Positions 1 through 64,000 of a DNA stretch of 64,000 bases are shown here, in pieces. The position numbers and the translations under genes were made by a program. The DNA lies in the NCBI GenBank assembly GCA_039030075.1, contig JBCCEW010000007.1, forward strand, positions 62,001 to 126,000, given 5' to 3'. The notes beneath the pieces were generated by a model that searched no databases, was not told where the DNA came from, and worked only from the letters and a program-made list of their open reading frames with translations. Every line of letters begins with the position of its first letter. Position 1 is the first letter of the stretch. The DNA comes from Myxococcota bacterium. Its GTDB lineage: Bacteria; Myxococcota_A; UBA9160; SMWR01.

Positions 1-240
1 AGCGACAACGACGTCGAGGACGCCCTCGAGCGCTTCGGAAAGGAGATGCTCACTCCCCGTGAGCAAGAGGTCGTCCACCTGGTTTTGCGAGGCCACAACA
101 CGCAGTCAGTGGCGCAGTCGCTCGAGATCGCACCCGACACCGTCAAGCTCCATCGCAAGCACGCCTACGCGAAGCTGCGGGTGAGCTCCCAAGGGGAGCT
201 CTTTCACAAGTTCCTTTCCACGCTGGGGCTTCGGACCTGA
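1..240 (+). CDS. LuxR-type response regulator, C-terminal part
   Basis: The frame is open from the first base, so the gene begins outside the window and only about 79 C-terminal residues are seen. They form a LuxR/FixJ-type DNA-binding helix-turn-helix: LTPREQEVVHLVLRG, then a recognition helix region around APDTVKLHRKHAYAKL. Such domains usually sit behind a receiver or sensor domain and activate transcription as dimers. The N-terminal domain is not visible, so the input signal cannot be named. The gene ends 93 bp before the enoyl-CoA hydratase; whether they share a transcript is not clear. Confidence 0.85.
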   Translation, partial: SDNDVEDALERFGKEMLTPREQEVVHLVLRGHNTQSVAQSLEIAPDTVKLHRKHAYAKLRVSSQGELFHKFLSTLGLRT

Positions 241-333
241 CTGGATCTCGCCGGCGCTCGCTGCCGGTCCACGACTGAAGAGGATCGCGGGCGCGACACT
301 GAGCGCCGCGTCGGAAACGACAAGGAGAACTCC

Positions 334-1116
334 ATGGGCGAACCCATTTCAATCGAGCGCGAGGGCCGGATCGCGATCATCACCAACGAAGACGCGCCGC
401 GGAATCGCATGACGATCGAGTTCATGGACGCGCTCGAGAAGGCGCAGCACGAGCTCGAGAAGGACACTTCGGTGGGCGCCGTCGTGATCCGAGGCGCCGG
501 AGAAGAGCACTTCTCGGTCGGCATGAATCTGAAGCAGTTCGGTCAGGGCGTGAAGGAGAAGGGCAGTTTCGATGGGATCCTCGACCAGCGGCTGCGCGTG
601 ATCCGCAAGATCGAACGGGGCTCGAAGCCCTGGATCGCCACCATGTACGGCTACTGCCTGGGCGGTGGCCTGGAGCTGCCCCTGGGTTGTCACTTCCGCC
701 TCGCCGCGGAAGAAGGCGCCAAGATCGGTTTGCCCGAGATGGACCTCGGTGGGGTCCCCGCCTGGGGCGGAACGGCGCGGCTCACCCGCGTGGTTGGCCA
801 GGCGGCGGCCCTCGACCTGATCCTGCGCGGCAAGATGATCTCCGGTCCCGAGGCCTACCGGATCGGACTCGTGCAAGAGGTGTGGCCCAATTCGGAGCTC
901 CAGAAACGCGCGCGCGACCTGGCCCACGCGCTCGCGAAGCAACCCTCCACGGCCGTGGCTGGGGTCATCGACTGCGTCAACCGCGCGGGTGAGCTGTCCC
1001 TGGAAGAGGCACTGGCGGTCGAGCGCGAGTGGGTCGACAAGACCTCCGGCTCGAAGGATCAGCAGGAAGGCATGCGTGCCTTCCTCGAGAAACGAGAGCC
1101 GCGCTTCCACGACTAG
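334..1116 (+). CDS. Enoyl-CoA hydratase/isomerase (crotonase family)
   Basis: A 260-residue single-domain crotonase, the usual length for the family. Hydratases of this type add water to trans-2-enoyl-CoA in beta-oxidation. The oxyanion-hole region GYCLGGGLEL and the GLPEMDLGGVPAWGGTARL segment are clear. Both glutamates used by true hydratases are present, E114 in GGGLEL and E135 in LPEM, so hydratase chemistry is plausible rather than only isomerisation. An AAGGAGAA ribosome-binding site lies just before the ATG. The next gene on the strand is a double acyl-CoA dehydrogenase, which would supply enoyl-CoA substrates. The exact chain or ring substrate cannot be read from sequence. Confidence 0.9.
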   Translation: MGEPISIEREGRIAIITNEDAPRNRMTIEFMDALEKAQHELEKDTSVGAVVIRGAGEEHFSVGMNLKQFGQGVKEKGSFDGILDQRLRVIRKIERGSKPWIATMYGYCLGGGLELPLGCHFRLAAEEGAKIGLPEMDLGGVPAWGGTARLTRVVGQAAALDLILRGKMISGPEAYRIGLVQEVWPNSELQKRARDLAHALAKQPSTAVAGVIDCVNRAGELSLEEALAVEREWVDKTSGSKDQQEGMRAFLEKREPRFHD

Positions 1117-1318
1117 CGGACCGGACCGAGGTCTCGACCACGCTCCGCCGCAGGCTGGCGCCGTCGGCAGACCCGCCAGGCTTCGAGGGGCGATCGCTCT
1201 CGCGAAGCTCGACGACGGGGCGAGACGCGTGAACTCTTGACGGCGGTGCCGGTCGAAGAGACCTTCCTCACGCTTCTCCCGAGCCCCGAGATCCCCCGGG
1301 AGGAAGCGGGAGGGCGCG

Positions 1319-3604
1319 ATGGGACCGGAACAGACGCTCGAGGCGTTCGAAGCCGAGCTGGTGGCGTGGCTCGACGCGAGCGACGCGCCGCCGGTGGAGG
1401 ATTCGGTGGCCTGGTCCGAGCGGCTCGGCCAGGCTGGCTTGCTAGCGCCCGACTGGGTGCCCGAGCACGGGGGCCTGGGCCTGCCACGCACCCACGTGCG
1501 TGCGCTCGAGTCGGCGCTGCGCGAGCGCGGTATCCGCCGCACCGTGAGCGGCGGCCTCGAGATGCTGGCCCCCGCGCTCCTCGAGTACGCCTCGCCCGAG
1601 CAGCTGCTCGAGTTCCTGCCGCCCATCGCACGCGCCGAAACCATGTGGGCCCAGGGCTATTCGGAGCCCCAGGCCGGCTCGGACCTCGCCAACGTGCAGA
1701 TGCGCTGCGAGGACCAGGGCGATCACTACCTCGTCAACGGCCAGAAGATCTGGACCTCGGGCGCCGACCAGTCCGATTGGATCTTCTGTCTCGTGCGCAC
1801 CGACCCGAGCGCCAAGAAGCACGACGGCATCAGCTTCCTGCTCGTCGACTTGCGGAGCGAGGGCATCTCGATCTCGCCGATCGTGCTGATCTCCGGACGC
1901 TCCCCCTTCTGTGAAGTCTTCTTCTCCGACGTGCGGGTGCCGAAGGGCAACCTGATCGGCGGGGAAGGCGGCGGCTGGCCGATCGCGAAGCGCCTGCTCC
2001 AGTTCGAGCGCAACATGCTGGGTTCGGGCGGGCTCGCCTCTCTCACCGGCAAGGCCGGACGCAAGAGCCTCGCCGACGTCGCCCGCGAGCGGGTGGGCGT
2101 CGACGCCGAGGGTCGACTCCAGGACGCCGGGCTGCGAGAACGCGTGGCGCGCCAATGGGTCGACGAGCAGGCGAACCGGCTCACCGGACGCCGCGGACGC
2201 GGCGGCGACGCCGCGCGCGTGTCCTCGATCCTGAAGCTCGCGAGCTCCGAGACCAGCCAGCAGCGCTATGCGCTCCTGATGGACCTGCTGGGTTCTGAGG
2301 GTTTCGGCTGGGAGAGCGAAGGCTTCTCGGCCCATGAGCTCTCGATTCCGCGCCAGTGGCTGCGGTCCCGCGCGAACACCATCGAGGGCGGCACCTCCGA
2401 GGTGCAGCTCAACATCATCGCGAAACGCGTGCTCGGCATGACGGGCGGCGGCAGCGGGGTTCCCGACCAGTCCCTCGCGCGCAACGAAGACGAAGCCCTG
2501 ATCCGCGACTCGGCGCTGCAGTTCCTCACCGAACAGGATCCCCTCGGCTCGGTGCGCGACTGGCGCGACGCCGAGAGTGCTGCCCCGTGCTCGGCCGCGT
2601 TCTGGTCGGCCGTGCAGGAGTTGGGCTGGCCCGGCCTGCTCGCCCCCGAAGACCAGGGCGGCGCCGGGCTCGGCCTTCGCGAGTGCGCCGTCGTCTTCGA
2701 GGCGCTCGGGCGCCACGCCGTCTCGACGCCGCTGTTCGCGAGCGGGGTGCTCGCCACGAGTGCGCTGACACTGCTGGACGCGTGGGGCGTCCTCCCCAAG
2801 GCGGAGACGCTCGTCACCGGAGACGGCACCGTGGCCCTGGCCCTCGACGAATCCGCGCGCTTCGACCCCTCCGCGATCGCGACGACGGCCCGGCGCGTCG
2901 ACGGCGGCTTCGAACTCTCGGGCACCAAACGGCCGGTCCTCGACGGCGCAGCCGCGGAGCGCTGGCTCGTGTGGGCCCGCCTCGAAGCCCCCGAGAACGC
3001 CGACACGCCGTTCGCGCTCTTCGTCGTCGACCCGAGCGCCGCGGGGGTCCACTGCGAGACCCTCCGCTGGATCGATGGCCGGCGCGCCGCCGCGATCCGC
3101 TTCGACGCCGTGCGACTCGACGCGAGCGCCCTGCTCGGTACGCCGTGTGCCGAAGCGACACTGGTCGAGCCGCTGCTCGACCGGGCGTCGGTGATCCTGG
3201 CCGCCGAGTTGTGCGGCATCGCCGCCGCAGCGCTCAAGCGCACCGTCGAGTACCTCGTCACCCGCGAGCAGTTCGACCAACGGCTCGCCGAGTTCCAGGC
3301 CCTGCAGCACCGCTGCGCGCGGCTCTTCGCCGACATCGAGCGCACCATCTCGATCACCCAGGCAGCGGCCGCCGCCGTCGACGAAGGCGCGAGCGACGCG
3401 TCGGCCCTCGCCAGCGGCGCGAAGGCGCTGGCCTCGGAAGTCGCGCGCACCACCACCGAGGAAGCGCTCCAGCTCCACGGCGGGCTCGGCATGACCGAGG
3501 AGCAGGACATCGGCCTGTTCTTCAAGCGCGCCCGCACCACGAGCGCGATCTGGGGCGACGCGCGCTACCACCTGGCCCGCGTCGCGACCCAGAACGGCTA
3601 CTAG
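1319..3604 (+). CDS. Fused two-domain acyl-CoA dehydrogenase (FadE34-like layout)
   Basis: At 761 residues this is twice the normal acyl-CoA dehydrogenase length, with one domain at about 1-375 and a second at about 385-761. The halves look complementary. The first keeps the TIEGGTSEV segment with the expected catalytic glutamate (E356) but has a degenerate FAD motif. The second keeps the FAD motif QLHGGLG (718-724) but shows no glutamate at the matching place. Heteromeric and fused dehydrogenases with split FAD sites are known for steroid side chains (mycobacterial FadE28/29 and FadE34), so a bulky ring-bearing acyl-CoA is a fair guess. A strong GGGAGG-type site precedes the ATG. A shared transcript with the upstream hydratase is possible across a 202 bp gap. 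Confidence 0.88.
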   Translation: MGPEQTLEAFEAELVAWLDASDAPPVEDSVAWSERLGQAGLLAPDWVPEHGGLGLPRTHVRALESALRERGIRRTVSGGLEMLAPALLEYASPEQLLEFLPPIARAETMWAQGYSEPQAGSDLANVQMRCEDQGDHYLVNGQKIWTSGADQSDWIFCLVRTDPSAKKHDGISFLLVDLRSEGISISPIVLISGRSPFCEVFFSDVRVPKGNLIGGEGGGWPIAKRLLQFERNMLGSGGLASLTGKAGRKSLADVARERVGVDAEGRLQDAGLRERVARQWVDEQANRLTGRRGRGGDAARVSSILKLASSETSQQRYALLMDLLGSEGFGWESEGFSAHELSIPRQWLRSRANTIEGGTSEVQLNIIAKRVLGMTGGGSGVPDQSLARNEDEALIRDSALQFLTEQDPLGSVRDWRDAESAAPCSAAFWSAVQELGWPGLLAPEDQGGAGLGLRECAVVFEALGRHAVSTPLFASGVLATSALTLLDAWGVLPKAETLVTGDGTVALALDESARFDPSAIATTARRVDGGFELSGTKRPVLDGAAAERWLVWARLEAPENADTPFALFVVDPSAAGVHCETLRWIDGRRAAAIRFDAVRLDASALLGTPCAEATLVEPLLDRASVILAAELCGIAAAALKRTVEYLVTREQFDQRLAEFQALQHRCARLFADIERTISITQAAAAAVDEGASDASALASGAKALASEVARTTTEEALQLHGGLGMTEEQDIGLFFKRARTTSAIWGDARYHLARVATQNGY

Positions 3605-3614
3605 CGCTCGGCCA

Positions 3615-4868
3615 TCACTCGGTTTCGAGCGCGCCAGCCGCACCCAGTCGCGACAGGGGCCGGTAGCCGAAGATCAGCAACAGCGTGAGAGCGACGACCG
3701 GGATCGCACCGAAGGTCGCCATCGCGGCGCGATCCCCCACCTGGTCGGCGAGGGAACCGACCACGAAGCCGCCCACCTGGGCGAGCTGGGCGACGGTGAA
3801 GAGCAACCCCATCACGCGGCCGCGCATGCGTTCGGGCACCGACATCTGGAGCCCGGAGAAGGCCGAGATCTGCCAGATCTGGGCGGCCAGGCCCGACGCG
3901 AACTCGACGCACAAGAGGTACGGGAACGACGTCGCGAAGGCGTAGAGGAACACACAGCTCGAGAACCCGAGCATGCTGAAGGCGATCGCGAGACCCGGCC
4001 GGCGGAAGTCGGGCAGCATCGTCGCGACCAGGGAGCCCAGCAGCGTTCCGAAGCCCGCGGCGGCCGCGAGGGCACCCATCCCCTGGCTTCCCACCTCGAG
4101 GACATGCCGCGCGAACACCGGACGCATCGCGAAGATCGCCCCGTTGAAGAACGCCATCGCGCAGGCGAGCAGTGCCAGCGCGAGGGGTGGCGTGCGCACC
4201 ACGTAGGCGAGTCCTTCCTTGAGCTCGCGCCAGGGCTCGCGGGTGGCGCGCGCCGAGCGCCCGGGAATCGGGATGCGCAGCAGGAGCAGGGCTGCGACGG
4301 CGAAACTCGCGGCGCCGACCGACCAAGACCCCACCAGACCCACGGCGGCGATCAGGAAGCCGGCGAGCGCCGGCCCTCCCATCTGGCCGAGCCCGATCGC
4401 GGACGAGTTGAGTGCGATTGCGGGCTGGGTGTGGCGCGCGCCGACCACGTCGAAGACGTAGGCCTGACTCGCGGGTTGCCCCAACGCGTTCAGGAGCCCG
4501 CCCAACAGCGCCGCGACCAGCACGTGCCAGAGTGCGATCCACTCCGAGTGGACCAGCGCCGCCAGCGTCAGCGCCAGGCCCGCCGTGCCCAGCCGCGTCG
4601 CCGCCACCAGGTTGCGTTTCGCAAAAAGATCGGCGGCGACGCCGCCGAGGGGCGAACCGATCGCCACCACGACGCCCTGCACGGCGATCGCGAGCCCGAG
4701 GATCGTCCGCGAATCGGTCAGATCCGTGACGAGCCACTGGAGCGACAGCAGGTGCACCTGGATCGCGAAGAAGTGGAGCAGGTTCGAGCTCCACACGAAC
4801 CCGAAGTGGGGCAGGCGGAACGGGGCGAACGGCGACCCGCCTCGGCGATCGTTCGAAGGGTCGTTCAC
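3615..4868 (-). CDS. MFS transporter (EntS/MFS_3-like exporter)
   Basis: A 417-residue inner-membrane protein with about twelve hydrophobic segments. It has a major-facilitator loop 2-3 motif (GSPLGGVAADLFAKRN) and a related one near the middle (PERMRGRVMGLLF). The family resembles EntS-type exporters, which extrude small molecules by proton antiport. It starts with GTG and is the last of three minus-strand genes (MarR regulator, amidohydrolase, this), with gaps of only 25 and 46 bp, so it probably exports a compound or product linked to that set. It converges on the acyl-CoA dehydrogenase with 10 bp between stops. The substrate is unknown. Confidence 0.85.
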   Translation of the reverse strand: MNDPSNDRRGGSPFAPFRLPHFGFVWSSNLLHFFAIQVHLLSLQWLVTDLTDSRTILGLAIAVQGVVVAIGSPLGGVAADLFAKRNLVAATRLGTAGLALTLAALVHSEWIALWHVLVAALLGGLLNALGQPASQAYVFDVVGARHTQPAIALNSSAIGLGQMGGPALAGFLIAAVGLVGSWSVGAASFAVAALLLLRIPIPGRSARATREPWRELKEGLAYVVRTPPLALALLACAMAFFNGAIFAMRPVFARHVLEVGSQGMGALAAAAGFGTLLGSLVATMLPDFRRPGLAIAFSMLGFSSCVFLYAFATSFPYLLCVEFASGLAAQIWQISAFSGLQMSVPERMRGRVMGLLFTVAQLAQVGGFVVGSLADQVGDRAAMATFGAIPVVALTLLLIFGYRPLSRLGAAGALETE

Positions 4869-4914
4869 GACAGGCGGCGCACGAGTATCGGCCTGGAGCG
4901 GTGCGAGAGGGTGG

Positions 4915-5769
4915 TCACGCGGGCGGCTCCAGACCGAAGAGCCGACGCGCCGTGTCGCCGAGCACGGCGCGCTTCTCGTCGTCGCTGAGCTCCGACTCCA
5001 GGATCTGCGGCAGCAGGTGGCTGATGCGTCGCCCGACCGGGTACGAGTAGAGGTCGGTCCCGAATGCCACGCGCTCGGCGCCGAACTGGCGCACGAAGTC
5101 TTCGATGAAGTCGAAGTTGTAGCTGAGGCTCGTGTCCATCACGATGCTCGGCGCGAGTTCGGCGACGAAGAAACACTGGCGCGTCGCCTCGTACGAGCTG
5201 AACGGATCGAGGGCGAGCATCGGCACGTCGGGCAGGGCGCGCCCCAACGCGGCCAGCTTCCAGAGCGCCTCCTCGGGCGTGTCGTCCATCGCGTGAATCA
5301 CGGGAACGAGCCCGTGGCTCGCCATGCGCTCGCAGTACTGCAGGATCCAACGGCTATCGAGGGACACCCCCTGAAAGCGCGTGTGGAAGCTGATGCCCAC
5401 CAGACCGAGGGACGCGATGCGATCGATCTCCTCGAAGCTCGCCGCGCCGTCGCGCGGCTCCACGACACCGACGGCGGCGGGAAAGCGGTCGGGGCGGGCA
5501 TCGCGGTAGGCGGCGATCGCGTCGTTCTCGGCGCGCGTGTCGACGATCCCTCGGCTGCGCTCGTAGCCGTGGCCGGGAATCACGAGGGCCTGGGCGACAC
5601 CGCCGCTATCCATGATCTCGAGTCGTGAGGTGAGCTCGCGCTCGGCGTACTGCCCCGCGGTCAAGCCCTCCGCGTTCTCGAGCGCACCGCCCAACGCGCG
5701 GAAGGCGTTCCCCACGTGGTGGTGCACATCGAGGACGGGGAGCGTTTCGTCCGGTTGCGTCGTCGCCAT
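4915..5769 (-). CDS. Amidohydrolase-2 family metal-dependent hydrolase
   Basis: A 284-residue TIM-barrel amidohydrolase of the amidohydrolase-2 (ACMSD-like) group, which carries out hydrolysis or decarboxylation on ring-cleavage products using a divalent metal. The metal-binding start LDVHHHVG lies near residue 14, a central histidine is seen in GISFHTRFQG and another in VIHAMDD, and the late aspartate is in AFGTDLYSY. It sits between a MarR regulator and an exporter in a tight minus-strand operon, which fits an aromatic or xenobiotic response. The substrate cannot be named from sequence. Confidence 0.85.
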   Translation of the reverse strand: MATTQPDETLPVLDVHHHVGNAFRALGGALENAEGLTAGQYAERELTSRLEIMDSGGVAQALVIPGHGYERSRGIVDTRAENDAIAAYRDARPDRFPAAVGVVEPRDGAASFEEIDRIASLGLVGISFHTRFQGVSLDSRWILQYCERMASHGLVPVIHAMDDTPEEALWKLAALGRALPDVPMLALDPFSSYEATRQCFFVAELAPSIVMDTSLSYNFDFIEDFVRQFGAERVAFGTDLYSYPVGRRISHLLPQILESELSDDEKRAVLGDTARRLFGLEPPA

Positions 5770-5794
5770 CGCGGGTCCCCTCGAAACGAGTGCG

Positions 5795-6361
5795 TCAGTC
5801 GAAGACGGCCCAGGTGAGCCGCTCCACCACCGTACGGAGCAGGTCGACCTCGGCCTTGCGCTGCCGCTTCGAGACCTTCCCGAGCACCTTGTCGTACTCG
5901 GCCGCCAGATCGCGGGTCAAGGCATCGGCGAAGGCCCAGCCCTCGCGCGTGAGGCCGACCAGGATCGACCGGCGGTCGTCCGGGTTCGGTGTGCGCTCGA
6001 TGGTCCCGGCCTGCTCGAGGCGATCCAACGCGCGGGTGAGTCCCGCCGAGGTGATCTGTACGAATTCGTTCAGCTCGAGGGGCGTCGTGCGATAGCCCTT
6101 GCCGCGCAGGCGCAGGCCGCCGACCACGCGAAACTCGGCGTCGCTGATGCGGTGGGCTTTCAAGGCGCGTCGATAGAAGGCCTCGGTGAGCTGTCGCGCC
6201 GCGCTCAGATGCGCGAAGTAGGCGAAGGCGTCGCCGTCGACATCCGGGTGGGCCGCCTCGTGCCGCGCGCGGGAGCCGTCGAGCAGGTCGAGGACCCGGC
6301 GGCGATCCGCTTCGGGCGAAGCGGGGTCCGGCTCCTTCGTGACACGTTTCGCAGGGCTCAC
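5795..6361 (-). CDS. MarR-family transcriptional regulator
   Basis: A 188-residue winged-helix regulator. The segments ELNEFVQITSAGLTRALDRL (recognition helix) and GTIERTPNPDDRRSILVGLT (wing with the family DxR feature) are typical of MarR, which represses its own and neighbouring genes until a phenolic or other small ligand binds. The frame extends to a TTG at 6427, but that codon lies next to the intergenic palindrome. A GTG at 6361 with a GAGGGGAG ribosome-binding site 6 bp upstream is the better start. It heads an operon with the amidohydrolase and MFS exporter and is divergent from a GPH-type transporter. Confidence 0.88.
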   Translation of the reverse strand: MSPAKRVTKEPDPASPEADRRRVLDLLDGSRARHEAAHPDVDGDAFAYFAHLSAARQLTEAFYRRALKAHRISDAEFRVVGGLRLRGKGYRTTPLELNEFVQITSAGLTRALDRLEQAGTIERTPNPDDRRSILVGLTREGWAFADALTRDLAAEYDKVLGKVSKRQRKAEVDLLRTVVERLTWAVFD

Positions 6362-6377
6362 GTCCGACCGACTCCCC

Positions 6378-6406
6378 TCGACACCCGTACCCGTCGTTCG
6401 TAGAAT
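6378..6406 (+). promoter_or_regulatory. Sigma-70-type promoter of the GPH transporter gene
   Basis: TCGACA (6378-6383), a 17 bp spacer and TAGAAT (6401-6406) match the -35 and -10 consensus at five of six positions each. The predicted start of transcription, near 6413, falls inside the MarR-type palindrome that follows. Identified by eye only. Confidence 0.5.
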
Positions 6407-6424
6407 ACTAGTTGCGCAGTTAGT
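6407..6424. promoter_or_regulatory. Imperfect palindrome, probable MarR operator
   Basis: ACTAGTTGCGCAGTTAGT is an 18 bp inverted repeat with seven of nine matching pairs centred on TGCGCA. It sits between the divergent marR and transporter genes, directly after the -10 box of the transporter promoter. MarR proteins bind palindromes of about this size and position. It is also AT-richer than its surroundings. The assignment is inferred from position and symmetry. Confidence 0.55.
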
Positions 6425-6463
6425 CAAATGCCACGGTACCGCGCGTTCGCGCCACGGCGAACG

Positions 6464-7840
6464 ATGTCGAACGAGGGGGCTCGGAACGTGCCCCAGACAC
6501 CGAGCGGCGAGCTCACCTCGCGCGACCTCGCAGCCTACGGTCTGGCCTCGGTGCCGGCGCAGTTCAGCTACGTGCTCATGCTGATCATGTACCTGAAGTT
6601 CGCCGTCGACGACCTGGGCGCCTCGGCCACCGCGGTCGGCACGATCTTTCTGGTCGCGAAACTCTGGGACGCAGTCTCCGACCCGCTCGTCGGCAACTTG
6701 TCCGATCGCACCCGCAGCCGCCTGGGACGTCGCAAGGGCTGGCTCTACGCGTCGGGCCCGCTACTCGCGCTCTTCGGTGCGATGGCCTGGGCGCCGCCGG
6801 CGACCCTCGAGGGGACGGGTCTCATCGCCTGGATCGCCGTCGCGATCTTCGGCTTCTACACCGCCTACACCGTCTTCGAGGTGCCCCACATGGCCCTCGG
6901 CGCCGAGCTCACCTTCGAGCGGCAGCAGCGCAACGTGGTGTTCGGCGTCCGTCAGGTGCTGCGCACCCTCGGCATGTTCGCGGCGGGCACGCTCGGCGTG
7001 CACTGGGTCGGTCAGGGGCGCGGACCGGCGGCCATGCTCGGGTTCGTCGCCGCGGGCATCGCTTTCGCCCTCGTCGTGGGGTGCGTCGCCGCCCTCCCCC
7101 GCGAGCGAGCCGAATTCGCCGGGCGCGGCGGCCACAACCCGCTGCACGCCGTACGCGACGTCTTCGCGAACCGCCACGCGCGCCTGCTCCTCTTCGTCTT
7201 CTTCATCGAGAACCTCGGCTCGGGCGCCATCGGCGTGCTCACCCCCTTCGTCATCGAATACGTCGTGAAGCGCCCCGACCTGCTTCCGGCCCTGCTCGGC
7301 GGCTACATGGTGTCGGCCCTGGTCGCCGTCCCGCTCTGGGTGTGGCTCGGCCGCCACTTCGAGAAGCGCCGTCTCTGGCTCTTCGCGCTCGTCCAGGGCG
7401 GTGTGGGCTACAGCCTCGTGTTCTGGTCGGGAGAAGGCGATTGGCATTGGATCGCCGCGTGCGCCGTGTTGGCCGGCGTAGCGAACGCCTGTGGCAACAC
7501 GCTCGGCCAGGCCCTGAAGGCCGAGGTCATCGACTATGACGAGCTCCTCACGGGCGAACGCAAGGAAGGCGCGTATTTCGCCGGCTGGAGCTTCATGTCG
7601 AAGCTCGCCGGCGGCATCATGATCGGTGTGGTCGGCGTGGGGCTCGACTGGTCGGGCTATGTGGAGAACGCCGCCGAGCAGACCGAACTCGCGAAGGACA
7701 CGATGCTCTGGCTGATGGGCGGAGTCCCGATGGTCGCGTTCGCGATCGCGGTTGCGCTCTTCTCTCGCTTCGAGCTCTCCGAGCGAGAACATGCCCGCAT
7801 CCGTCGAGAGCTCGACGCCCGCGGCGACGCAGAAAGGTGA
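6464..7840 (+). CDS. GPH/MelB-type MFS symporter
   Basis: A twelve-helix membrane protein of the glycoside-pentoside-hexuronide cation symporter group. The early acidic segment DAVSDPLVGNLSDRTRSRLGRRK is the family mark. Members take up sugars or other small organics with a cation, though environmental homologues are poorly characterised. The frame opens at 6428. I give the ATG at 6464 (458 residues), but a GTG at 6488 has a better ribosome-binding site (GAGGGGG, 8 bp upstream). It is divergent from the marR operon and preceded by a promoter-operator pair, so it is probably induced by the MarR ligand, perhaps a compound it imports. Confidence 0.85.
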   Translation: MSNEGARNVPQTPSGELTSRDLAAYGLASVPAQFSYVLMLIMYLKFAVDDLGASATAVGTIFLVAKLWDAVSDPLVGNLSDRTRSRLGRRKGWLYASGPLLALFGAMAWAPPATLEGTGLIAWIAVAIFGFYTAYTVFEVPHMALGAELTFERQQRNVVFGVRQVLRTLGMFAAGTLGVHWVGQGRGPAAMLGFVAAGIAFALVVGCVAALPRERAEFAGRGGHNPLHAVRDVFANRHARLLLFVFFIENLGSGAIGVLTPFVIEYVVKRPDLLPALLGGYMVSALVAVPLWVWLGRHFEKRRLWLFALVQGGVGYSLVFWSGEGDWHWIAACAVLAGVANACGNTLGQALKAEVIDYDELLTGERKEGAYFAGWSFMSKLAGGIMIGVVGVGLDWSGYVENAAEQTELAKDTMLWLMGGVPMVAFAIAVALFSRFELSEREHARIRRELDARGDAER

Positions 7841-7954
7841 TCGAGCGTCGCACCACCCCAAGGTCGAGTCCCGCATGTGCCCGCGATGGCACATGCCCAC
7901 GGCCACTCCGGCTTGAACTAGAATGAGGTGGCCTCGCCCTCACGAGACAAGACC

Positions 7955-9598
7955 ATGGACCTCCCCCGGTTCTCGTTCGCTTCGATCGTGACGCGAGCAC
8001 TGGCCGCGTGTACGTCGACCCTGTTCCTCGGCACGAGCGTGACGGCGCTTTCCCTCGAGAGTCGGATCTATCGAGAGGACTACGAGGCGGAGACCGTCTT
8101 TCCGACGACTCCCGAGGAGGACGTGCTGGGCATCGCCGGGATGTCTGGCTTCGACACGCTCCTCACAGGGGAACCTGCGCTCCAGTCGGGGGCGGCGCAG
8201 GTCTTCGCCTCGGGCCCCATCAATCTCGAGGGAACCGCTATCGACACCGCCGCCACGCTCGGAGCCAATGACTTCGGTCTGCGTGGCCAGTACGCCAACG
8301 TGACGATGGTGGGCGACGGGACCGCGTTCGCCGGCCTTTCGTCTGCCGTCGAGATCACACGAGATGCCATCTCCGTCGGAGTGCGCATGCAACGGCAAGC
8401 CGGCAACGAGTCGGCCGAGCTACGCGTCTCGCTGGTCTCGGGTGCCGACGGTGTGACGGTCATCGCCGAGGCGTTCCTCGCGTTGAGCGGACGAGAGGCC
8501 GCTGCACTTCTGGGAGGTGCCGCGTTCACCTTGGACCTCTTCGTGGACCGCGGATCGAACCGAGCGCTGGGATCGATTCGGGTCGATGGATATCCGGAAA
8601 CCCCTCCCGTCGACATCGACCTGTTCGGCGTGGGGACATCGGCGATCGCCAGCGCATCACAACTCGGCGGCTTCGACCGATTCGCCACCCAGCCCAGCAG
8701 CGTCGAACTCGACCTTACCGCGTTCGAGGTGCACTCCGAGCTACTGCGATCGTTCAACATCGATGTGGGCACCGGGCTAGGGACGCCTTCCAACTCCTTC
8801 GGTGCGGCGGGGCCCGCGGGCCCGTGGACAGAGATCGGTGTAGGCACGACGCTTCTGACCGACACCCTCGGAATCCCGAGCGGCGCGAGCGCGTTGCTGA
8901 TCACGAGCTCCGCCGCAGGATCGATCGGCCCCGGCGCCACCGACGCGGAGCAATTGCTCGGCGACTATGGCTTCGACTGTGCGTTCCCGAGCGTCTGGTC
9001 TCTACAGGTGACGGGCCTGGCAGAAACCGCGCACGACGTGATCGTCTACGCCCCGGCCGACACCCAGACGATCAGCGGGGCGATCCGAGTCAACGGGAAC
9101 CTCGTCGGCGACCTGGATGGCGATCCGACGTTCGCGCTGGTGGAGGGGGTCTCCTGGAAGCGGGTGGTCACCTCGGCGCCAGGAGGCGCCATCACCGTGT
9201 CGGGAAGCGAGGGCTCGCCGCTCTGCGCGGGCGTCTCCGGACTACAGATCGTCGCGAGGGCCTTCCCCGCCGTGCCCGGCCTCAGCGACCCCTTCGCGCT
9301 CGCCGCGGTCGCGCTGCTCCTGTGCGGGCTGGCCGGCCACGCGCTGCGCGGCTGCCCGACGACCGCGACCCATCCTGGACGGTCCGGCGGCACGGGGCGA
9401 GGGGGTGAGCACGGCTGGACGCGCTCGCCGGGAGCGCCGCTCCGTGATCGCGCGCGGCCGGCGGCGGGCGCCCACCCGGCGCTCAGCCCGCCGCCTCCTG
9501 CGGCACCAGGCGCTTGCGGCTGCAGAGGAAGCGAACCGGCCGTTGCACGATCGCGCGTGACCAGCCCGCGATCCGATCGTCGAAGCGGCCTTCGCTGA
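7955..9598 (+). CDS. Secreted hypothetical protein with C-terminal membrane anchor, odd 3' end
   Basis: The product opens with a signal peptide ending near SVTALS and continues as a Ser/Thr/Gly/Ala-rich beta-type extracellular protein without a recognised domain. At about residue 440 comes VPGLSDPFALAA, a hydrophobic helix and an arginine, resembling a C-terminal sorting or anchoring signal. After this the frame runs about 80 residues further as Arg/Pro/Gly-rich sequence that does not look coding. A lost stop or frameshift near 9350 is likely. The tail overlaps the 3' end of a convergent gene. The ATG at 7955 is chosen over the GTG at 7928 because it puts the signal peptide at the N-terminus. 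Confidence 0.6.
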   Translation: MDLPRFSFASIVTRALAACTSTLFLGTSVTALSLESRIYREDYEAETVFPTTPEEDVLGIAGMSGFDTLLTGEPALQSGAAQVFASGPINLEGTAIDTAATLGANDFGLRGQYANVTMVGDGTAFAGLSSAVEITRDAISVGVRMQRQAGNESAELRVSLVSGADGVTVIAEAFLALSGREAAALLGGAAFTLDLFVDRGSNRALGSIRVDGYPETPPVDIDLFGVGTSAIASASQLGGFDRFATQPSSVELDLTAFEVHSELLRSFNIDVGTGLGTPSNSFGAAGPAGPWTEIGVGTTLLTDTLGIPSGASALLITSSAAGSIGPGATDAEQLLGDYGFDCAFPSVWSLQVTGLAETAHDVIVYAPADTQTISGAIRVNGNLVGDLDGDPTFALVEGVSWKRVVTSAPGGAITVSGSEGSPLCAGVSGLQIVARAFPAVPGLSDPFALAAVALLLCGLAGHALRGCPTTATHPGRSGGTGRGGEHGWTRSPGAPLRDRARPAAGAHPALSPPPPAAPGACGCRGSEPAVARSRVTSPRSDRRSGLR

Positions 9599-9896
9599 GG
9601 AGCGTCAGGAACTTCGCCCAGACGCGTCGCTGGTCCGCTTCATCCTGGCAGGGTCCGAACTCTCCTCGTCGGATGGCGGCGCCGAGGCGCACCCAGAAGC
9701 GCAGTTCGTCCCATCCTTGCCCGGAATAGAGCGCGGCTCCCTCGAGCCCGCGTCCCAGCGCGATCGCGTTCGCGACGATGCTCGAACGCAGGGCCTCGAA
9801 ACCGGGCTCGTCCGCACCAGCACCCGCCTGCTCCTGCAGGAGCGTTGGATTTCGCCGGGACGTTCGCGGTGACGGTGAGACGGACGGTTCGCGCAA
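9483..9896 (-). CDS. Hypothetical protein, possibly 5'-truncated
   Basis: Unrecognised protein of up to 137 residues. The last 110 residues have normal codon use and composition for this genome (for example ALYSGQGWDELRFWVRLGAA). The start is doubtful: the only start codon near the front is a TTG 3 bp after the azurin stop, with no ribosome-binding site, and the first 20 residues are Ser/Pro/Arg-rich. It lies in the same frame as azurin, separated by one TAG. Either it is translated by reinitiation after azurin or it is the remnant of a longer gene. Its 3' end overlaps the doubtful tail of the secreted protein on the other strand. Confidence 0.45.
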   Translation of the reverse strand: MREPSVSPSPRTSRRNPTLLQEQAGAGADEPGFEALRSSIVANAIALGRGLEGAALYSGQGWDELRFWVRLGAAIRRGEFGPCQDEADQRRVWAKFLTLLSEGRFDDRIAGWSRAIVQRPVRFLCSRKRLVPQEAAG

Positions 9897-9899
9897 CTG

Positions 9900-10334
9900 C
9901 TACTCGACCGTCATCACGCCGCGCATCGTGACGTTGTGCCCGGGAAAGGTGCAGAGATACGGGTAGGTGCCCGGCGCCGGCGCCGTGAACTCGATCGTGT
10001 CCGATTCACCGCCGCCGACCAGCTTCGTTCGAGCAACCACCTTGTCCGCCTGGTCTTCCGGGAAGTACTCGGTGTCCTGCTTCATCACGGCAGCTGCCGC
10101 AAAGGCGTCGACGTCGGTTCCTGCTGTCAAGATGACGAGGTTGTGCCCCATCGCGACCTTCGGCATCTGGCCGACGTGTTTCAGTGTCAGCTTGACCGAC
10201 TCACCGGCTTTGACCGTGAACTCGGTCACGTCGAACTTCAACATGTCGTCGCCTTCGATCACGACTTCGGCGGCGTGAGCCGCGCCAGCCCAGGCGAGGA
10301 TGGTGACCATCACGAGCGCGCGCAGAACCTTCAT
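9900..10334 (-). CDS. azu: Azurin-type blue copper protein
   Basis: A 144-residue periplasmic electron carrier. Signal peptide MKVLRALVMVTILAWAGAAHA is followed by a cupredoxin domain with the full type-1 copper set: H64 in MGHN, then C128, H133 and M137 in CTFPGHNVTM. The frame opens 100 codons earlier, but an ATG at 10334 with GGGAGGAAAG before it and the signal peptide settles the start. Azurins shuttle electrons between cytochromes and terminal reductases or peroxidases. Unlike classical azurins, no cysteine pair is present near the N-terminus, so the usual structural disulfide is missing. Divergent from the M16/HEXXH peptidase gene. Confidence 0.93.
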   Translation of the reverse strand: MKVLRALVMVTILAWAGAAHAAEVVIEGDDMLKFDVTEFTVKAGESVKLTLKHVGQMPKVAMGHNLVILTAGTDVDAFAAAAVMKQDTEYFPEDQADKVVARTKLVGGGESDTIEFTAPAPGTYPYLCTFPGHNVTMRGVMTVE

Positions 10335-10442
10335 CTTTCCTCCCGTTGTCTCAGTGAAATTCCCCGCAGAGGCAGGGCGAAACGCATCGTAGCTCCCGGA
10401 CCGGCCTTGACCGGACTTCGGAAACGACGCATCGTGGACGTT

Positions 10443-10461
10443 AATGAAAACGATTTTCATT
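10443..10461. promoter_or_regulatory. Fur-box-like palindrome
   Basis: AATGAAAACGATTTTCATT is a 19 bp inverted repeat with two mismatches. Its core TGAAAAC-G-ATTTTCA has the 7-1-7 form of a Fur-family operator. It is strikingly AT-rich in this genome. It overlaps the ATG given to the peptidase gene and lies 109 bp upstream of the azurin start, so it could control either or both. No experiment or matrix scan supports it yet. Confidence 0.5.
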
Positions 10462-13050
10462 TTCAAACGAGGCCTGGCAAGCCTCCTGTTCCTCCTGATG
10501 CCGCTGTGGCTCGGCTCGGCGTGCAGCGTCCGGGACGGTGGCCGTGCCCCAGAGAGCGCGGCCCCGCCGCGAGCCTTCGCCCCGCCGCCGCTCGACGTGT
10601 TCGGACATCGATTCGAACGCCGAACGCTCCCCAATGGGCTCCAGGCGCTGGCGGTGCAGGAGTCCGAAACGGACTCGGTGTCCGTCTACGTGGTCTATGC
10701 GGTCGGATCGAGGATGGAAACCCCGGAAACCTCGGGACTCGCCCACCTCACGGAACACGCGATGTTTGCAGGAACCCACGAAGTCGGGCCAGGAGAGCTC
10801 GAGCGAACGGTCCGCGAACTCGGAGGCGATGCGAACGCCTATACCCGAGACGACTACACCCTCTACTACGACGACGGGATCCCACCGGCGGCGCTCGCGC
10901 GTGTGCTCGACCTCGAAGCCGACCGCATGCGCAACCTGTCGTTTCCCGAGAAGGCCGTCTCCGCGGAACGCTCCCGCTTGGAGGTGGAAGAACGCGAGAC
11001 CGCGAGCGATACGCGTCGGCGCCGATTGCTGATCGATCGGTTCGTGTTCGGGCCGGCCGGCTACGGCGCCTCGGTTCCCGACGAGAACGGTCACACCCAG
11101 GCGCGACAGATCGAGATAGAGACGATCAGAGCTTTCTACGACCGGTGGTACCAACCCGGCCGGGCGGCGGTCGTCGTTGCCGGCGACCTTCCAGCAGGCC
11201 AAGCGCTCGATGCCATCGAGCGAGCGTTCGGCGCCATCCCGGCAACGAACCCTGTGAACCGTGCGTTCGCTCGTGCGACCCCAAGTGCCGGAAGCATCGA
11301 GCGAACCGCCAAGCTCTCCATGCCGCGAGTCGTTCGTGCCTGGTTGGGGCCCGCCCGCCGTACCGACGAGGGCTCGCTCCTCGACCGCGTCGCCCTCGAG
11401 ACCCTGGCCCTCGTTCTCGATCAGCGTCACACCGGGCTCTCGGTCTCGGCCGGCCAACGTCAGGGTCGCGATCGGTTCACGCTCTCCGCAGCCGGCGCTG
11501 ACGCCGACGCCCTCGTGGAGAAGGCGCTCCGGGAAGCGACGATCGCGCCCATGGCCGCCTCGGACCTCGCGGCTGCCCAGAATCTCCTGGAGCGACGCCT
11601 GTCGAGCGCTCCGCTTCGCGGGCGACCCTATTTCTCGCTGGCCGCCCAGCTCGGCATCCACAGCGCTCTCGGCGACCCGACCTACCTCTCGGACTACCCG
11701 GCGGTGTTGCGCGACCTGACACCGGCATCGGTACACGAGGCCGCCCAGCGATGGCTCGTGCCCGCGTCGGGGGTCGCGATGCGCTTCGTGCCCGACGAGG
11801 GATCTCAGATCGCCGATCCCACGCAGCTTCCCGATGATTCGAAAGCGCTCTGGGCCTTCGCCGAGCGCGCGCTCGATTCGGGGGACCACGCGACCGCCGC
11901 GGAAGCGTTCACGCGCTTCGCAGCGCAATCGGAGAGCCGCAAGCAGCGCGTAATCGCCTTGTTCTACGTCGGTCGGCTCGAGCGAGAACTCGGACGGATG
12001 GAACGAGCGCGAGCCGCGCTCGAAGAGGCCCTCTCCATCGTCGACTATCCCGCTGTGCGCGCCGAGCTCGAGGCCTTGGATTCGGCAAGTGGCGCCGGTG
12101 ATGCGACGTCCAGCGTCGCTGCAGCCCCGCCTCCGGAGCCCGAGGTGCGGCGGAAGGGCCGCGGCGTCGCGAACCCGGAGACGCTCGACCCCGAAATCGT
12201 GCGTCTCGCCGAGACGTGGATGACGCGGGTCGAGCGCTGGCGGGGTCTCCCGTTCCGCGAAGACCTGCGCATCGAGTACGGCGCTCCGAACACCCGGGAC
12301 GAGAAGATCGCCGGCTACTACTCACCGCGGGAAAAGCGCCTCGTCGTGATGGCGGGACGGAGCGAGACCTTCGCAAGCGGGACCCTCCTCCACGAGATCG
12401 TCCACGCGCTGCAGGACCAGCATTTCGATCTCACGCAGCTGCACGAAGCAGCCGCGTCGACCGATGCCGCGCGCGCGCTTTCCGCACTCGTCGAGGGCGA
12501 GGCCATGCTCGCCGTCTCTGAACTCATGAACTACGACTTCCTCTCGCACGCCACGCTCCTCCCGACGAGCCCGGTGGACCGAGACCGGTTCGGCAAGGTC
12601 TTCCGCTACGGCGAAGGGATGCGCATGGTGAAGGCACTGCGCGCCGAGGGGGGCTGGCCGCTCGTGAACGCGGCCTGGAACTCACCGCCGAACCGCACCC
12701 TCGAGGTGCTTCGTCCCGACCTGTGGTTGGCACGACAACACGGGAACGCGTCGCTCGCTGCGGCGGCGGACGGGTCCGAATCCCTGGGCGCGTACGGCGT
12801 CTGCCTGTTCCTGGGAGATGCCGAGGCGTCCCGCCCCGAGGCGCGCGAGTTCGCACGGCACCTGGTACAAGACCACTACCAGGCCTCGGAGCCCGGCAGC
12901 GGCCCGGGCCGCTGGACCCTCGAGTTTCGCGACCCGAGCTGGGCGACCCGCTTCGCCTCCCTGGCCCGAGAGCGCGAAGGAGTCTCGCTGCTGGACAGTG
13001 CGTCGACGGACGCGCGGGTCGTGCTCGAACTCGAAGCCTGGCGCCCCTGA
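10444..13050 (+). CDS. Fusion of an M16 (insulinase-type) peptidase and an HEXXH metallopeptidase domain
   Basis: An 868-residue exported protein with an N-terminal signal sequence (basic MKTIFIFKRG, hydrophobic core, small residues before C27). Residues about 55-440 are an M16 peptidase: inverse zinc motif HLTEH at 101-105 and the downstream ligand E182 at the usual spacing. A helical TPR-like stretch follows (about 460-545) and a Pro/Glu linker. Residues about 575-868 form a second, unrelated metallopeptidase-like domain with HEIVHALQDQHFDL; HEIVH is at 650-654. M16 proteins usually have two M16 halves, so pairing one half with an HEXXH domain is unusual. The ATG lies inside a Fur-like palindrome; later starts would lose the signal peptide. 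Confidence 0.85.
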   Translation: MKTIFIFKRGLASLLFLLMPLWLGSACSVRDGGRAPESAAPPRAFAPPPLDVFGHRFERRTLPNGLQALAVQESETDSVSVYVVYAVGSRMETPETSGLAHLTEHAMFAGTHEVGPGELERTVRELGGDANAYTRDDYTLYYDDGIPPAALARVLDLEADRMRNLSFPEKAVSAERSRLEVEERETASDTRRRRLLIDRFVFGPAGYGASVPDENGHTQARQIEIETIRAFYDRWYQPGRAAVVVAGDLPAGQALDAIERAFGAIPATNPVNRAFARATPSAGSIERTAKLSMPRVVRAWLGPARRTDEGSLLDRVALETLALVLDQRHTGLSVSAGQRQGRDRFTLSAAGADADALVEKALREATIAPMAASDLAAAQNLLERRLSSAPLRGRPYFSLAAQLGIHSALGDPTYLSDYPAVLRDLTPASVHEAAQRWLVPASGVAMRFVPDEGSQIADPTQLPDDSKALWAFAERALDSGDHATAAEAFTRFAAQSESRKQRVIALFYVGRLERELGRMERARAALEEALSIVDYPAVRAELEALDSASGAGDATSSVAAAPPPEPEVRRKGRGVANPETLDPEIVRLAETWMTRVERWRGLPFREDLRIEYGAPNTRDEKIAGYYSPREKRLVVMAGRSETFASGTLLHEIVHALQDQHFDLTQLHEAAASTDAARALSALVEGEAMLAVSELMNYDFLSHATLLPTSPVDRDRFGKVFRYGEGMRMVKALRAEGGWPLVNAAWNSPPNRTLEVLRPDLWLARQHGNASLAAAADGSESLGAYGVCLFLGDAEASRPEAREFARHLVQDHYQASEPGSGPGRWTLEFRDPSWATRFASLAREREGVSLLDSASTDARVVLELEAWRP

Positions 13051-13108
13051 CCCGGCGTTCGGCGGGTTGGTCTGCCACTGGAGAATGCGTTCGGCTTCGC
13101 GGCGGCTT

Positions 13109-14722
13109 CTAGGAACGACGCGATGACGCGTGCAGCCCGCGCACGAGCGAAACGGCCAGCACCACGCCCACCCCGAGCAGCGGGACCGACCCGACGAGCG
13201 AGGCGAGCTGGAGCGAGCGCAGCCCTCCGATCGCCATCAGGCCGATCGGCAGCCCCGCGATCGCGATGGCCCAGAACATCCGGTGCCAGCGCTCGGGGTG
13301 CGCGCCCGCCTCGAGTTCCCTCGTCGCGCCGGCGGCCAGCGTATAGGCGGCAGAGTCGAAGGTGGTCGCGAGATAAATGAGCGCGATCACGCAGAAAGCG
13401 ACCAGCGAAGCCGCACCGAAGGGCAAGGACGCGATCACGGCGACGATCGCCGCAGGCGTCCCCTGGGCTTCGAGGATCGAAAGCACAGGAACGACGCCCG
13501 TGAGCTCCGCCCAGAGCGCGTAGTTCCCAAGCACGATCATGTAGATCCAGGCGCCTCCACTTCCCAGGAAGAGCATGCCGACGATCACCTCCCGCACCGA
13601 GCGCCCGCGCGAGATGCGCGCCACGAACATCCCGACGAAGGGCGCGTAGGAGATCCACCAGGCCCAGTAGAAGACGGTCCAGTCCTCGACGAAGCGGGTG
13701 TTCTGCACGGGGTCGGTCCAGAAGCTCATCTGCACGAAGTGCTGCAGCATGTGACCGATCGAAGCGGTGCCCATCTTCAGGATGAACAGGGTGGGCCCCA
13801 CCACCAGCACGAAGAGCACGAGCGCGAGACTCGTCGCCATGTTCCAGTCGCTGAGCCGGCGGATCCCACGATCCAACCCGACGTACACGCTGGCCGCGAA
13901 GATCGCGGCGCACGCGAGGATCACGCCGACGCTCCATGCGAAGGTCGGCTCGCCGGAGGTGAGGTGGGCCAGGCCCGCGGCGATCATCGGCGGGGCGAGG
14001 CCGAGAGACGTACTGGCCCCGCCGAGCAGCCCGACGATGAAGAGCACATCGATGGCGCGCCCGAGGGCGCCATCGGCGTGCCGGCCGATCACCGGCCGAC
14101 ACGCGCGTCCGATCCGAAACGACTTCTCGCCCCGCACGTAGACGGCATGGCCCACCGCGAGGGTGGTCAGCGCGTAGAAGCCCCAGCCGGGGAAGCCCCA
14201 GTGGAAGAGCGGGTAGCTCGTCGCCCAGGCGATCGCGGCGTCCGAACGGGGCTCGGCCCCGAACGGGGGCGCCGTGAAATAGGACGCCCACTCGATGGTG
14301 CCCCAGTAGAGCAGGCCGCTCGCGATGCCCGCGCAGAACAGCATCGAGAACCAGCTGAAGTTCGAGAACTCACGTTCGCTCGGGTCGCCCAGGGTGACGT
14401 CGCCGTGGGACCCGAACGCGAGAGCGCCGAGCAGGCCGAGCGTCAGGACCGCCGACCACAGATACGCCGGCGCGAGGTGCGTCGCGATGGCTTCGTAGCT
14501 GGCCTCGATGAACGAAGCGCTGTGTTCCGGCGCCAGGGCCAGCATGATCGCAGCCAGCAGCAGCGCCACCAGCGAAGTCGCGAAGACGGGCCTGTCCAGG
14601 GTTCCCGGTTGATTCGGGTCGGCGTCGGGATCCACGAAGTTTTCTCGCGTGCATGCTACCCCGAACGCCTCAGCGCGTGAGGAGGAATCCGCGCGACACC
14701 GGCGAGCGGCGCGGGTCGGCAA
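13109..14722 (-). CDS. BCCT-family transporter (betaine/choline/carnitine type)
   Basis: A twelve-helix inner-membrane transporter with the aromatic core of the BCCT family: FSWFSMLFCAGIASGLLYWG early and DWTVFYWAWWISYAPFVGMF in the middle. BCCT proteins take up quaternary ammonium compounds such as glycine betaine, choline or related osmolytes with Na+ or H+. The first 40 residues of the 537-residue frame are Arg/Ala/Ser-rich and probably untranslated; a start nearer VDPDADPNQPG is more likely, but no clear ribosome-binding site decides it. It converges on the fused peptidase gene with 58 bp between stops. The substrate is not deducible. Confidence 0.88.
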   Translation of the reverse strand: MPTRAARRCRADSSSRAEAFGVACTRENFVDPDADPNQPGTLDRPVFATSLVALLLAAIMLALAPEHSASFIEASYEAIATHLAPAYLWSAVLTLGLLGALAFGSHGDVTLGDPSEREFSNFSWFSMLFCAGIASGLLYWGTIEWASYFTAPPFGAEPRSDAAIAWATSYPLFHWGFPGWGFYALTTLAVGHAVYVRGEKSFRIGRACRPVIGRHADGALGRAIDVLFIVGLLGGASTSLGLAPPMIAAGLAHLTSGEPTFAWSVGVILACAAIFAASVYVGLDRGIRRLSDWNMATSLALVLFVLVVGPTLFILKMGTASIGHMLQHFVQMSFWTDPVQNTRFVEDWTVFYWAWWISYAPFVGMFVARISRGRSVREVIVGMLFLGSGGAWIYMIVLGNYALWAELTGVVPVLSILEAQGTPAAIVAVIASLPFGAASLVAFCVIALIYLATTFDSAAYTLAAGATRELEAGAHPERWHRMFWAIAIAGLPIGLMAIGGLRSLQLASLVGSVPLLGVGVVLAVSLVRGLHASSRRS

Positions 14723-14802
14723 ACCAAGCCGCGCAGTGACGCCGTGTGCGGACGATCACCGGCGCAGGCCTTCGCCGCGGCCGAGCCCCGAGAGCGCGCG
14801 GC

Positions 14803-15228
14803 CTATTCAGAGGGCCGGCAGGCTCGTGTTCCCGGACGAGATCGGGAGGCTCGGAGGCGCGCAAAGCCGGCGCCGATGGCCAGGATCACCCCGATCCCGC
14901 CCAGCGGGGTGAGCCCGGGAACGGTCTGCAGCAACGGGGTCGACGCGGGATCGACGGGGTTCGTTCCCGAGGTCGCCTCTCGCAGGTCGTCTGCGCCGTC
15001 ACCATCCGTGTCGGACTGCAGCGGATCCGTTCCCGTATCCCCGAGGTCGACGAAGACACCCGTGTTCGTCTCGACGGTGTCGGGCAGGCCGTCGCCGGCA
15101 TCGAAGGAGCGATCGAAGCGGCCGGCGCATGGGGGCCGATTCTCGGCCTCGCCCCGGGCCCAGGTCAAGGCGACCCGGGCTGGGTTCGACACACCGCCGC
15201 CGTCGCCCGAGGGCAGGTACGCTCGCAA
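14803..15228 (-). CDS. Thrombospondin-type-3 (calcium-repeat) surface protein, probable 5'-truncated remnant
   Basis: The 141-residue frame carries acidic calcium-binding repeats (GDGLPDTVETNTG, SDTDGDGADDLREATSGTNP) followed by VPGLTPLGGIGVILA, a hydrophobic helix and a basic end. This is the C-terminal half of a large calcium-repeat surface protein with a membrane or sorting anchor. There is no signal peptide, the first 40 residues look non-coding, and only 41 bp separate it from the start of the divergent hydrolase gene, so no room remains for the missing N-terminus. I read it as a gene fragment. The anchor resembles that of the secreted protein at 7955-9598. Confidence 0.5.
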   Translation of the reverse strand: MRAYLPSGDGGGVSNPARVALTWARGEAENRPPCAGRFDRSFDAGDGLPDTVETNTGVFVDLGDTGTDPLQSDTDGDGADDLREATSGTNPVDPASTPLLQTVPGLTPLGGIGVILAIGAGFARLRASRSRPGTRACRPSE

Positions 15229-15269
15229 CCTGCCGCAAGGGCGCTCGAAGCCTGCCGAGAGGAATCGCC

Positions 15270-16493
15270 ATGATCCGTACGTCTCGTCTCACCTTTCCCG
15301 GTGCCGGCGGCACCGAGCTGGCCGCCCGCTATGACGCCCCGGTGGGACCGGTCCGCGCGACGGCGCTCTTCGCTCACTGTTTCACCTGCTCGAAGGACTT
15401 CGTCGCCGCATCGCGCGTCTCGCGGGCGCTCGCCGAGCGAGGCTTCGGGGTCCTGCGCTTCGACTTCACGGGGCTCGGTCACTCGGCCGGCGAGTTCGAG
15501 AACACGAGCTTCTCCTCGAACGTCGACGACCTCGTCGCCGCCGCGGATCACCTGCGGAACACCGTCGGCGCCCCCGCCCTGCTCGTCGGACACAGCCTCG
15601 GCGGCACCGCGGTGCTCGCGGGCGCGGCGCGGATCCCCGAGGCCGCGGCCGTGGTCACGATCGGCTCGCCGGCCGACCCCGCCCACGTCCGCCGGCTGTT
15701 GGTGGACGCCCTGCCCGGCGTCGAGAGCGAGGGAGTCGGCGAAGTCGAACTGGCGGGGCGGCGCTTCCGGATCCGACGCGAGATGATCGAAGATCTCGAG
15801 CGTCATCCGCTCGCGGAACGCATCGCCTCACTCCGCAAAGCGCTCCTGGTGATGCACGCCCCACTCGACGCCCAGGTCGGCATCGACAACGCCAGCGAGA
15901 TCTTCCTCGCCGCGAAGCACCCGAAGAGCTTCGTCTCCCTCGACGGTGCGGACCACCTGCTCACGCGCGCGCAGGATGCAGATTACGCCGCCGGCGTGAT
16001 CGCGAGCTGGGCGGCGCGCTACCTCCCGGCCGAGGCGGCCGATTCAGCCGGCGAAGCCGAACCCGGTGAGGTCACCGTGACCGAGACCGACTACGGCCGC
16101 TATGCGAACGACATCCAGATCGGACCGCACCGGCTCCGGGCCGACGAGCCGCCGTCGGTGGGCGGCGACGACTCGGGTCCGACCCCGTACGGACTGCTGT
16201 CGGCCGCGCTCGGCGCGTGCACCACCATGACGATGCGGATGTACGCCGATCGCAAGAAATGGCCGCTCGAACGCGTCTCGGTGTCGGTGCGACACGCGAA
16301 GATCCACGCGAAGGACTGCGAGAGCTGCGAAACCGAGACCGGGAAGGTCGACCGCTTCGAGCGCGCGCTTCGGATCGAAGGCCCGAGCCTTTCCGACGAC
16401 CAACGCGCACGCCTCGTCGAGATCGCCGACCGCTGCCCGGTCCACCGCACGCTCCACAGTGAGGTGGAGATCCGGACGCGCGTGCTCGACTGA
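15270..16493 (+). CDS. Bifunctional alpha/beta hydrolase-OsmC fusion
   Basis: A 407-residue two-domain protein. Residues 1-260 are an alpha/beta hydrolase with nucleophile S109 in GHSLGG and a late histidine in DGADHLL. Residues about 270-407 are an OsmC/Ohr-like domain with its two cysteines in LGACTTMTM and RCPVHRTL. OsmC proteins reduce organic hydroperoxides by a cysteine pair. The fusion is a known architecture, and joint action on an acylated or peroxidised lipid is plausible but untested. A GAGAGGAAT site precedes the ATG at 15270; the frame opens earlier at 15129 without support. It converges on the S9 peptidase with 4 bp between genes. Confidence 0.9.
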   Translation: MIRTSRLTFPGAGGTELAARYDAPVGPVRATALFAHCFTCSKDFVAASRVSRALAERGFGVLRFDFTGLGHSAGEFENTSFSSNVDDLVAAADHLRNTVGAPALLVGHSLGGTAVLAGAARIPEAAAVVTIGSPADPAHVRRLLVDALPGVESEGVGEVELAGRRFRIRREMIEDLERHPLAERIASLRKALLVMHAPLDAQVGIDNASEIFLAAKHPKSFVSLDGADHLLTRAQDADYAAGVIASWAARYLPAEAADSAGEAEPGEVTVTETDYGRYANDIQIGPHRLRADEPPSVGGDDSGPTPYGLLSAALGACTTMTMRMYADRKKWPLERVSVSVRHAKIHAKDCESCETETGKVDRFERALRIEGPSLSDDQRARLVEIADRCPVHRTLHSEVEIRTRVLD

Positions 16494-16497
16494 GCGC

Positions 16498-18432
16498 CTA
16501 GGGCGCGGCGAGGTGCTCGGCGAGAAATCGCAACACCCGATCCAGGATCTGCGCGGTCTGTTCCGGTGTGGTGGCATGCTCAGCGTCGTCAATCCAGAGC
16601 CACTCCACCGGTTTCCCGCGGGCGAGCAGCATGTCGCGCATACGGACACTGTGCTCCCGGTCGACGCGTCGGTCGAGATCGCCGTGGACCAGGAGTACGG
16701 GGATATCGATGGCGTCCGCCTGGTACGCCGGCGATGTCGCGATGAGGCGTTCCCGGTCGGCCACGGGGTCGCCAACGATCTCGGCGTAGGCCTGGCGCCC
16801 GTGTTCGGTAACCGCGAAGTCGCTCGAAGCGAACAGGAGAAGGAGATCGCTGGCGCCTGCTGCCGAAGCCGCGCAACGGTAAGGATGTCCGGGGCGGGTC
16901 GCGCTGATCAGCGCCGAGTAGCCGCCGTAGCTGTACCCGAAGATGCAGACCCGCTTGGGATCGACCTCGCCCTCCGAGAGCACGCGCTGGAGCGCTGTCT
17001 CGATGTCGTCTTCGATCCCGCGTCCCCAGGCATGTCGGCCGGCATCGAGGAACCCCCTGCCCTTGCCGGACGAACCGCGATAATTCACCTGGAGCACCGC
17101 GAACCCCGCGCCGGCGAGCGACTGCACCCAGGGGTTGAAGTCGCGCGTGTCGCGCATCCCGAGAGGCCCGCCGTGTGGCATGACGACGAGAGGGGGGCGT
17201 GCTCCCTCGAACCGTTTCGGCAGCGCCAGGAAGGCCTCGATCGAAAGACCGTCCGCGGAATCCACCTCGAAGACACGCACTGGAGACAACCGATCGGAAT
17301 CGACCCAGGGCATCCGCTTCCCGACCTCCTCCAGTTGCTGGGAGAACTCATCAACCAGGAAGTAGCTGCCGGGATCGGACGAATCGCTGACGAGAACGAT
17401 CGACCGACCTCGGTCGGCAGACGTGCTCACGATCTGGGTGATCTGCTCCGGAAAGCGGCTCTGGAGCAAGGCGCGCTTCTCGGAGAGGATCTCGTCGAAA
17501 TAGTGGTGCCGCGCCACTCCGGCCTCCTCGTAGGAGACCCCGATGACCTCTCTACCCTGGTAGTCGGTGATGACGTTCAAGATGTCGAGCACCGGATGCG
17601 CGAAGATCACCTCTCCGAGGCGCCCGCTTTCGATGTCGTAGCGGCGGAGCGCAGCGGTCGGACGGTCCTCACTACTGAGGACGAGCAGGTCGCGACCGCC
17701 GTTCGCGAAGCCCACCGGAATCGCCGGCTCGTCGTCGATAGCATCCCAATGGCCGATCTTCTGCCAGCGGGAGTTCACATCCGCGCGGTATCGAAGTGTC
17801 CGCTCGGTCGGCGAGTCCGGGTCATAGGTCAGCGCCGCTCTCAGTAGCCCTTCGGCGTCCGCAATCCAGCGCAAGGCAGGCTCCGGCAACGCCGAGACCT
17901 TGAAGCGATCGTGCAGGGTCCGACAGGGAGGGTCGCCGGAACGCTGACGCCGGCACCCGCTGGGCGAGACGAGCTCGGAGATCGGAAGGCGATACGCATC
18001 GCTCCCGACGGACCACAGAAGCTCGCCTTTGACGAGCGGCAGCGTATCGATCACACGGCCGCGCGATCGGATCGGAGAGAGGCGCTTCGCCACCGAGCGC
18101 TCCATCGTCTCGAGCGTCGCGATGGCGTTCCGATAGCCCCCCCTGTGTCGATGGCTGACGATCAAGGTGTCGTCATCGATCCAAGCGCTCCAGATCGGAT
18201 CCTTCTGCAGCAGCAGGGTCGTCGACTCCCCCGACTCCACCATGCGCACCCGCAGGCAATGCGACTCGTAGTCGAAACAGGTCTCCACGAGTAGCCGACC
18301 CGAGGGGTTCAGGACGGGCCGGCTCACAGCGACCGGGCGGAACAGGTCCTCGGTCGTCTGACCCGTCGCTTCCGTGCTGACCGCCAGGAGGTGAGCGACG
18401 ACGAGACAGGCGAGGCTCCACCGGTGCTTCAC
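16498..18432 (-). CDS. Exported S9-family (prolyl oligopeptidase/DPP-type) serine peptidase
   Basis: A 644-residue protein. The N-terminal signal peptide (MKHRWSLACLVVAHLLAVST) is followed by a beta-propeller of about 370 residues and a C-terminal alpha/beta hydrolase domain with HGGPLGMRD (oxyanion), S501 in GYSYGGYSAL, an aspartate in VHGDLDRRVD and histidine in DDAEHATT. It probably trims oligopeptides in the periplasm. The GTG start overlaps the stop of the upstream lipoprotein gene (GTGA), so translation is coupled; this and the signal peptide favour 18432 over the longer frame. Third gene of a kinase-lipoprotein-peptidase operon. Confidence 0.9.
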   Translation of the reverse strand: MKHRWSLACLVVAHLLAVSTEATGQTTEDLFRPVAVSRPVLNPSGRLLVETCFDYESHCLRVRMVESGESTTLLLQKDPIWSAWIDDDTLIVSHRHRGGYRNAIATLETMERSVAKRLSPIRSRGRVIDTLPLVKGELLWSVGSDAYRLPISELVSPSGCRRQRSGDPPCRTLHDRFKVSALPEPALRWIADAEGLLRAALTYDPDSPTERTLRYRADVNSRWQKIGHWDAIDDEPAIPVGFANGGRDLLVLSSEDRPTAALRRYDIESGRLGEVIFAHPVLDILNVITDYQGREVIGVSYEEAGVARHHYFDEILSEKRALLQSRFPEQITQIVSTSADRGRSIVLVSDSSDPGSYFLVDEFSQQLEEVGKRMPWVDSDRLSPVRVFEVDSADGLSIEAFLALPKRFEGARPPLVVMPHGGPLGMRDTRDFNPWVQSLAGAGFAVLQVNYRGSSGKGRGFLDAGRHAWGRGIEDDIETALQRVLSEGEVDPKRVCIFGYSYGGYSALISATRPGHPYRCAASAAGASDLLLLFASSDFAVTEHGRQAYAEIVGDPVADRERLIATSPAYQADAIDIPVLLVHGDLDRRVDREHSVRMRDMLLARGKPVEWLWIDDAEHATTPEQTAQILDRVLRFLAEHLAAP

Positions 18433-19103
18433 GGAGAGGACCCAGAAGCGTTCGCTCCCCGTGTGGCTGCGCGGTGGCGCTCGAGGAAGACGTGGTGCGC
18501 AGGTCCGTTGTACGCGAAAGGGTAAGCCTGAGAGAGATCGGGATAGGCCTCGCCCACCATCTCGCGCGCGATCGCCGTCCGGTCGATGGTAGTCATGTAC
18601 ACCTCGTACTCGCCCATTTGCTGGACGTCGAGCATCCCGACGTAGTTGATGCTCCCGGGCTCGACGCGGAAGTACAGGCGTTCCTCCGGACGGAACTCGA
18701 AGGCCGTGTCTTGCTGCCGATAGAAGCGGCGTCGCTCCCCGCCGCGGGCCGTCAGCAGGATCTCCGACCATCGGTAGCTGCCCGAGCGGATCCCGATGAG
18801 CTGAAGGTGCTCTCCCACCGGCACGTCCTCGGCGACCAGGGTCCGCCCCGCATGCACGGCGCCGAGGGGGGCGTTGGTGCGCACATGCACGACCAGGAGT
18901 CCGTCGAGAGGCCCCAATGCCACCGCGTCCCCTGGAAAGACGGGCCACGAATTGGCGCAGCCCACGAGGGCCGCGACGCTCCCGGCGAGGAACACCCCGC
19001 GAAGTGCCCTTCCCAGGCGGCGGGCTCGGGCCGTCCTCCTCTCGAGGCGGCGGTCGGTTCGGGCCTTCTCCTCGGCGAACGTCAGCGTCGACGACCCTCG
19101 CAT
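18429..19103 (-). CDS. Predicted lipoprotein in kinase-peptidase operon
   Basis: A 224-residue protein without a recognised family. A long basic N-terminus leads to a hydrophobic stretch ending in a lipobox (ALVGC), so the mature protein is probably lipid-anchored from C49. The mature part has a beta-rich pattern and lacks obvious catalytic residues. The start codon shares one base with the kinase stop (TGATG) and its own stop overlaps the peptidase GTG, so all three proteins are made in coupled fashion. A plausible role is ligand capture or adaptor for the sensor or the peptidase; this is inference from context. Confidence 0.75.
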   Translation of the reverse strand: MRGSSTLTFAEEKARTDRRLERRTARARRLGRALRGVFLAGSVAALVGCANSWPVFPGDAVALGPLDGLLVVHVRTNAPLGAVHAGRTLVAEDVPVGEHLQLIGIRSGSYRWSEILLTARGGERRRFYRQQDTAFEFRPEERLYFRVEPGSINYVGMLDVQQMGEYEVYMTTIDRTAIAREMVGEAYPDLSQAYPFAYNGPAHHVFLERHRAATRGANASGSSP

Positions 19104-21097
19104 CAGCCCTCGAGCTGCTCGATGCGCGCGCGGAGCTCCGACATCAGGAAGGGCTTCTCGAGGAACGCCACTCCCTCGTCCCGTTCCTCGGCCGTGCGAA
19201 TCATCTCCTCGGTGTAGCCCGAGACGAACAGCACCTTGAGATCCGGATGCCGCTGCCGAAACTGGCGCGCCACCTCGGACCCGGAAGCGCCGGGCATGAC
19301 GATGTCGGTGACCAGGAGATCACAAGGCCCGAGTCCTTCGGCCGCCGCCGTCGCCTCGTCACCGTTCGGGTACGCGGTCACCTCGTACCCCGCGAACTCC
19401 AGCGTCGAGACGATCAGCTGGCGTATCGAGCGGTTGTCCTCGACCACGCACGCCCAGCGCGCCTCGCCCGAAGGGGCTTCGCGTCGAGCGTCGGACGCGC
19501 GAGACGGGTGCTCGCGCCAGCGCGGCAGGCGCAAGGTGGCCCGGCTCCCTTCGCCGGGCGCGCTCTTCAGCTCGAACTCCCCGCCCATCTGGACGGCGAG
19601 CCCGTACACCGTCGAGAGCCCGAGCCCCGCACCCGGGCTGCGCGTCTTCGTGGAGAAGAACGGATCGATCGCGCGGTCGAGGGTTTCGGCGTCCATGCCA
19701 CGGCCGTCGTCCTCGACCGAGAGCACGACCGCATCGCGGCCGGTTTCGGACAGCGTGCCAGAACGAACGCAGACGCGGACCGTTCCCGACCCATCGCTGG
19801 CTTCTCGCGCATTCAAGAGGAGGTGGGTCAGGACCTCTTCCAGCGCGTGCGCACCCGCTCGAATCCAGTGCTCGCCGGGGTCGACGTCGAAGGAGAGGTC
19901 GACGGCGTTGCCGACCACTTCGCGGAGCCGGAGACGCAGGGCGTCGAGCTCGGCACCGAACTCCACCGCCCGCTGCCCGAGCGGTTGTCCCTTCGAGAGG
20001 CCCATCAACTGGGACGTCAGGCGCGACGCGTTGGCCGTGGCCCGGACGATCTCGTCCCGGCTCGCGCTGGGCTCCAGCAGCCCGGCGTGGCCGCCGATCA
20101 CGGTCAGCAGATTGTTGAAGTCGTGGGCCACACCGGCGGCCAGGCGCGACACACCCTGCAGTCGATCCGCGGTTTGCTCGCGGGTGCGCCGCCGCCGCTC
20201 GCGTTCGATCGGGCGAGTGGCAAACGTCCAACGCGCGGCGTCGCGGTGGACGATCGCGAAGGCTTCGCACCAGTGCCAAAGGCCCGCCTTGTCGATCGCC
20301 CGATGCTCTAGACGCGTGGTCACGGCGGTTTCGGTGGCCAGCCGCGAACGCCAGGCCGTGAGCTTCGGCCAATCGTCCGGATGAATGAACTCCGAGAGAT
20401 CGCGCCCGACGATCTCTTCCGGGTAGAAGTCCGCGATCTTCTTGATGCTGGGGCTGGCGTAGACGATGCGGTCCCCTTCGGTCTCGATGATCCAGTCGAA
20501 GGCCGCCTCGCCGAGGCTGCGGAGTCGATCGCGCTCCTCCTGCGCGGTTTCCAGCGCACTGCGACGCTGGTGCTCGATGGCGACACCCGAGAAGCCGAAG
20601 GAGGCCGTCAAGAACGTGGCGGTCCAGCCCACCGACGCAAGCTGGGGATCCGTGGCCCGCGCCGCGATGATGGCGATCACCGCCATGCTGGCGAAGGTCC
20701 AGAACACACCGGAACGCGGGCCTAGCAGGTAGGCCGCGGTGAAGCCGACCACGCAGATCGAGAATGGGACCGACTCCTCGTTCCCCGCGAAGAGCGGACT
20801 GATCGCCACCCCCAGCAGGATCACCGCGAGAAAGAAGTGGGCCGCACTCGCCAGGGAACGGGTGGTGTGGAGGAGCCCCAGGGACAACGAGACAGGCGCC
20901 GCCCACGCGAGCACGAACCACGCGCGCATCCCTTCGCCGAGCAGGGTGTGCTGGGTGTAGCTCCAAAGGGCCGATGCCAGTGAAATGAGGACACCGATGG
21001 CGAGCAGCTGCGCGCGCCGACGCACCTCGGGTGTCTCGGGACGAAGCGTCGACGGGAGCAACACGTCGATGCTGGACCAGAAACGCGGGGTTCCCAT
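19103..21097 (-). CDS. Hybrid sensor histidine kinase with PAS domain and receiver
   Basis: A 664-residue inner-membrane sensor. Residues about 25-185 hold six or seven membrane helices, followed by a PAS domain (about 205-300, EAAFDWIIETEGD). HisKA follows with H325 in AHDFNNLL, then a HATPase domain with DDGRGM and GLGLSTVYG. A C-terminal receiver has phospho-acceptor D598 in VTDIVMPG. Such kinases respond to membrane or cytoplasmic signals; with no separate response regulator gene beside it, the output partner is unknown. It heads an operon coupled by overlapping codons to a lipoprotein and an S9 peptidase. ATG at 21097. Confidence 0.9.
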   Translation of the reverse strand: MGTPRFWSSIDVLLPSTLRPETPEVRRRAQLLAIGVLISLASALWSYTQHTLLGEGMRAWFVLAWAAPVSLSLGLLHTTRSLASAAHFFLAVILLGVAISPLFAGNEESVPFSICVVGFTAAYLLGPRSGVFWTFASMAVIAIIAARATDPQLASVGWTATFLTASFGFSGVAIEHQRRSALETAQEERDRLRSLGEAAFDWIIETEGDRIVYASPSIKKIADFYPEEIVGRDLSEFIHPDDWPKLTAWRSRLATETAVTTRLEHRAIDKAGLWHWCEAFAIVHRDAARWTFATRPIERERRRRTREQTADRLQGVSRLAAGVAHDFNNLLTVIGGHAGLLEPSASRDEIVRATANASRLTSQLMGLSKGQPLGQRAVEFGAELDALRLRLREVVGNAVDLSFDVDPGEHWIRAGAHALEEVLTHLLLNAREASDGSGTVRVCVRSGTLSETGRDAVVLSVEDDGRGMDAETLDRAIDPFFSTKTRSPGAGLGLSTVYGLAVQMGGEFELKSAPGEGSRATLRLPRWREHPSRASDARREAPSGEARWACVVEDNRSIRQLIVSTLEFAGYEVTAYPNGDEATAAAEGLGPCDLLVTDIVMPGASGSEVARQFRQRHPDLKVLFVSGYTEEMIRTAEERDEGVAFLEKPFLMSELRARIEQLEG

Positions 21098-21430
21098 GCT
21101 CGCTCGCCCTGTCCCGAGGTTGCCTCAGCGATCGGACAGGGGCGCGTTGCGGGTTGGCCCTGCTTGCCCCTCACCGGTCCGCGGGCTCGATCGTACACCA
21201 AGAAGGTCCCCGCCCTGGGTAGAACTACGGCGGGATTGCAGCTCCCCCACGCGACTTCAAGTGGACTGGACCCAGCGGGGGCGAAACAGCCAGGGCAAAA
21301 CCCGCTGCAACCAAGGGATGGGCAGGAAGGTCGTGAGGCCCCTTGGTGCCGTCGAAGACGGCGAGTCCGGGCAGCACCACGATCTCGGCGAGCAGGACAC
21401 GTGAGACGCGAGGCCCAGCACGGGCACCTT
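21098..21430. other. Intergenic region with possible frameshifted coding remnant
   Basis: This 333 bp stretch lies between the small membrane peptide gene and the kinase. No intact gene is convincing. On the minus strand two overlapping frames carry protein-like pieces: LLAEIVVLPGLAVFDGTKG in one, and RGLTTFLPIPWLQRVLPWLF followed by a stop in another. Joined by frameshifts to the 29-residue peptide upstream they would make one small membrane protein, so this may be a decayed gene. It must also contain the kinase promoter if the kinase is transcribed separately; I see no clear -35/-10 pair. Confidence 0.3.
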
Positions 21431-21520
21431 TCAGAAGGGCCACGCACCGCCGGCCAGCAACACGACGTAGACGACGATCACCCCTCGCGCGAGAACCCGT
21501 CGCCACGGCACCGCCGCCAC
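21431..21520 (-). CDS. 29-residue single-span membrane peptide
   Basis: A GTG at 21520 stands 7 bp after a full AGGAGG ribosome-binding site and opens a 29-codon frame. The peptide has a basic start (PWRRVLARG) and one hydrophobic span (VIVVYVVLLAGG) ending AWPF. It overlaps the 3' end of the TlpA-like gene by 43 bp in another frame, so it is probably translated from the same mRNA. Small single-span peptides of this kind often stabilise membrane complexes. No family is recognised. It could instead be the front of a frameshifted longer gene, as protein-like sequence continues downstream. Confidence 0.45.
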   Translation of the reverse strand: MAAVPWRRVLARGVIVVYVVLLAGGAWPF

Positions 21521-22191
21521 CTTCGATCCTCCTTCCGACCCGCGTCTTCGCGCTCGAGCGACCGCACGGCTGGATTCTCGGGGCGGAAGACCGGCGAGGT
21601 CGAGTAAGGGGCGTTCAGCGGGGTCGTCGGTGGGGCGCCGGAGCGGCGCAGCCCCAGCAGAAAACGCCTCGCCTCGGGGCTGTTCCAATCCGCCGGCCCC
21701 ACGACCGACGCGAGGATGTACCCATCCGGACCAATCACGAAGCTGGTCGGGATGCCGTAGACGCCGAGCGTGGCCGACAAGACATCGTCGACGTCCTCGA
21801 AGGCACGCAGATGGGACAGACCCCGCTTGCGAAGGACCCCTTCGACTTCGTCCGCACCGATGTCCTGGACCAAGGCGACCACGCGAATGCCCTGCTTCCC
21901 GAGTGACTCTTGCAAGCGGTCGAGTTTCGGCAGCTCGGTTCGGCACACCCCGCACCAGGTCGCCCAGAACGACGCGACGACGACCTGGTCGCGGAACTCC
22001 ACGAAACCCCACTCGCGCCCGCCGGCCTCGCGGAAGATGTACTCGGGTACCGGAACGGGTTCGGGGAGCACGTGGAGCTGCTGGCCGAACGCGCCCTCCG
22101 GTTCGGGGGCAGGTTCGCGGGCGCTCGCCGGGGCGACCGTGAGCAGCGCGAGCACGAGACCGAGCAGCGCGGTTCGGATCCGGAAGTGCAT
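21478..22191 (-). CDS. TlpA/ResA-like periplasmic thioredoxin
   Basis: A 237-residue exported thioredoxin-fold protein: signal peptide to about residue 24 (cleavage after PASA), then the domain with the redox pair C80/C83 in WATWCGVC and the cis-proline region YGIPTSFVI. TlpA/ResA proteins reduce disulfides in apocytochromes or copper-centre proteins outside the inner membrane. The last 45 residues, after the thioredoxin fold, are Arg/Glu-rich and overlap the frame of a small membrane peptide, so the true end may differ. It follows the membrane hydrolase gene by 32 bp, in the same direction. Azurin, also in the window, would be one possible client; that is speculation. Confidence 0.85.
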   Translation of the reverse strand: MHFRIRTALLGLVLALLTVAPASAREPAPEPEGAFGQQLHVLPEPVPVPEYIFREAGGREWGFVEFRDQVVVASFWATWCGVCRTELPKLDRLQESLGKQGIRVVALVQDIGADEVEGVLRKRGLSHLRAFEDVDDVLSATLGVYGIPTSFVIGPDGYILASVVGPADWNSPEARRFLLGLRRSGAPPTTPLNAPYSTSPVFRPENPAVRSLEREDAGRKEDRRWRRCRGDGFSREG

Positions 22192-22223
22192 GGGCGGAGG
22201 CTAGCGCGAAGCGCAGCGACGCT

Positions 22224-22778
22224 TCACGCGCCGAAACGGCGGCGCAGTGCCGCCACCAGCGCGGCGTCTGCTCGCTGCGACACCCACTCGAGAGGCGTGC
22301 GACCGCGTCGCACCGCGATGAATCCCACCGCCACCAGGAGCAGCGCCGTGATCAGCAGGTTCGGCCACGCGTTGAGTTCCCACTGTCCCTGCCAGACGAA
22401 GGGGCGATCCGAGAACGGGAAGAGATAGCTGAGCGTCCACAGCGAGCGTCCCGGTCCCGCCGAGCCGACCAGATCGCCGAGCAGATGGAGATGAAAGGAG
22501 ACGAACGCGAGCGCCGCGGTGACGGCCCGGCGTTCGGCGACGCAGGCGACGGCCAGACTCAGCGCGACCCCGAAGAAGAGGTTGTGCGCGACGACGTGGT
22601 GGTAGGCCGCGTAGAGACCCGCCGACGGGTGCGTCCCGGTCGCGAAGTCGACGAGGATGCCCGCGCCGTCGAGATCGGGGAGCAGGCCGGCGAGCAGGAT
22701 CCAGCCGCGATCGCGGCGCGGAAGGGGCGTCACTTCGGCGGTGAGCCAACCGACGAGACCGTGGCTGACCGGGTTCAC
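22224..22778 (-). CDS. Membrane-bound metal-dependent hydrolase (YdjM/DUF457-like)
   Basis: A 184-residue membrane protein with several helices and conserved histidine and aspartate positions: NPVSHGLVGW at the start, LLPDLDG, YHHVVAHNLFFG and FHLHLLGDLVG. This is the pattern of the DUF457/YdjM group, annotated as inner-membrane metal-dependent hydrolases of unknown substrate. The GTG start overlaps the stop of the upstream lipoprotein gene (GTGA), so the two are coupled. GGAG lies 9 bp before the GTG. The longer frame upstream of it is the shadow of that lipoprotein gene. Confidence 0.75.
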   Translation of the reverse strand: MNPVSHGLVGWLTAEVTPLPRRDRGWILLAGLLPDLDGAGILVDFATGTHPSAGLYAAYHHVVAHNLFFGVALSLAVACVAERRAVTAALAFVSFHLHLLGDLVGSAGPGRSLWTLSYLFPFSDRPFVWQGQWELNAWPNLLITALLLVAVGFIAVRRGRTPLEWVSQRADAALVAALRRRFGA

Positions 22779-23350
22779 GGGAGATCTCCGGCGCACATCA
22801 ACCGCTCGCGCACGACGTCCCGAGGATGGAGCTGCCACGGGTAGCGATCGTCCGCGACCTCGACCCAGTGCAGACGTCCGGCGTCGCGCCAGGCATCGAG
22901 CACGATCCCGTCGGCAAGCCCGCCGTCCGTGGGAACGACCACCACACTGCTGTGTTCTCGCAACGGGTTCCCGTGGTGGGCGACGGCCCAATGCAGCGAG
23001 AGCCCGGAGACACCGAGCGGGGTCAGTGCGTGCAGGAGGTCGCGGGTCCAGTGACAGCACAGGGCACGCTCTCGGAGCCCGAGGTGATAGGCGAGGTTGC
23101 CCAGCAGCGGGGAGGCGAGTGGGCGGTAGGCGTCGCGCAGCTCGGCGGTCGCGACGAATGCTCGCTCGGCGAGCGTCGCCGCCTCGAGGCGGTCGACGCC
23201 GGGCAGGGATGCCAGCGCTGCGGCGAGCTCGCCCTGCCCTCTCGGGTCGGCCACCTCGGGCGGTCGGAAGCAGGCGAGCACCAGACAGCCCATGCAAAGA
23301 ACGATGGGAACCCTGCGACCGCCCGCACCCACCCAGCGCCGCTGGCTCAT
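22775..23350 (-). CDS. Predicted lipoprotein, unknown function
   Basis: A 191-residue protein with a signal sequence ending in a lipobox (CLVLAC), then an alpha-helical N-terminal half and a histidine/tryptophan-containing C-terminal half (CHWTRDLLHAL, WVEVADDRYPWQLHPRD). No family is recognised. ATG at 23350 is chosen because it gives a compact lipoprotein signal; the frame also opens at 23404. Translation is coupled to the membrane hydrolase downstream, which suggests the two proteins work together in the envelope. Confidence 0.65.
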   Translation of the reverse strand: MSQRRWVGAGGRRVPIVLCMGCLVLACFRPPEVADPRGQGELAAALASLPGVDRLEAATLAERAFVATAELRDAYRPLASPLLGNLAYHLGLRERALCCHWTRDLLHALTPLGVSGLSLHWAVAHHGNPLREHSSVVVVPTDGGLADGIVLDAWRDAGRLHWVEVADDRYPWQLHPRDVVRERLMCAGDLP

Positions 23351-23527
23351 GCGGACACACGCTAGCAGGCGCTGCCATCGCGGATCCGCGACCGCGCCCA
23401 CCATTCTGCGCCGAACCGATTCCCGCGGGCCCGGCGGGTGACCTTTTCGAGACCCACGGCATTGACCGAGTGGGAGCAGGACCGCTGCGGCGCCCTCGCG
23501 CCAGGTGGGTTCCCAAGAGGAGGAAGC

Positions 23528-23806
23528 ATGGATCTCGGAATCATCATTCAGCTCATCAGCGGTGCCGTGGGCGGCAACCTCGCTGGCGCGGCGCTCAAGG
23601 AGAACAGCCTCGGAACGCTGGGGAACAGCCTCGCGGGCGTGCTCGGCGGCGGCATCGGCGGCACGGTTCTGGCGGCCCTCGGGATCGGCGGCGGAGGTGC
23701 GACCGAGATCGGCGGCATCTTGAGCAGTGTGGCGGGCGGTGGTGTCGGAGGCGCCGCGCTGCTCTCGGTGGTCGGCGTCGTGCGCTCGATGCTGGCGAAG
23801 GCCTGA
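23528..23806 (+). CDS. Small glycine-rich membrane protein
   Basis: A 92-residue hydrophobic protein made of small-residue helices with repeated GxxxG and GG patterns (GAVGGNLAGAAL, LGGGIGGTVLAALGIGGGG, VAGGGVGGAALL). Such glycine-zipper proteins pack closely in membranes. A strong AGAGGAGGAAGC ribosome-binding site precedes the ATG at 23528; the frame opens earlier, at 23438, without support. I recognise a widespread uncharacterised family by pattern, not by function. It converges on nasA with 18 bp between the stops. Confidence 0.7.
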   Translation: MDLGIIIQLISGAVGGNLAGAALKENSLGTLGNSLAGVLGGGIGGTVLAALGIGGGGATEIGGILSSVAGGGVGGAALLSVVGVVRSMLAKA

Positions 23807-23824
23807 GCGAAAACGTGCGGCGCC

Positions 23825-26041
23825 CTAGAGGCGCGCCACCGCGACCGCGCAGTGCTTGTAGGAAGGCTGGCGCGAGTAGGGGTCGAAGGCGCGTAGCGTG
23901 AGTCGGTTCGTTGCTTCGTGGTGCATCGCCGCGAAGAGCTGACCGGGCTGGACGTTCGGCGTGAGGTAGGCCTCGAACTCGGCCTTGCCCCGGCGCGAGC
24001 TCACCTGGACCGGGTCGCCACTCCGGATGCCCAGGTTCTCGGCGTCTTCGGGATGGATCTCGATGCGCGGAACGGCGCTGTGGAGCTTTGCGAGCACGGG
24101 CGACCGCTTCGTTCGGGTCTGGGTATGCCACTGGGCCGAGGAGCCCCGCCCGGTGAGCAACACGAACGGGTACCCGGCGTCCGTCGGCTCGGGAACCGCG
24201 CGCGGCATCTCGTAGCAGAAGGCCGCGCGCCCTCCTTCTCGCGGGAAGTGTCCGTCGGCGAACAGGCGGCGCTCGGGTGACGAGTCGGGCGACACTTCGG
24301 GGAAGGGCCACTGCACACCGCGCGCGGCGTCGAGCGCGCGGTAGCCGTCGATCCCCGAGAAGTTGCAGAAGCGTCCGCGGGAGAGTTCGCGCAGGGCATC
24401 GAAGACGTCCTCGGGCGTCTTCCAGCGTTCGAAAAGCTGCGCGCACCCCCAGGCCTCGGCCAGCAGCTGGAAGATGTGGAAGTCCGCCAGCGCCTGCCCC
24501 GGCGCGCGCCGCACCTTCTTCACCAGCCCGACCCGGCGCTCCGAGTTGATGAAGGTCCCATCCTTCTCGCCCCACCCGGCAGCGGGGAGCACGAGATCGG
24601 CTTGCAGGGCCGTCTCGGTGTCGGCATAGAGGTCCTGGACGACGAGGAAATCCAGGCGCCCGAGCAGCTCGCGGAAATCCTGCTGATCGATCCACGAGTG
24701 CGAACCGTTCGTGGCCACGATCCAGAGGCCGCGAATCGTCCCCGAGCGAATCCCTTCGACGATCTGGTCGTAGGCCCAGCCCTTGTGGTCGGGAATCGAC
24801 GCGGCCGGGATGCCGAGGATCTCGGCGACCTCGCGCCGATGCTCCGGGTCGTGGAACTCGCGTCCACCCAGCAGCGAGGAGGTGTTGCTGAACAGGCGCG
24901 ACCCCATCGCGTTGCACTGGCCGGTGATCGAGTTCGCGCCGGTGCCCGGCTTTCCGATGTTTCCGGTCAGGAGCGCGAGGTCGATGATCGCCTGGGCCAC
25001 GCGCACGGCCTCATGGCTCTGATTGACTCCCATCGTCCACCAGAAGCTGACGCGCTTGCCGGCCGCGATCGTGTCGGCGAGGTGCTCGAGACGCTCCGGC
25101 GAGAGGCCGGTGCCCTCTGCGACGCTGGCGAGGTCGAACTGGGCGACGAAGCGCTCGAACCCCTCGAAACCCTCGGTGTGCGCGTCGACGAACGCTTCAT
25201 CGACGGCGCCCCGCTGGATCAGGAGCCGCGCGAGTCCGTAGAAGAGCAGGAGGTCCGACTTCGGTGCCAACGCCAGGTGCTGAGTGGCCGCCATCGCCGT
25301 CTCGGTCTTGCGCGGATCGATCACCACGATCTCGGGTGCGTTCGGGTTCCGGCACACCCGCTCCCACAAGATCGGGTGGGCGATGCAGAGGTTCGAGCCG
25401 ACCAACACGATGACGTCGGACTCCTCGAAGTCCTGGTACGTGTACGGCGGTGCGTCGAAACCGAACGACTCTTTGTAGGCGGTGGCCGCGGTGGCCATGC
25501 ACTGACGCGTATTGCCGTCGCCGTGGACCATGCCCATGCCGAACTTCGCCAGCGCTCCGAAGTAGGCCAGCTCTTCGGTCGGGATCTGCCCCGTCCCGAG
25601 GAACGCCACCGACTCGCGACCGTGTTGCGCCTGGACGTCTCGAACCCGCGCACAGAAGGTGTCGAGCGCCTCCTCCCAGGACACGGGCTGCAGCGTCCCC
25701 GTGGCGTCGCGCAAGAGAGGACGGTCCGCACGGTCGGGCGCCGCCATCGGCGTGAGCGCTTCCCAGCCCTTCGGGCATGCCATGCCGAGGTTCACCGGGT
25801 ATTCGGTGTCGGGCGACAGGTTGATGGCTTCGCCATCGCGTAGATGGACCCGGAGCCCGCAGCCCGTCGAGCAGAAACCGCAGACCGTGGTGGTGGTGCG
25901 ATCGGGGGCGAGCCGAGACGGCACCTGGCCCAGTCCGAATGCGCCCGGTTCGCGGAGGAGGTCGCGGGTGAGCGGGCCGTCGCGCCGGTGCAGCAGATCC
26001 TGCGCTCCCTGAAGAACGCGCTCGGAAACCGATCGGGCCAT
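23825..26041 (-). CDS. nasA: Assimilatory nitrate reductase, molybdopterin catalytic subunit
   Basis: A 738-residue cytoplasmic molybdopterin oxidoreductase of the NasA/NarB type, which reduces nitrate to nitrite for assimilation. Four cysteines for an N-terminal 4Fe-4S cluster are C54, C57, C61 (CGFCSTGC) and C89 (GMACPKGW). The Mo-bis-MGD domains follow, ending in a dinucleotide-binding domain ([20 protein letters not shown]). There is no twin-arginine signal, which fits a cytoplasmic enzyme. GAGAGGAAGG precedes the ATG at 26041. It is the last gene of the nitrate operon, 19 bp after the iron-sulfur/membrane subunit that probably brings its electrons. Confidence 0.92.
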
Positions 26042-26060
26042 GGATCCTTCCTCTCGCAGC

Positions 26061-27698
26061 TCAGGAGCCGGGCATGCGCGGCGCCACCGCGGCCCGGAAG
26101 AAGAGATGTCGCTCCAGCCACTCGCCACCCAGGCTGCCGACCAGAGCAAGCGCCGCGATCGCCATCCAAATCGGGTGGGCTCCCGACACGAGCACCCCGC
26201 ACGCGACGAGGAGCGGCAGGATCACCGTGGCACCCCAGCCCAACCACACGCGCGACGTGGCCTCGCGAGCGAGCGGACCCTCGAGCAAGCGGTTGCGGCG
26301 CGCGACCAGCGCGTGCTCCGGGTCGTCGTCGGTGGGTTCGGCCTGGCTGCGCTCGAGGCGCAGCTTCGCCACTCCGAGCGCGGCCCACGCCACCCCGGCC
26401 ACGACCCCGAGGCTCGGCGCCACCGCCGCGTCGAAGAGGCTGCCCACGCAGAGTCCGGCCACGCCCAGCAGCGCCGTGGTCGCGAAGAAGAGCGGACCGG
26501 TGCGACTCCAACGCCAGATGCGACGCGGCGTGTCCGCGTAGATCATCGCGGAGCAGAACACCGCGGCGAGGCCGGTGAGCGCAGCCGCCAGACCCAAACC
26601 CGAGACCAGCGCCTCGGGGACCCATGCCTGGAGCTCGGGCCAGAGCCCGGGGAGGACCGCGCTCGCTACGTAGGCCGCCACGATCCCGGCGAACCCGCCG
26701 AGCACCAGGATCTCCCGGCTCATCCACGAACGGAACACGCCGAGGATCACCCGGTACGCATACTGCGGGCGCCCGAGATGGAGGTTGGCCACGCCGAGCC
26801 CCGCCAAGGTGGCGACGCCCGCGATCGCGAGTCGTGCCAGCGACGGGGCGCTACCAAAGAATCCGAGCAGCGCCTCGATCACGGTCACCCCGACGGCCAG
26901 CTGGGTCAGGACCAACATCACCGAGAGCGGATGGTGCGGATCCGCCGGTTCGTCGCGATGGCCGTCCGATGGACGCAGGCCCCCGAGGTCGCGCTCCGTG
27001 ATGTAGCGGGTGGTCGGCCGCGTCCAGTGCGAGTCCGGGACCGCACCCGGCGTCGCCGGCAGGAGTGCCTCCGGACCGTCCCCCACGGTCACGACGTCGA
27101 TCGAGATCGCCTCGTTCGGACAGCCCTGGACGCAGGCCGGTGCTTCGCCCACCGACAGCCGATCCGAGCACATGTCGCACTTGCGGACGATACCCATCGT
27201 CGCGTCGTACTTCGGAACGTCGTAGGGACACTGCAGGGTGCAGTACTGACAACCGATGCACTGATCGTCCAGGTGGCGGACGATGCCGGTGGTGGCGTCC
27301 TTCTCGTAGGCGTTCACTGGACAGCCGTGGAGGCAGGCCGGATCCTCACAGTGGTGGCAGGCGGCGGTCACCGTCTGCAGCTGAGGGCGGACCTCCGTAC
27401 CGCCGAGCAGCAGCCCGACATCCCGCCAGGTCTCCTCGCTCCCCAACCCGTTCAGGTTGTGGCAGGCGGTGACGCAGGCCTTGCACCCGGTACACGCGTC
27501 CAAGTCCACCCGAAAGGCGTACTGCTGTCCGGGTCCGGGCGCGCTCGCCGGGATCAAGTCTTCGTAGTAACGCCTCTGGAGCGGGATCGTGTCCGCGTCG
27601 TGCTGCTCACTGAATCGCTCCACCGCCGTCAGGGACTGCTGCTCCTCCAGCAGCAGGTCCACCAGCTTCGGGATCGGGAGTGATTCGGCCGCGGCCAT
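26061..27698 (-). CDS. DmsB-DmsC-type fusion: four-cluster ferredoxin plus quinol-oxidising membrane domain
   Basis: A 545-residue fusion. Residues about 60-215 hold sixteen cysteines in four groups ([55 protein letters not shown]), enough for four 4Fe-4S clusters as in DmsB. Residues about 260-540 hold eight or so membrane helices like DmsC, which oxidises quinol. The gene sits between the porin and nasA, so it probably passes electrons from the quinone pool to cytoplasmic NasA in place of the NAD(P)H- or ferredoxin-linked partners more often described. The Fe-S part would need to face the cytoplasm. ATG at 27698, 19 bp upstream of nasA. Confidence 0.85.
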
Positions 27699-27719
27699 CT
27701 GTCGTTCCTCCTCGAGGCG

Positions 27720-29129
27720 CTAGAACGCGAAGTTCAGCTCCGCCGTCCATCGGACCCGGTTCGCCAACCCCGGCGCGCGCCGGTGCTGGTGGAAGTACCC
27801 GTACTTCCCGAGCAGGGTGATGTACTTCCCGATCTTCCGGGTCACGACCGCGTTCACTTCGTGACCGAGGTCGCGCGTCCGGTGGTGGCTGTAGAACTGG
27901 TGGAAGATCACCTTTCCCTTGAAGCCCCAGGGCAGATTCGGAGCGATGAAGGCGTAGACATCCTGCAAGCCGTTGACGCCGCCGTTGTTCAGGAAGACGT
28001 CGGCGAAGCCGTTGAACTTGTGGGCCGTCGAGAGAGGCGTAGTGAGCCGGGCGGTGCCGTTGTCACTGCCCAACAGCTCGTAGCCGATGCCGATCGCACC
28101 GAGGGGTCCGAAGCGCGGGGCGATCTCGCCGTACACGTAGTGCACGCCGAAGTTCACCGGGTTCGTTCCGCCGCTCGTACCGCCGTCGGTCTGGAAGGCG
28201 TAGCTGCCCTGGTAGGCGACGCTCCAGTCCTCGTTGATCGGGACGTTTCCGGTGATGCGGCCGCCGAAGGTGTTGGTGGAGAACACCGGGGCAGTGCGGA
28301 TGTCGAGGATGTAGGTGAAACCGACGACCTTCAGCCAGGACGCCACGGTGAACTCGGCGCGCGCCAGGTGGGAGTTCGACTCGAAGTCACGGGTTCCGGC
28401 CCCGGGCAGGCCTTCGTCGCCGAAGATCCGCCGCACGTCGTCGAGGTACGCGTACTCGAGGAGCAACCCTTCGAGACCGAGCGTCGTCTGGATGCGACCC
28501 GCGTCGTAGGTCTGCTCGTTCTGCCGCCAGCCGACGTTGCCGATCCAGCGGTCGTCATCGAGCTTGATGCGCTGGCGACCCACGATCGCGTTGAGCCCGA
28601 GCCAGTCCTTCCGCTGGAACTTGACGTAGGCCTGGTTCACCTCGGTGTCCTCGACGTCGGCGATCACCGATCGGCCTCGCGTGTTGGGCGCGATCGCATC
28701 GAAGTAGGCACCGTTGTCGATGGCGACGATGTTCTCCATCTCGACGAAACCCGAGAGCCCGAACAAGGGCTTCGACCCGTAGCCGAGTCGCGTCCGCACG
28801 GTGCCGACGTTCGACCGCTTCAGCCCCGCGAAGTCGGCGTGCGAGTAGCGGGCGCGGAGGTTGAACTTCACGCCTCCCTCGGCCAGCGGGCCCACCCAGC
28901 TGTCGATGTCGGTCCAATCGGGCTCGGGCTTCGGAGGCGGCGTCTCCGCTTCGGGCGCCGCGGGCGGATCCGCAGCCACGTCGGGTTTTGCCGCCGGCGG
29001 GGACGCCTGGGGCTCCCCCTGCGCGCTGCTGTTGAAACCGATCGCGAAGGCGAGACAGAAAGCGATGCCGTAGGCGAGGAATCGCCGGCTGGACCCGATT
29101 CGATCCTGGACAGACATGGTGAGGGACAC
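27720..29129 (-). CDS. Outer-membrane porin, alginate-export-like beta barrel
   Basis: A 469-residue exported protein: signal peptide (FLAYGIAFCLAFAIGFNSSAQG), a Pro/Ala/Lys linker, then a beta-barrel of alternating strands ending in a final aromatic (AELNFAF), typical of outer-membrane insertion. It resembles the alginate-export/porin group. Its position inside the nitrate operon, between nirBD and the electron-transfer subunit, suggests it admits nitrate or nitrite through the outer membrane. The GTG at 29129 and an ATG at 29117 both give a working signal peptide; neither has a clear ribosome-binding site. The spacing of 6 bp from nirBD indicates co-transcription. Confidence 0.82.
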   Translation of the reverse strand: MSLTMSVQDRIGSSRRFLAYGIAFCLAFAIGFNSSAQGEPQASPPAAKPDVAADPPAAPEAETPPPKPEPDWTDIDSWVGPLAEGGVKFNLRARYSHADFAGLKRSNVGTVRTRLGYGSKPLFGLSGFVEMENIVAIDNGAYFDAIAPNTRGRSVIADVEDTEVNQAYVKFQRKDWLGLNAIVGRQRIKLDDDRWIGNVGWRQNEQTYDAGRIQTTLGLEGLLLEYAYLDDVRRIFGDEGLPGAGTRDFESNSHLARAEFTVASWLKVVGFTYILDIRTAPVFSTNTFGGRITGNVPINEDWSVAYQGSYAFQTDGGTSGGTNPVNFGVHYVYGEIAPRFGPLGAIGIGYELLGSDNGTARLTTPLSTAHKFNGFADVFLNNGGVNGLQDVYAFIAPNLPWGFKGKVIFHQFYSHHRTRDLGHEVNAVVTRKIGKYITLLGKYGYFHQHRRAPGLANRVRWTAELNFAF

Positions 29130-29135
29130 CCCTAT

Positions 29136-32045
29136 TTAGTGCGACGACGTGGCATCGCGGTGGGACGGACGTAGGGGCGCGCCGCTCGTGAAGTCATCCG
29201 GAAGCAGGGCGAACACTTCGCCCTCCCGGATCTCGACTTCGTAGGTCTCGAGCGCGAACTCGGGATCGCTGAGACCGCAACCGTTCTTCAAGGAGAACGT
29301 CTTCTTGTGGAGGGGACAGGCGACCTTCGGTTCGCCGGCCTGACTGCCCAACAGGCCCCGACCGATCACCATGTCCTTTCGATGCGGACACATCGCTTGC
29401 GTGGCGTACCACTCGCCGCGGCTCTCGAACCGGAACACCGCGATCTGGCGATTGCCCACCTTCACCGTCGAACCGCTGTCCTTCGGGAAGTCTTCGACCC
29501 GCGCAAGGTGCACCCAGCTGCGCGATTCCTCCTCGGAATCGGCTGCCGGGGGCTGGGCGTCGGGCCAATCCGACGGCCGACGCTGGCCCCGCTCCTCGAC
29601 GAACGAGAGCGTGGGGTCGGCCTCGGTATCCGTGGCGAAGTGCCGGAAGAGCGCGCGGCGCTCCGGGTTCTCGACGACTTCTCGCCACTCGCACTGGTAG
29701 CTGTCGACCAGTGCCTGCATGTCCCTCTCGAGCTGCTCGCAGATCCCGAGGGCGTCGTCACAGATGACGCGCTTCAGGTACTCGATGCCGCCATCCATCC
29801 GCTCGACCCAGCGCGCGGTGCGCTCCAGCGGGTTCGCAGTGTGGATGTAGTACATGAGGAAGCGGTCGATCAGCTGGATCACGCGCTCTTCGTCGACGTC
29901 GCTCGCCACCAGATCCGCGTGGCGCGGGTTGGAGCCGCCGTTCCCGCAGAGGTAGAGGTTCCAGCCGTTCTCGGTGGCAATGATCCCGAAGTCCTTGCCC
30001 TGGGCTTCGGCGCATTCGCGGATGCACCCCGAGACCGCGCTCTTGAGCTTGTGCGGCGCGCGGAGCCCGCGGTACCGCTCTTCGACGCGAACCGCGAAGC
30101 CGACGCTGTCCTGGACGCCGTAGCGACACCAGGTCGACCCGACGCAGCTCTTTACCGTCCGCAACGCCTTGCCGTAGGCGTGACCGCTCTCGAAGCCCGC
30201 GTTCACCAGCTCTTCCCAGATCGACGGAAGCTGGTCGACACGAGCGCCCAGCAGATCCACGCGCTGGCCGCCGGTGATCTTGCAGTAGAGGCCGTAGCGC
30301 TGGGCCACCTCGCCGAGGAGGATCAGCTTGTCGGGGGTGATCTCGCCGCCCGGGATCCGGGGAATGACCGAGTAGGTCCCGCCCCGCTGGATGTTCGCGA
30401 GGAAGCGATCGTTCGTGTCCTGGAGGTTCTGGTGGTTCAGGATCGGATCGTTCCAGGTCGTGGCGAGGATCGAAGCGACCACCGGTCGACAGATCTCGCA
30501 GCCCTGCCCCGCCCCGTGGGACGCGAGCAAAGCGCCGTAGCTCTCGATCCGATTGACCTTGATGATCTCGAAGAGCTCCTGACGCGTGAACGCGAAGTGC
30601 TCGCAGACGTTCGTGGTGACCTCGCGGCCCGCCTTCTCCAACTCGCGTGCGAGGATCTTCGTCACCTGGGGCAGACAGCCGCCGCAGCCGGTCCCGGCCC
30701 GCGTGCAGGCCTTGATCCCGCCGACGGTCGAGAGTTCCTCTTCCGCGATCGCGGCGCGGATCGCTCCGACACTCACGTCGTTGCAGGAACAGATCTGGAC
30801 GCTGTCGTCGAGTTCCTCGTCGCCCGCTTCGCCGCGCGGCCCGAACAAGAGCTCTTCGCTCGAATCCGGAAGCGGCGCCTCGCTCTTGCACTGCTGCAGG
30901 AGCGGCATGAAGCGGTCGGCGTCGCCGACCAGGATGCCGCCCACGAGTCGCTCGCCGTCGCTGCTGTAGAGCAGCTTCTGGTAGACGCCCCGGCGCGGGT
31001 CCTCGAAGACTGCGCAGTTTGCCTCGCCGGCTTCGTCGGCGAAGGGATCGCCGAAGCTCGCTACGTCGACCCCCATCAGCTTGAGCTTCGTGGACAAGTC
31101 GCCGCCCGCGAAGGCGCGCTCGCCGCCGATCAGCCGATCGACGAGCGCCTCGGCCATCTCGTAGCCCGGCGCGACCAGGCCGTAGATCATCCCGCGATGG
31201 ACGGCACACTCGCCGATTGCATAGACGCCGGGCTGACTGGTCGCCAGGCCATCGTCGACCACGATCCCGCCGCGCTGGGCCACCTCGAGGCCAGCGGTAC
31301 GTGCGAGGTCGTCTCGCGGCCGGATGCCCGCGGACACCACGACCATCTCGACCGGGAGATCGTCGCCTTCCTTGAAGCGCAGGCCCGTCACCTGGTCGGC
31401 CTCGCCGAGAATGCACTCGGTTCGGACGTCTACGTGGACCTGGACGCCGAGGGCCTCGATCTCACGGGTCAGGAGCGCCGCGCCCCGCGCATCGACCTGA
31501 CGAGGCATGAGACGCGGCGCGGCCTCGAGCACGTGGGTCTCGAGGCCCATATCGCGGACCGCCTTCGCGGCCTCCAAACCCAGGAGTCCGCCTCCGATGA
31601 CCGCCGCGCGCCGAGCCTGCTCGCCCCAGGCGGAGATGGCTTCGAGGTCTTCGATGGTGCGGTAGACGAAGACGCCATCCTGGGTCGCCCCGGGAATCGG
31701 CGGCACGAAGGGAACCGACCCGGTGGCGAAGCAGAGCACGTCGTAGCCGACGTAGCGTCCCTGGCTCGTATAGAGTTCGCGCTTCTCGAGATCGATCTGC
31801 TCGACCCGCTCGCCGAGCCGCAGGTCGATGCCCATCTCCGCGTATGCTTCGGCGGTGGTCAGGGCCAGGTCACCCGCGGACTTTCCCGAGAAGAACTCGG
31901 AGAGGTGCACGCGGTCATAGGCCGGCCGCGGCTCCTCGCCGAAGACCTGGATCTCGTAGCGGCCTTCGGCGTCGCGTTCGCGCAGGCGCTCGCAGAAGCG
32001 GTGCCCCACCATGCCGTTGCCGATGACGACCACCCGTTCGGGCAT
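29136..32045 (-). CDS. nirB: NAD(P)H nitrite reductase, NirB-NirD fusion
   Basis: A 969-residue enzyme reducing nitrite to ammonium with six electrons from NAD(P)H. The order is: FAD/NAD domains (GNGMVGHRF near residue 8, VIGGGLLGLEAAKAV near 155), a BFD-like 2Fe-2S domain (QICSCND with GTGCGGCLPQ), and the sirohaem/4Fe-4S domain (SCVGSTWCRYG, SGCIRECAEAQG). After a short linker comes the NirD small subunit as a Rieske-like domain with a complete ligand set, C886/H888 and C910/H913. NirB and NirD are usually separate proteins, so this is a natural fusion. Stop and start are within 3-6 bp of its neighbours, consistent with one operon. Confidence 0.93.
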   Translation of the reverse strand: MPERVVVIGNGMVGHRFCERLRERDAEGRYEIQVFGEEPRPAYDRVHLSEFFSGKSAGDLALTTAEAYAEMGIDLRLGERVEQIDLEKRELYTSQGRYVGYDVLCFATGSVPFVPPIPGATQDGVFVYRTIEDLEAISAWGEQARRAAVIGGGLLGLEAAKAVRDMGLETHVLEAAPRLMPRQVDARGAALLTREIEALGVQVHVDVRTECILGEADQVTGLRFKEGDDLPVEMVVVSAGIRPRDDLARTAGLEVAQRGGIVVDDGLATSQPGVYAIGECAVHRGMIYGLVAPGYEMAEALVDRLIGGERAFAGGDLSTKLKLMGVDVASFGDPFADEAGEANCAVFEDPRRGVYQKLLYSSDGERLVGGILVGDADRFMPLLQQCKSEAPLPDSSEELLFGPRGEAGDEELDDSVQICSCNDVSVGAIRAAIAEEELSTVGGIKACTRAGTGCGGCLPQVTKILARELEKAGREVTTNVCEHFAFTRQELFEIIKVNRIESYGALLASHGAGQGCEICRPVVASILATTWNDPILNHQNLQDTNDRFLANIQRGGTYSVIPRIPGGEITPDKLILLGEVAQRYGLYCKITGGQRVDLLGARVDQLPSIWEELVNAGFESGHAYGKALRTVKSCVGSTWCRYGVQDSVGFAVRVEERYRGLRAPHKLKSAVSGCIRECAEAQGKDFGIIATENGWNLYLCGNGGSNPRHADLVASDVDEERVIQLIDRFLMYYIHTANPLERTARWVERMDGGIEYLKRVICDDALGICEQLERDMQALVDSYQCEWREVVENPERRALFRHFATDTEADPTLSFVEERGQRRPSDWPDAQPPAADSEEESRSWVHLARVEDFPKDSGSTVKVGNRQIAVFRFESRGEWYATQAMCPHRKDMVIGRGLLGSQAGEPKVACPLHKKTFSLKNGCGLSDPEFALETYEVEIREGEVFALLPDDFTSGAPLRPSHRDATSSH

Positions 32046-32048
32046 GGG

Positions 32049-32840
32049 TCAGGCCGCCTCTTTCTCGCGATCCTGATCGGCGAGGAAGCCGATCAGGTGC
32101 TCTCGATACTTGTAGTAGTCGGGGTGCTCGAGGATCTTCGCGCGATCGCGCGGCCGCGGCAGATCGATCGACAGGATGTCGCCGACCTTCGCCGCGGGCC
32201 CGTTGGTCATCATCACCACCCGATCCGACAGGAAGATCGCCTCGTCGACGTCGTGGGTGACCATCAGCGCGGTCTTGCGGTCGCGACTCCACAGCTCGAG
32301 GAGCACGTCCTGGAGCTCCATCCGCGTCAGCGAATCGAGCATCCCGAAGGGCTCATCGAGCAGCAATATCTTCGGCGAGAGGGCGAACGCTCGGGCGATG
32401 CCAACCCGCTGACACATGCCGCCCGAGAGCTCCTGCGGCGTGCGGTGCATTGCGTCGCGCAGCCCGACTCGCGCGAGGTAGTACTCGGCGATCTCGCGCT
32501 GCTGCACTTTCGTGCCGTGCGGGTACACCTGCCGAACGCCGAGCATCACGTTCTCGAATGCCGACATCCAAGGGAGGAGACATGGGGCCTGGAACACGAC
32601 ACCCCGATCCGGTCCAGGCCCCATGATCTCGCGGCCGTCGAGAGCGACGTTTCCGTCGGTGATCTCGTTCAGACCAGCGACCATCGACAGCACCGTCGAT
32701 TTGCCGCAGCCCGAATGGCCGATCAGTGTGATGAACTCTCCCTGGCGCACCCGGAGGTCGAAGCCATCGACGATGACCGCGGGTCCTGCGGGTGTGGGAT
32801 ACACCTTGCGAAGCTTGACGATCTCGAGAAAGCGTTCCAT
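32049..32840 (-). CDS. nrtD: Nitrate/nitrite ABC transporter ATP-binding protein (second ATPase)
   Basis: A 263-residue ABC ATPase with Walker [10 protein letters not shown], signature LSGGMCQRV and Walker [10 protein letters not shown], plus the [10 protein letters not shown] and [14 protein letters not shown] segments typical of the nitrate/taurine (NrtD/SsuB) group. GAGAGGAG lies before the ATG at 32840; the frame starts further upstream but overlaps the preceding gene. It lies 3 bp before nirBD. With the preceding ATPase it probably forms a heterodimer that powers NrtB. The names NrtC and NrtD are assigned by order only, because neither protein carries the sensor-like extra domain of cyanobacterial NrtC. 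Confidence 0.9.
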
Positions 32841-32853
32841 CGCTTCGCTCCTC

Positions 32854-33714
32854 TCAGCGCACCATCGGCGCACGCGGCGGCATCAGATCGGCCGGCGCGA
32901 GGTCGGGGAGAACGAGTTCTTCGGCCCGGGCGGCGGGCTGGGCGCGACGGCCTTCGGCCACCAGATAGGCCGTGATCTCGTTGCGCAGTTCCTTGAACTC
33001 GGGGTTGTGGTTGACCGCCCGCCGATCGCGCGGCCGGGCCAGCGTCACCGGGAAGCTGTCGCCAAGGGTGGCGCGCGGACCGGGACGCAACGGGATGATC
33101 CGGTCCGCCAGCAGGATCGCTTCGTCGACGTCGTTGGTGATGAGCACGACGGTCTTGCGATCGCTCTCCCAGATCCGCTCGAGCTCGTCCTGGAGCTCGG
33201 CACGGGTCAACGCGTCGAGGGCCGAGAGCGGCTCGTCGAGGAGCAGCATCTTCGGGTCCATCGCGAGGGCCCGTGCGACGGACACGCGCTGCCGCATGCC
33301 GCCCGAGAGCTCGGACGGATACTTCCCCTTCGCCGGTAGCAGGTGGACCATGTCGACGTAGCGCTCGACGTGCTCGGCCCTTTCCGCCTTCGACCAGTCG
33401 GGACGCACCTGCTTGACGGCGAGCTCGACGTTCTCGAAGACCGTGAGCCACGGCAGCAGCGAGTAGTTCTGGAACACGACGCCGCGGTCCGGCCCCGGCC
33501 CGTCGATCGGCTTCCCCTGCAGCGCCACCTCGCCCTGGTCCGGCTCGAGGAGCCCGGACATCATCGAGATCAGCGTGGTCTTCCCGCTGCCCGAGAATCC
33601 GACGATGGCCAGGAACTCCCCCTCGTCCATCCGCAGATTGACGTCGTGGAGGACTTCGGTGGCGCCGAAGGACTTGCCGACGCCGGTCATCTCGAAGAAG
33701 GGTTCCGCCGCCAT
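32854..33714 (-). CDS. nrtC: Nitrate/nitrite ABC transporter ATP-binding protein (first ATPase)
   Basis: A 286-residue ABC ATPase with Walker [10 protein letters not shown], signature LSGGMRQRV and Walker [14 protein letters not shown]. The last 35 residues form a Pro/Ala-rich tail ([17 protein letters not shown]) not seen in the second ATPase. The ATG at 33714 shares one base with the permease stop (TGATG), so the two are translated together; the longer frame upstream of it is the permease shadow. It probably dimerises with the following ATPase. Confidence 0.9.
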
Positions 33715-34733
33715 CAGGCCGTCGCTCCGCCGTCGAAGCTCACGAGCTTCTGGAGGGTGATCATCAGGCGGTCCAGGGCGAAACCGATCAGGCCGATCGT
33801 GAAGACGGCGACCATGATCTGGGCGAGCGTCGAGCTGCTGCCGTTCTGGAACATGTCCCAGACGAACTTCCCGAGGCCCGGGTTCTGAGCCAGCATCTCG
33901 GCGGCGATCAACACCATCCAGCCGACTCCCAGCGAGAGCCGCAGGCCGGTGAAGATCAGCGGCAGCGCCGACGGAATCACGATCTTGAACACCTGCGCGG
34001 GCCAGGAGAGCCGGAGCACCCGCGCCACGTTCAGGTGATCGCGATCGACCGACGCGACGCCCAGCGCCGTGTTCACCAGCGTCGGCCACAGGGAGCAGAG
34101 CGCGACCGTGATGGCCGAGCTCACGAAGGACTTCTCGAAGAGCGGGTCGTCACTCGTGTAGAGCGCACTCACGAGGATCATCACGATCGGAAGCCAGGCC
34201 AGCGGCGACACCGGCTTGAAGATCTGGATCAGTGGGTTGAAGGCCGCGTAGAACAGCGTCGACAGCCCGCACAGGATCCCGATCGGCACCGCGATCAGCG
34301 ATGCGATCAGAAAACCGGCGAAGACCGTCTGCAGGCTCGTGACGATCTGGTCGAAGTAGGTGGGCTTCCCCGAGTAGCTGCGATCCTTCCACTCGCGGCC
34401 CTCGGCGAGGTACTTCTCCTTCAGGCCCTCCATGCGCTCGTAGAAGGCGACTTCCTTCGCCCGCTCTGCACGGTGTTCGTCGACGAGCACGCCCGCCTCG
34501 TGCCAGACCTCGGCGGGCCCGGGAACCGCGCCAATGCTCGTCTCGATGTTCGACGCCACGAAGGACCAGCCGAGACCGAAGACTGCCAACGCCACGATCG
34601 GGATCCCGACCGTGCGCAGGATCTCGCGGAACTGGGCGGCCGGGTCGTCCCCCGTCGCCAACCGCAGGATCGGGACGAAGAAGTCGAGTCCCAGTGACTC
34701 GAACCCGTTGATGACGCGCGCTTTCGTAGTCAT
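33714..34733 (-). CDS. nrtB: Nitrate/nitrite ABC transporter permease
   Basis: A 339-residue membrane protein of the NrtB/SsuC permease type with about six helices in the C-terminal two thirds. The loop [22 protein letters not shown] is the EAA-type loop that contacts the ATPases. A first helix near residue 45-65 is followed by a charged insertion (about 85-125) before the core, as in NrtB proteins. It overlaps the first ATPase gene by one base and follows nrtA by 57 bp, giving a standard binding protein-permease-ATPase order. Confidence 0.92.
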
Positions 34734-34790
34734 TTCGATTCCTCGGGGTGTGAATGGGACGCAGGGCGCCCCGTCGCAAGCGGAGTGGTG

Positions 34791-36161
34791 CTACTCCGAA
34801 GCGACCGATTTCGCGGCCTGGTTGCCGACCTTGAACTTCGAGAGGTACGCGTTCGGCTTCTTGCCGTCGTAGACGACGCCATCGATGAAGTCGCCCGTCG
34901 GCGCCTTGTAGCCGTCGGTCTGGGGAATCTCGCTGGCGTCGATCTTCCCCTCGGCCACCAACAGCTCGGCCGCCTTTCGGTAGAGGTCGGGTCGGTAGAC
35001 CTTCTTCGCGACCTCGTCGTACCAGCCGTCGGGCTTCTCTTCGGAGATCTGCCCCCAGCGCCGCATCTGGGTCAGGAACCAGACCGCGTCGCTGTAGAAC
35101 GGGTACGTCGCGTAGTAGCGATAGAAGACATTGAAGTCGGGCATGCTGCGCTTGTCGCCCTTCTCGAACTCGAAGGTTCCCGTCATGCTGTTCGCGATGA
35201 CTTCCTCGTCCGCGCCGACGTACTCACTGCGCGAGAGGATCTTCACGGCTTCCTTGCGGTTCGCGGGGGTGGCGTCCAGCCACTTGCCGGCGCGGATCAG
35301 CGCCTTGACGATCGCGGTGGTCGTGTTCGGGTTCTTCTCGGTGAACTCCCGCGTCAGCCCGAAGACCTTCTCCGGATTGTTCTTCCAGATCTCGTAGTTG
35401 GTGACGACGGGGACGCCGATGCCCTTGAAGACGGCCTGCTGGTTCCAGGGCTCGCCGACGCAGTAGCCCTGGATCGTCCCCTGCTCGAGGGTGGCGGGCA
35501 TCTGGGGCGGCGGCGTCACCGAGAGCAGCACGTCGGCATTCGTCGTGCCCGTGGTGTCGGTGGGCGTGTAGTAACCGGGGCTGATTCCGGACGCGGCCAG
35601 CCAGTAGCGGATCTCGTAGTTGTGGGTGGAGACCGGGAACACCATGCCCATGCGCAGGGGAGTTCCGAGTTCCTTGTACTCCTCGACGACGGGCTTCAGC
35701 GCGTCGGCGGTGACCGGGCGCTCGATCTTCGACGCCGCCAGGGCCGGGTCGTGGCTCTTCATCTGGGACCAGATCTCGTTCGAGACCGTGATGCCGTTCC
35801 CGTTCAGGTCCATGCTGAAGGGTGTGATGACGTCGGCCTTGGTGCCGATCCCGATCGTCGCGCCGATCGGCTGGCCAGCGAGCATGTGCGCACCGTCGAG
35901 CTCGCCGCCGATCACCCGGTCGAGGAGGATCTTCCAGTTCGCCTGCGCTTCGAGGGTCACGAAGAGCCCCTCTTCCTCGAAGTAGCCCTTCTCCTTGGCG
36001 ATCACGAGCGGCGCGCAGTCGGTGAGCTTGATGAAGCCGAATTTGAGCTCGTCCTTCTCGAGGTCGAGCATCTCTGCGAACGCGGTGTTCGACAGGCACA
36101 GCGCGAGCAGGGTGAAGCCGATCGAAAAGGCGCGAGTGAGGGAGGTGCGCAGTCGGTTCAT
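34791..36161 (-). CDS. nrtA: Nitrate/nitrite-binding protein
   Basis: A 456-residue periplasmic solute-binding protein, including a signal peptide (about residues 1-29, ending NTAFA). The mature part has the NrtA opening [26 protein letters not shown] and the later [16 protein letters not shown] typical of nitrate-binding proteins. The frame opens earlier at 36287, but the ATG at 36161 gives the signal peptide and lies after the leader terminator. First structural gene of the operon, expressed from a sigma-54 promoter and controlled through the leader described in separate entries. Confidence 0.92.
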
Positions 36162-36191
36162 GGTGTTGGGTGCCTCGATCTCGATGGTTTG

Positions 36192-36248
36192 CGGGAAAAC
36201 GAAAACGGCGTCCGAGACGGTCGACCTTCGACCGCTTCGGACGCCGTT
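36192..36248 (-). terminator. Intrinsic terminator (attenuator) in the nrtA leader
   Basis: The RNA forms a long hairpin: AACGGCGUCCGA pairs perfectly with UCGGACGCCGUU (12 bp), then a G-U pair and a 7 bp inner stem CGGUCGA/UCGACCG close on a three-base loop. The 3' arm runs directly into UUUUCGUUUU. It stands 31 bp before the nrtA start codon and would stop transcription before the operon. Its 5' arm is shared with the upstream AACGGC-loop hairpin, so only one of the two can form. Confidence 0.9.
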
Positions 36249-36254
36249 GTCCGA
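36237..36254 (-). promoter_or_regulatory. ANTAR-target hairpin P2 overlapping the terminator (antiterminator)
   Basis: In the nrtA leader RNA, UCGGAC pairs with GUCCGA around a six-base loop AACGGC. Known targets of ANTAR-domain antiterminators (NasR, NasT, AmiR, EutV) are hairpins with a hexanucleotide loop having A at position 1 and G at position 4, as here. The loop and 3' stem are the 5' arm of the terminator, so NasT binding here would keep the terminator from forming. The match is direct; the function is inferred from those systems. Confidence 0.8.
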
Positions 36255-36285
36255 GAAGCTGCATTCTTGCGGTGTCCGGTTCTTC

Positions 36286-36320
36286 ACCCCCCGTTGGGCT
36301 TCAGCGAACCGTTCACCGAA
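36286..36320 (-). promoter_or_regulatory. ANTAR-target hairpins P1 (two candidates)
   Basis: Two adjacent hairpins lie at the start of the leader RNA. At 36300-36320, UUCGGUG pairs with CGCUGAA (with G-U pairs) around AACGGUU. At 36286-36299, GCCC pairs with GGGU around AACGGG. Both loops start AACGG, the same as the P2 loop, giving A1 and G4. ANTAR targets are paired hairpins; either of these could be the first partner of P2, 31-45 bases downstream, or they could form a pair themselves. The longer stem is more convincing. Confidence 0.6.
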
Positions 36321-36335
36321 CTCGAGGGCTTCAAG

Positions 36336-36351
36336 AGCAATCCGCGTGCCA
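36336..36351 (-). promoter_or_regulatory. Sigma-54 promoter of the nrtA operon
   Basis: TGGCACGCGGATTGCT matches the -24/-12 consensus TGGCACG-N4-TTGC(A/T) at every position. Transcription would start about 11-12 bp downstream, near 36325, just before the first leader hairpin (36320). It lies 118 bp after the nasS stop and would let the structural genes be expressed apart from nasST. Sigma-54 control normally implies an NtrC-type activator, whose gene is not in this window. Confidence 0.85.
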
Positions 36352-36468
36352 ACCCCAGGCGCCTCTCGACGCGCTTCGACGCACTGCGTTGCCCAAGCCG
36401 GTGGCGCTGCTGCTCAAGAGCCGCGCAGTGCGTGCGCGAAGCGGCACTCTTGTGCCCGAGGCGGCGCG

Positions 36469-37764
36469 TCAGTTCCGATCGGCGAGTTCGTCGAGCCGAA
36501 CGCGCAGCGCGGACGTGGGCAATGCCTCGAGGTAGGCGAGCCAGTCGTTCGGATCGAAGCGAAGACCGTCGAAGAACAGATCCGGACCCATCGCGATGGC
36601 CTCGGTGCTGGCTTCCAGAGCCCAGGGCGCGGGGTGGCCGCCCTCGGTCTTGTCGTCCTCCAACGGCGCAGGCAGCCCGAGATCCGAGGCCGCGCGGCGG
36701 TGCCATTCGGGGCGGTAGACGGACTCGGCGACGTCCCGTACGCAGAAGGGCTTCTCGATGTAGCCCCAGCGCAGCATCTGTCCGAGTAGCCAGACCCCGT
36801 GCGAGACCCAGGGATGGGTGGCGGCGTTGCGATAGAAGACGGGCAGGTTGGGCTCGGCGGCACCGGAACGGTCGCCGCACAGCGAGCGCTGGACGGCGTC
36901 GCCGGGGGCGTCGACGAAGCTCTCGCCACACAGGACGTAAGAGACTTCCTGGCGATGCTCGGTGGCATCCGCCCAGCACGCGGCCTCCAACAGCGCGCGT
37001 AAGAGTGCGAGATGCGTGTTGGGGTGACGCTCGAGCCAGGGTTCGGAGACGCCGAGCAGCTTCTCTGGCGAGTGGTTCCAGATCTGGTGCTTGGTCACGA
37101 GGGTGTGCCCGCTGCCGCGCTGGGCCGCGACCGCGTTCCAGGGCTCGCCCACGCAATAGCCATCGATCTCGTCCCGCTCGAGGTGGTCGACCATGAAGGG
37201 CGGCGGCACGACCCGCAGCCGCACGTCGTGGGTCGGGTCGATCCCGGCGGCCGCGAGCCAGTACCGAAGCTCCAGATCGTGGCTCGAATACGGAAAGACG
37301 ACGCCGAAACGCAGCGGCGGCCGCCCCCGTTCTCGGTCCGCGGCAATCAATCGAGCGAGGGTCGCGCCCGCGAGCGCGGGATCCTGGGGAGCGGTGCCCA
37401 GCTCGGCCCGGAGGCGCGCGTGCAGATCGGCGGATACGGTGATCGCGTTGCCATTCAGGCTCAAGGAGAGGCCCGTGCACAGCGTGACGCTCGGACTCCC
37501 GAGGCCGAGCGCGGCGGCCAATGGCATGGGAGCGAGCATCGGCGCCGCATCCAACGCGCCGGCCACGACCTTGTCGCGCAGGCTGGCCCAGGACGACTCG
37601 CGGGAGAGGGTCACGTCGAGGCCGTGCTTGCGAAAGAAGCCACGCTCCTTCGCGATCACCAGGGGAGCGCAATCAGCGAGGGGGATGAAGCCGATCTGGA
37701 GGCGCGGCTTTTCGATCCCTTCGGAACCGGCCGCATGGATCCTCGTCTGGACGGGGTCACTCAC
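36469..37764 (-). CDS. nasS: NasS, cytoplasmic nitrate/nitrite sensor of the NasST system
   Basis: A 431-residue relative of NrtA without any signal peptide, so it stays in the cytoplasm. It has the nitrate-binding family opening [23 protein letters not shown] and [16 protein letters not shown]. In known NasST systems, NasS holds NasT until nitrate or nitrite binds and releases it. The GTG start overlaps the nasT stop (GTGA), so both are made together. The 3' end is followed by the nrtA promoter and leader rather than directly by nrtA, as expected for a regulator of that leader. Confidence 0.9.
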
Positions 37765-38387
37765 GTGCGGCCTCCGCGCGGAGGCCGGCCCGAGCTCGCT
37801 TCGGGAGCCAACAGCTCGGCCGCCGAAAGCACCGCACGGGCTACGTCGACGATCCGTTTGCCCTGATCCATGGCCAGCTTTCGCATGCTACTGAAGGCCT
37901 CCTGCTCGGATTGACCCCGGGTCTCCATCAAGACTCCCTTCGCTTTCTCGATCAGCTTCCTCTCCGCCAGGCTCGACTGGGCCCGCTCGAGCTCGTCGCG
38001 GAGCGACTGGAACGTCTCGAAGCGCGCGCAGGCGAGCTCGAGCAGCGGCCGAATCCGCTCGGGCGTGGCGCCCTTCACCACGTACGCAGCCACCCCGGCG
38101 CGCACGGCGGTACGCATGCTCTCGGTGTCGCCGTCGTCCACGAACATCACGATCGGACGCGGCTGCTCGCGGTGAATCCGGTGCATGTCCTCGAGCGTGT
38201 CGCGCGAGGGCGAATCCATGTCGATCACGACGACGTCGGGCTGCACGCCGCGCAGCGTGGCGTGGAGATCGACGGGGCCGGTGAGCTGTGCCACCACGAG
38301 ACACCCCGCCTGTTCCAGGTCGCGCGCGAGGTCACGGGCGCGATCGGGCCGATCGTCGACGAGGAGAACACGGAGCTTTTCGGTCAC
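37761..38387 (-). CDS. nasT: NasT, ANTAR-domain response regulator (RNA-binding antiterminator)
   Basis: A 208-residue protein with an N-terminal receiver domain (VLLVDDRPDR, VVVIDMDSP with the phospho-acceptor-type aspartate, AYVVKG) and a C-terminal ANTAR helical domain (KLIEKAKGVLMETRGQSEQE, then ARAVLSAAELL). ANTAR proteins bind paired hairpins in leader RNA and prevent termination. The GTG at 38387 has AGGA before it and lies just after a sigma-54-like site; the longer frame (to 38420) would start upstream of the predicted transcript. First gene of the nitrate locus, overlapping nasS. Confidence 0.9.
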   Translation of the reverse strand: MTEKLRVLLVDDRPDRARDLARDLEQAGCLVVAQLTGPVDLHATLRGVQPDVVVIDMDSPSRDTLEDMHRIHREQPRPIVMFVDDGDTESMRTAVRAGVAAYVVKGATPERIRPLLELACARFETFQSLRDELERAQSSLAERKLIEKAKGVLMETRGQSEQEAFSSMRKLAMDQGKRIVDVARAVLSAAELLAPEASSGRPPRGGRT

Positions 38388-38410
38388 GGATGGTTCCTGG
38401 CGGGAGGGAT

Positions 38411-38426
38411 CGCAAGTCACGTGCCG
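38411..38426 (-). promoter_or_regulatory. Sigma-54-like promoter of nasT
   Basis: CGGCACGTGACTTGCG has the GGCACG-N4-TTGC core of the -24/-12 promoter and differs from consensus at the first and last bases. The predicted start near 38400 leaves a 13-base leader with the ribosome-binding site for the GTG at 38387. A GCAC-N6-GTGC inverted repeat at 38482-38495, about 56 bp further upstream, could be a poor NtrC-type site, although the usual spacing is one base longer. Confidence 0.6.
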
Positions 38427-38535
38427 ACGCGAACGCGCGCTCCGCGCCTACCACGACTCAGATTGCTCAATCGCTGGGCAGGCACTGCGGTGTGCGCGAG
38501 GAATGGCGCGGGCGCGCCGTTCTCAGCCCACTGCA

Positions 38536-39411
38536 TCAGCCGATGCGACGCACGCTCACGTCGACCTCGAGGGCCTGTTCGTCGGGGCCCACGAAGACCC
38601 CGCGCAGCGGCTGGACGTCGGTGTAGTCGCGCCCCGCGGCGATGCGCACGTACTGCCAGTCGACGAGCTTGTCGTTGGTGGGGTCGATCCCGACCCATCC
38701 CAACCCGGGATGCCACGCCTGGACCCAGGCGTGGCTGGCGGCAGCGCCCTGCACCGCATCGCCTTCGTCGGTGCCGACCGGATCGTAGACGTAGCCGCTG
38801 ATGTAGCGGCTCGGCACGCCGGCGAGCCGCAGGACGCCCAGCATGGCGTGGGCGAGGTCCTGACAGACGCCGCCCCCCTTCTCGAACAACACCTCGGGGC
38901 TCGAGTGCACGTCGGTCGCATCCGGGTCGTAACGAAAGCGCTCGCGGAAGACGCGACCCAGGCCACGCAGCGCATCGAGAAAGGCGTCGCCGTCGAGATC
39001 GTTCACCACATCGTGGTCGATCTCGCCGTATGCCTCGAGATAGGGAACCGACGGCGACCAGTGGGTGTACTCGGAGAGGCGTTCCATCCAGTTTCGCGGG
39101 TCGTCGCTGGCCTGGGGCCCGCAGCAGACGGCGTCGGTGGTCTCCACCACCGACTCGGAACTGATCGTCAGCTCCGAATGGGGTTCGAGCAAGTTGAAGT
39201 GATGGACGTGGCTGCCGAAGTAGTCGAAGTAGCTGCCCAGCGGTGCGGAAGGCGTCACCTCGAGCTTCTGGGTCACGACCCGCTGGAGGCCCGTATCGAC
39301 CGGGGTCTTGCGCACCTCGCTGTGCGCCTCGACCACCGGCTCGGCGTAGCGCAGCCGGGTGGTGTGCGACACGAGCAAGAGGGCCTTCCCCTTCGGATCC
39401 CAAGGCTTCAT
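38536..39411 (-). CDS. Transglutaminase-like protein of the ATP-grasp/alpha-E cassette
   Basis: A 291-residue protein with a bacterial transglutaminase N-terminal beta domain and a C-terminal papain-like transglutaminase domain: C183 in GGGVCQDLAH, histidine in SHAWVQAW and aspartate in GIDPTND form the expected triad. Members may cleave or form isopeptide bonds. The ATG overlaps the alpha-E stop (ATGA), so it is coupled to it; the frame further upstream is unsupported. The three-gene set with permuted ATP-grasp and alpha-E proteins is conserved in many bacteria and has been predicted to synthesise or ligate a peptide; no product is known to me. Confidence 0.88.
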   Translation of the reverse strand: MKPWDPKGKALLLVSHTTRLRYAEPVVEAHSEVRKTPVDTGLQRVVTQKLEVTPSAPLGSYFDYFGSHVHHFNLLEPHSELTISSESVVETTDAVCCGPQASDDPRNWMERLSEYTHWSPSVPYLEAYGEIDHDVVNDLDGDAFLDALRGLGRVFRERFRYDPDATDVHSSPEVLFEKGGGVCQDLAHAMLGVLRLAGVPSRYISGYVYDPVGTDEGDAVQGAAASHAWVQAWHPGLGWVGIDPTNDKLVDWQYVRIAAGRDYTDVQPLRGVFVGPDEQALEVDVSVRRIG

Positions 39412-40394
39412 TGGGGCACCAGGGCCGCGCCAGGTGCGGCGGCGATGGGTGTCGACGCCGGGCGCAGGCTCGTGAAGTACCCGAGCTCCATGCACTCCTC
39501 CATCGTGTGGCAGCGCCGGCGCAAGTGCAGCAGCTCGCTCTCGAAGCTACCGCCGGCGATCAACTCGGCGGTGTCGAGATGGTGCAGGTCTTCGAGGGTG
39601 CGCCGGAGCTCCTGTGCGAGCCGAATCTGCGCGGGGTTGCTGCCGGCCACCACGTCGAGTGCCCGCTCGAGGTCGCGCAGGGTGCAGGTGAGGGACCGTG
39701 GGAAGTCGTCCCGCCGCAGCACGAAGGCCAACACGCGTTCGGGCACGATGCGGGCGTCATAGGCGCGGCGATAGGGCTCGTAGCCGGAGAGCGAGCGCAG
39801 CAGCGCCTGCCACTGGTGGATGTCGATGGGCGCGCCCTCGGTATCCGGCGCGAGCGACAGCGCCTTCCGTTTGATCTCGAGGATGCGCCCGATCATCGAG
39901 GCGCGTTCGAGGAACTTGCCGATCCGAAGGAACGCCCAGGACTCGCCACGGATCATCGTGTCGTCGGCCAGCCCATGGAAGCCGTCCGCGAACACCTCGA
40001 TCCGTTGATTGAACTGGGAGCGCCCGATGCGCAGGATCGAGGCGAAACTGAGATCTGCGAGGTCGAGGAAGGTGCGGTTCAGGTGCAGCCACATCTCTTC
40101 GCTGATGTGCTCGCGCATCGCACGACCTTCGTCCCGTGCGTCCTGGATGCAACGCCGGACCGAGTGCGGGTGGGTCTCCGAGAGCACCAGACTGTCGTAG
40201 AGCGAGCGTTCATCGGGCCGATCCAGCTCACACGCGAAGGATTCCGAGATCGCGAGCCACGCGTTCGATTCGTCGATCGCCGCCCGCTCGAGGTTCATCT
40301 TGTGGTTCACCTCAAGAATGCGGACGACGTTCTGAGAGCGCTCGATCGAGCGGCCCAGCTCATAGAGACCGCGCGCGATACGGCTGAGCATCAT
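39408..40394 (-). CDS. Alpha-E domain protein
   Basis: A 328-residue all-alpha protein of the alpha-E family, which nearly always accompanies permuted ATP-grasp proteins. The opening MMLSRIARGLYELGRSIERSQN and the paired-helix segments with conserved Arg/Asp/Glu (ILRIGRSQFNQRIEVFADG, FLRIGKFLERASMIGR) are typical. The biochemical role is unknown; a partner or carrier for the ATP-grasp ligase is a common suggestion. Its start overlaps the ATP-grasp stop (ATGA) and its stop overlaps the transglutaminase start. The long frame upstream of 40394 is the shadow of the ATP-grasp gene. Confidence 0.88.
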   Translation of the reverse strand: MMLSRIARGLYELGRSIERSQNVVRILEVNHKMNLERAAIDESNAWLAISESFACELDRPDERSLYDSLVLSETHPHSVRRCIQDARDEGRAMREHISEEMWLHLNRTFLDLADLSFASILRIGRSQFNQRIEVFADGFHGLADDTMIRGESWAFLRIGKFLERASMIGRILEIKRKALSLAPDTEGAPIDIHQWQALLRSLSGYEPYRRAYDARIVPERVLAFVLRRDDFPRSLTCTLRDLERALDVVAGSNPAQIRLAQELRRTLEDLHHLDTAELIAGGSFESELLHLRRRCHTMEECMELGYFTSLRPASTPIAAAPGAALVPQ

Positions 40395-41893
40395 GGCGTC
40401 GGACCGTCGTCGTAGAGCACCCAGGTGTCCTTGCTGCCGCCGCCCTGGGAGGAGTTGACCACCAGACTGCCCTCGCGGAGCGCGACGCGCGTGAGCCCGC
40501 CGGGCAGGACGTCGATGCGCTCGCTGGAGCGGCACACGGCGAACGGGCGCAGGTCGACGTGGCGCGGCGCCACTTCGAGTTCCTTGCCGCGCACGAGTGT
40601 CGGCAGGGTGGAGAGTTTCTGGATGGGCTGAGCGATGAATCGGTCCGGAGCCTCGCGGACTCGGACGCGGCCCTCTTCGAGCTCGGCCTGTGAGGCCGCG
40701 GAACCCACCAGCAACCCGTAGCCGCCGGAGCCGTCGGTGGGCTTGAGCACCAGCTCGTCCAGATGATCGAGGACGTAGGACCGGTCTTCGGGCTCGCGGC
40801 AGAGGTAGGTGGGGACCTGGGCGAGGATGGGTTCCTCGCTCAGGTAGTAGCGGATTGCCTGGGGCACATAGGCGTACATCGCCTTGTCGTCGACCACGCC
40901 GGCTCCGGGCGCGTTCGCGAGCACGAGTTGCCCACTGCGGTAGGCGCTCATCAGCCCGGGAACGCCGAGGACCGAGTCTGACCGGAACGCGATGGGATCG
41001 AGGAAGGCATCGTCGACGCGCCGGTAGAGCACGTCGACGGGACGCAGACCGCCGGTCGTCTTCATGTAGAGACGTTCCCCGTCGACCACCAGGTCGCGCC
41101 CCTCGACGAGCTGCACGCCCATCTGGGCGGCCAGAAAGGAGTGCTCGAAGTAGGCCGAGTTGTAGATGCCCGGCGTGAGTACGGCGATGGTCGGGTTGGG
41201 GGTCTCGGCGACGGCGCGGAGCCCATCCAGCAGCGTTTGGGGATAGTGATCGACGGGCCGCACTCGGTAGCGCTGCAGGAGGTCGGGCAGCACGCGGGAG
41301 CTGACGATGCGGTTCTCGAGCACGTAGGAAACGCCCGATGGTACGCGCAGGTTGTCCTCGAGCACGCGCGGGACGCCGTCCTCGTCTTCGATGAGATCGG
41401 TTCCCGAAACGTGGATGAAGACGTCGCCCGGCACCTTCGTCCCGACCATCGCCCGACAGAAGTGCGGAGACCGTACGACCAGCTCGGTCGGGATCACGCC
41501 ATCCTTCAGGATCTTCTGGTCGCCATAGAGATCGTGAAGGAAGAGGTTCAGCGCGCGAATGCGCTGCTGGAGCCCGGCTTCGATGTGTGCCCAGCGCTCG
41601 GCGGTCACGATCCGCGGAATCACGTCGAGGGGAAAGATCTTCTCCGTGCCCCGGTCGTCGGAGTAGACCGTGAAGGTGATGCCCTGGTTGAGCAGGGAGA
41701 GTTCCGCGTCGCGCTGGACCGCTTGGAGACCTCTGGGTCCCATCCGCTCCAGGTGCTCCCAGAGCGCGCGGCACGACGTGTGAGGCGCGCCATCGGCACC
41801 GACGACGCCGTCGTGGTGCTCCGACACGACTCGGTACGGCAGCGACGCCGGCGCGCGGGATTCGGGGTCGAGGGGTTGCAAGCCGCCCGGCAT
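40391..41893 (-). CDS. Circularly permuted ATP-grasp protein
   Basis: A 500-residue member of the circularly permuted ATP-grasp family, amidoligase-type enzymes that join a carboxylate to an amine with ATP. Segments that fit the fold are YGDQKILKDGVIP, RVLEDNLRVPSGVSYVLENR, LTPGIYNSAYFEHSFLA, VLKPTDGSGGYG (nucleotide-binding loop) and RGKELEVAPRHVDLRPFA. The ATG at 41893 is chosen because family similarity starts soon after; the 129 residues before it look non-coding. First gene of the three-gene coupled cassette. Confidence 0.88.
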   Translation of the reverse strand: MPGGLQPLDPESRAPASLPYRVVSEHHDGVVGADGAPHTSCRALWEHLERMGPRGLQAVQRDAELSLLNQGITFTVYSDDRGTEKIFPLDVIPRIVTAERWAHIEAGLQQRIRALNLFLHDLYGDQKILKDGVIPTELVVRSPHFCRAMVGTKVPGDVFIHVSGTDLIEDEDGVPRVLEDNLRVPSGVSYVLENRIVSSRVLPDLLQRYRVRPVDHYPQTLLDGLRAVAETPNPTIAVLTPGIYNSAYFEHSFLAAQMGVQLVEGRDLVVDGERLYMKTTGGLRPVDVLYRRVDDAFLDPIAFRSDSVLGVPGLMSAYRSGQLVLANAPGAGVVDDKAMYAYVPQAIRYYLSEEPILAQVPTYLCREPEDRSYVLDHLDELVLKPTDGSGGYGLLVGSAASQAELEEGRVRVREAPDRFIAQPIQKLSTLPTLVRGKELEVAPRHVDLRPFAVCRSSERIDVLPGGLTRVALREGSLVVNSSQGGGSKDTWVLYDDGPTP

Positions 41894-41935
41894 GCGCGAC
41901 CTACTCGCAAAGGGTGTGCCGAAAGCCGATCGGGT

Positions 41936-41967
41936 GGGTCGAGGCGCGTTCGCGCCGATATCGACCC
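41936..41967. repeat. Inverted repeat (13 bp stem with 4-base bulge)
   Basis: GGGTCGA and GGCGCG on one side pair with CGCGCC and TCGACCC on the other, around a two-base centre and with GATA bulged out. Two copies of CCGATCGGGT flank it. It lies 43 bp upstream of the ATP-grasp start, so it could be an operator for that operon. A short T-run follows on the plus strand, but there is no gene there to terminate. Confidence 0.4.
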
Positions 41968-42156
41968 GATCGGGTCGTATTTTGCGCTCCGGGCCGTCGG
42001 AGGCCTGCCCGTTGTTTCGGCAGCCGTGCCCAGTGCCGCCCGCCTGAGAGCGCGCCGAACGAGGCGCCGGGTCCATCGATGGGGTCGCCGCTCCGGTGAG
42101 AGGGCGTGAGACGTCTGCACACGCGCAGCGAATCGCGCGTCGGGACGACTGCGTCC

Positions 42157-42172
42157 GGGCACGGGTGTTGCA
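42157..42172 (+). promoter_or_regulatory. Sigma-54-type promoter of the WS/DGAT gene
   Basis: GGGCACGGGTGTTGCA matches TGGCACG-N4-TTGCA at all conserved positions except the first. Transcription would begin near 42183, giving a leader of about 64 bases to the ATG at 42247. It is one of three such sites in the window, the others serving nitrate assimilation. No activator-binding site was identified. Confidence 0.6.
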
Positions 42173-42246
42173 ATCGCAGTCGAGTCTCAAGAGGTGGGAG
42201 GGTCGCGAGCGTCGGACCTGGACCACCACCGACAAGGGGGATCGAG

Positions 42247-43842
42247 ATGGCGCGCTACGCCTACGAGCGACTGTCCGCACAGGACGCCACCTTCTTGTAC
42301 GCCGAGGGTCCCAACCAGCCCATGCACGTGGGGGCGGTCGCGATCTTCGAAGCCGAACCGCTGTGCACCGATACCGGCAGCATCGACATCGACCTCTACC
42401 GCCGGGCCATCGAGGGCGTGCTCCACTGGATCCCCCGCTATCGGCAGAAGCTCGCGTACACGCCGGTCGAGGGCTGGCCGATCTGGGTCGACGATCGGCG
42501 CTTCGACCTCGGCTACCACATTCGCCACATCGCCCTCCCGAAGCCGGGGAGCCAGGCCCAGCTGAAGGAGCTCACGGCGCGCATTCATGCGCGGGCCCTG
42601 GACCGCCGCCACCCACTCTGGGAGATCTGGGTGATCGAAGGCGTCGAGAACGGGAGCCAGGTCGCGATCCTCAACAAGATCCACCACTGCATGATCGACG
42701 GTGCGGCGGGCGCGGACCTTTCGCAGATCTTGATGTCGGCGTCGCCGCGGCTGGAGATCCCGGAGCCCGTGCCCTTCATGCCGCGTCCGGAGCCGACGAC
42801 CCCCGAGCTGCTGGCCGACGCCGTGCGGGTCGGGCTGAAGCGCCCGTTCTCGGCGATCGCCGGGCTCGCCGGAAGCGAGCCTCCGGTCGCCGAAACCCCG
42901 GAAGGTCCCGGCTGGGGGGAACGCCTCCAGTCCCTCGGTCGCATGCTCGAGTACGCGTTGCGTCCGGCTTCGGAAACGCCCCTCAACGGCGACCTCGGCC
43001 CCCACCGTCGGCTCGACTGGTTGACGATGCCGATGTCGGATCTCGCCGACGTCAGCCGAGAACTCGGCTGCACGATGAACGACGTCGTGCTGACCACGGT
43101 GTGCGGTGCCGTCCGGAGGTACCTGTTCCGACGCCGGGTCGACTACCGCAACCTCGACTTCCGCGTCGCCGCGCCGGTGAGCACGCGCGAGAAGGGACAC
43201 GACCGGCGCCAGGGGAACCACGTCTCCACCTGGATCGTGCCCCTCCCCCTGCAGATCGACGAACCGCTCCAGCAGCTCGCCGCGATCCAGGAGACGACCC
43301 GTGCGCTCAAGAAGGAGCGCGCCGCCCTCGCCGTCGACACCCTGATGCTCGCGGCGGAGTGGCTACCGACGCCCGTTCTCGAGCGCAGCGTCGCGCTCGC
43401 CCAGGGGCCCGCGAACATGATCGTCACCAACGTGCCCGGCCCCCAGTTCCCGCTCTACGCGGTGGGGGCGCGCATGTACGGGATGTATCCGCTCGTGCCC
43501 CTGCTACCCGGCGGTGGTCTCGGTGTGGCCCTGTTCAGCTACGAGGGGAAGCTCTGCTGGGGCTTCAACGCCGACCACGAGCTGGTCCCCGACGTCGCGC
43601 GCTTCGTCGACGACGTACGGGTGTCCTTCGAGGCCTTGCGTTCGGCCGCGGTGACCGAGTTCATGGCTCGCCGCACCGGAACCGAAGCGCCGAGCGAACC
43701 CGCGGATTCCGAGGCCGGGACGCGCGCGAAGCCCACCCGCGCGCGCAAGCGTCAGGGTTCGAAACGCAAGCGTCGCACCCGGGAGAGCCCGGCCCCCGCC
43801 TACGACGACCTGGCCGCGAGCGAACCCGCCGTCGCCCACTGA
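42247..43842 (+). CDS. Wax ester synthase/diacylglycerol acyltransferase (WS/DGAT)
   Basis: A 531-residue acyltransferase that esterifies an alcohol or diacylglycerol with acyl-CoA to make wax esters or triacylglycerol. The catalytic motif HHCMIDG is at 146-152, the opening LSAQDATFLYAE and the later TNVPGPQFPLYAVGA are family marks. The last 65 residues are a Lys/Arg-rich tail (ARAKPTRARKRQGSKRKRRTR-like composition) that may bind lipid or nucleic acid. GGGGGATCGAG precedes the ATG at 42247; the frame opens earlier without support. A sigma-54-type promoter lies upstream, consistent with storage lipid made when nitrogen is short. Confidence 0.9.
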   Translation: MARYAYERLSAQDATFLYAEGPNQPMHVGAVAIFEAEPLCTDTGSIDIDLYRRAIEGVLHWIPRYRQKLAYTPVEGWPIWVDDRRFDLGYHIRHIALPKPGSQAQLKELTARIHARALDRRHPLWEIWVIEGVENGSQVAILNKIHHCMIDGAAGADLSQILMSASPRLEIPEPVPFMPRPEPTTPELLADAVRVGLKRPFSAIAGLAGSEPPVAETPEGPGWGERLQSLGRMLEYALRPASETPLNGDLGPHRRLDWLTMPMSDLADVSRELGCTMNDVVLTTVCGAVRRYLFRRRVDYRNLDFRVAAPVSTREKGHDRRQGNHVSTWIVPLPLQIDEPLQQLAAIQETTRALKKERAALAVDTLMLAAEWLPTPVLERSVALAQGPANMIVTNVPGPQFPLYAVGARMYGMYPLVPLLPGGGLGVALFSYEGKLCWGFNADHELVPDVARFVDDVRVSFEALRSAAVTEFMARRTGTEAPSEPADSEAGTRAKPTRARKRQGSKRKRRTRESPAPAYDDLAASEPAVAH

Positions 43843-43852
43843 GGAGCACCCG

Positions 43853-46147
43853 CTACCAGCGGGGAGCGATGTCCTCGTAGCGCTCCTTCGTCTCGCGCTT
43901 GCGGGGGCCGCGCAGCCGGGAGATGCGATCGCCCTGGGTCCGGACGTAGCCCGCCCAGGTCAGGAGCGACGGCAGCAGCCACAGGTCGGCGGCGAGCGCG
44001 AGCAGCATGGACACCAGCACGGCCGCGCCGAGCACGCTCACGAAGGCGAAGTCACTCCACAGGAGAACCGAGAATCCCGTGCACAGGGCGACAGTGGTCA
44101 ACAGGATCGGGGGCCCGACGACGTCGTAGAGCCGCTCGAGGCTGTCGCGCCGCGACAGGTGACTCGCCACGTGGGTGGTGTCGTCCACCGCAATCCCGAG
44201 TGCGATGCAGCCCATCAGGCTGATGCTCATCGAGATGGGGATCCCCCACCAACCGATCACACCCGCACCCACCACGAGCGGCAGGAGGTTGGGCACCATC
44301 GCCAGACCCGCGAGCGAGAACGAACCAAGGCCGATCGCCAACACGCCGAAGATCAAGAAGCTCGCCAGGGCGAGGCCGCGGAACATGCCGTGGCTGAGGT
44401 CGTCCATCGCCTTCGAGTACAGGTAGGTGGTTCCCAGCGTGTCGACGCGCACGTCGGGCGGAGCGGATCGGGCCCACTCGTCGATCCGGCGTGCAGCTTC
44501 GAGATACACGGTCGAGCCACCGTGCACGCTGACGATCAGGCTGAGCGCCGAGCGTTCGAAGTTGAGGTAGCGCTCGTAGTCGTCCGGATCGCCGCTCGAC
44601 TCGTAGAGCAGCAGATACTGGGCCGCGGTCGCCCGGCTTCCCGGGTTCGCTCGACCCGGTTCGCCGGGCCGCATCGCGGCGTCCATCAGCCCGAAGTAGT
44701 CGAGCATCGAGATCGTGCGATCGACGCCCGGCGTGTGCTCGATGCGCGCCCGCAGATCCTCGACGAAGGCCAGGAAGTCGGGATCGAGCGCCCTCCCCTC
44801 CTCGGGGCCGCGGATCACGACGTTCAACAGGAAGGCGCTGGCGAGCTCGTCCTGGAAGAACTGGGCGCCTCGCCGGACCCGACTGTCTGCGTCGAAGTAT
44901 TGGAGCGTGTCGGTGTGGACCTCCAGACGCGCGAGCCCGGGCAGACAGGCCGCCAGCAGGACGAAGGCGGCCCCGATCGCGATCGCCGGACGCCGAGCGA
45001 GTCGCACCCCGCCGCGCGCGAAGCGGCGGAAGCGCGGGAGGTCGGGGGCCGCGACCCGCAGGCGGAAGTACTGGATCAGCGCGGGGATCAGGACCAGGAC
45101 GCCGAGGGCCGCCGCCGCGATTCCCACGGCCAGGGCCAGACCGAGGTCGCCGGCCGACTGCATGCCGATCGTGCGAAGGGACGCGAAGCCGATCCCCGTC
45201 GACGCCGCCGACAGGAGTGCGGGCCGCCAGAGCAGCGCCACCAACGCGACGCCGGGCTCCTCGCTGTCCGCGACCCGCGTGGCCAAGCCGATGGCGTAGA
45301 GCACATAGGTGCCCGAGGTCGCGACCAGGAAGGTCGGGAGCGCCGACATGATCACGTTGATCGGCGTCCCGCTGAGGCCGAGCCAGGCGAGCGCGATCAG
45401 CTCGACCCAGACGATCTGAACGACCAGGAGCACCAGCGAGGACGGTCGGCGCGTGACGGCCAGGAGCACGAGACCGATCGCGAACAGCGAGAGCGGGGTC
45501 AGCAGCGCCAGGTCGCGCTTCACGATGCGGTTCACTTCGTAGGCCGTGACCGGGTATCCCGCGAAGTGGGCCTTCCAGGGGGGCGCGCGGCGGTCGACGA
45601 GCTCGATCACCGCACCGGTCAGCTGGGCCAGGGCGGCGTCGTTCGAGCGCGCCACGTCGGCGTAGACCAGGATGCCGAGACTCTTCCGGTCTTTGGAGAC
45701 CAGCAGGTCCTCGTAGAGCGGGTGGCCGGTGGCGCGATCTCGAATGGCGGGGAAATCGCGCTCGAGGGTCTCCAGATCGACCAGCGACGAGGCATCGAGG
45801 GTGTCGCCCACCCCGCGGATGTCCTCGGTCGAAGAGAGGTCTCGTACACGACGCACGTGGTCGAGTTCGGCGAGCTCCTCGGAGAGCGCGGCGAGGCGTC
45901 GCAGGTCTTCGGCCGTGTAGGGCGCGCCCAGCTCGAGGCCGACCATGATGATCTCGTCGTTGCCGAACTCGACCTTCGCCTGGGCGTCGAGGGCCCGCGC
46001 GGGATCCGAGCGCAACAGGAGACGCTCCACGCTCCCATCGATCTGGATCCGGGTGGCGAAGCCCGCCGCGGCGACGGCCAATACGAAGAAGATTCCGAGA
46101 ACCCGGCCCGAGCGATTCCGGATCCAGGCTTGCAGCGTGCGCATCAC
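43853..46147 (-). CDS. RND/MMPL-family lipid or hydrophobe exporter
   Basis: A 764-residue inner-membrane protein with two repeated halves, each with one helix, a large periplasmic loop and about five further helices. GIAVDDTTHVASHLSRRD in the second half is the proton-relay helix region typical of the MMPL/sterol-sensing group. Such proteins move lipids, hopanoids or hydrophobic compounds. It converges on the WS/DGAT gene, with 10 bp between stops, so a role with neutral lipids is possible but not shown. No membrane-fusion protein or outer-membrane channel gene is adjacent. Confidence 0.87.
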   Translation of the reverse strand: MMRTLQAWIRNRSGRVLGIFFVLAVAAAGFATRIQIDGSVERLLLRSDPARALDAQAKVEFGNDEIIMVGLELGAPYTAEDLRRLAALSEELAELDHVRRVRDLSSTEDIRGVGDTLDASSLVDLETLERDFPAIRDRATGHPLYEDLLVSKDRKSLGILVYADVARSNDAALAQLTGAVIELVDRRAPPWKAHFAGYPVTAYEVNRIVKRDLALLTPLSLFAIGLVLLAVTRRPSSLVLLVVQIVWVELIALAWLGLSGTPINVIMSALPTFLVATSGTYVLYAIGLATRVADSEEPGVALVALLWRPALLSAASTGIGFASLRTIGMQSAGDLGLALAVGIAAAALGVLVLIPALIQYFRLRVAAPDLPRFRRFARGGVRLARRPAIAIGAAFVLLAACLPGLARLEVHTDTLQYFDADSRVRRGAQFFQDELASAFLLNVVIRGPEEGRALDPDFLAFVEDLRARIEHTPGVDRTISMLDYFGLMDAAMRPGEPGRANPGSRATAAQYLLLYESSGDPDDYERYLNFERSALSLIVSVHGGSTVYLEAARRIDEWARSAPPDVRVDTLGTTYLYSKAMDDLSHGMFRGLALASFLIFGVLAIGLGSFSLAGLAMVPNLLPLVVGAGVIGWWGIPISMSISLMGCIALGIAVDDTTHVASHLSRRDSLERLYDVVGPPILLTTVALCTGFSVLLWSDFAFVSVLGAAVLVSMLLALAADLWLLPSLLTWAGYVRTQGDRISRLRGPRKRETKERYEDIAPRW

Positions 46148-46369
46148 ATCTCCCGATGGGTGAGGGCCCAGAGTTCGGGAGCCGCTACGCCTGACCGCCT
46201 TCCCTCGCGCCCACGCCGCAGCCCCTCGACGAGTTCAAGGTGCGGCGGAACGGGCCCGGAGACGTATGAACCACTTCACGGTCCGAAGCCGTTCGGGCGA
46301 AGATTCAGGCCGGGGCCGGGGAGCCGGGACGGAGACTGGCGGAAGCGGGCGGCGCGGGTGCGCGGCGCC

Positions 46370-47602
46370 CTACTCTTCTTCCAGCGCGACTCCGTAGTGG
46401 TCCGTATAGGGACGGGTCTGTTCGCGCAGGGCCACCGGATCGATCCCCCACTGGGCCGCGCTGTAGCGGTGGGCGCCGTGCTTGCCGCGCGGCTTCGCCG
46501 CGAGGTAGCTGCGAATGGCATCGGCGTGCTCACCCGCGAAGGATCGACCGAGCGCTCCGTAGGCCGCTTCGATCGCGGCGACCGGGTCCCGCATCAGGTC
46601 CTGGAAGTGCAGGTCGGCGAAGCCCTGGGTCAGATCTCCGCTCGCCCGGCGCTGTCCCACCGCGAGCATCATCGCGGCCATCCCGTCGCTCAGCGTGCCC
46701 GCGACGTCCACCGCGTCGCTGCGCAGCCAGCGCGACGTGGCGAGCGTACTCAACCCCGACGGCGCGGTCTTCAGCGGGTCGCGGTGGGTGAGGACCACCT
46801 GGGCGTCGGGGTAGGTCTCGAACAAGAGGTCGATCATCAAGAGGTACATGGGCGTCTTCAACACCCAGTGACGACGCGGCGTTCCCGCCTGGAGCGTTTG
46901 GAGCAGCGCCTCGTGGAAGCGCATCGACGCCGCGAAATCGGGGATCCAGGAGCTGACGTTCGCCACCGTCGGCCAGTGACCGCCCGAGAAGGACGGGAGC
47001 GTGAGGGTGATGCACTCGACCGGCAGCTCCGAGCGCAGCTCGTGGATCGCCGCGAACTCGGGCTGCACGTCGGACCAGAGTTCCTGCTCCGCCTCGCCGA
47101 AGAGCGAATAGTCGTCGCGCGCGTGGCCGTCGAAGGGAACCGGGTGCATCGCCTCGAAGCCGCGGGGTCCACGCGCCGCCGGATCGAGGGAGAGCAGTTC
47201 GAAGAGGATCGAGGTCCCCGATCGCGCCGGCCCCGTCACGATCAGCGGCGCCTCCACCCGTTCTTCCGCCACCGCGGGGTTCGCGGCGCGGTGCGCGGTG
47301 AGCAGCAGTCGGGTGCGCAGGCCACGCAGGATCTCCTGGCGCGTCATCAGGCGGCCCACCACGTGGAGCGCAGCGTCGGCTTCGAGCGAGGCCACCAGCC
47401 CGTCGAGCCGGGCCCGCCAGTCGCCATCGACCGCACCGAAATCCGAGAGTCCGGTCGACGCCTGGGCCTCGTCCACGAGCGCGTCGACGTCGAGGGGCAC
47501 GAGTCGCGCAGCACCCCCGACGGCCGGTCCCATCGCATTGATGCGACGGACCCAGTCGGGCCGCGTGTACAGCCCCTCGAGGCCGGTCGGCGTCTCGCTC
47601 AT
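46370..47602 (-). CDS. PAPS-dependent sulfotransferase family protein
   Basis: A 410-residue protein with the sulfotransferase 5'-phosphosulfate loop PLIVTGPARSGTSILFELLS and a later 3'-phosphate region (VLTHRDPLKTAPSGLSTLA). Members transfer sulfate from PAPS to an alcohol or amine of a lipid or other small molecule; bacterial members of this group are often found near steroid and lipid genes and their substrates are mostly unknown. The ATG at 47602 is preferred to the longer frame at 47728. It lies 22 bp after a HAD hydrolase gene, in the same direction. Confidence 0.87.
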   Translation of the reverse strand: MSETPTGLEGLYTRPDWVRRINAMGPAVGGAARLVPLDVDALVDEAQASTGLSDFGAVDGDWRARLDGLVASLEADAALHVVGRLMTRQEILRGLRTRLLLTAHRAANPAVAEERVEAPLIVTGPARSGTSILFELLSLDPAARGPRGFEAMHPVPFDGHARDDYSLFGEAEQELWSDVQPEFAAIHELRSELPVECITLTLPSFSGGHWPTVANVSSWIPDFAASMRFHEALLQTLQAGTPRRHWVLKTPMYLLMIDLLFETYPDAQVVLTHRDPLKTAPSGLSTLATSRWLRSDAVDVAGTLSDGMAAMMLAVGQRRASGDLTQGFADLHFQDLMRDPVAAIEAAYGALGRSFAGEHADAIRSYLAAKPRGKHGAHRYSAAQWGIDPVALREQTRPYTDHYGVALEEE

Positions 47603-47624
47603 ACGGTCTCCGGTGTGATCGCAC

Positions 47625-48335
47625 TCATTCGGCGCCCCAGAGCTCCGAGACCCGATGCACGATCCGGTCCGGCGCCACGTCGGCGGCCGGCGCGAGCCCC
47701 TCGCGCTGGGAATCGCACCAGACCGCATGGATCCCGACGTACTGGGCGCCGGCGACGTCCTTGTCGAGGTTGTCCCCGACCATCCAGGTGTCTTCCGGCG
47801 TGCTGGCGTTGGCGTCCAGCGCGGCCTGGAAGATCCGGGGATCGGGCTTCCCGACGCCGACCTCGCCCTCGACGTGAATCGAATCGAAATACGGGGCCAG
47901 GGCGAAGCGCCGGATCTTCGAGCGCTGCAGGCCTGCGTTGCCGTTCGTCACCATCCCAATGCAGGTGCCTTCGGCGCGAAAGCGCTCGATCGTCTCGAGG
48001 GCGCCGGGAAACAGACAGGTCGTCGCGTCGCGGACCTCGTCGTAGCGATCCACCAGCTCTCCGGCATGGGCGTCGGAAAGCGACACGCTCTGGAGCGCCC
48101 GCGAGGCGCTCTCGTGGATCGCGACCCGCAGGTCGCGCGTGAGCCAGTTCTCCGACGGATCCCCGAAACTCTTGCGAACCTCGCGGCGCAGCGCGCCGAG
48201 CAAAGCGCCCGCGTCGTCGAACCCCAGGGCCGTTGCGGTCTCCTCGGTTGCGCGTCGCCAGCAGCCGACGAAGTCGAGCTGGTAGTCGATCAGCGTGTTG
48301 TCGAGATCGAGGAGCAGGGTCTTCGGTCGGTCCAT
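47625..48335 (-). CDS. HAD-superfamily hydrolase (phosphatase-like)
   Basis: A 236-residue HAD enzyme with a helical cap after the first motif. Motif I LLLDLDNTLIDY carries the nucleophilic aspartate and its partner, motif II is MVTNGN, motif III KIRRFA/GKPDPR and motif IV WMVGDNLDKDVAG. This is the pattern of YjjG/GPH-like phosphatases, which act on small phosphate esters such as nucleotides, phosphoglycolate or damaged metabolites. It lies 10 bp after the LLM oxidoreductase gene and 22 bp before the sulfotransferase, as one probable minus-strand operon. Confidence 0.88.
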   Translation of the reverse strand: MDRPKTLLLDLDNTLIDYQLDFVGCWRRATEETATALGFDDAGALLGALRREVRKSFGDPSENWLTRDLRVAIHESASRALQSVSLSDAHAGELVDRYDEVRDATTCLFPGALETIERFRAEGTCIGMVTNGNAGLQRSKIRRFALAPYFDSIHVEGEVGVGKPDPRIFQAALDANASTPEDTWMVGDNLDKDVAGAQYVGIHAVWCDSQREGLAPAADVAPDRIVHRVSELWGAE

Positions 48336-48345
48336 CTGCGTGCGC

Positions 48346-49380
48346 TCAGACCGCTTCCGCGTAGGCGGCGACGATCGGCGCCAACTCGGTGGGCGTCGCG
48401 CCGTGGAGGATCACCCCGTCGCAACCGAGTGCGAACTGTCCGCGGACGGCCTCCACGCACGCCCCGGGCGTCCCGGTGGCCGACGGCGCGAGCCAGCTGT
48501 CGGGCAGGATCCCCTGGATGTGTTCGAGCTGCTCCGTGGTCGCGAGCTTGTCGATCGCGCCCGGCACGCTCTGCACGACGCTGTCGGCGCGAAACCGCTC
48601 GAGCACGGCCGGATCCCAGTCGTTCGTCCGGACGAGCAGGTCGCCGTAGCCCTGGAGATAGGTGGCCAGACGCCCGACGGATTTCATCAGACGCTTCTCG
48701 TAGGGCAGATGGTCGCCGAGGGTGGCGAAGCACGACCACACCTTCACGCTCGCCGGGTCGCGCCCCGCTTTCTCGGCAGCTTCCTTGACCGCACGCACGC
48801 AGCGTGCGGTGGTCTCGTCGGTGAAGAAGGTGTGGAGGATCACTTCGTCGAAGCAACGTCCGCCGAGTGCGAGCGAGTTCGGCCCGAAGGCGACCAGGGC
48901 CAGCGGGACTTCGTCGGCAACGTTCGCTCCGAGCTTCAGGAACGGAAACTGACCGAGCACGCCGTCGTAGCCCACGACCGGTTCGCCGCCGAGCAGCTTG
49001 CGCACCAGACCCGCGAACTCCTCCATCTGACGGGTCGTGATCGGGGGGATGCCGTAGGCCTTCTGCATGGCCTCGATCCCGCGGCCGATGCCCAGGACGA
49101 AGCGACCGCCCGTGAGCCCGTGCATCGTCAGCGCGAAGCCGGCCGTCACCATCGGGTGACGGGTGTTGTGATTCGTCGCCGCGGTGGCGATCCGGATGCG
49201 TTCGGTCGCCGCACCGGCGGCGCCCGAGATCGTCGCGATCTCCTTCGAGTCGTAGCGCTCCGAAAGGAACGCCGTCCCGATTCCCAGGGCCTCGGCGTCG
49301 CGCGCTTCCGTGAGCAGGTCGCGCACCGACTTCGGCTGGCCGGCCAGCAGGTAGCACCCGAGTTCGGGAAAGTGGGGCAC
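48346..49380 (-). CDS. LLM-family (F420/FMN-dependent) oxidoreductase
   Basis: A 344-residue TIM-barrel oxidoreductase of the luciferase-like group. Typical segments are EARDAEALGIGTAFLSERYD, ERIRIATAATNHNTRHP and LTGGRFVLGIGRGI. The close family is mostly known from F420-using bacteria, so F420 is a likely cofactor, though FMN cannot be excluded. The GTG at 49380 with GGAG 6 bp upstream is chosen over the longer frame to 49641, whose N-terminal 87 residues look non-coding. First gene of the LLM-HAD-sulfotransferase set and divergent from the old yellow enzyme. Confidence 0.85.
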   Translation of the reverse strand: MPHFPELGCYLLAGQPKSVRDLLTEARDAEALGIGTAFLSERYDSKEIATISGAAGAATERIRIATAATNHNTRHPMVTAGFALTMHGLTGGRFVLGIGRGIEAMQKAYGIPPITTRQMEEFAGLVRKLLGGEPVVGYDGVLGQFPFLKLGANVADEVPLALVAFGPNSLALGGRCFDEVILHTFFTDETTARCVRAVKEAAEKAGRDPASVKVWSCFATLGDHLPYEKRLMKSVGRLATYLQGYGDLLVRTNDWDPAVLERFRADSVVQSVPGAIDKLATTEQLEHIQGILPDSWLAPSATGTPGACVEAVRGQFALGCDGVILHGATPTELAPIVAAYAEAV

Positions 49381-49510
49381 GTCTACTCCGTAGCGGCCTG
49401 GAACCGTCGGTGGCCCGGCCTGGCGGTGGAATGCGCGACGATACCGATTTCGCGGCGCCGGAATCCAGCCCAACCCGGACGCGCTAGCGTCCAGTGCTCG
49501 AGATTCGCGC

Positions 49511-50593
49511 ATGCCCGACGCCCCCGACGACCCGCTCTTCGCCCCCACGCGGCTTGGTGCTCTCGCCTTGACCAACCGCGTCGTGATGGCGCCGATGACG
49601 CGCTCGCGCGCCGATGTCGACGGTGCCCCGACCGAGGTCATGGCGGACTACTACGCGCAGCGGGCGAGTGCGGGGCTGCTGATCAGCGAGGGCATCTACC
49701 CGAGCGAAGACGGCAAGGGCTACTGCCGTACGCCGGGGTTGGCGAGCGGCGCCCACGTCGATGGCTGGCGACGCGTGGTCGATGGGGTCCACGCGGCCGG
49801 CGGCCGCATCGTGGCCCAGCTGATGCACGTCGGGCGGGTCGCCCACCGCGACAACAAGGCGGCCGGCGCCGAGACCGTCGCCCCCTCCGCCGTCACCGCG
49901 CGCGGGGAGATGTTCACGGACACCGGGGGCATGCAGGCCTTCGAGGCGCCCCGTGCACTCGCCACCAAAGAGATCCCGGGAGTCGTCGACGAGTACGCGC
50001 GTGCCACCCGGCGCGCCCTCGACGCGGGCTTCGACGGCGTCGAGTTGCACGGAACCAGCGGCTACCTGCCCGCCCAGTTCCTCTCGACGGGGACGAACCA
50101 GCGGACCGACGCCTACGGCGGCAGCCTCGCGAACCGGCTGCGCTTCCCCTTGGAAGTCCTCGGCGCGATGGCCGACGTGGCCGGAGCCGACCGCGTCGGG
50201 CTGCGCATCTGTCCGGGCAATCCCTTCAACGATCTCTCCGACGACGACCCGGAGGAGACCTTCCGCGCCCTGCTGGAGGCCGTGAACCCCATGGGCCTCG
50301 CCTACCTGCACGTGATCCGGCTCCACGGCGTGCCCCTCGACAACATCGCGCTGGCGCTGGCGGGCTTCTCGGGGCCGCTCATCACGAACGACAGCTACGA
50401 CGCCGACGAGGCGCGCGCCGTGCTCTCGGGCGGACGGGTCGCAGCCGTCGCCTTCGCCCGATCGTTCATCGCCAACCCGGATCTCGTGGAGCGGTTTCGC
50501 CAGGGCGCGTCGCTGGCGCGCTTCGACCCGAAGCGGCTCTACACCCCGGGCGCCGCCGGCTACAGCGACTATCCCGCCCTGGGAGACGCCTAG
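49511..50593 (+). CDS. Old yellow enzyme (NADH:flavin oxidoreductase), ene-reductase
   Basis: A 360-residue FMN TIM-barrel ene-reductase, which reduces activated C=C bonds of enones and similar substrates. Conserved pieces are NRVVMAPMTRSRAD, GLLISEGIYPSEDG, QLMHVGRVAHRD and GGSLANRLRFPLEV. In the substrate-binding pair, histidine H180 is present but the second residue, usually Asn or His in the HxxN/H pattern, is Ser183 (HGTS). This may change anion or carbonyl binding. First of five plus-strand genes (with SDR, GMC, small partner and epoxide hydrolase) that look like a set for an oxygenated terpenoid or steroid. Confidence 0.9.
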   Translation: MPDAPDDPLFAPTRLGALALTNRVVMAPMTRSRADVDGAPTEVMADYYAQRASAGLLISEGIYPSEDGKGYCRTPGLASGAHVDGWRRVVDGVHAAGGRIVAQLMHVGRVAHRDNKAAGAETVAPSAVTARGEMFTDTGGMQAFEAPRALATKEIPGVVDEYARATRRALDAGFDGVELHGTSGYLPAQFLSTGTNQRTDAYGGSLANRLRFPLEVLGAMADVAGADRVGLRICPGNPFNDLSDDDPEETFRALLEAVNPMGLAYLHVIRLHGVPLDNIALALAGFSGPLITNDSYDADEARAVLSGGRVAAVAFARSFIANPDLVERFRQGASLARFDPKRLYTPGAAGYSDYPALGDA

Positions 50594-50722
50594 ACGGCGC
50601 CACCCGCCACAGGTGCGCGTCACCCCGGAGCGCGCCATGATCGAGCGCCCCATCCCGGACGGAAACTCGCGACCGGACTCGCGAACCCCCATTCCTGATT
50701 CCCCCACCGAGGAGGCCCCCCG

Positions 50723-51712
50723 ATGAAGGATTTCCGAGACAAGATCGCCGTGATCACCGGCGGCGGCACCGGCATGGGTCGCGAGCTCGCAGTGCAGCTC
50801 GCAGCCGCCGGCTGTCACGTGGCGATCTGTGACGTCTCCGAAGAGGCGATGGCGCAGACGCGGGCGCTGTGCGAGCAGAAGGGAACCGACGGGGTGCGGG
50901 TGTCCACCAGCCTCTGCGACGTCGCCGACGAAGGACAGATGATCCAGTTCCGCGACGACGTCATGCGCGAGCACGGCGCGAAGCACGTCAACCTCGTGTT
51001 CAACAACGCAGGAATCGGCGCTGCCGTCAGCTTCGTCGCCGACGAGCGCGAAGAGTGGGAACGCACCTTCGACGTCTGCTGGAAGGGCGTGTACTACGGC
51101 TCGCGCGTCTTCGTGCCCCTGCTCGTCGCCGCCGACGAGGCCCATCTGGTGAACACCAGCAGCGTGAACGGCTTCTGGGCATCGCTCGGACCGCTCACCT
51201 CCCACTCGGCCTACAGCGCGGCGAAGTTCGCGGTGAAGGGTTTCACCGAAGCGCTGGTCAACGACTTCCGCGTCCACGCCCCCCACGTGAAGGTCTCGGT
51301 CGTGATGCCGGGACACATCGGCACGTCGATCGTGATCAACTCGGGTCGCATTCTGGGCCGTGACCCGAAGGAGCTCCCCGAGAGCGAGCTCGAATCGATG
51401 CGCGAGCGCATGGCCGACGCCGGCGTCGAACTCGGCGAGGTCACCAACGACCAGATCCGCCAGTTCATGCAGCAGCGCGCCGAGTCGTTCCGCGACGACG
51501 CGCCCATGAGCGCGGCCGAGGCGGCAGCGATCATCCTCCAGGGCGTCCGCGAGGAGCGCTGGCGCATCCTCGTCGGCGACGACGCCCACGTGCTCGACCG
51601 ATTGGTCCGTGAAGCGCCCGAAGAGGCCTACGAGCCGGGCTTCATGGAGCGCTTCCAGTCCGAGACGCCTTGGGCGCTCGACCAGTTCGGCGACTCCGAT
51701 CCCACCAGCTGA
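50723..51712 (+). CDS. Short-chain dehydrogenase/reductase
   Basis: A 329-residue SDR with GGGTGMG (13-19) for the nucleotide, NNAG at about 94, serine in TSSVNG and the catalytic pair Y164/K168 in YSAAK. The acidic or basic residue after the second strand (CDVSE) suggests NAD(H). It interconverts an alcohol and a ketone. The protein is about 70 residues longer than the minimal fold, mainly in a C-terminal extension (RDDAPMSAAEAAAIILQG and after). CGAGGAGG lies before the ATG. The 130 bp before it hold no gene. Confidence 0.9.
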   Translation: MKDFRDKIAVITGGGTGMGRELAVQLAAAGCHVAICDVSEEAMAQTRALCEQKGTDGVRVSTSLCDVADEGQMIQFRDDVMREHGAKHVNLVFNNAGIGAAVSFVADEREEWERTFDVCWKGVYYGSRVFVPLLVAADEAHLVNTSSVNGFWASLGPLTSHSAYSAAKFAVKGFTEALVNDFRVHAPHVKVSVVMPGHIGTSIVINSGRILGRDPKELPESELESMRERMADAGVELGEVTNDQIRQFMQQRAESFRDDAPMSAAEAAAIILQGVREERWRILVGDDAHVLDRLVREAPEEAYEPGFMERFQSETPWALDQFGDSDPTS

Positions 51713-51811
51713 CAGACGTCTGCGCTCCGCGCGCCCCTGCGGTCGCGCGGAGCGCGGAAACGATGGACGGCGCGGGGCGGGTCGCGCAGACTGGCGCCCT
51801 CGGAGGATGCC

Positions 51812-53428
51812 TTGAGCTCGACGCCCGCCGACGACTCCGTCGACGTCCTGATCATCGGTGCCGGTGCGGCCGGCGCGGCGTTCGCCTGGAGCCTGGCGGA
51901 GACGCGCATGCGGATCGTGTGTCTCGAGCAGGGCGACTGGATGAAGCCCACCGACTACCCCACCAACCGAAGGGCGTGGGAACTCGAGCGCTTCGGAACC
52001 TTCGGCTTCAGCCCCAACGGCCGCGGCCGTCGCGAGGACTACCCGGTCAACGACGACGCCTCGCCGATCAAGATCTCGAACTTCAACGCGGTCGGGGGCA
52101 GCACGATCCTCTACGCGGCCCACTTCCCGCGTCTCCACCCCTCCGACTTTCGCGTGCGCAGTCTCGACGGCGTCGCCGACGACTGGCCGATCGACTACGC
52201 CACCCTCGAGCCCTGGTACGACCTGAACGCCGAGATGATGGGCGTCGCCGGGCTGGCCGGTGACCCGGCCTACCCGCCGAAGAAGCCCACCCTGCCTCCG
52301 GTACCGCTCGGGAAACTCGGCGAGACCCTGGCCGCGGGCTTCGACCGCCTCGGCTGGCACTGGTGGCCGTCGGACAGCGCCATCGCGACGCGCGAACACG
52401 CGGGGCGCGCCCCGTGCATCAATCTCGGGCCGTGCCTGTTGGGCTGCGCCCAGGGCGCGAAGGGCAGCACCGACGTCACCTACTGGCCCGCCGCCGTGCG
52501 CGCCGGCGTCGAGGTCCGGACCCACGCGCGGGTTCGCGAGATCACGGTCGACGCCGAAGGGCTCGCGAGCGGCGCGATCTATCTAGACGCCGACGGCAAC
52601 GAGCACCAGATCCGCGCCGAGATCGTGGTGATGGCGTGCAACGGCGTGGGCACGCCTCGCCTGCTGCTGAACTCGAAGTCGAGCGCCTTCCCCGACGGTC
52701 TCGCGAACCGCAGCGGTCTCGTCGGCAAGAACCTGATGTTCCACCCCTACGGGTTGGTCAACGGGATCTTCGAAGAACGACTCGAAGGCTGGAAGGGACC
52801 CACCGGCTGCTCCCTCATCTGTCAGGAGTTCTACGAGACCGACGCGGCCCGCGACTTCGTGCGCGGCTATTCGTTCGAGATGCTGCGGGGGATGGGTCCG
52901 ATCTCGACGGCCCACATGGGAATGGCGACGGGTCGCGTGCCCTGGGGCGAAGGCCATCATGCCGGCTTTGACACGCTCTGGGACAAGACCGCGGGCATGG
53001 TCGTGATCTGCGAAGACCTGCCCGAAGCACACAACCAGGTGACGCTCGATCCCGAGCGGGTCGACGCCGACGGCATCCCCGCCCCGAAGATCGACTACAC
53101 GCTGAGCGAGAACAGCCGCCGCATGCTCGAGCACGGCGTCGCGCGCGGAGACGAAGTGCTGCGCGCCGCGGGCGCCGTCGAGACCCTGACCGAAGCACCG
53201 CTGGGCGTCGCGGGCTGGCACCTGATGGGCACGACACGCATGGGCGAAGACCCGGAACGCTCGGTGGTGAACGCCTGGGGCCGCAGCCACGACGTCCCCA
53301 ACCTCTTCGTCATCGACGGCAGCGTGTTCGTCACCTCGGGCGGTGTGAACCCGACGAATACGATCCAGGCCTTCAGCCTCTACGTCGCCGATCAGATCAA
53401 ACGCAACCTCGAGACCCTCTTCGACTGA
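51812..53428 (+). CDS. GMC-type FAD oxidoreductase (gluconate/cholesterol oxidase-like)
   Basis: A 538-residue FAD enzyme of the glucose-methanol-choline family. FAD-binding IIGAGAAGAAFAWSL is near residue 14, GGSTILYA follows near 93, and the C-terminal active-site region has GWHLMGTTRMG with the catalytic histidine and GGVNPTNTIQAF with the asparagine. It oxidises an alcohol. The start is TTG at 51812, with GGAGG 6 bp upstream; no ATG fits. A small gene follows after 2 bp and resembles the non-flavin partner of multi-subunit GMC dehydrogenases, so electrons may go to a membrane acceptor rather than oxygen. Confidence 0.88.
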   Translation: MSSTPADDSVDVLIIGAGAAGAAFAWSLAETRMRIVCLEQGDWMKPTDYPTNRRAWELERFGTFGFSPNGRGRREDYPVNDDASPIKISNFNAVGGSTILYAAHFPRLHPSDFRVRSLDGVADDWPIDYATLEPWYDLNAEMMGVAGLAGDPAYPPKKPTLPPVPLGKLGETLAAGFDRLGWHWWPSDSAIATREHAGRAPCINLGPCLLGCAQGAKGSTDVTYWPAAVRAGVEVRTHARVREITVDAEGLASGAIYLDADGNEHQIRAEIVVMACNGVGTPRLLLNSKSSAFPDGLANRSGLVGKNLMFHPYGLVNGIFEERLEGWKGPTGCSLICQEFYETDAARDFVRGYSFEMLRGMGPISTAHMGMATGRVPWGEGHHAGFDTLWDKTAGMVVICEDLPEAHNQVTLDPERVDADGIPAPKIDYTLSENSRRMLEHGVARGDEVLRAAGAVETLTEAPLGVAGWHLMGTTRMGEDPERSVVNAWGRSHDVPNLFVIDGSVFVTSGGVNPTNTIQAFSLYVADQIKRNLETLFD

Positions 53429-53430
53429 CC

Positions 53431-53877
53431 ATGCCCCCTCCCCTCGATCCGCAACTGGCGACGCGCTTCGCCGCCGTGCTCGACACGCTGCTCCCCGCGC
53501 ACCCCAACGGGGGTGTCGCCGCGGCCGGCAGCCTCGGCATCGGACCCGAGGTCTGGGAACGCTGTGGACCGTCAGGCTGGGCGGACGGACTCGCCGCGCT
53601 CGATGCCTTCAGCCGCGCGCAGACGGGCCAGGCGTTCGCGGACCTGCCGGGTGCCGAGCGCGAGGCCGTGCTGCGTGGCTTCGACGCGGCAGACCCAGGC
53701 GCCCTGGGCGGGCTCGTGTTCCACACCTACGCGGTCTACTACCAGGAGCCCCGGGTGATGGAAGCGCTCGGGCTCGAGGGCCGGGCGCCCTTCCCGAAGG
53801 GTTACGCACTGGAAACGGGTGATCTCTCGGGCCTCGAAGCCGTGCGCGCCCGGGGCCCGCGCTACCGCGAGATCTAG
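53431..53877 (+). CDS. Small partner of the GMC oxidoreductase (gluconate 2-dehydrogenase subunit 3-like)
   Basis: A 148-residue helical protein that begins 2 bp after the GMC gene. Size, position and segments such as LDTLLPAHPNGG and HTYAVYYQEPRVMEALGL resemble subunit 3 of gluconate 2-dehydrogenase-type enzymes, which assemble with the flavin subunit. Unlike many relatives it has no twin-arginine signal, and the GMC partner has none either, so the complex would be cytoplasmic. Assigned mainly from context; the family is diverse. Confidence 0.65.
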   Translation: MPPPLDPQLATRFAAVLDTLLPAHPNGGVAAAGSLGIGPEVWERCGPSGWADGLAALDAFSRAQTGQAFADLPGAEREAVLRGFDAADPGALGGLVFHTYAVYYQEPRVMEALGLEGRAPFPKGYALETGDLSGLEAVRARGPRYREI

Positions 53878-53948
53878 ACGCGGAACCCGGCAGGGGCGAT
53901 GATGCGCGGGCCTTTTGCGCTGCCCGCCACAACTGGGAGACCCCCCCG

Positions 53949-55094
53949 ATGTCCGACGCGATCCGCCCCTTCCGCATCGAAGCCAGCGACGAGGAACTCG
54001 ACGACCTCCGTCGCCGCCTGCGCACGACGCGCTGGCCCGAAGCCGAAGCCGTCGACGACTGGTCCCAGGGCATCCCCCTCGCCTACGTGCAGGAAGTCTG
54101 CGCCTACTGGGCCGAGAAGTACGACTGGCGTGACCGCGAGGCGCGTCTCAACCGTTTCCCGCAGTTCCAGACCGAGATCGAGGGACTGGACATCCACTTC
54201 ATCCACGTGCGGTCTCCCCACGAGAATGCCCTGCCCCTCGTGATCACCCACGGCTGGCCCGGCTCGATCGTCGAGTTCCAGAAAGTCATCGAGCCCCTCA
54301 CGGATCCGACGGCCCACGGTGGCGACGCCGGTGACGCATTCCATGTCGTCTGCCCGTCGCTGCCCGGCTACGGCTTCTCGTCGAAGCCGGCGACCTCGGG
54401 AACCGGCGTCGAGCGGATCGCCGACCTCTGGGCCGCGCTGATGGCTCGTCTCGGCTACGACCGCTACGTCGCCCAGGGCGGCGACTGGGGCGCGATGGTC
54501 ACCACGCGGATCGGCATCCAGGACACCCAGCACTGCGCGGGCATCCACCTCAACATGCCGATCGCCCCGCCGGACCCCGAGACGATGAACGATCTGACAC
54601 CCGGCGAGCAGGCCGCGCTCGCGTCCATTCAGCACTACCAGCAATGGGACTCGGGCTACTCGAAGCAACAGAGCACGCGGCCCCAGACCCTCGGCTACGG
54701 CCTCGTCGATTCACCCACGGGCCAGGCCGCCTGGGTCCTCGAGAAGTTCTGGGCCTGGACCGACTGTGACGGTCATCCCGAGAACGTGCTCACTCGCGAC
54801 GAGCTCCTCGACAACGTGATGCTCTACTGGCTGCCCGGAAACGCGGCCTCCTCGGCGCGTCTCTACTGGGAGAGCTTCGGGAGCGAGGGGGCGGCCCTCG
54901 ATCCGGTCACGATCCCCACAGGCTGCAGCATCTTCCCGAAGGAGATCTTCCGCTCCTCGCGGCGCTGGGCCGAGAAGCGCTTCACGGATCTCCGCTACTG
55001 GAACGAGCTCGAGAAGGGCGGCCACTTCGCCGCCTTCGAAGTGCCCGAGACCTTCGTGAACGAAGTGCGCAGCTGCTTCCGCGGCCTGCGCTGA
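53949..55094 (+). CDS. Epoxide hydrolase, juvenile-hormone/microsomal type
   Basis: A 381-residue alpha/beta hydrolase with the N-terminal extension of the microsomal epoxide hydrolase group (DDLRRRLRTTRWPEAEAVDDW). HGWPGS (101-106) forms the oxyanion hole and D179 in GGDWGA is the nucleophile that opens the epoxide ring. Histidine in EKGGHFAAFEVPE is the likely general base partner. It hydrates epoxides to diols, which fits the preceding ene-reductase, SDR and GMC genes in a terpenoid or ring degradation route. Last gene of the plus-strand series, followed by a hairpin. Confidence 0.9.
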   Translation: MSDAIRPFRIEASDEELDDLRRRLRTTRWPEAEAVDDWSQGIPLAYVQEVCAYWAEKYDWRDREARLNRFPQFQTEIEGLDIHFIHVRSPHENALPLVITHGWPGSIVEFQKVIEPLTDPTAHGGDAGDAFHVVCPSLPGYGFSSKPATSGTGVERIADLWAALMARLGYDRYVAQGGDWGAMVTTRIGIQDTQHCAGIHLNMPIAPPDPETMNDLTPGEQAALASIQHYQQWDSGYSKQQSTRPQTLGYGLVDSPTGQAAWVLEKFWAWTDCDGHPENVLTRDELLDNVMLYWLPGNAASSARLYWESFGSEGAALDPVTIPTGCSIFPKEIFRSSRRWAEKRFTDLRYWNELEKGGHFAAFEVPETFVNEVRSCFRGLR

Positions 55095-55140
55095 GCGCGC
55101 CCGGCACTGGCCGGGACGACGCGTCCGCGTGAGCGAAGGA

Positions 55141-55183
55141 GAGCCGGCGGCCCGCGACCCCGAGGTCGTCGATCCGCCGGCTC
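55141..55183. terminator. Perfect 10 bp hairpin between convergent genes
   Basis: GAGCCGGCGG (55141-55150) is the exact complement of CCGCCGGCTC (55174-55183), with 23 bases between. It sits between the convergent epoxide hydrolase and beta-helix genes, where a two-way terminator is expected, but no T-run follows on either side. Confidence 0.5.
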
Positions 55184-55211
55184 GTCCCGCAGCCCCGTCC
55201 GACCAGGAGAG

Positions 55212-56339
55212 TTAGGGACAGGGCACCGTGCCCGAACAGTTGTTCAGGAAGCCCGGGTCGCGTCCGGTCTGATTGACGTCGCTTCCACTGTTCGAGTTGA
55301 ACGTGTTGTCCTTGTAGCTGCCCGTGAGCGAGGCAGCGTCGAGCACCAACCCGGAGCCGCCGTTCGCGATCGCGGTGTTGCCGACGAAGTGGCAGATCTC
55401 TGACCCGCCCGAGCAGCTGAAGCCCTGCAGGGTGTTGTTCGAGGACGTGTTGGCCACGACGTTCGCGCCGTCGTCGACCCCGATGCCGATGCCCGTGTTG
55501 TTCGCGGCGAGATTGCCCTTCACCACGCAGCGGCCGTTGCAGAGGATTCCCGCCGCAGCATCGTTGTCCGAGGCGTTGTTCCGCACGAGGACGACATCAT
55601 CCCCGGCCGACAACCCGCCCCCGGCGGACGAGCCGATCGTGTTCCCGTCCGCGACGCTGCGCGAATCCAGGGCGATGCCGACACCGTTCCCGGCGACGAC
55701 GTTGCCGAAGCTCACGGATTCGCTTCCGAGATCGAGGCCAGCGGAGTTGTTTCCCCGCGTGAGCGTCTGGCTCGTCACCGACCGCGCGCCCGCCTGGACG
55801 CCGTCGCCTGTGTTCCCCTCGGTGACCGTGCTGGAGACGCGGCTGCCGATGCCTGCGCTGACCCCGTTGAGCGTGTGGTCTCGCGCGTGACTCCGCGTGA
55901 CGATGGAGTGGACGCCCGTGCTGATCCCGGTCTGACAGTCTTCCGTAAGCACGCGGTCTACGCGTCCTTCGTCGCCGACCCGGACGCACGAAACGGTGAA
56001 GTTCCGAACCACGCCGTTTCGCACCACCATCCCCGCGCCGGCGAGGGCCCCGTTGATGCCGCTGCCGACCTGACCGCCCCCGTCCACGGTGAAGCCGTTC
56101 AGATCGATCTCGACCGGGCCGACGCCGCTGGACACGGCAATGATGCCCGAGAGGTCCGAGGTCAGCCGGTAGCTTCCCGCAACCGTGATCGACACCGGAT
56201 ATCCCCCTGTGTCGCCTGGGGTGACGCTGCCCGCGACGGCGCGGTTGTCGTTGATCTCGATGACGCCGTCGACGGCCATCGCGCCGAGCGGAAACGACAC
56301 GAGAGCACTCAGACAGAAGAATAGACTCGCGATTCGCAT
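55212..56339 (-). CDS. Secreted right-handed beta-helix protein, paralogue 1
   Basis: A 375-residue exported protein with signal peptide MRIASLFFCLSALVSFPLGA and a mature part opening with VDGVIEIND. A long run of short Gly/Asn/Ser/Val repeats (about 22 residues per turn, e.g. NGVSAGIGSRVSSTVTEGN) gives the pattern of a right-handed parallel beta-helix, as in pectate lyase-like surface proteins. Four cysteine-containing repeats lie near the end and the last residues are NCSGTVPCP. The ATG at 56339 has AGGAG 8 bp before it. No PEP-CTERM anchor. The next gene is a clear paralogue with the same opening and ending. Confidence 0.75.
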   Translation of the reverse strand: MRIASLFFCLSALVSFPLGAMAVDGVIEINDNRAVAGSVTPGDTGGYPVSITVAGSYRLTSDLSGIIAVSSGVGPVEIDLNGFTVDGGGQVGSGINGALAGAGMVVRNGVVRNFTVSCVRVGDEGRVDRVLTEDCQTGISTGVHSIVTRSHARDHTLNGVSAGIGSRVSSTVTEGNTGDGVQAGARSVTSQTLTRGNNSAGLDLGSESVSFGNVVAGNGVGIALDSRSVADGNTIGSSAGGGLSAGDDVVLVRNNASDNDAAAGILCNGRCVVKGNLAANNTGIGIGVDDGANVVANTSSNNTLQGFSCSGGSEICHFVGNTAIANGGSGLVLDAASLTGSYKDNTFNSNSGSDVNQTGRDPGFLNNCSGTVPCP

Positions 56340-56359
56340 GGTCGAACTCCTCATCGACG

Positions 56360-57547
56360 CTACGGGCACGGAACCGTGCCCGCGCAGCTGTTCTGCATGC
56401 CCGGGTCGATCCCGGACTGGTTCACGTTGCCGAGCAGGTTCGACGTGAACAGGTTCTTCTTGTAGGTGCCCGACACGGCTCCGGCGGCGGTCAGGCGCAG
56501 CCCGAAGCCCGCCACGTTGTCCTGGGCGAAGTTCCCGACGACGGCGCAGGAGAACGCGGAGAGGGCGTCGCAGTCGATGCCGTCACCCGCGTTCGCGTGG
56601 GTCGCGTTGTGCTGCACCAGCCCGGAACCGCCCGTCTGGATGCCGTCGTTCGTATTCCCGGCGGACGCGTTCGCGACGATGCTGCAGCGGAAGTTGCAGT
56701 CGATGCCGTGGGAAGGCACCACCGAGCCGTTGCCGAAGGTGACGTTCTCGGCGACGGACATGTCGTTCTGCGCGAGGATGCCGGGACCCGACGGGTTCGA
56801 GGAAGCGACGTTCTGCTCGACCTGACCGCGGCTGTTGGTGTCGATCCCACCGAGTTCGTTGGCGGCGGCCACGTTGTGGCTGATCCGGCTCTGGCTCTCG
56901 GTGCTGATCCCGAAGCTGCCGTTGGCCTCGGTGACGTTCCCTGACACGAGGGCGTTCCCCGTGAGCCGGATACCGCGACCTCCGTTTCCGAAACTGACGT
57001 TGTCGACGGCCTGGACTTCGGTCGTTCCACCGATCCCGTCGCCGCCGTTCCGCGTCGTGATGTTCTCGCGCACCAGCGCGATCGCACCGGCATCGATGCC
57101 GCGCACCGAGCAACCGGTCACGTGGAGCCGCTCGGCGACCCCTTCGGTTCCGAGCGAGATGCAGTCGCTCGCGAAGTTGCGCAGGAAGCCGTTGCGCACC
57201 GTCACGCGCCTGCGGCCGATCGCGTTGATCCCGATCCCCGCGCCGCTTGGGCAGCTGATCGTGACGCCCGAGCCCGTGCACCCGCCCGAACCGCCGTCGA
57301 TCGTGAAGCCGTTCAGGTCGATCGTCACGTCGTCGGCGATCACGAGCAGGGCCCCGGAACCCGAGGGCGGCGTCAAGCTACCGGTGAGCACGAAGCTGCC
57401 GCTCCCGATCTGGTACGGGAAGCCACCGCCTGCCGTGATGAAGGCCTGGTTGAGTTCGATCACGCCGTCCACGGCGCCGGCAGGGGCGGACCCGAGCAGG
57501 GCGCCCGTCGCGGCGACGGCGAGAAGAGAGCGAATGATGCGCTGCAT
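56360..57547 (-). CDS. Secreted right-handed beta-helix protein, paralogue 2
   Basis: A 395-residue exported protein like its downstream neighbour: signal peptide MQRIIRSLLAVAATGALLGS, mature start VDGVIELNQ, repeated Gly/Asn/Val turns (e.g. NTNDGIQTGGSGLVQHNATH), and the ending NSCAGTVPCP after SGTYKKNLFTSN. The shared ends and tandem position show duplication. TGGAGGAT lies before the ATG at 57547. The 20 bp between the two genes indicates one transcript. A carbohydrate-binding or carbohydrate-cleaving role is possible, but no active-site pattern is visible. Confidence 0.75.
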   Translation of the reverse strand: MQRIIRSLLAVAATGALLGSAPAGAVDGVIELNQAFITAGGGFPYQIGSGSFVLTGSLTPPSGSGALLVIADDVTIDLNGFTIDGGSGGCTGSGVTISCPSGAGIGINAIGRRRVTVRNGFLRNFASDCISLGTEGVAERLHVTGCSVRGIDAGAIALVRENITTRNGGDGIGGTTEVQAVDNVSFGNGGRGIRLTGNALVSGNVTEANGSFGISTESQSRISHNVAAANELGGIDTNSRGQVEQNVASSNPSGPGILAQNDMSVAENVTFGNGSVVPSHGIDCNFRCSIVANASAGNTNDGIQTGGSGLVQHNATHANAGDGIDCDALSAFSCAVVGNFAQDNVAGFGLRLTAAGAVSGTYKKNLFTSNLLGNVNQSGIDPGMQNSCAGTVPCP

Positions 57548-57585
57548 GGAAGATCCTCCAGTCCAGAGAGAGGGAAGAGCGATGG

Positions 57586-58440
57586 TCACGACGCGTCTCC
57601 GTCGTCGCGTCGCCGGGCGAGTGCCGCGACGAGGGCCGCCCCGAGCAGAACGCTCGAGAGACCCGGTTCCGGGAGTGCCACCAGGTCGCCGGCACCCCAG
57701 TTCGCGTCGGACCCCGTGCCGTCGTAGGCGAGTGACCAGGTGCCGCTGCCCGGCGTGTAGTCGAGGGCGTCCTCGTCGTCGAAGAAGATCGAGCTGACTA
57801 GGCCGCTGCGATCGAAGGAGAGTCGGATGTCGCCGTTCGGCATGAGCTGGACGGCATCGGTGTCGAGGGTCAGTGCCGCACTGCCGAGGCCGCTACCGTC
57901 GTAGAAGACGCTGTAGCTACCGCCCGAGAACGCCACGACCTCTTCGTCGTCGACGGTTCCCGCGACCGGCAACGCCACCGTGGTGTCGAAGGAGAGCAAC
58001 AGCTCGGACGCCGCCCCCACGCCGACCGCGTCGATCGCGACGCCGTCGGGAATGGACTCGGCGCTCCCGTCGAACTCGAGGCTGTAGGTGGACCCGTCCC
58101 AACGGACGACGTCGCGGCGCTCGGCAGTGACCCCACCGGGCGAGAGGGAGACGGTGGTGTCGAAGGCGAGCAGGAACTCTCCCCCGAGATCCTCGTAGCC
58201 CACGATGTCCGCATTCGCGGGCAGGCTGCCGAGGGGCAGCAGGCCGATCACGCCGCCCAGGTCTTCGGCCACGTCTTCGTCCTGGACGGTCACGCCGCCC
58301 AGCGACAAGGTGATGTCGGGGGAGACGTCGATCGCGCCGACCGGGGCGGCGAAGAGCGCCAACCCGATCGCGGCCCAGGCATGGCGCCATCCCGCGGATC
58401 GGCGGCGCGACGCGCGGGTACAGAACTCCCGTTTCCGCAT
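57586..58440 (-). CDS. PEP-CTERM-anchored exported protein
   Basis: A 284-residue protein with a signal peptide after a basic start (MRKREFCTRASRRRSAGWRH, then hydrophobic, cut near APVGA). The body has repeated units of about 55 residues (e.g. LLLSFDTTVALPVAGTVDDEE and FLLAFDTTVSLSPGGVTAERR). The C-terminus is ALPEPGLSSVLLGAALVAALARRRD, a PEP-CTERM sorting signal (PEP, hydrophobic helix, Arg cluster) processed by exosortase. GGAGGGACCGCC precedes the ATG. It lies 38 bp before the second beta-helix gene, in the same direction, so the three may form one envelope-protein operon. No exosortase gene is in the window. Confidence 0.78.
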   Translation of the reverse strand: MRKREFCTRASRRRSAGWRHAWAAIGLALFAAPVGAIDVSPDITLSLGGVTVQDEDVAEDLGGVIGLLPLGSLPANADIVGYEDLGGEFLLAFDTTVSLSPGGVTAERRDVVRWDGSTYSLEFDGSAESIPDGVAIDAVGVGAASELLLSFDTTVALPVAGTVDDEEVVAFSGGSYSVFYDGSGLGSAALTLDTDAVQLMPNGDIRLSFDRSGLVSSIFFDDEDALDYTPGSGTWSLAYDGTGSDANWGAGDLVALPEPGLSSVLLGAALVAALARRRDDGDAS

Positions 58441-58669
58441 GGCGGTCCCTCCTGGTCTGGGCGAGCCGGCTGGCTCGCATGGGAGGAGCGAACCACGGGC
58501 GGCTTAACGGAGGCGAAACGGGCGGCCGGCGAAGTCCCAACACCCCGATTCCGTGCTGGTTTCGGCGCCGCGACCCCGAACGCCGCGCCGTGCCCGGACG
58601 GCCCGCCCCGCCGTCGGTCGTGCGAGAATGCGCACGGCCCCGGGAGCCGGGCGCTGCCGGGGAGGAACC

Positions 58670-59752
58670 ATGCACTTTGGCGTCTGCGTCGCGTCTCACA
58701 TCGGCGACATCGACTACGTGGTCCGGGCGGAGGCGCTCGGCTACCACGCCGCCTGGTTGGCCGACAGTCAGATGCTCTGGTCGGACTGCTACGCCGCGCT
58801 CGCCCTCGCAGCGGACCGCACCGACCGGATCCGCCTGGGTACCGGTGTCGCCGTCTCGGGGACGCGCCCCGCGCCGGTGACCGCGGCCGCGATCGCGACG
58901 ATCAACGCGCTCGCCCCGGGGCGCACCTTCCTCGGCGTGGGCGCCGGAAACACGGCGATGCGCGTGATGGGGGAACCGCCGCATCGGATCGCCGCGTTCG
59001 ACCGCACCCTCGACACACTGCGGCCGCTGCTGCGGGGCGAGGAAGGCGTGCATCACGCGGCGGGCGGACCGCGTCCGATCCGGCACCTGATGCCCGACCA
59101 CGGCTTCGTGAACTTCGACGACGCGATCCCGCTCTACGTTTCGGGCTTCGGGCCGCGCTCCCTCGGCCTGGCGGGAAAGCACGGCGACGGAGCCGTGCTC
59201 TCGCTACCGCCCAACCCCGCGGCGATCGAGCGCGTCTGGAAGTTCGTCGAAGCCGGGGCCACCGCGGCGGGCCGCGCCCTCGATCGCGCACGCTTCCGCA
59301 CCACCGCCCTCACCACGATCTCGGTGCTCGATCCCGGCGAGGCCCTGGACTCGCCCCGGGTCCGTGCCGAGAGCGGCCCGTTCGCGATGGCGACGCTGCA
59401 CTACGCCTACGATCAGTGGCGCCAGTTCGGACACCCGCCGCCCGCGGCCGTCGCCGAAGTCTGGGACGACTACTGCGCGCTGCTCGACACGGTTCCGAGT
59501 GACCGCCTGCACCAGCGCGTGCACGCGGGACACAACTGCTGGGTGCTGCCGGAAGAGGAGCGCTTCGTCACGCCCGCGCTGCTCGAGGCGTCCTGTCTGA
59601 TCGGCACGCGCGACCAGCTCGTCGATCGCCTCGGCGTGCTCTCGGAGGCGGGCCTCGACGAGGTCATGATCCTCCCCGGCTGGGAGCCGCGCACGGCGGT
59701 GCTCGAACGGGTCGCGAGGGACCTCTTCCCGGCCTTCCGAGACGCCCGCTAG
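58670..59752 (+). CDS. LLM-family (F420/FMN-dependent) oxidoreductase
   Basis: A 360-residue luciferase-like oxidoreductase with MHFGVCVASHIGDIDYVVRAEALG, DRIRLGTGVAVSGTRPAPV and the glycine-rich ending GTRDQLVDRLGVLSEAG. Relatives reduce or oxidise steroids, alcohols or imines with F420H2 or FMN. GGGGAGGAA precedes the ATG at 58670; the frame opens at 58553 without support. The stop overlaps the first base of the next gene (TAGTG). It shares only the superfamily with the other LLM protein in the window. Confidence 0.87.
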   Translation: MHFGVCVASHIGDIDYVVRAEALGYHAAWLADSQMLWSDCYAALALAADRTDRIRLGTGVAVSGTRPAPVTAAAIATINALAPGRTFLGVGAGNTAMRVMGEPPHRIAAFDRTLDTLRPLLRGEEGVHHAAGGPRPIRHLMPDHGFVNFDDAIPLYVSGFGPRSLGLAGKHGDGAVLSLPPNPAAIERVWKFVEAGATAAGRALDRARFRTTALTTISVLDPGEALDSPRVRAESGPFAMATLHYAYDQWRQFGHPPPAAVAEVWDDYCALLDTVPSDRLHQRVHAGHNCWVLPEEERFVTPALLEASCLIGTRDQLVDRLGVLSEAGLDEVMILPGWEPRTAVLERVARDLFPAFRDAR

Positions 59753-61338
59753 TGAACGCGGTGTCCCAGGAGTGGATCGAGACGCTACCCCTCACGTTTC
59801 GGTGGACCCAGCTCCTGGTCTGGACCGGCGTCGGCTTCGTCGTCGGGGCGGGGAGCACCTGGATCGGAGCGCGCCTCGCCACGGGACCGGTGCCGGACGC
59901 CAGTCGTCGGCACTGGACCGAGACCGCGCGCTGGCTCTACCCGACGCGGACCGTCTTCTCGGTGTCGGTCACCTGCCCGCTGGTCGCAATGGGACTCACG
60001 GCGCTGTTGCGGGTGGGGCCGTTCTCACCGCTCGGTGCCACCTCGTTCGCGCTGTTCGTCGCGGGGAGTACCTACCTCGGCGCCGCCTGGATGCGACGCG
60101 CCGTGCGACGACGCCTCGACCGAACCCTCGAACGCGCGCCGCGGCCCGGAAACTGGAACTGGCAAGCGGTGATCCTGGCCTACCCCCACGTGATCGTCGT
60201 GCTGGCGATGGCCTTCCTGGTGGGCCGCGATCCCTTCGCGATGCCCGACCTCGCCTGGGCGCTGCTCGGGACGGCGCTCTACCTCGGGTGTCTGGTTCGC
60301 GCCGGACTCCCCCTGCTGCGCGTGCTCGGTCAGGCAAAGCCCCCGAACGCCCGGCTCCAGGCGGTGGTCGACCGCGTGAGCGAGCGGGCAGGCGTCAGGC
60401 CGCGGGCCAGCTGGGTGCTGAACTGGTCGATGCCGAACGCCCTGGCCCTGCCATGGACCCAGGAGCTCGTATTCTCCACGCGGATCCTCGAGGTGCTCTC
60501 CGACGAGGAGCTCGAGGCCATCACCGCCCACGAAGTCGGCCACCTGCGGGAATCGACGCGAACTCGGGCCGCGCGCACAGCTTTCGCTCTCTGCCTCTTG
60601 CCACTCGGCTTCGCGCACTACGCCACACTGGAGCACGGCACGTCGTTCTGGTGGGTGATGGCCGGCCTGCTGGTGGCAGTGCTCGCAGCGTCGCGTTGGT
60701 CGCGGCGTCTCGAGGCCGCCGCCGACGCCCACGCGGTGGACCACGAGAGCGAAGAGGGCGTACACGCGCGCGCGCTCGAAGCGCTCTACCGCGCCGCCGA
60801 CACACCGGCCGTGCTCAGCAAGGGCACCGGATCGCACCCCAACCTGTTCGACCGCATGGTCGCGTCCGGCGTGACGCCCGACTACCCGCGACCGGCACCG
60901 CCCGCGCGACACCGCATGCTCTTCGGCTTCCTCGGCGTCGTGGGCTCGATCCTGCTCGCCAACTATGCGCTGTTGCGTGCCCCCGGTTGGCTCGTGTCAG
61001 AGGAAGATCCGTCCCTCGAAGCCTACGAGCGCCAGGTGGCCTGGACGGCAGGACGCCGCGGGCTGCACGACCTCGGCCTGTGGGAGACGAACACCCGCGA
61101 CTGGGAGACGGGCATCCGCTACCTCGACCTCGCCACCACGACGAATCCTCGCGGCCACCATGCCCCCGCCGATGCCGCCTTCCTGTTGGCCCACGCGGGA
61201 CGCTGCGGCGAGGCGGCCGCGCGGCTCACCGTCTCCGAGGACCGCATGGCCGAGCCCGAATCCTGTCCGCGCATTCGTCGCGCGCGCGAGGCCCTGGTCA
61301 GCTGCGAAGAGGACGAGGCGGTGAGCGCCCCGCTCTAG
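59752..61338 (+). CDS. Membrane-embedded M48-type metallopeptidase with C-terminal helical domain
   Basis: A 528-residue inner-membrane protein. Four hydrophobic segments lie before the peptidase core, which has zinc motif HEVGH at 260-264 and a third ligand region EAAADAHAVDHES further on, the HtpX/Ste24 pattern. One or two more helices follow, then a soluble domain of about 120 residues with TPR-like helices (LDLATTTNPRGHHAPADAA). It probably degrades or processes membrane or secreted proteins. The GTG start overlaps the LLM stop by one base. No chaperone partner is adjacent. Confidence 0.85.
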   Translation: MNAVSQEWIETLPLTFRWTQLLVWTGVGFVVGAGSTWIGARLATGPVPDASRRHWTETARWLYPTRTVFSVSVTCPLVAMGLTALLRVGPFSPLGATSFALFVAGSTYLGAAWMRRAVRRRLDRTLERAPRPGNWNWQAVILAYPHVIVVLAMAFLVGRDPFAMPDLAWALLGTALYLGCLVRAGLPLLRVLGQAKPPNARLQAVVDRVSERAGVRPRASWVLNWSMPNALALPWTQELVFSTRILEVLSDEELEAITAHEVGHLRESTRTRAARTAFALCLLPLGFAHYATLEHGTSFWWVMAGLLVAVLAASRWSRRLEAAADAHAVDHESEEGVHARALEALYRAADTPAVLSKGTGSHPNLFDRMVASGVTPDYPRPAPPARHRMLFGFLGVVGSILLANYALLRAPGWLVSEEDPSLEAYERQVAWTAGRRGLHDLGLWETNTRDWETGIRYLDLATTTNPRGHHAPADAAFLLAHAGRCGEAAARLTVSEDRMAEPESCPRIRRAREALVSCEEDEAVSAPL

Positions 61339-61411
61339 CGCCAGCGCGGGGACGCGCCCTCTCCTCACCGCGCGCGCCACTCGCTAGGGTGGAGCGCCGG
61401 GGGAGGGGTGC

Positions 61412-61603
61412 ATGAATCCGTGTCCGAACTGTTCCGCGGGCCTCTACGGCCACGCGTGCAAGATCCGCTGTCCGCGTTGCGGTTACTTCGAGAGCTGCTC
61501 TGATCTCGAGCCGCATCCGCCGCGTCCCGGCGCTGGAGAGCCCACGACGACCCCGCGACCGGGGCCTCGGAGTGCGGCAGAAAGCCCGCGCAAGTCCCCG
61601 TAG
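61412..61603 (+). CDS. Small zinc-ribbon protein
   Basis: A 63-residue protein with two CxxC knuckles in the first half: CPNC at 4-7 and CPRC at 21-24, plus further cysteines (C16, C30), and a Pro/Arg/Ser-rich tail. The GGGGGAGGGG ribosome-binding site before the ATG is very strong. Such rubredoxin-like or zinc-ribbon mini-proteins often act as regulatory or adaptor modules. No family is recognised. Confidence 0.7.
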   Translation: MNPCPNCSAGLYGHACKIRCPRCGYFESCSDLEPHPPRPGAGEPTTTPRPGPRSAAESPRKSP

Positions 61604-61642
61604 ACGCTCAAGTCCCGGCCGCTTCCGGTCGATTCGAGCGGT

Positions 61643-62815
61643 GTGGAAGACCCGCCGCATTCCGAGCGCTCGCTCTCGAACCCGCCCGCGCGGCTGCACT
61701 CCGTGCAGGTGCTGCGCGCCGTAGCGGCGCTCGCGGTGCTGGGCTGGCACGCGGTCTGGGTCACCCGCGCGTTCCCCGAGGCCCTCCCCGCCCTGCCCGC
61801 CTTCCTCGCGATCGGCTACGCGGGCGTCGACCTCTTCTTCGTCCTGTCCGGGTTCATCGTCTGCCACATCACCGCGGGCCGGCAGGTTCGCTTCGGCGGG
61901 TTCGTCCTGCGCCGCTGGGTACGCATCGTCCCGCTCTACGCGGTGTTCACCGGACTCGCGCTGTTCGCGGTGGCGCTGCACCCCGCTTGGGATGGCAAGG
62001 GCACCCTCTCTTTCGGCTACGCCCTCGCCTCGTTCACGGTGTGGCCGATGCGCGAGACGCCCTATCTCGATGTCGGCTGGTCCCTCGAACACGAGCTGAT
62101 CTTCTACGCGCTGGCCGGCGCGTGTTTCGCCTGGGCCTCACCGCGGGTTCTGCTGGCGGCGGTGCTCAGCCTCTTCGGCGTCGGACTCGTCGTCCACGTC
62201 GGATCGCCAACGGCGCTCGCCGGCCTCTGGGACGGGCACGTCTTCTCCCTCTTCCACGTTCAGTTCGCCATCGGTGTGGCGATCGCCCAGACCCGTCCGG
62301 TCTGGGCCCGCTTCGGCCACGCGCTTCCGATCCTGCTGGGCGTCGGCCTGGCCCTGGCGACGGGCGCCTGGCTCGACGGCACCGGCGCTGCGATCCATCC
62401 GACCGGCGCAGTCGGCCTGGTGCGGGTGCTCGGCTTCGGGTTCGCGGGGGGCGCGCTCCTCGTCGGCGCGCTCAACACGGAAGCGCGCGCAGCGACGGGT
62501 GCCCACCGGTTCCTCTCGAGTCGCGGGGGACGCGCCGCGATCGCCCTCGGCGACGCGTCCTTCGTCCTCTACCTCTCCCACTACTTCGTGTTCTCGATCG
62601 TGTCCAAGCTCGCCACCGGTGCGCCGGCCGCCTGGGCGATTCCGACGCTCGTGTTGGCCACCGCACTCGCCTGCGGCTTCGCCTGGGCGTTCCACGTCGC
62701 GGTCGAGGCGCCGTTCCTGCGCCGCGCCCGGGCTCATCTGACGCCGGAGAAGCCCCCGGCGCACGCTGCTTCCACGCCGACAGCCGCCCGCGCCTGGGCC
62801 GGAGGAAATCCCTGA
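61643..62815 (+). CDS. Acyltransferase-3 (OafA/OatA-type) membrane protein
   Basis: A 390-residue membrane protein of the acyltransferase-3 family with about ten helices. The conserved early histidine is in LGWHAVW, arginine in LRRWVRIVPLYAVF and a further conserved segment is GWSLEHELIFYALAG. These proteins move acetyl or acyl groups from the cytoplasm to sugars, lipids or peptidoglycan outside. GTG start at 61643. The stop is 1 bp before the methyltransferase ATG, so the two are probably co-expressed. Confidence 0.88.
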   Translation: MEDPPHSERSLSNPPARLHSVQVLRAVAALAVLGWHAVWVTRAFPEALPALPAFLAIGYAGVDLFFVLSGFIVCHITAGRQVRFGGFVLRRWVRIVPLYAVFTGLALFAVALHPAWDGKGTLSFGYALASFTVWPMRETPYLDVGWSLEHELIFYALAGACFAWASPRVLLAAVLSLFGVGLVVHVGSPTALAGLWDGHVFSLFHVQFAIGVAIAQTRPVWARFGHALPILLGVGLALATGAWLDGTGAAIHPTGAVGLVRVLGFGFAGGALLVGALNTEARAATGAHRFLSSRGGRAAIALGDASFVLYLSHYFVFSIVSKLATGAPAAWAIPTLVLATALACGFAWAFHVAVEAPFLRRARAHLTPEKPPAHAASTPTAARAWAGGNP

Positions 62816-62816
62816 C

Positions 62817-63647
62817 ATGCCCTTGTCCCTCGCACGCCGTGCGATCCGGGTGCCGCACCTCGGCCCCTTCCTGGTCGGGATCTACCGCGCGTGGATCGCA
62901 CTGGGCGTCGCTGCGCGCGCGATCCGTGCGGCCGGCCTGTGGTGGTGGCGTTCTCGCGAGATCACGAACTTCACCTACGACCTCATGCCGCTGAACCGGG
63001 AACACCTGGTCGCGTCGCTGTCCGTCGTCACCGGAGAACCGCACGCGCGGATCCGTGGCTGGATCGCCGAGCTCGAAGAGGATCGAGAGCTCCTCGACGC
63101 GCTGCGCCTCGCCGCCGCTCGTGGCCCGGACTCGGCCATCAGCGACACCACGCCCCGCTTCGGGCGCCGCCTGGCCTGGTACGTGCTGGTGCGCTGGCGG
63201 AAACCGCGGAAGGTGGTCGAGACCGGCGTCGACCGGGGGCTCGGTGCGGCGACGCTCACGGCGGCCCTCGCGCGCAACCACGCGGAAGGGCATCCGGGCG
63301 AGTACATCGGGATCGATCCGAATCCGGCCGCCGGCGGGCTCCTGATCCCCGATCTCGCGCGCTTCGGACGGGTCCTGCGTGGCAGCTCCCTCGATCATCT
63401 CACCGAAATCGACGCGATCGATCTGTTCATCCACGACAGCGATCACTCGGAGGCCCACGAGCGCGCGGAGTTCGAGCTCGTGGAGTCGCGTCTGAGCGAG
63501 GGTGCGATCGTCGTGACCGACAACGCCCACGTCACCGGCGCGCTCCTCCAGTTCGCCGAGCGAACGAAGCGCCGCTACCTCTGCTTCTCGGAACAGCCCC
63601 GCTTCCACTGGCACCGCGGTGCCGGCACGGGGATCGCGTTCGACTGA
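62817..63647 (+). CDS. Class I SAM-dependent methyltransferase, membrane-associated N-terminus
   Basis: A 276-residue protein with one hydrophobic stretch near residues 20-42 and then a Rossmann methyltransferase domain: VVETGVDRGLGAATL is the SAM loop, EYIGIDPNP the second motif, DLFIHDSDHSEAHERAEFE a later DxH/SxE acidic site typical of the CmcI/methyltransferase-24 type. It may methylate a lipid-borne or polysaccharide substrate, in line with the neighbouring acyltransferase. GGAGGAAAT precedes the ATG. Confidence 0.82.
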   Translation: MPLSLARRAIRVPHLGPFLVGIYRAWIALGVAARAIRAAGLWWWRSREITNFTYDLMPLNREHLVASLSVVTGEPHARIRGWIAELEEDRELLDALRLAAARGPDSAISDTTPRFGRRLAWYVLVRWRKPRKVVETGVDRGLGAATLTAALARNHAEGHPGEYIGIDPNPAAGGLLIPDLARFGRVLRGSSLDHLTEIDAIDLFIHDSDHSEAHERAEFELVESRLSEGAIVVTDNAHVTGALLQFAERTKRRYLCFSEQPRFHWHRGAGTGIAFD

Positions 63648-63660
63648 CGGGCGCCGTCGC

Positions 63661-64000
63661 TCAGTGCCAGAGGCGCTTCCACCAGGGCTCGTCTTCGGGC
63701 TCGGGCTGCGCGGCCTGCGTCTCGGCCTCGAGGCCGATGCGCTCGCGAATCTCGGCGATGTCCCAACCCGTCAGGTTGGCCAGGGTCTTCGCCTCGTCGT
63801 CCTGCCGCTTCGCGAGCCCGTCGAAGTAGCGCTGGGCCTCTTCGCAGCTCGCTTCGCCGGTAAAGGGATGGCGCAGCACGTAGCGCCCCTGAAAGTTCTG
63901 CCGGTCGCCCGTGCTCTGGAAGGCCAGGTCGTCGGGGAAGTGTTCGGCGTCGTAGCGCACGTGGAGCCGCGTCACGAAGACGTCCTGCGGCGCGGGCTGG
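63661..64000 (-). CDS. DUF2330-like protein, C-terminal part (cut by window end)
   Basis: The minus-strand frame is open to the last base of the window, so only about 112 C-terminal residues are present, starting PAPQDVFVTRLHVRYD. The segments FQSTGDRQNFQGRYVLRHPF and EASCEEAQRYFDGLAKRQ look like the C-terminal region of DUF2330 proteins, which are common in deltaproteobacterial and myxobacterial genomes; the family call is moderate. A GTG at 63975 is only an internal codon. It converges on the methyltransferase with 13 bp between. Confidence 0.6.
   Translation of the reverse strand, partial: QPAPQDVFVTRLHVRYDAEHFPDDLAFQSTGDRQNFQGRYVLRHPFTGEASCEEAQRYFDGLAKRQDDEAKTLANLTGWDIAEIRERIGLEAETQAAQPEPEDEPWWKRLWH

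Follow-up and report, generated by a model that had tools for sequence, protein, structure and literature searches.

A sigma-54 promoter and a predicted NasS-NasT antitermination leader ahead of the nitrate operon of an uncultured Myxococcota lineage

The analysed window, a 64-kb stretch of DNA from a Myxococcota bacterium, contains a nitrate operon in the order nasT-nasS-leader-nrtA-nrtB-ATPases-nirBD-porin-FeS-nasA (Table 1). The leader, on the minus strand, has the nasS stop at 36469 on one side and the nrtA ATG at 36161 on the other. The placement of nrtA downstream of the leader and of NasT in the second gene upstream, both given in an earlier sequence-only reading of this DNA, was seen again here. 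The receiver-ANTAR protein NasT adjoins the NrtA-like NasS, the gene arrangement of a NasS-NasT system, and is the only ANTAR protein encoded in the genome. Its start is more likely GTG 38387 than GTG 38420, because the latter falls within a sigma-54-like site. NasS shares 51-61% identity and NrtA 84-88% identity with the corresponding proteins of two relatives (L113 and L142), and the nasA-like protein is 65% identical to that of another (L143).

Table 1. Features of the nitrate operon and its leader in the window, with coordinates of related leaders and promoters elsewhere
Feature	Position	Strand	Remarks
nasA-like assimilatory nitrate reductase, catalytic subunit	23825-26032	-	NasA/NasC models, below their cut-offs
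nirB-nirD, fused nitrite reductase	29136-32045	-	TIGR02374 and TIGR02378 above cut-off
Nitrate ABC transporter ATPase (NrtC/D type)	32049-32873	-	TIGR01184 above cut-off
nrtB, permease	33714-34733	-	
nrtA, nitrate-binding protein	34791-36161	-	First structural gene of the operon
Intrinsic terminator	36204-36248	-	12-bp outer stem, then T tract (TTTTCGTTTT); 5' arm = loop + 3' arm of P2
P2, ANTAR-type hairpin CGGAC-AACGGC-GTCCG	36238-36253	-	Loop A1/G4; overlaps terminator
P1, ANTAR-type hairpin GCCC-AACGGG-GGGT	36286-36299	-	Loop A1/A2/G4; C-G closing pair as in relatives
5' hairpin, non-ANTAR	36300-36320	-	Best fold 9 bp with CGG triloop; AACGG buried in stem
Sigma-54 -24/-12 promoter TGGCACGCGGATTGCT	36336-36351	-	TGGCAC-N5-TTGCW; expected start near 36325
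nasS, NrtA-like sensor	36469-37764	-	Pfam NMT1_2; overlaps nasT end
nasT, receiver + ANTAR antiterminator	37761-38387	-	Pfam Response_reg and ANTAR
Second sigma-54-like site CGGCACGTGACTTGCG	38411-38426	-	Ahead of nasT
Relatives' nas promoters with A or G ending -12	L112 4873-4858; L142 4057-4072; L113 4187-4202; L143 3308-3323; L036 5409-5424		
Leaders with at least three hexaloops	L046 3886-3961; L048 3864-3938; L050 3865-3936; L105 3854-3931; L039 2441-2507; L042 369-457		

The consensus -24/-12 site noted in the first reading proved exact, and it is the sole exact sigma-54 match in the 64-kb window, where about 0.8 chance matches are expected at one mismatch or fewer. RpoN, the cognate factor of such a promoter, is encoded in the genome. 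TGGCAC-N5-TTG recurs at the equivalent position in L112, L113, L142, L143 and L036, and is thus present in all six leaders with that of the window. The window alone ends its -12 element in C; the other five read TTGA or TTGG, and in the genomes of those relatives overall TTGCW sites outnumber TTGRW sites. As an addition of the present analysis, nasT has a sigma-54-like site of its own, and comparable sites stand ahead of nasT in all six relatives examined (L112, L113, L114, L142, L143 and L036); taken singly, each falls between about the 95th and 99th percentile of the null or a little higher. For NasT-type genes and nitrate transporters, mostly in Proteobacteria, promoters of this kind have been predicted in a survey of sigma-54 regulons (PMC12316311).

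The genome encodes NtrC-like regulators, none of them above the curated NtrC cut-off. No match to the canonical NtrC site GCAC-N7-GTGC was found at one mismatch or fewer between nasS and the promoter, and the canonical pattern showed no enrichment. CGCAGTGC dyads number nine in the window; the three at 36388-36381, 36431-36424 and 38489-38482 are close upstream of the two sigma-54-like sites and are no more than candidate activator sites. In L112, CACTGCGCAGTGCG stands ahead of nasT. In L113 the sigma-54-like site is repeated upstream of the leader, and a strong terminator of its own, without an ANTAR hairpin, follows this second copy; the stretch (3897-4035) may give a separate short RNA.

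The AACGGC-loop hairpin assigned to 36237-36254 in the first reading holds up, as P2 (UCGGAC-AACGGC-GUCCGA) folds as a hexaloop at -9.3 kcal/mol (z -2.8). Its sequence, CGGACAAYGRCGTCCG, has one exact match genome-wide, the P2 locus itself. The next genome match to this pattern after P2 itself (L116) seems to fall within a coding sequence and was rejected as a second NasT target. The terminator behind P2 (-39.2 kcal/mol, z -6.0), described with its U-run in the first reading, has a 12-bp outer stem, and its 5' arm is formed by the loop together with the 3' arm of P2. Through these shared segments P2 and the terminator are mutually exclusive by sequence, and P2 is the A1/G4 hexaloop overlapping a terminator that an ANTAR leader has. 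Together they were found at a single place in the window, and 40 shuffled 64-kb strands gave no instance. Lying downstream of nasTS and being very stable, the structure could in principle be a plain terminator that ends the nasTS messages or insulates nrtA, with sigma-54 as the sole control. This explanation is highly improbable, considering that a consensus NasT hairpin supplies, in its loop and 3' arm, exactly the 5' arm of the terminator, that the predicted sigma-54 start is upstream of the hairpin, and that other nas leaders have the same layout.

P1 is a short hairpin of 4 bp including one G-U, and its stability is no better than that of shuffles (z -0.29). Among shuffles of the P1 stretch, 0.8% gave a hexaloop closed by the same C-G pair, and P1 supplies the upstream A1/G4 hexaloop with at least 3 bp that belongs to an ANTAR leader. 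Of the AACGG-loop hairpins formerly placed at 36286-36320, P1 (36299-36286) exists, whereas 36320-36300, if read as a hexaloop (AACGGU), would have a G-U closing pair followed by a U-C mismatch; its best fold being the triloop stem, it was rejected as a third ANTAR loop. The ANTAR-type loops therefore number two, and the idea of an excess over the usual two, based on three AACGG loops, had to be dropped. Nor would three be unique, because three-hexaloop leaders occur in other NasT-bearing bacteria. In the modelled fold of the whole leader, the 5' hairpin may open, pair with GAACCGGACACC (36282-36271) and enclose P1.

At least three consecutive A1/G4 hexaloop hairpins before a terminator were seen in leaders of Reyranella, Rhizobium, Enhydrobacter, Parvibaculum and Thiodiazotropha. 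In L046, L048, L050 and L105 the leader sits between nasT and a nasS-like gene, and therefore NasS itself would be antiterminated.

With whole NasT as the query, a search of 60 relatives picked up mainly the receiver domains found in other regulators, and the ANTAR family was used instead. An ANTAR protein above cut-off was found in 6 of 80 genomes of the order, the own genome included, so the NasT system is patchy in the order. The arrangement nasT-nasS-leader-nrtA is present in L142, L113 and L112, nasT-leader-nrtA without nasS between in L143, and nasT-nasS-leader followed by an NrtA-like gene in L036 (Candidatus Binatia). Genome G062 (L143 2591-3544, and L144) carries a pair of NasT-like genes: one is followed directly by a leader and nrtA, with no intervening nasS, and the other is close to a divergent nasS-like gene. 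In the alignment of the six leaders (the window and five relatives), for which the hairpins were anchored by hand on their loops and in which P1 of L142 is poor, 92.6% of cells pair, six of nine pairs change on both sides, and sliding the partner abolishes the pairing. The stem covariation anticipated for related leaders was found for P1 and P2, kept with compensatory changes across the five relatives; the third stem was rejected as an ANTAR element.

A covariance model (R1) was built from 14 nas-locus leaders of other bacteria with the window left out, and its pairs covary strongly, a result that is partly circular because the members had been picked for pairing. The top match in the window, 36271-36238, reached 22.4 bits with an E of 0.0088, against 13.2 bits for the runner-up, and the same place was the best match in the 5.76-Mb genome, with a genome-wide E of 0.8. 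This check, suggested in the first reading, recovered the P2 half as expected, but the first hairpin was put on a tetraloop stem at 36271-36260 that has no A1/G4 hexaloop, and not on P1. The Rfam search of the leader gave no match above the gathering threshold and only a chance-level one, at 36250-36195, to the plasmid-type antisense RNA ctRNA_p42d (22.4 bits). Such an identity can practically be dismissed: the score is far under the gathering threshold of 50 (E 0.48) and merely reflects the GC-rich terminator, and in the surroundings, a nitrate operon on a 264-kb contig, no opposed replication gene target is seen. A consensus for the NasT target RNA was gained, with C-AANGNN-G hexaloops and P2 often GGAC-AACGRC-GTCC, where Rfam is without a usable match here.

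P1 and P2 of the window are 47 nt apart from loop to loop, separated by a 32-nt linker. In Enterococcus, for which a two-hairpin mechanism with the second hairpin overlapping the terminator was described, the eut linkers recognized by EutV measure 5-12 nt, and induction already suffers when the eutP linker is extended to 14 nt (PMC3369931). Close spacing is not strictly defining for ANTAR leaders, since a variable linker is permitted in the published search model. A fixed spacing specific to the lineage was rejected, with distances of 25 (L143), 29 (L112), 43 (L113), 51 (L036) and 74 nt (L142). That NasT of this lineage reads two hairpins 25 to 74 nt apart, joined by spacer structure, is a doubtful proposition; if true, the short-linker rule derived from EutV would not hold here. 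Nothing in the leader is unusual apart from the long spacing and a weak P1. The finding makes the rule on hairpin spacing for ANTAR proteins testable.

Alternatively, NasT might read P2 alone or with another partner, namely the 36271-36260 hairpin or an extended stem around P1, with P1 itself non-functional. In favour are the strong conservation of P2, the short P1, which is no more stable than shuffles and was bypassed by R1, and the P1 of L142, which has 3 bp and a mismatch at its distance of 74 nt. Against this stand the C-AANG-loop-G of P1, kept in six of six leaders with compensatory changes, the rarity of the closed hexaloop in shuffles, and the stronger P1 hairpins of L036, L112, L113 and L143, so that the alternative is considered unlikely.

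Considering the sequence elements and their overlap, the R1 match, NasT as sole ANTAR protein, RpoN, the gene context and the covarying leaders of relatives, the control first proposed, initiation by sigma-54 followed by NasS-NasT antitermination through P1 and P2 versus the terminator, is strongly supported by inference, and such a two-step gate is very probable. Under nitrogen limitation, sigma-54 RNA polymerase with an NtrC-type activator would start near 36325. While nitrate is absent, NasS would hold NasT, and the RNA would fold into the 36248-36204 terminator and stop before nrtA. Binding of nitrate or nitrite to NasS would free NasT, which would then bind the A1/G4 hexaloops of P1 and P2 and keep P2 together, so that the loop and 3' arm of P2 are withheld from the terminator and the polymerase could proceed into nrtA and the genes behind. 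In Paracoccus, nitrate dissociates NasS-NasT, NasS with nitrate or nitrite bound releases NasT, and NasT binds the nasA leader (PMC3795266); that a hairpin in the leader is required was shown in other work (PMC5424462). The short P1, the placement of the first hairpin by R1 and its genome-wide E, a linker beyond the length already impairing EutV, and the missing canonical NtrC site weigh against the gate, as does the full-leader fold, in which the terminator is favoured and the first hairpin opened.

Work on NasS-NasT in Azotobacter vinelandii is reportedly that of Wang et al. 2012. The nas leaders of Paracoccus denitrificans and, reportedly, A. vinelandii are likewise controlled by NasS-NasT, with nasT-nasS ahead of the structural genes, regulatory hairpins in the leader and Ntr control in addition (PMC3795266, PMC5424462). 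Different from both, the operon here is nrtABC-nirBD-nasA, the lineage is apparently non-proteobacterial and the P1-P2 spacing is long. NasR at nasF of Klebsiella oxytoca likewise combines Ntr-controlled initiation with ANTAR antitermination of a nitrate operon (PMC7496416, PMC5424462), but NasR itself senses nitrate, whereas a separate NasS would do so here. The EutV targets of Enterococcus faecalis likewise have two A1/G4 hexaloop hairpins, the second over the terminator (PMC3369931), with shorter linkers and with ethanolamine as the signal via EutW, in place of nitrate via NasS as predicted here.

The leader belongs to a known kind of control, since NasS-NasT, the two-hairpin rule and the sigma-54 survey have already been published, and the control stretch is essentially textbook, well-formed, familiar and ordinary in kind. 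Its significance is that the same gate of nitrogen limitation and nitrate is probably at work, its promoter, switch and regulator genes side by side, in a lineage that is uncultured and apparently not one of the well-studied Proteobacteria. The nrtA DNA is about 75-77% identical to alphaproteobacterial nrtA (L071, L059 and L058), hinting at horizontal transfer.
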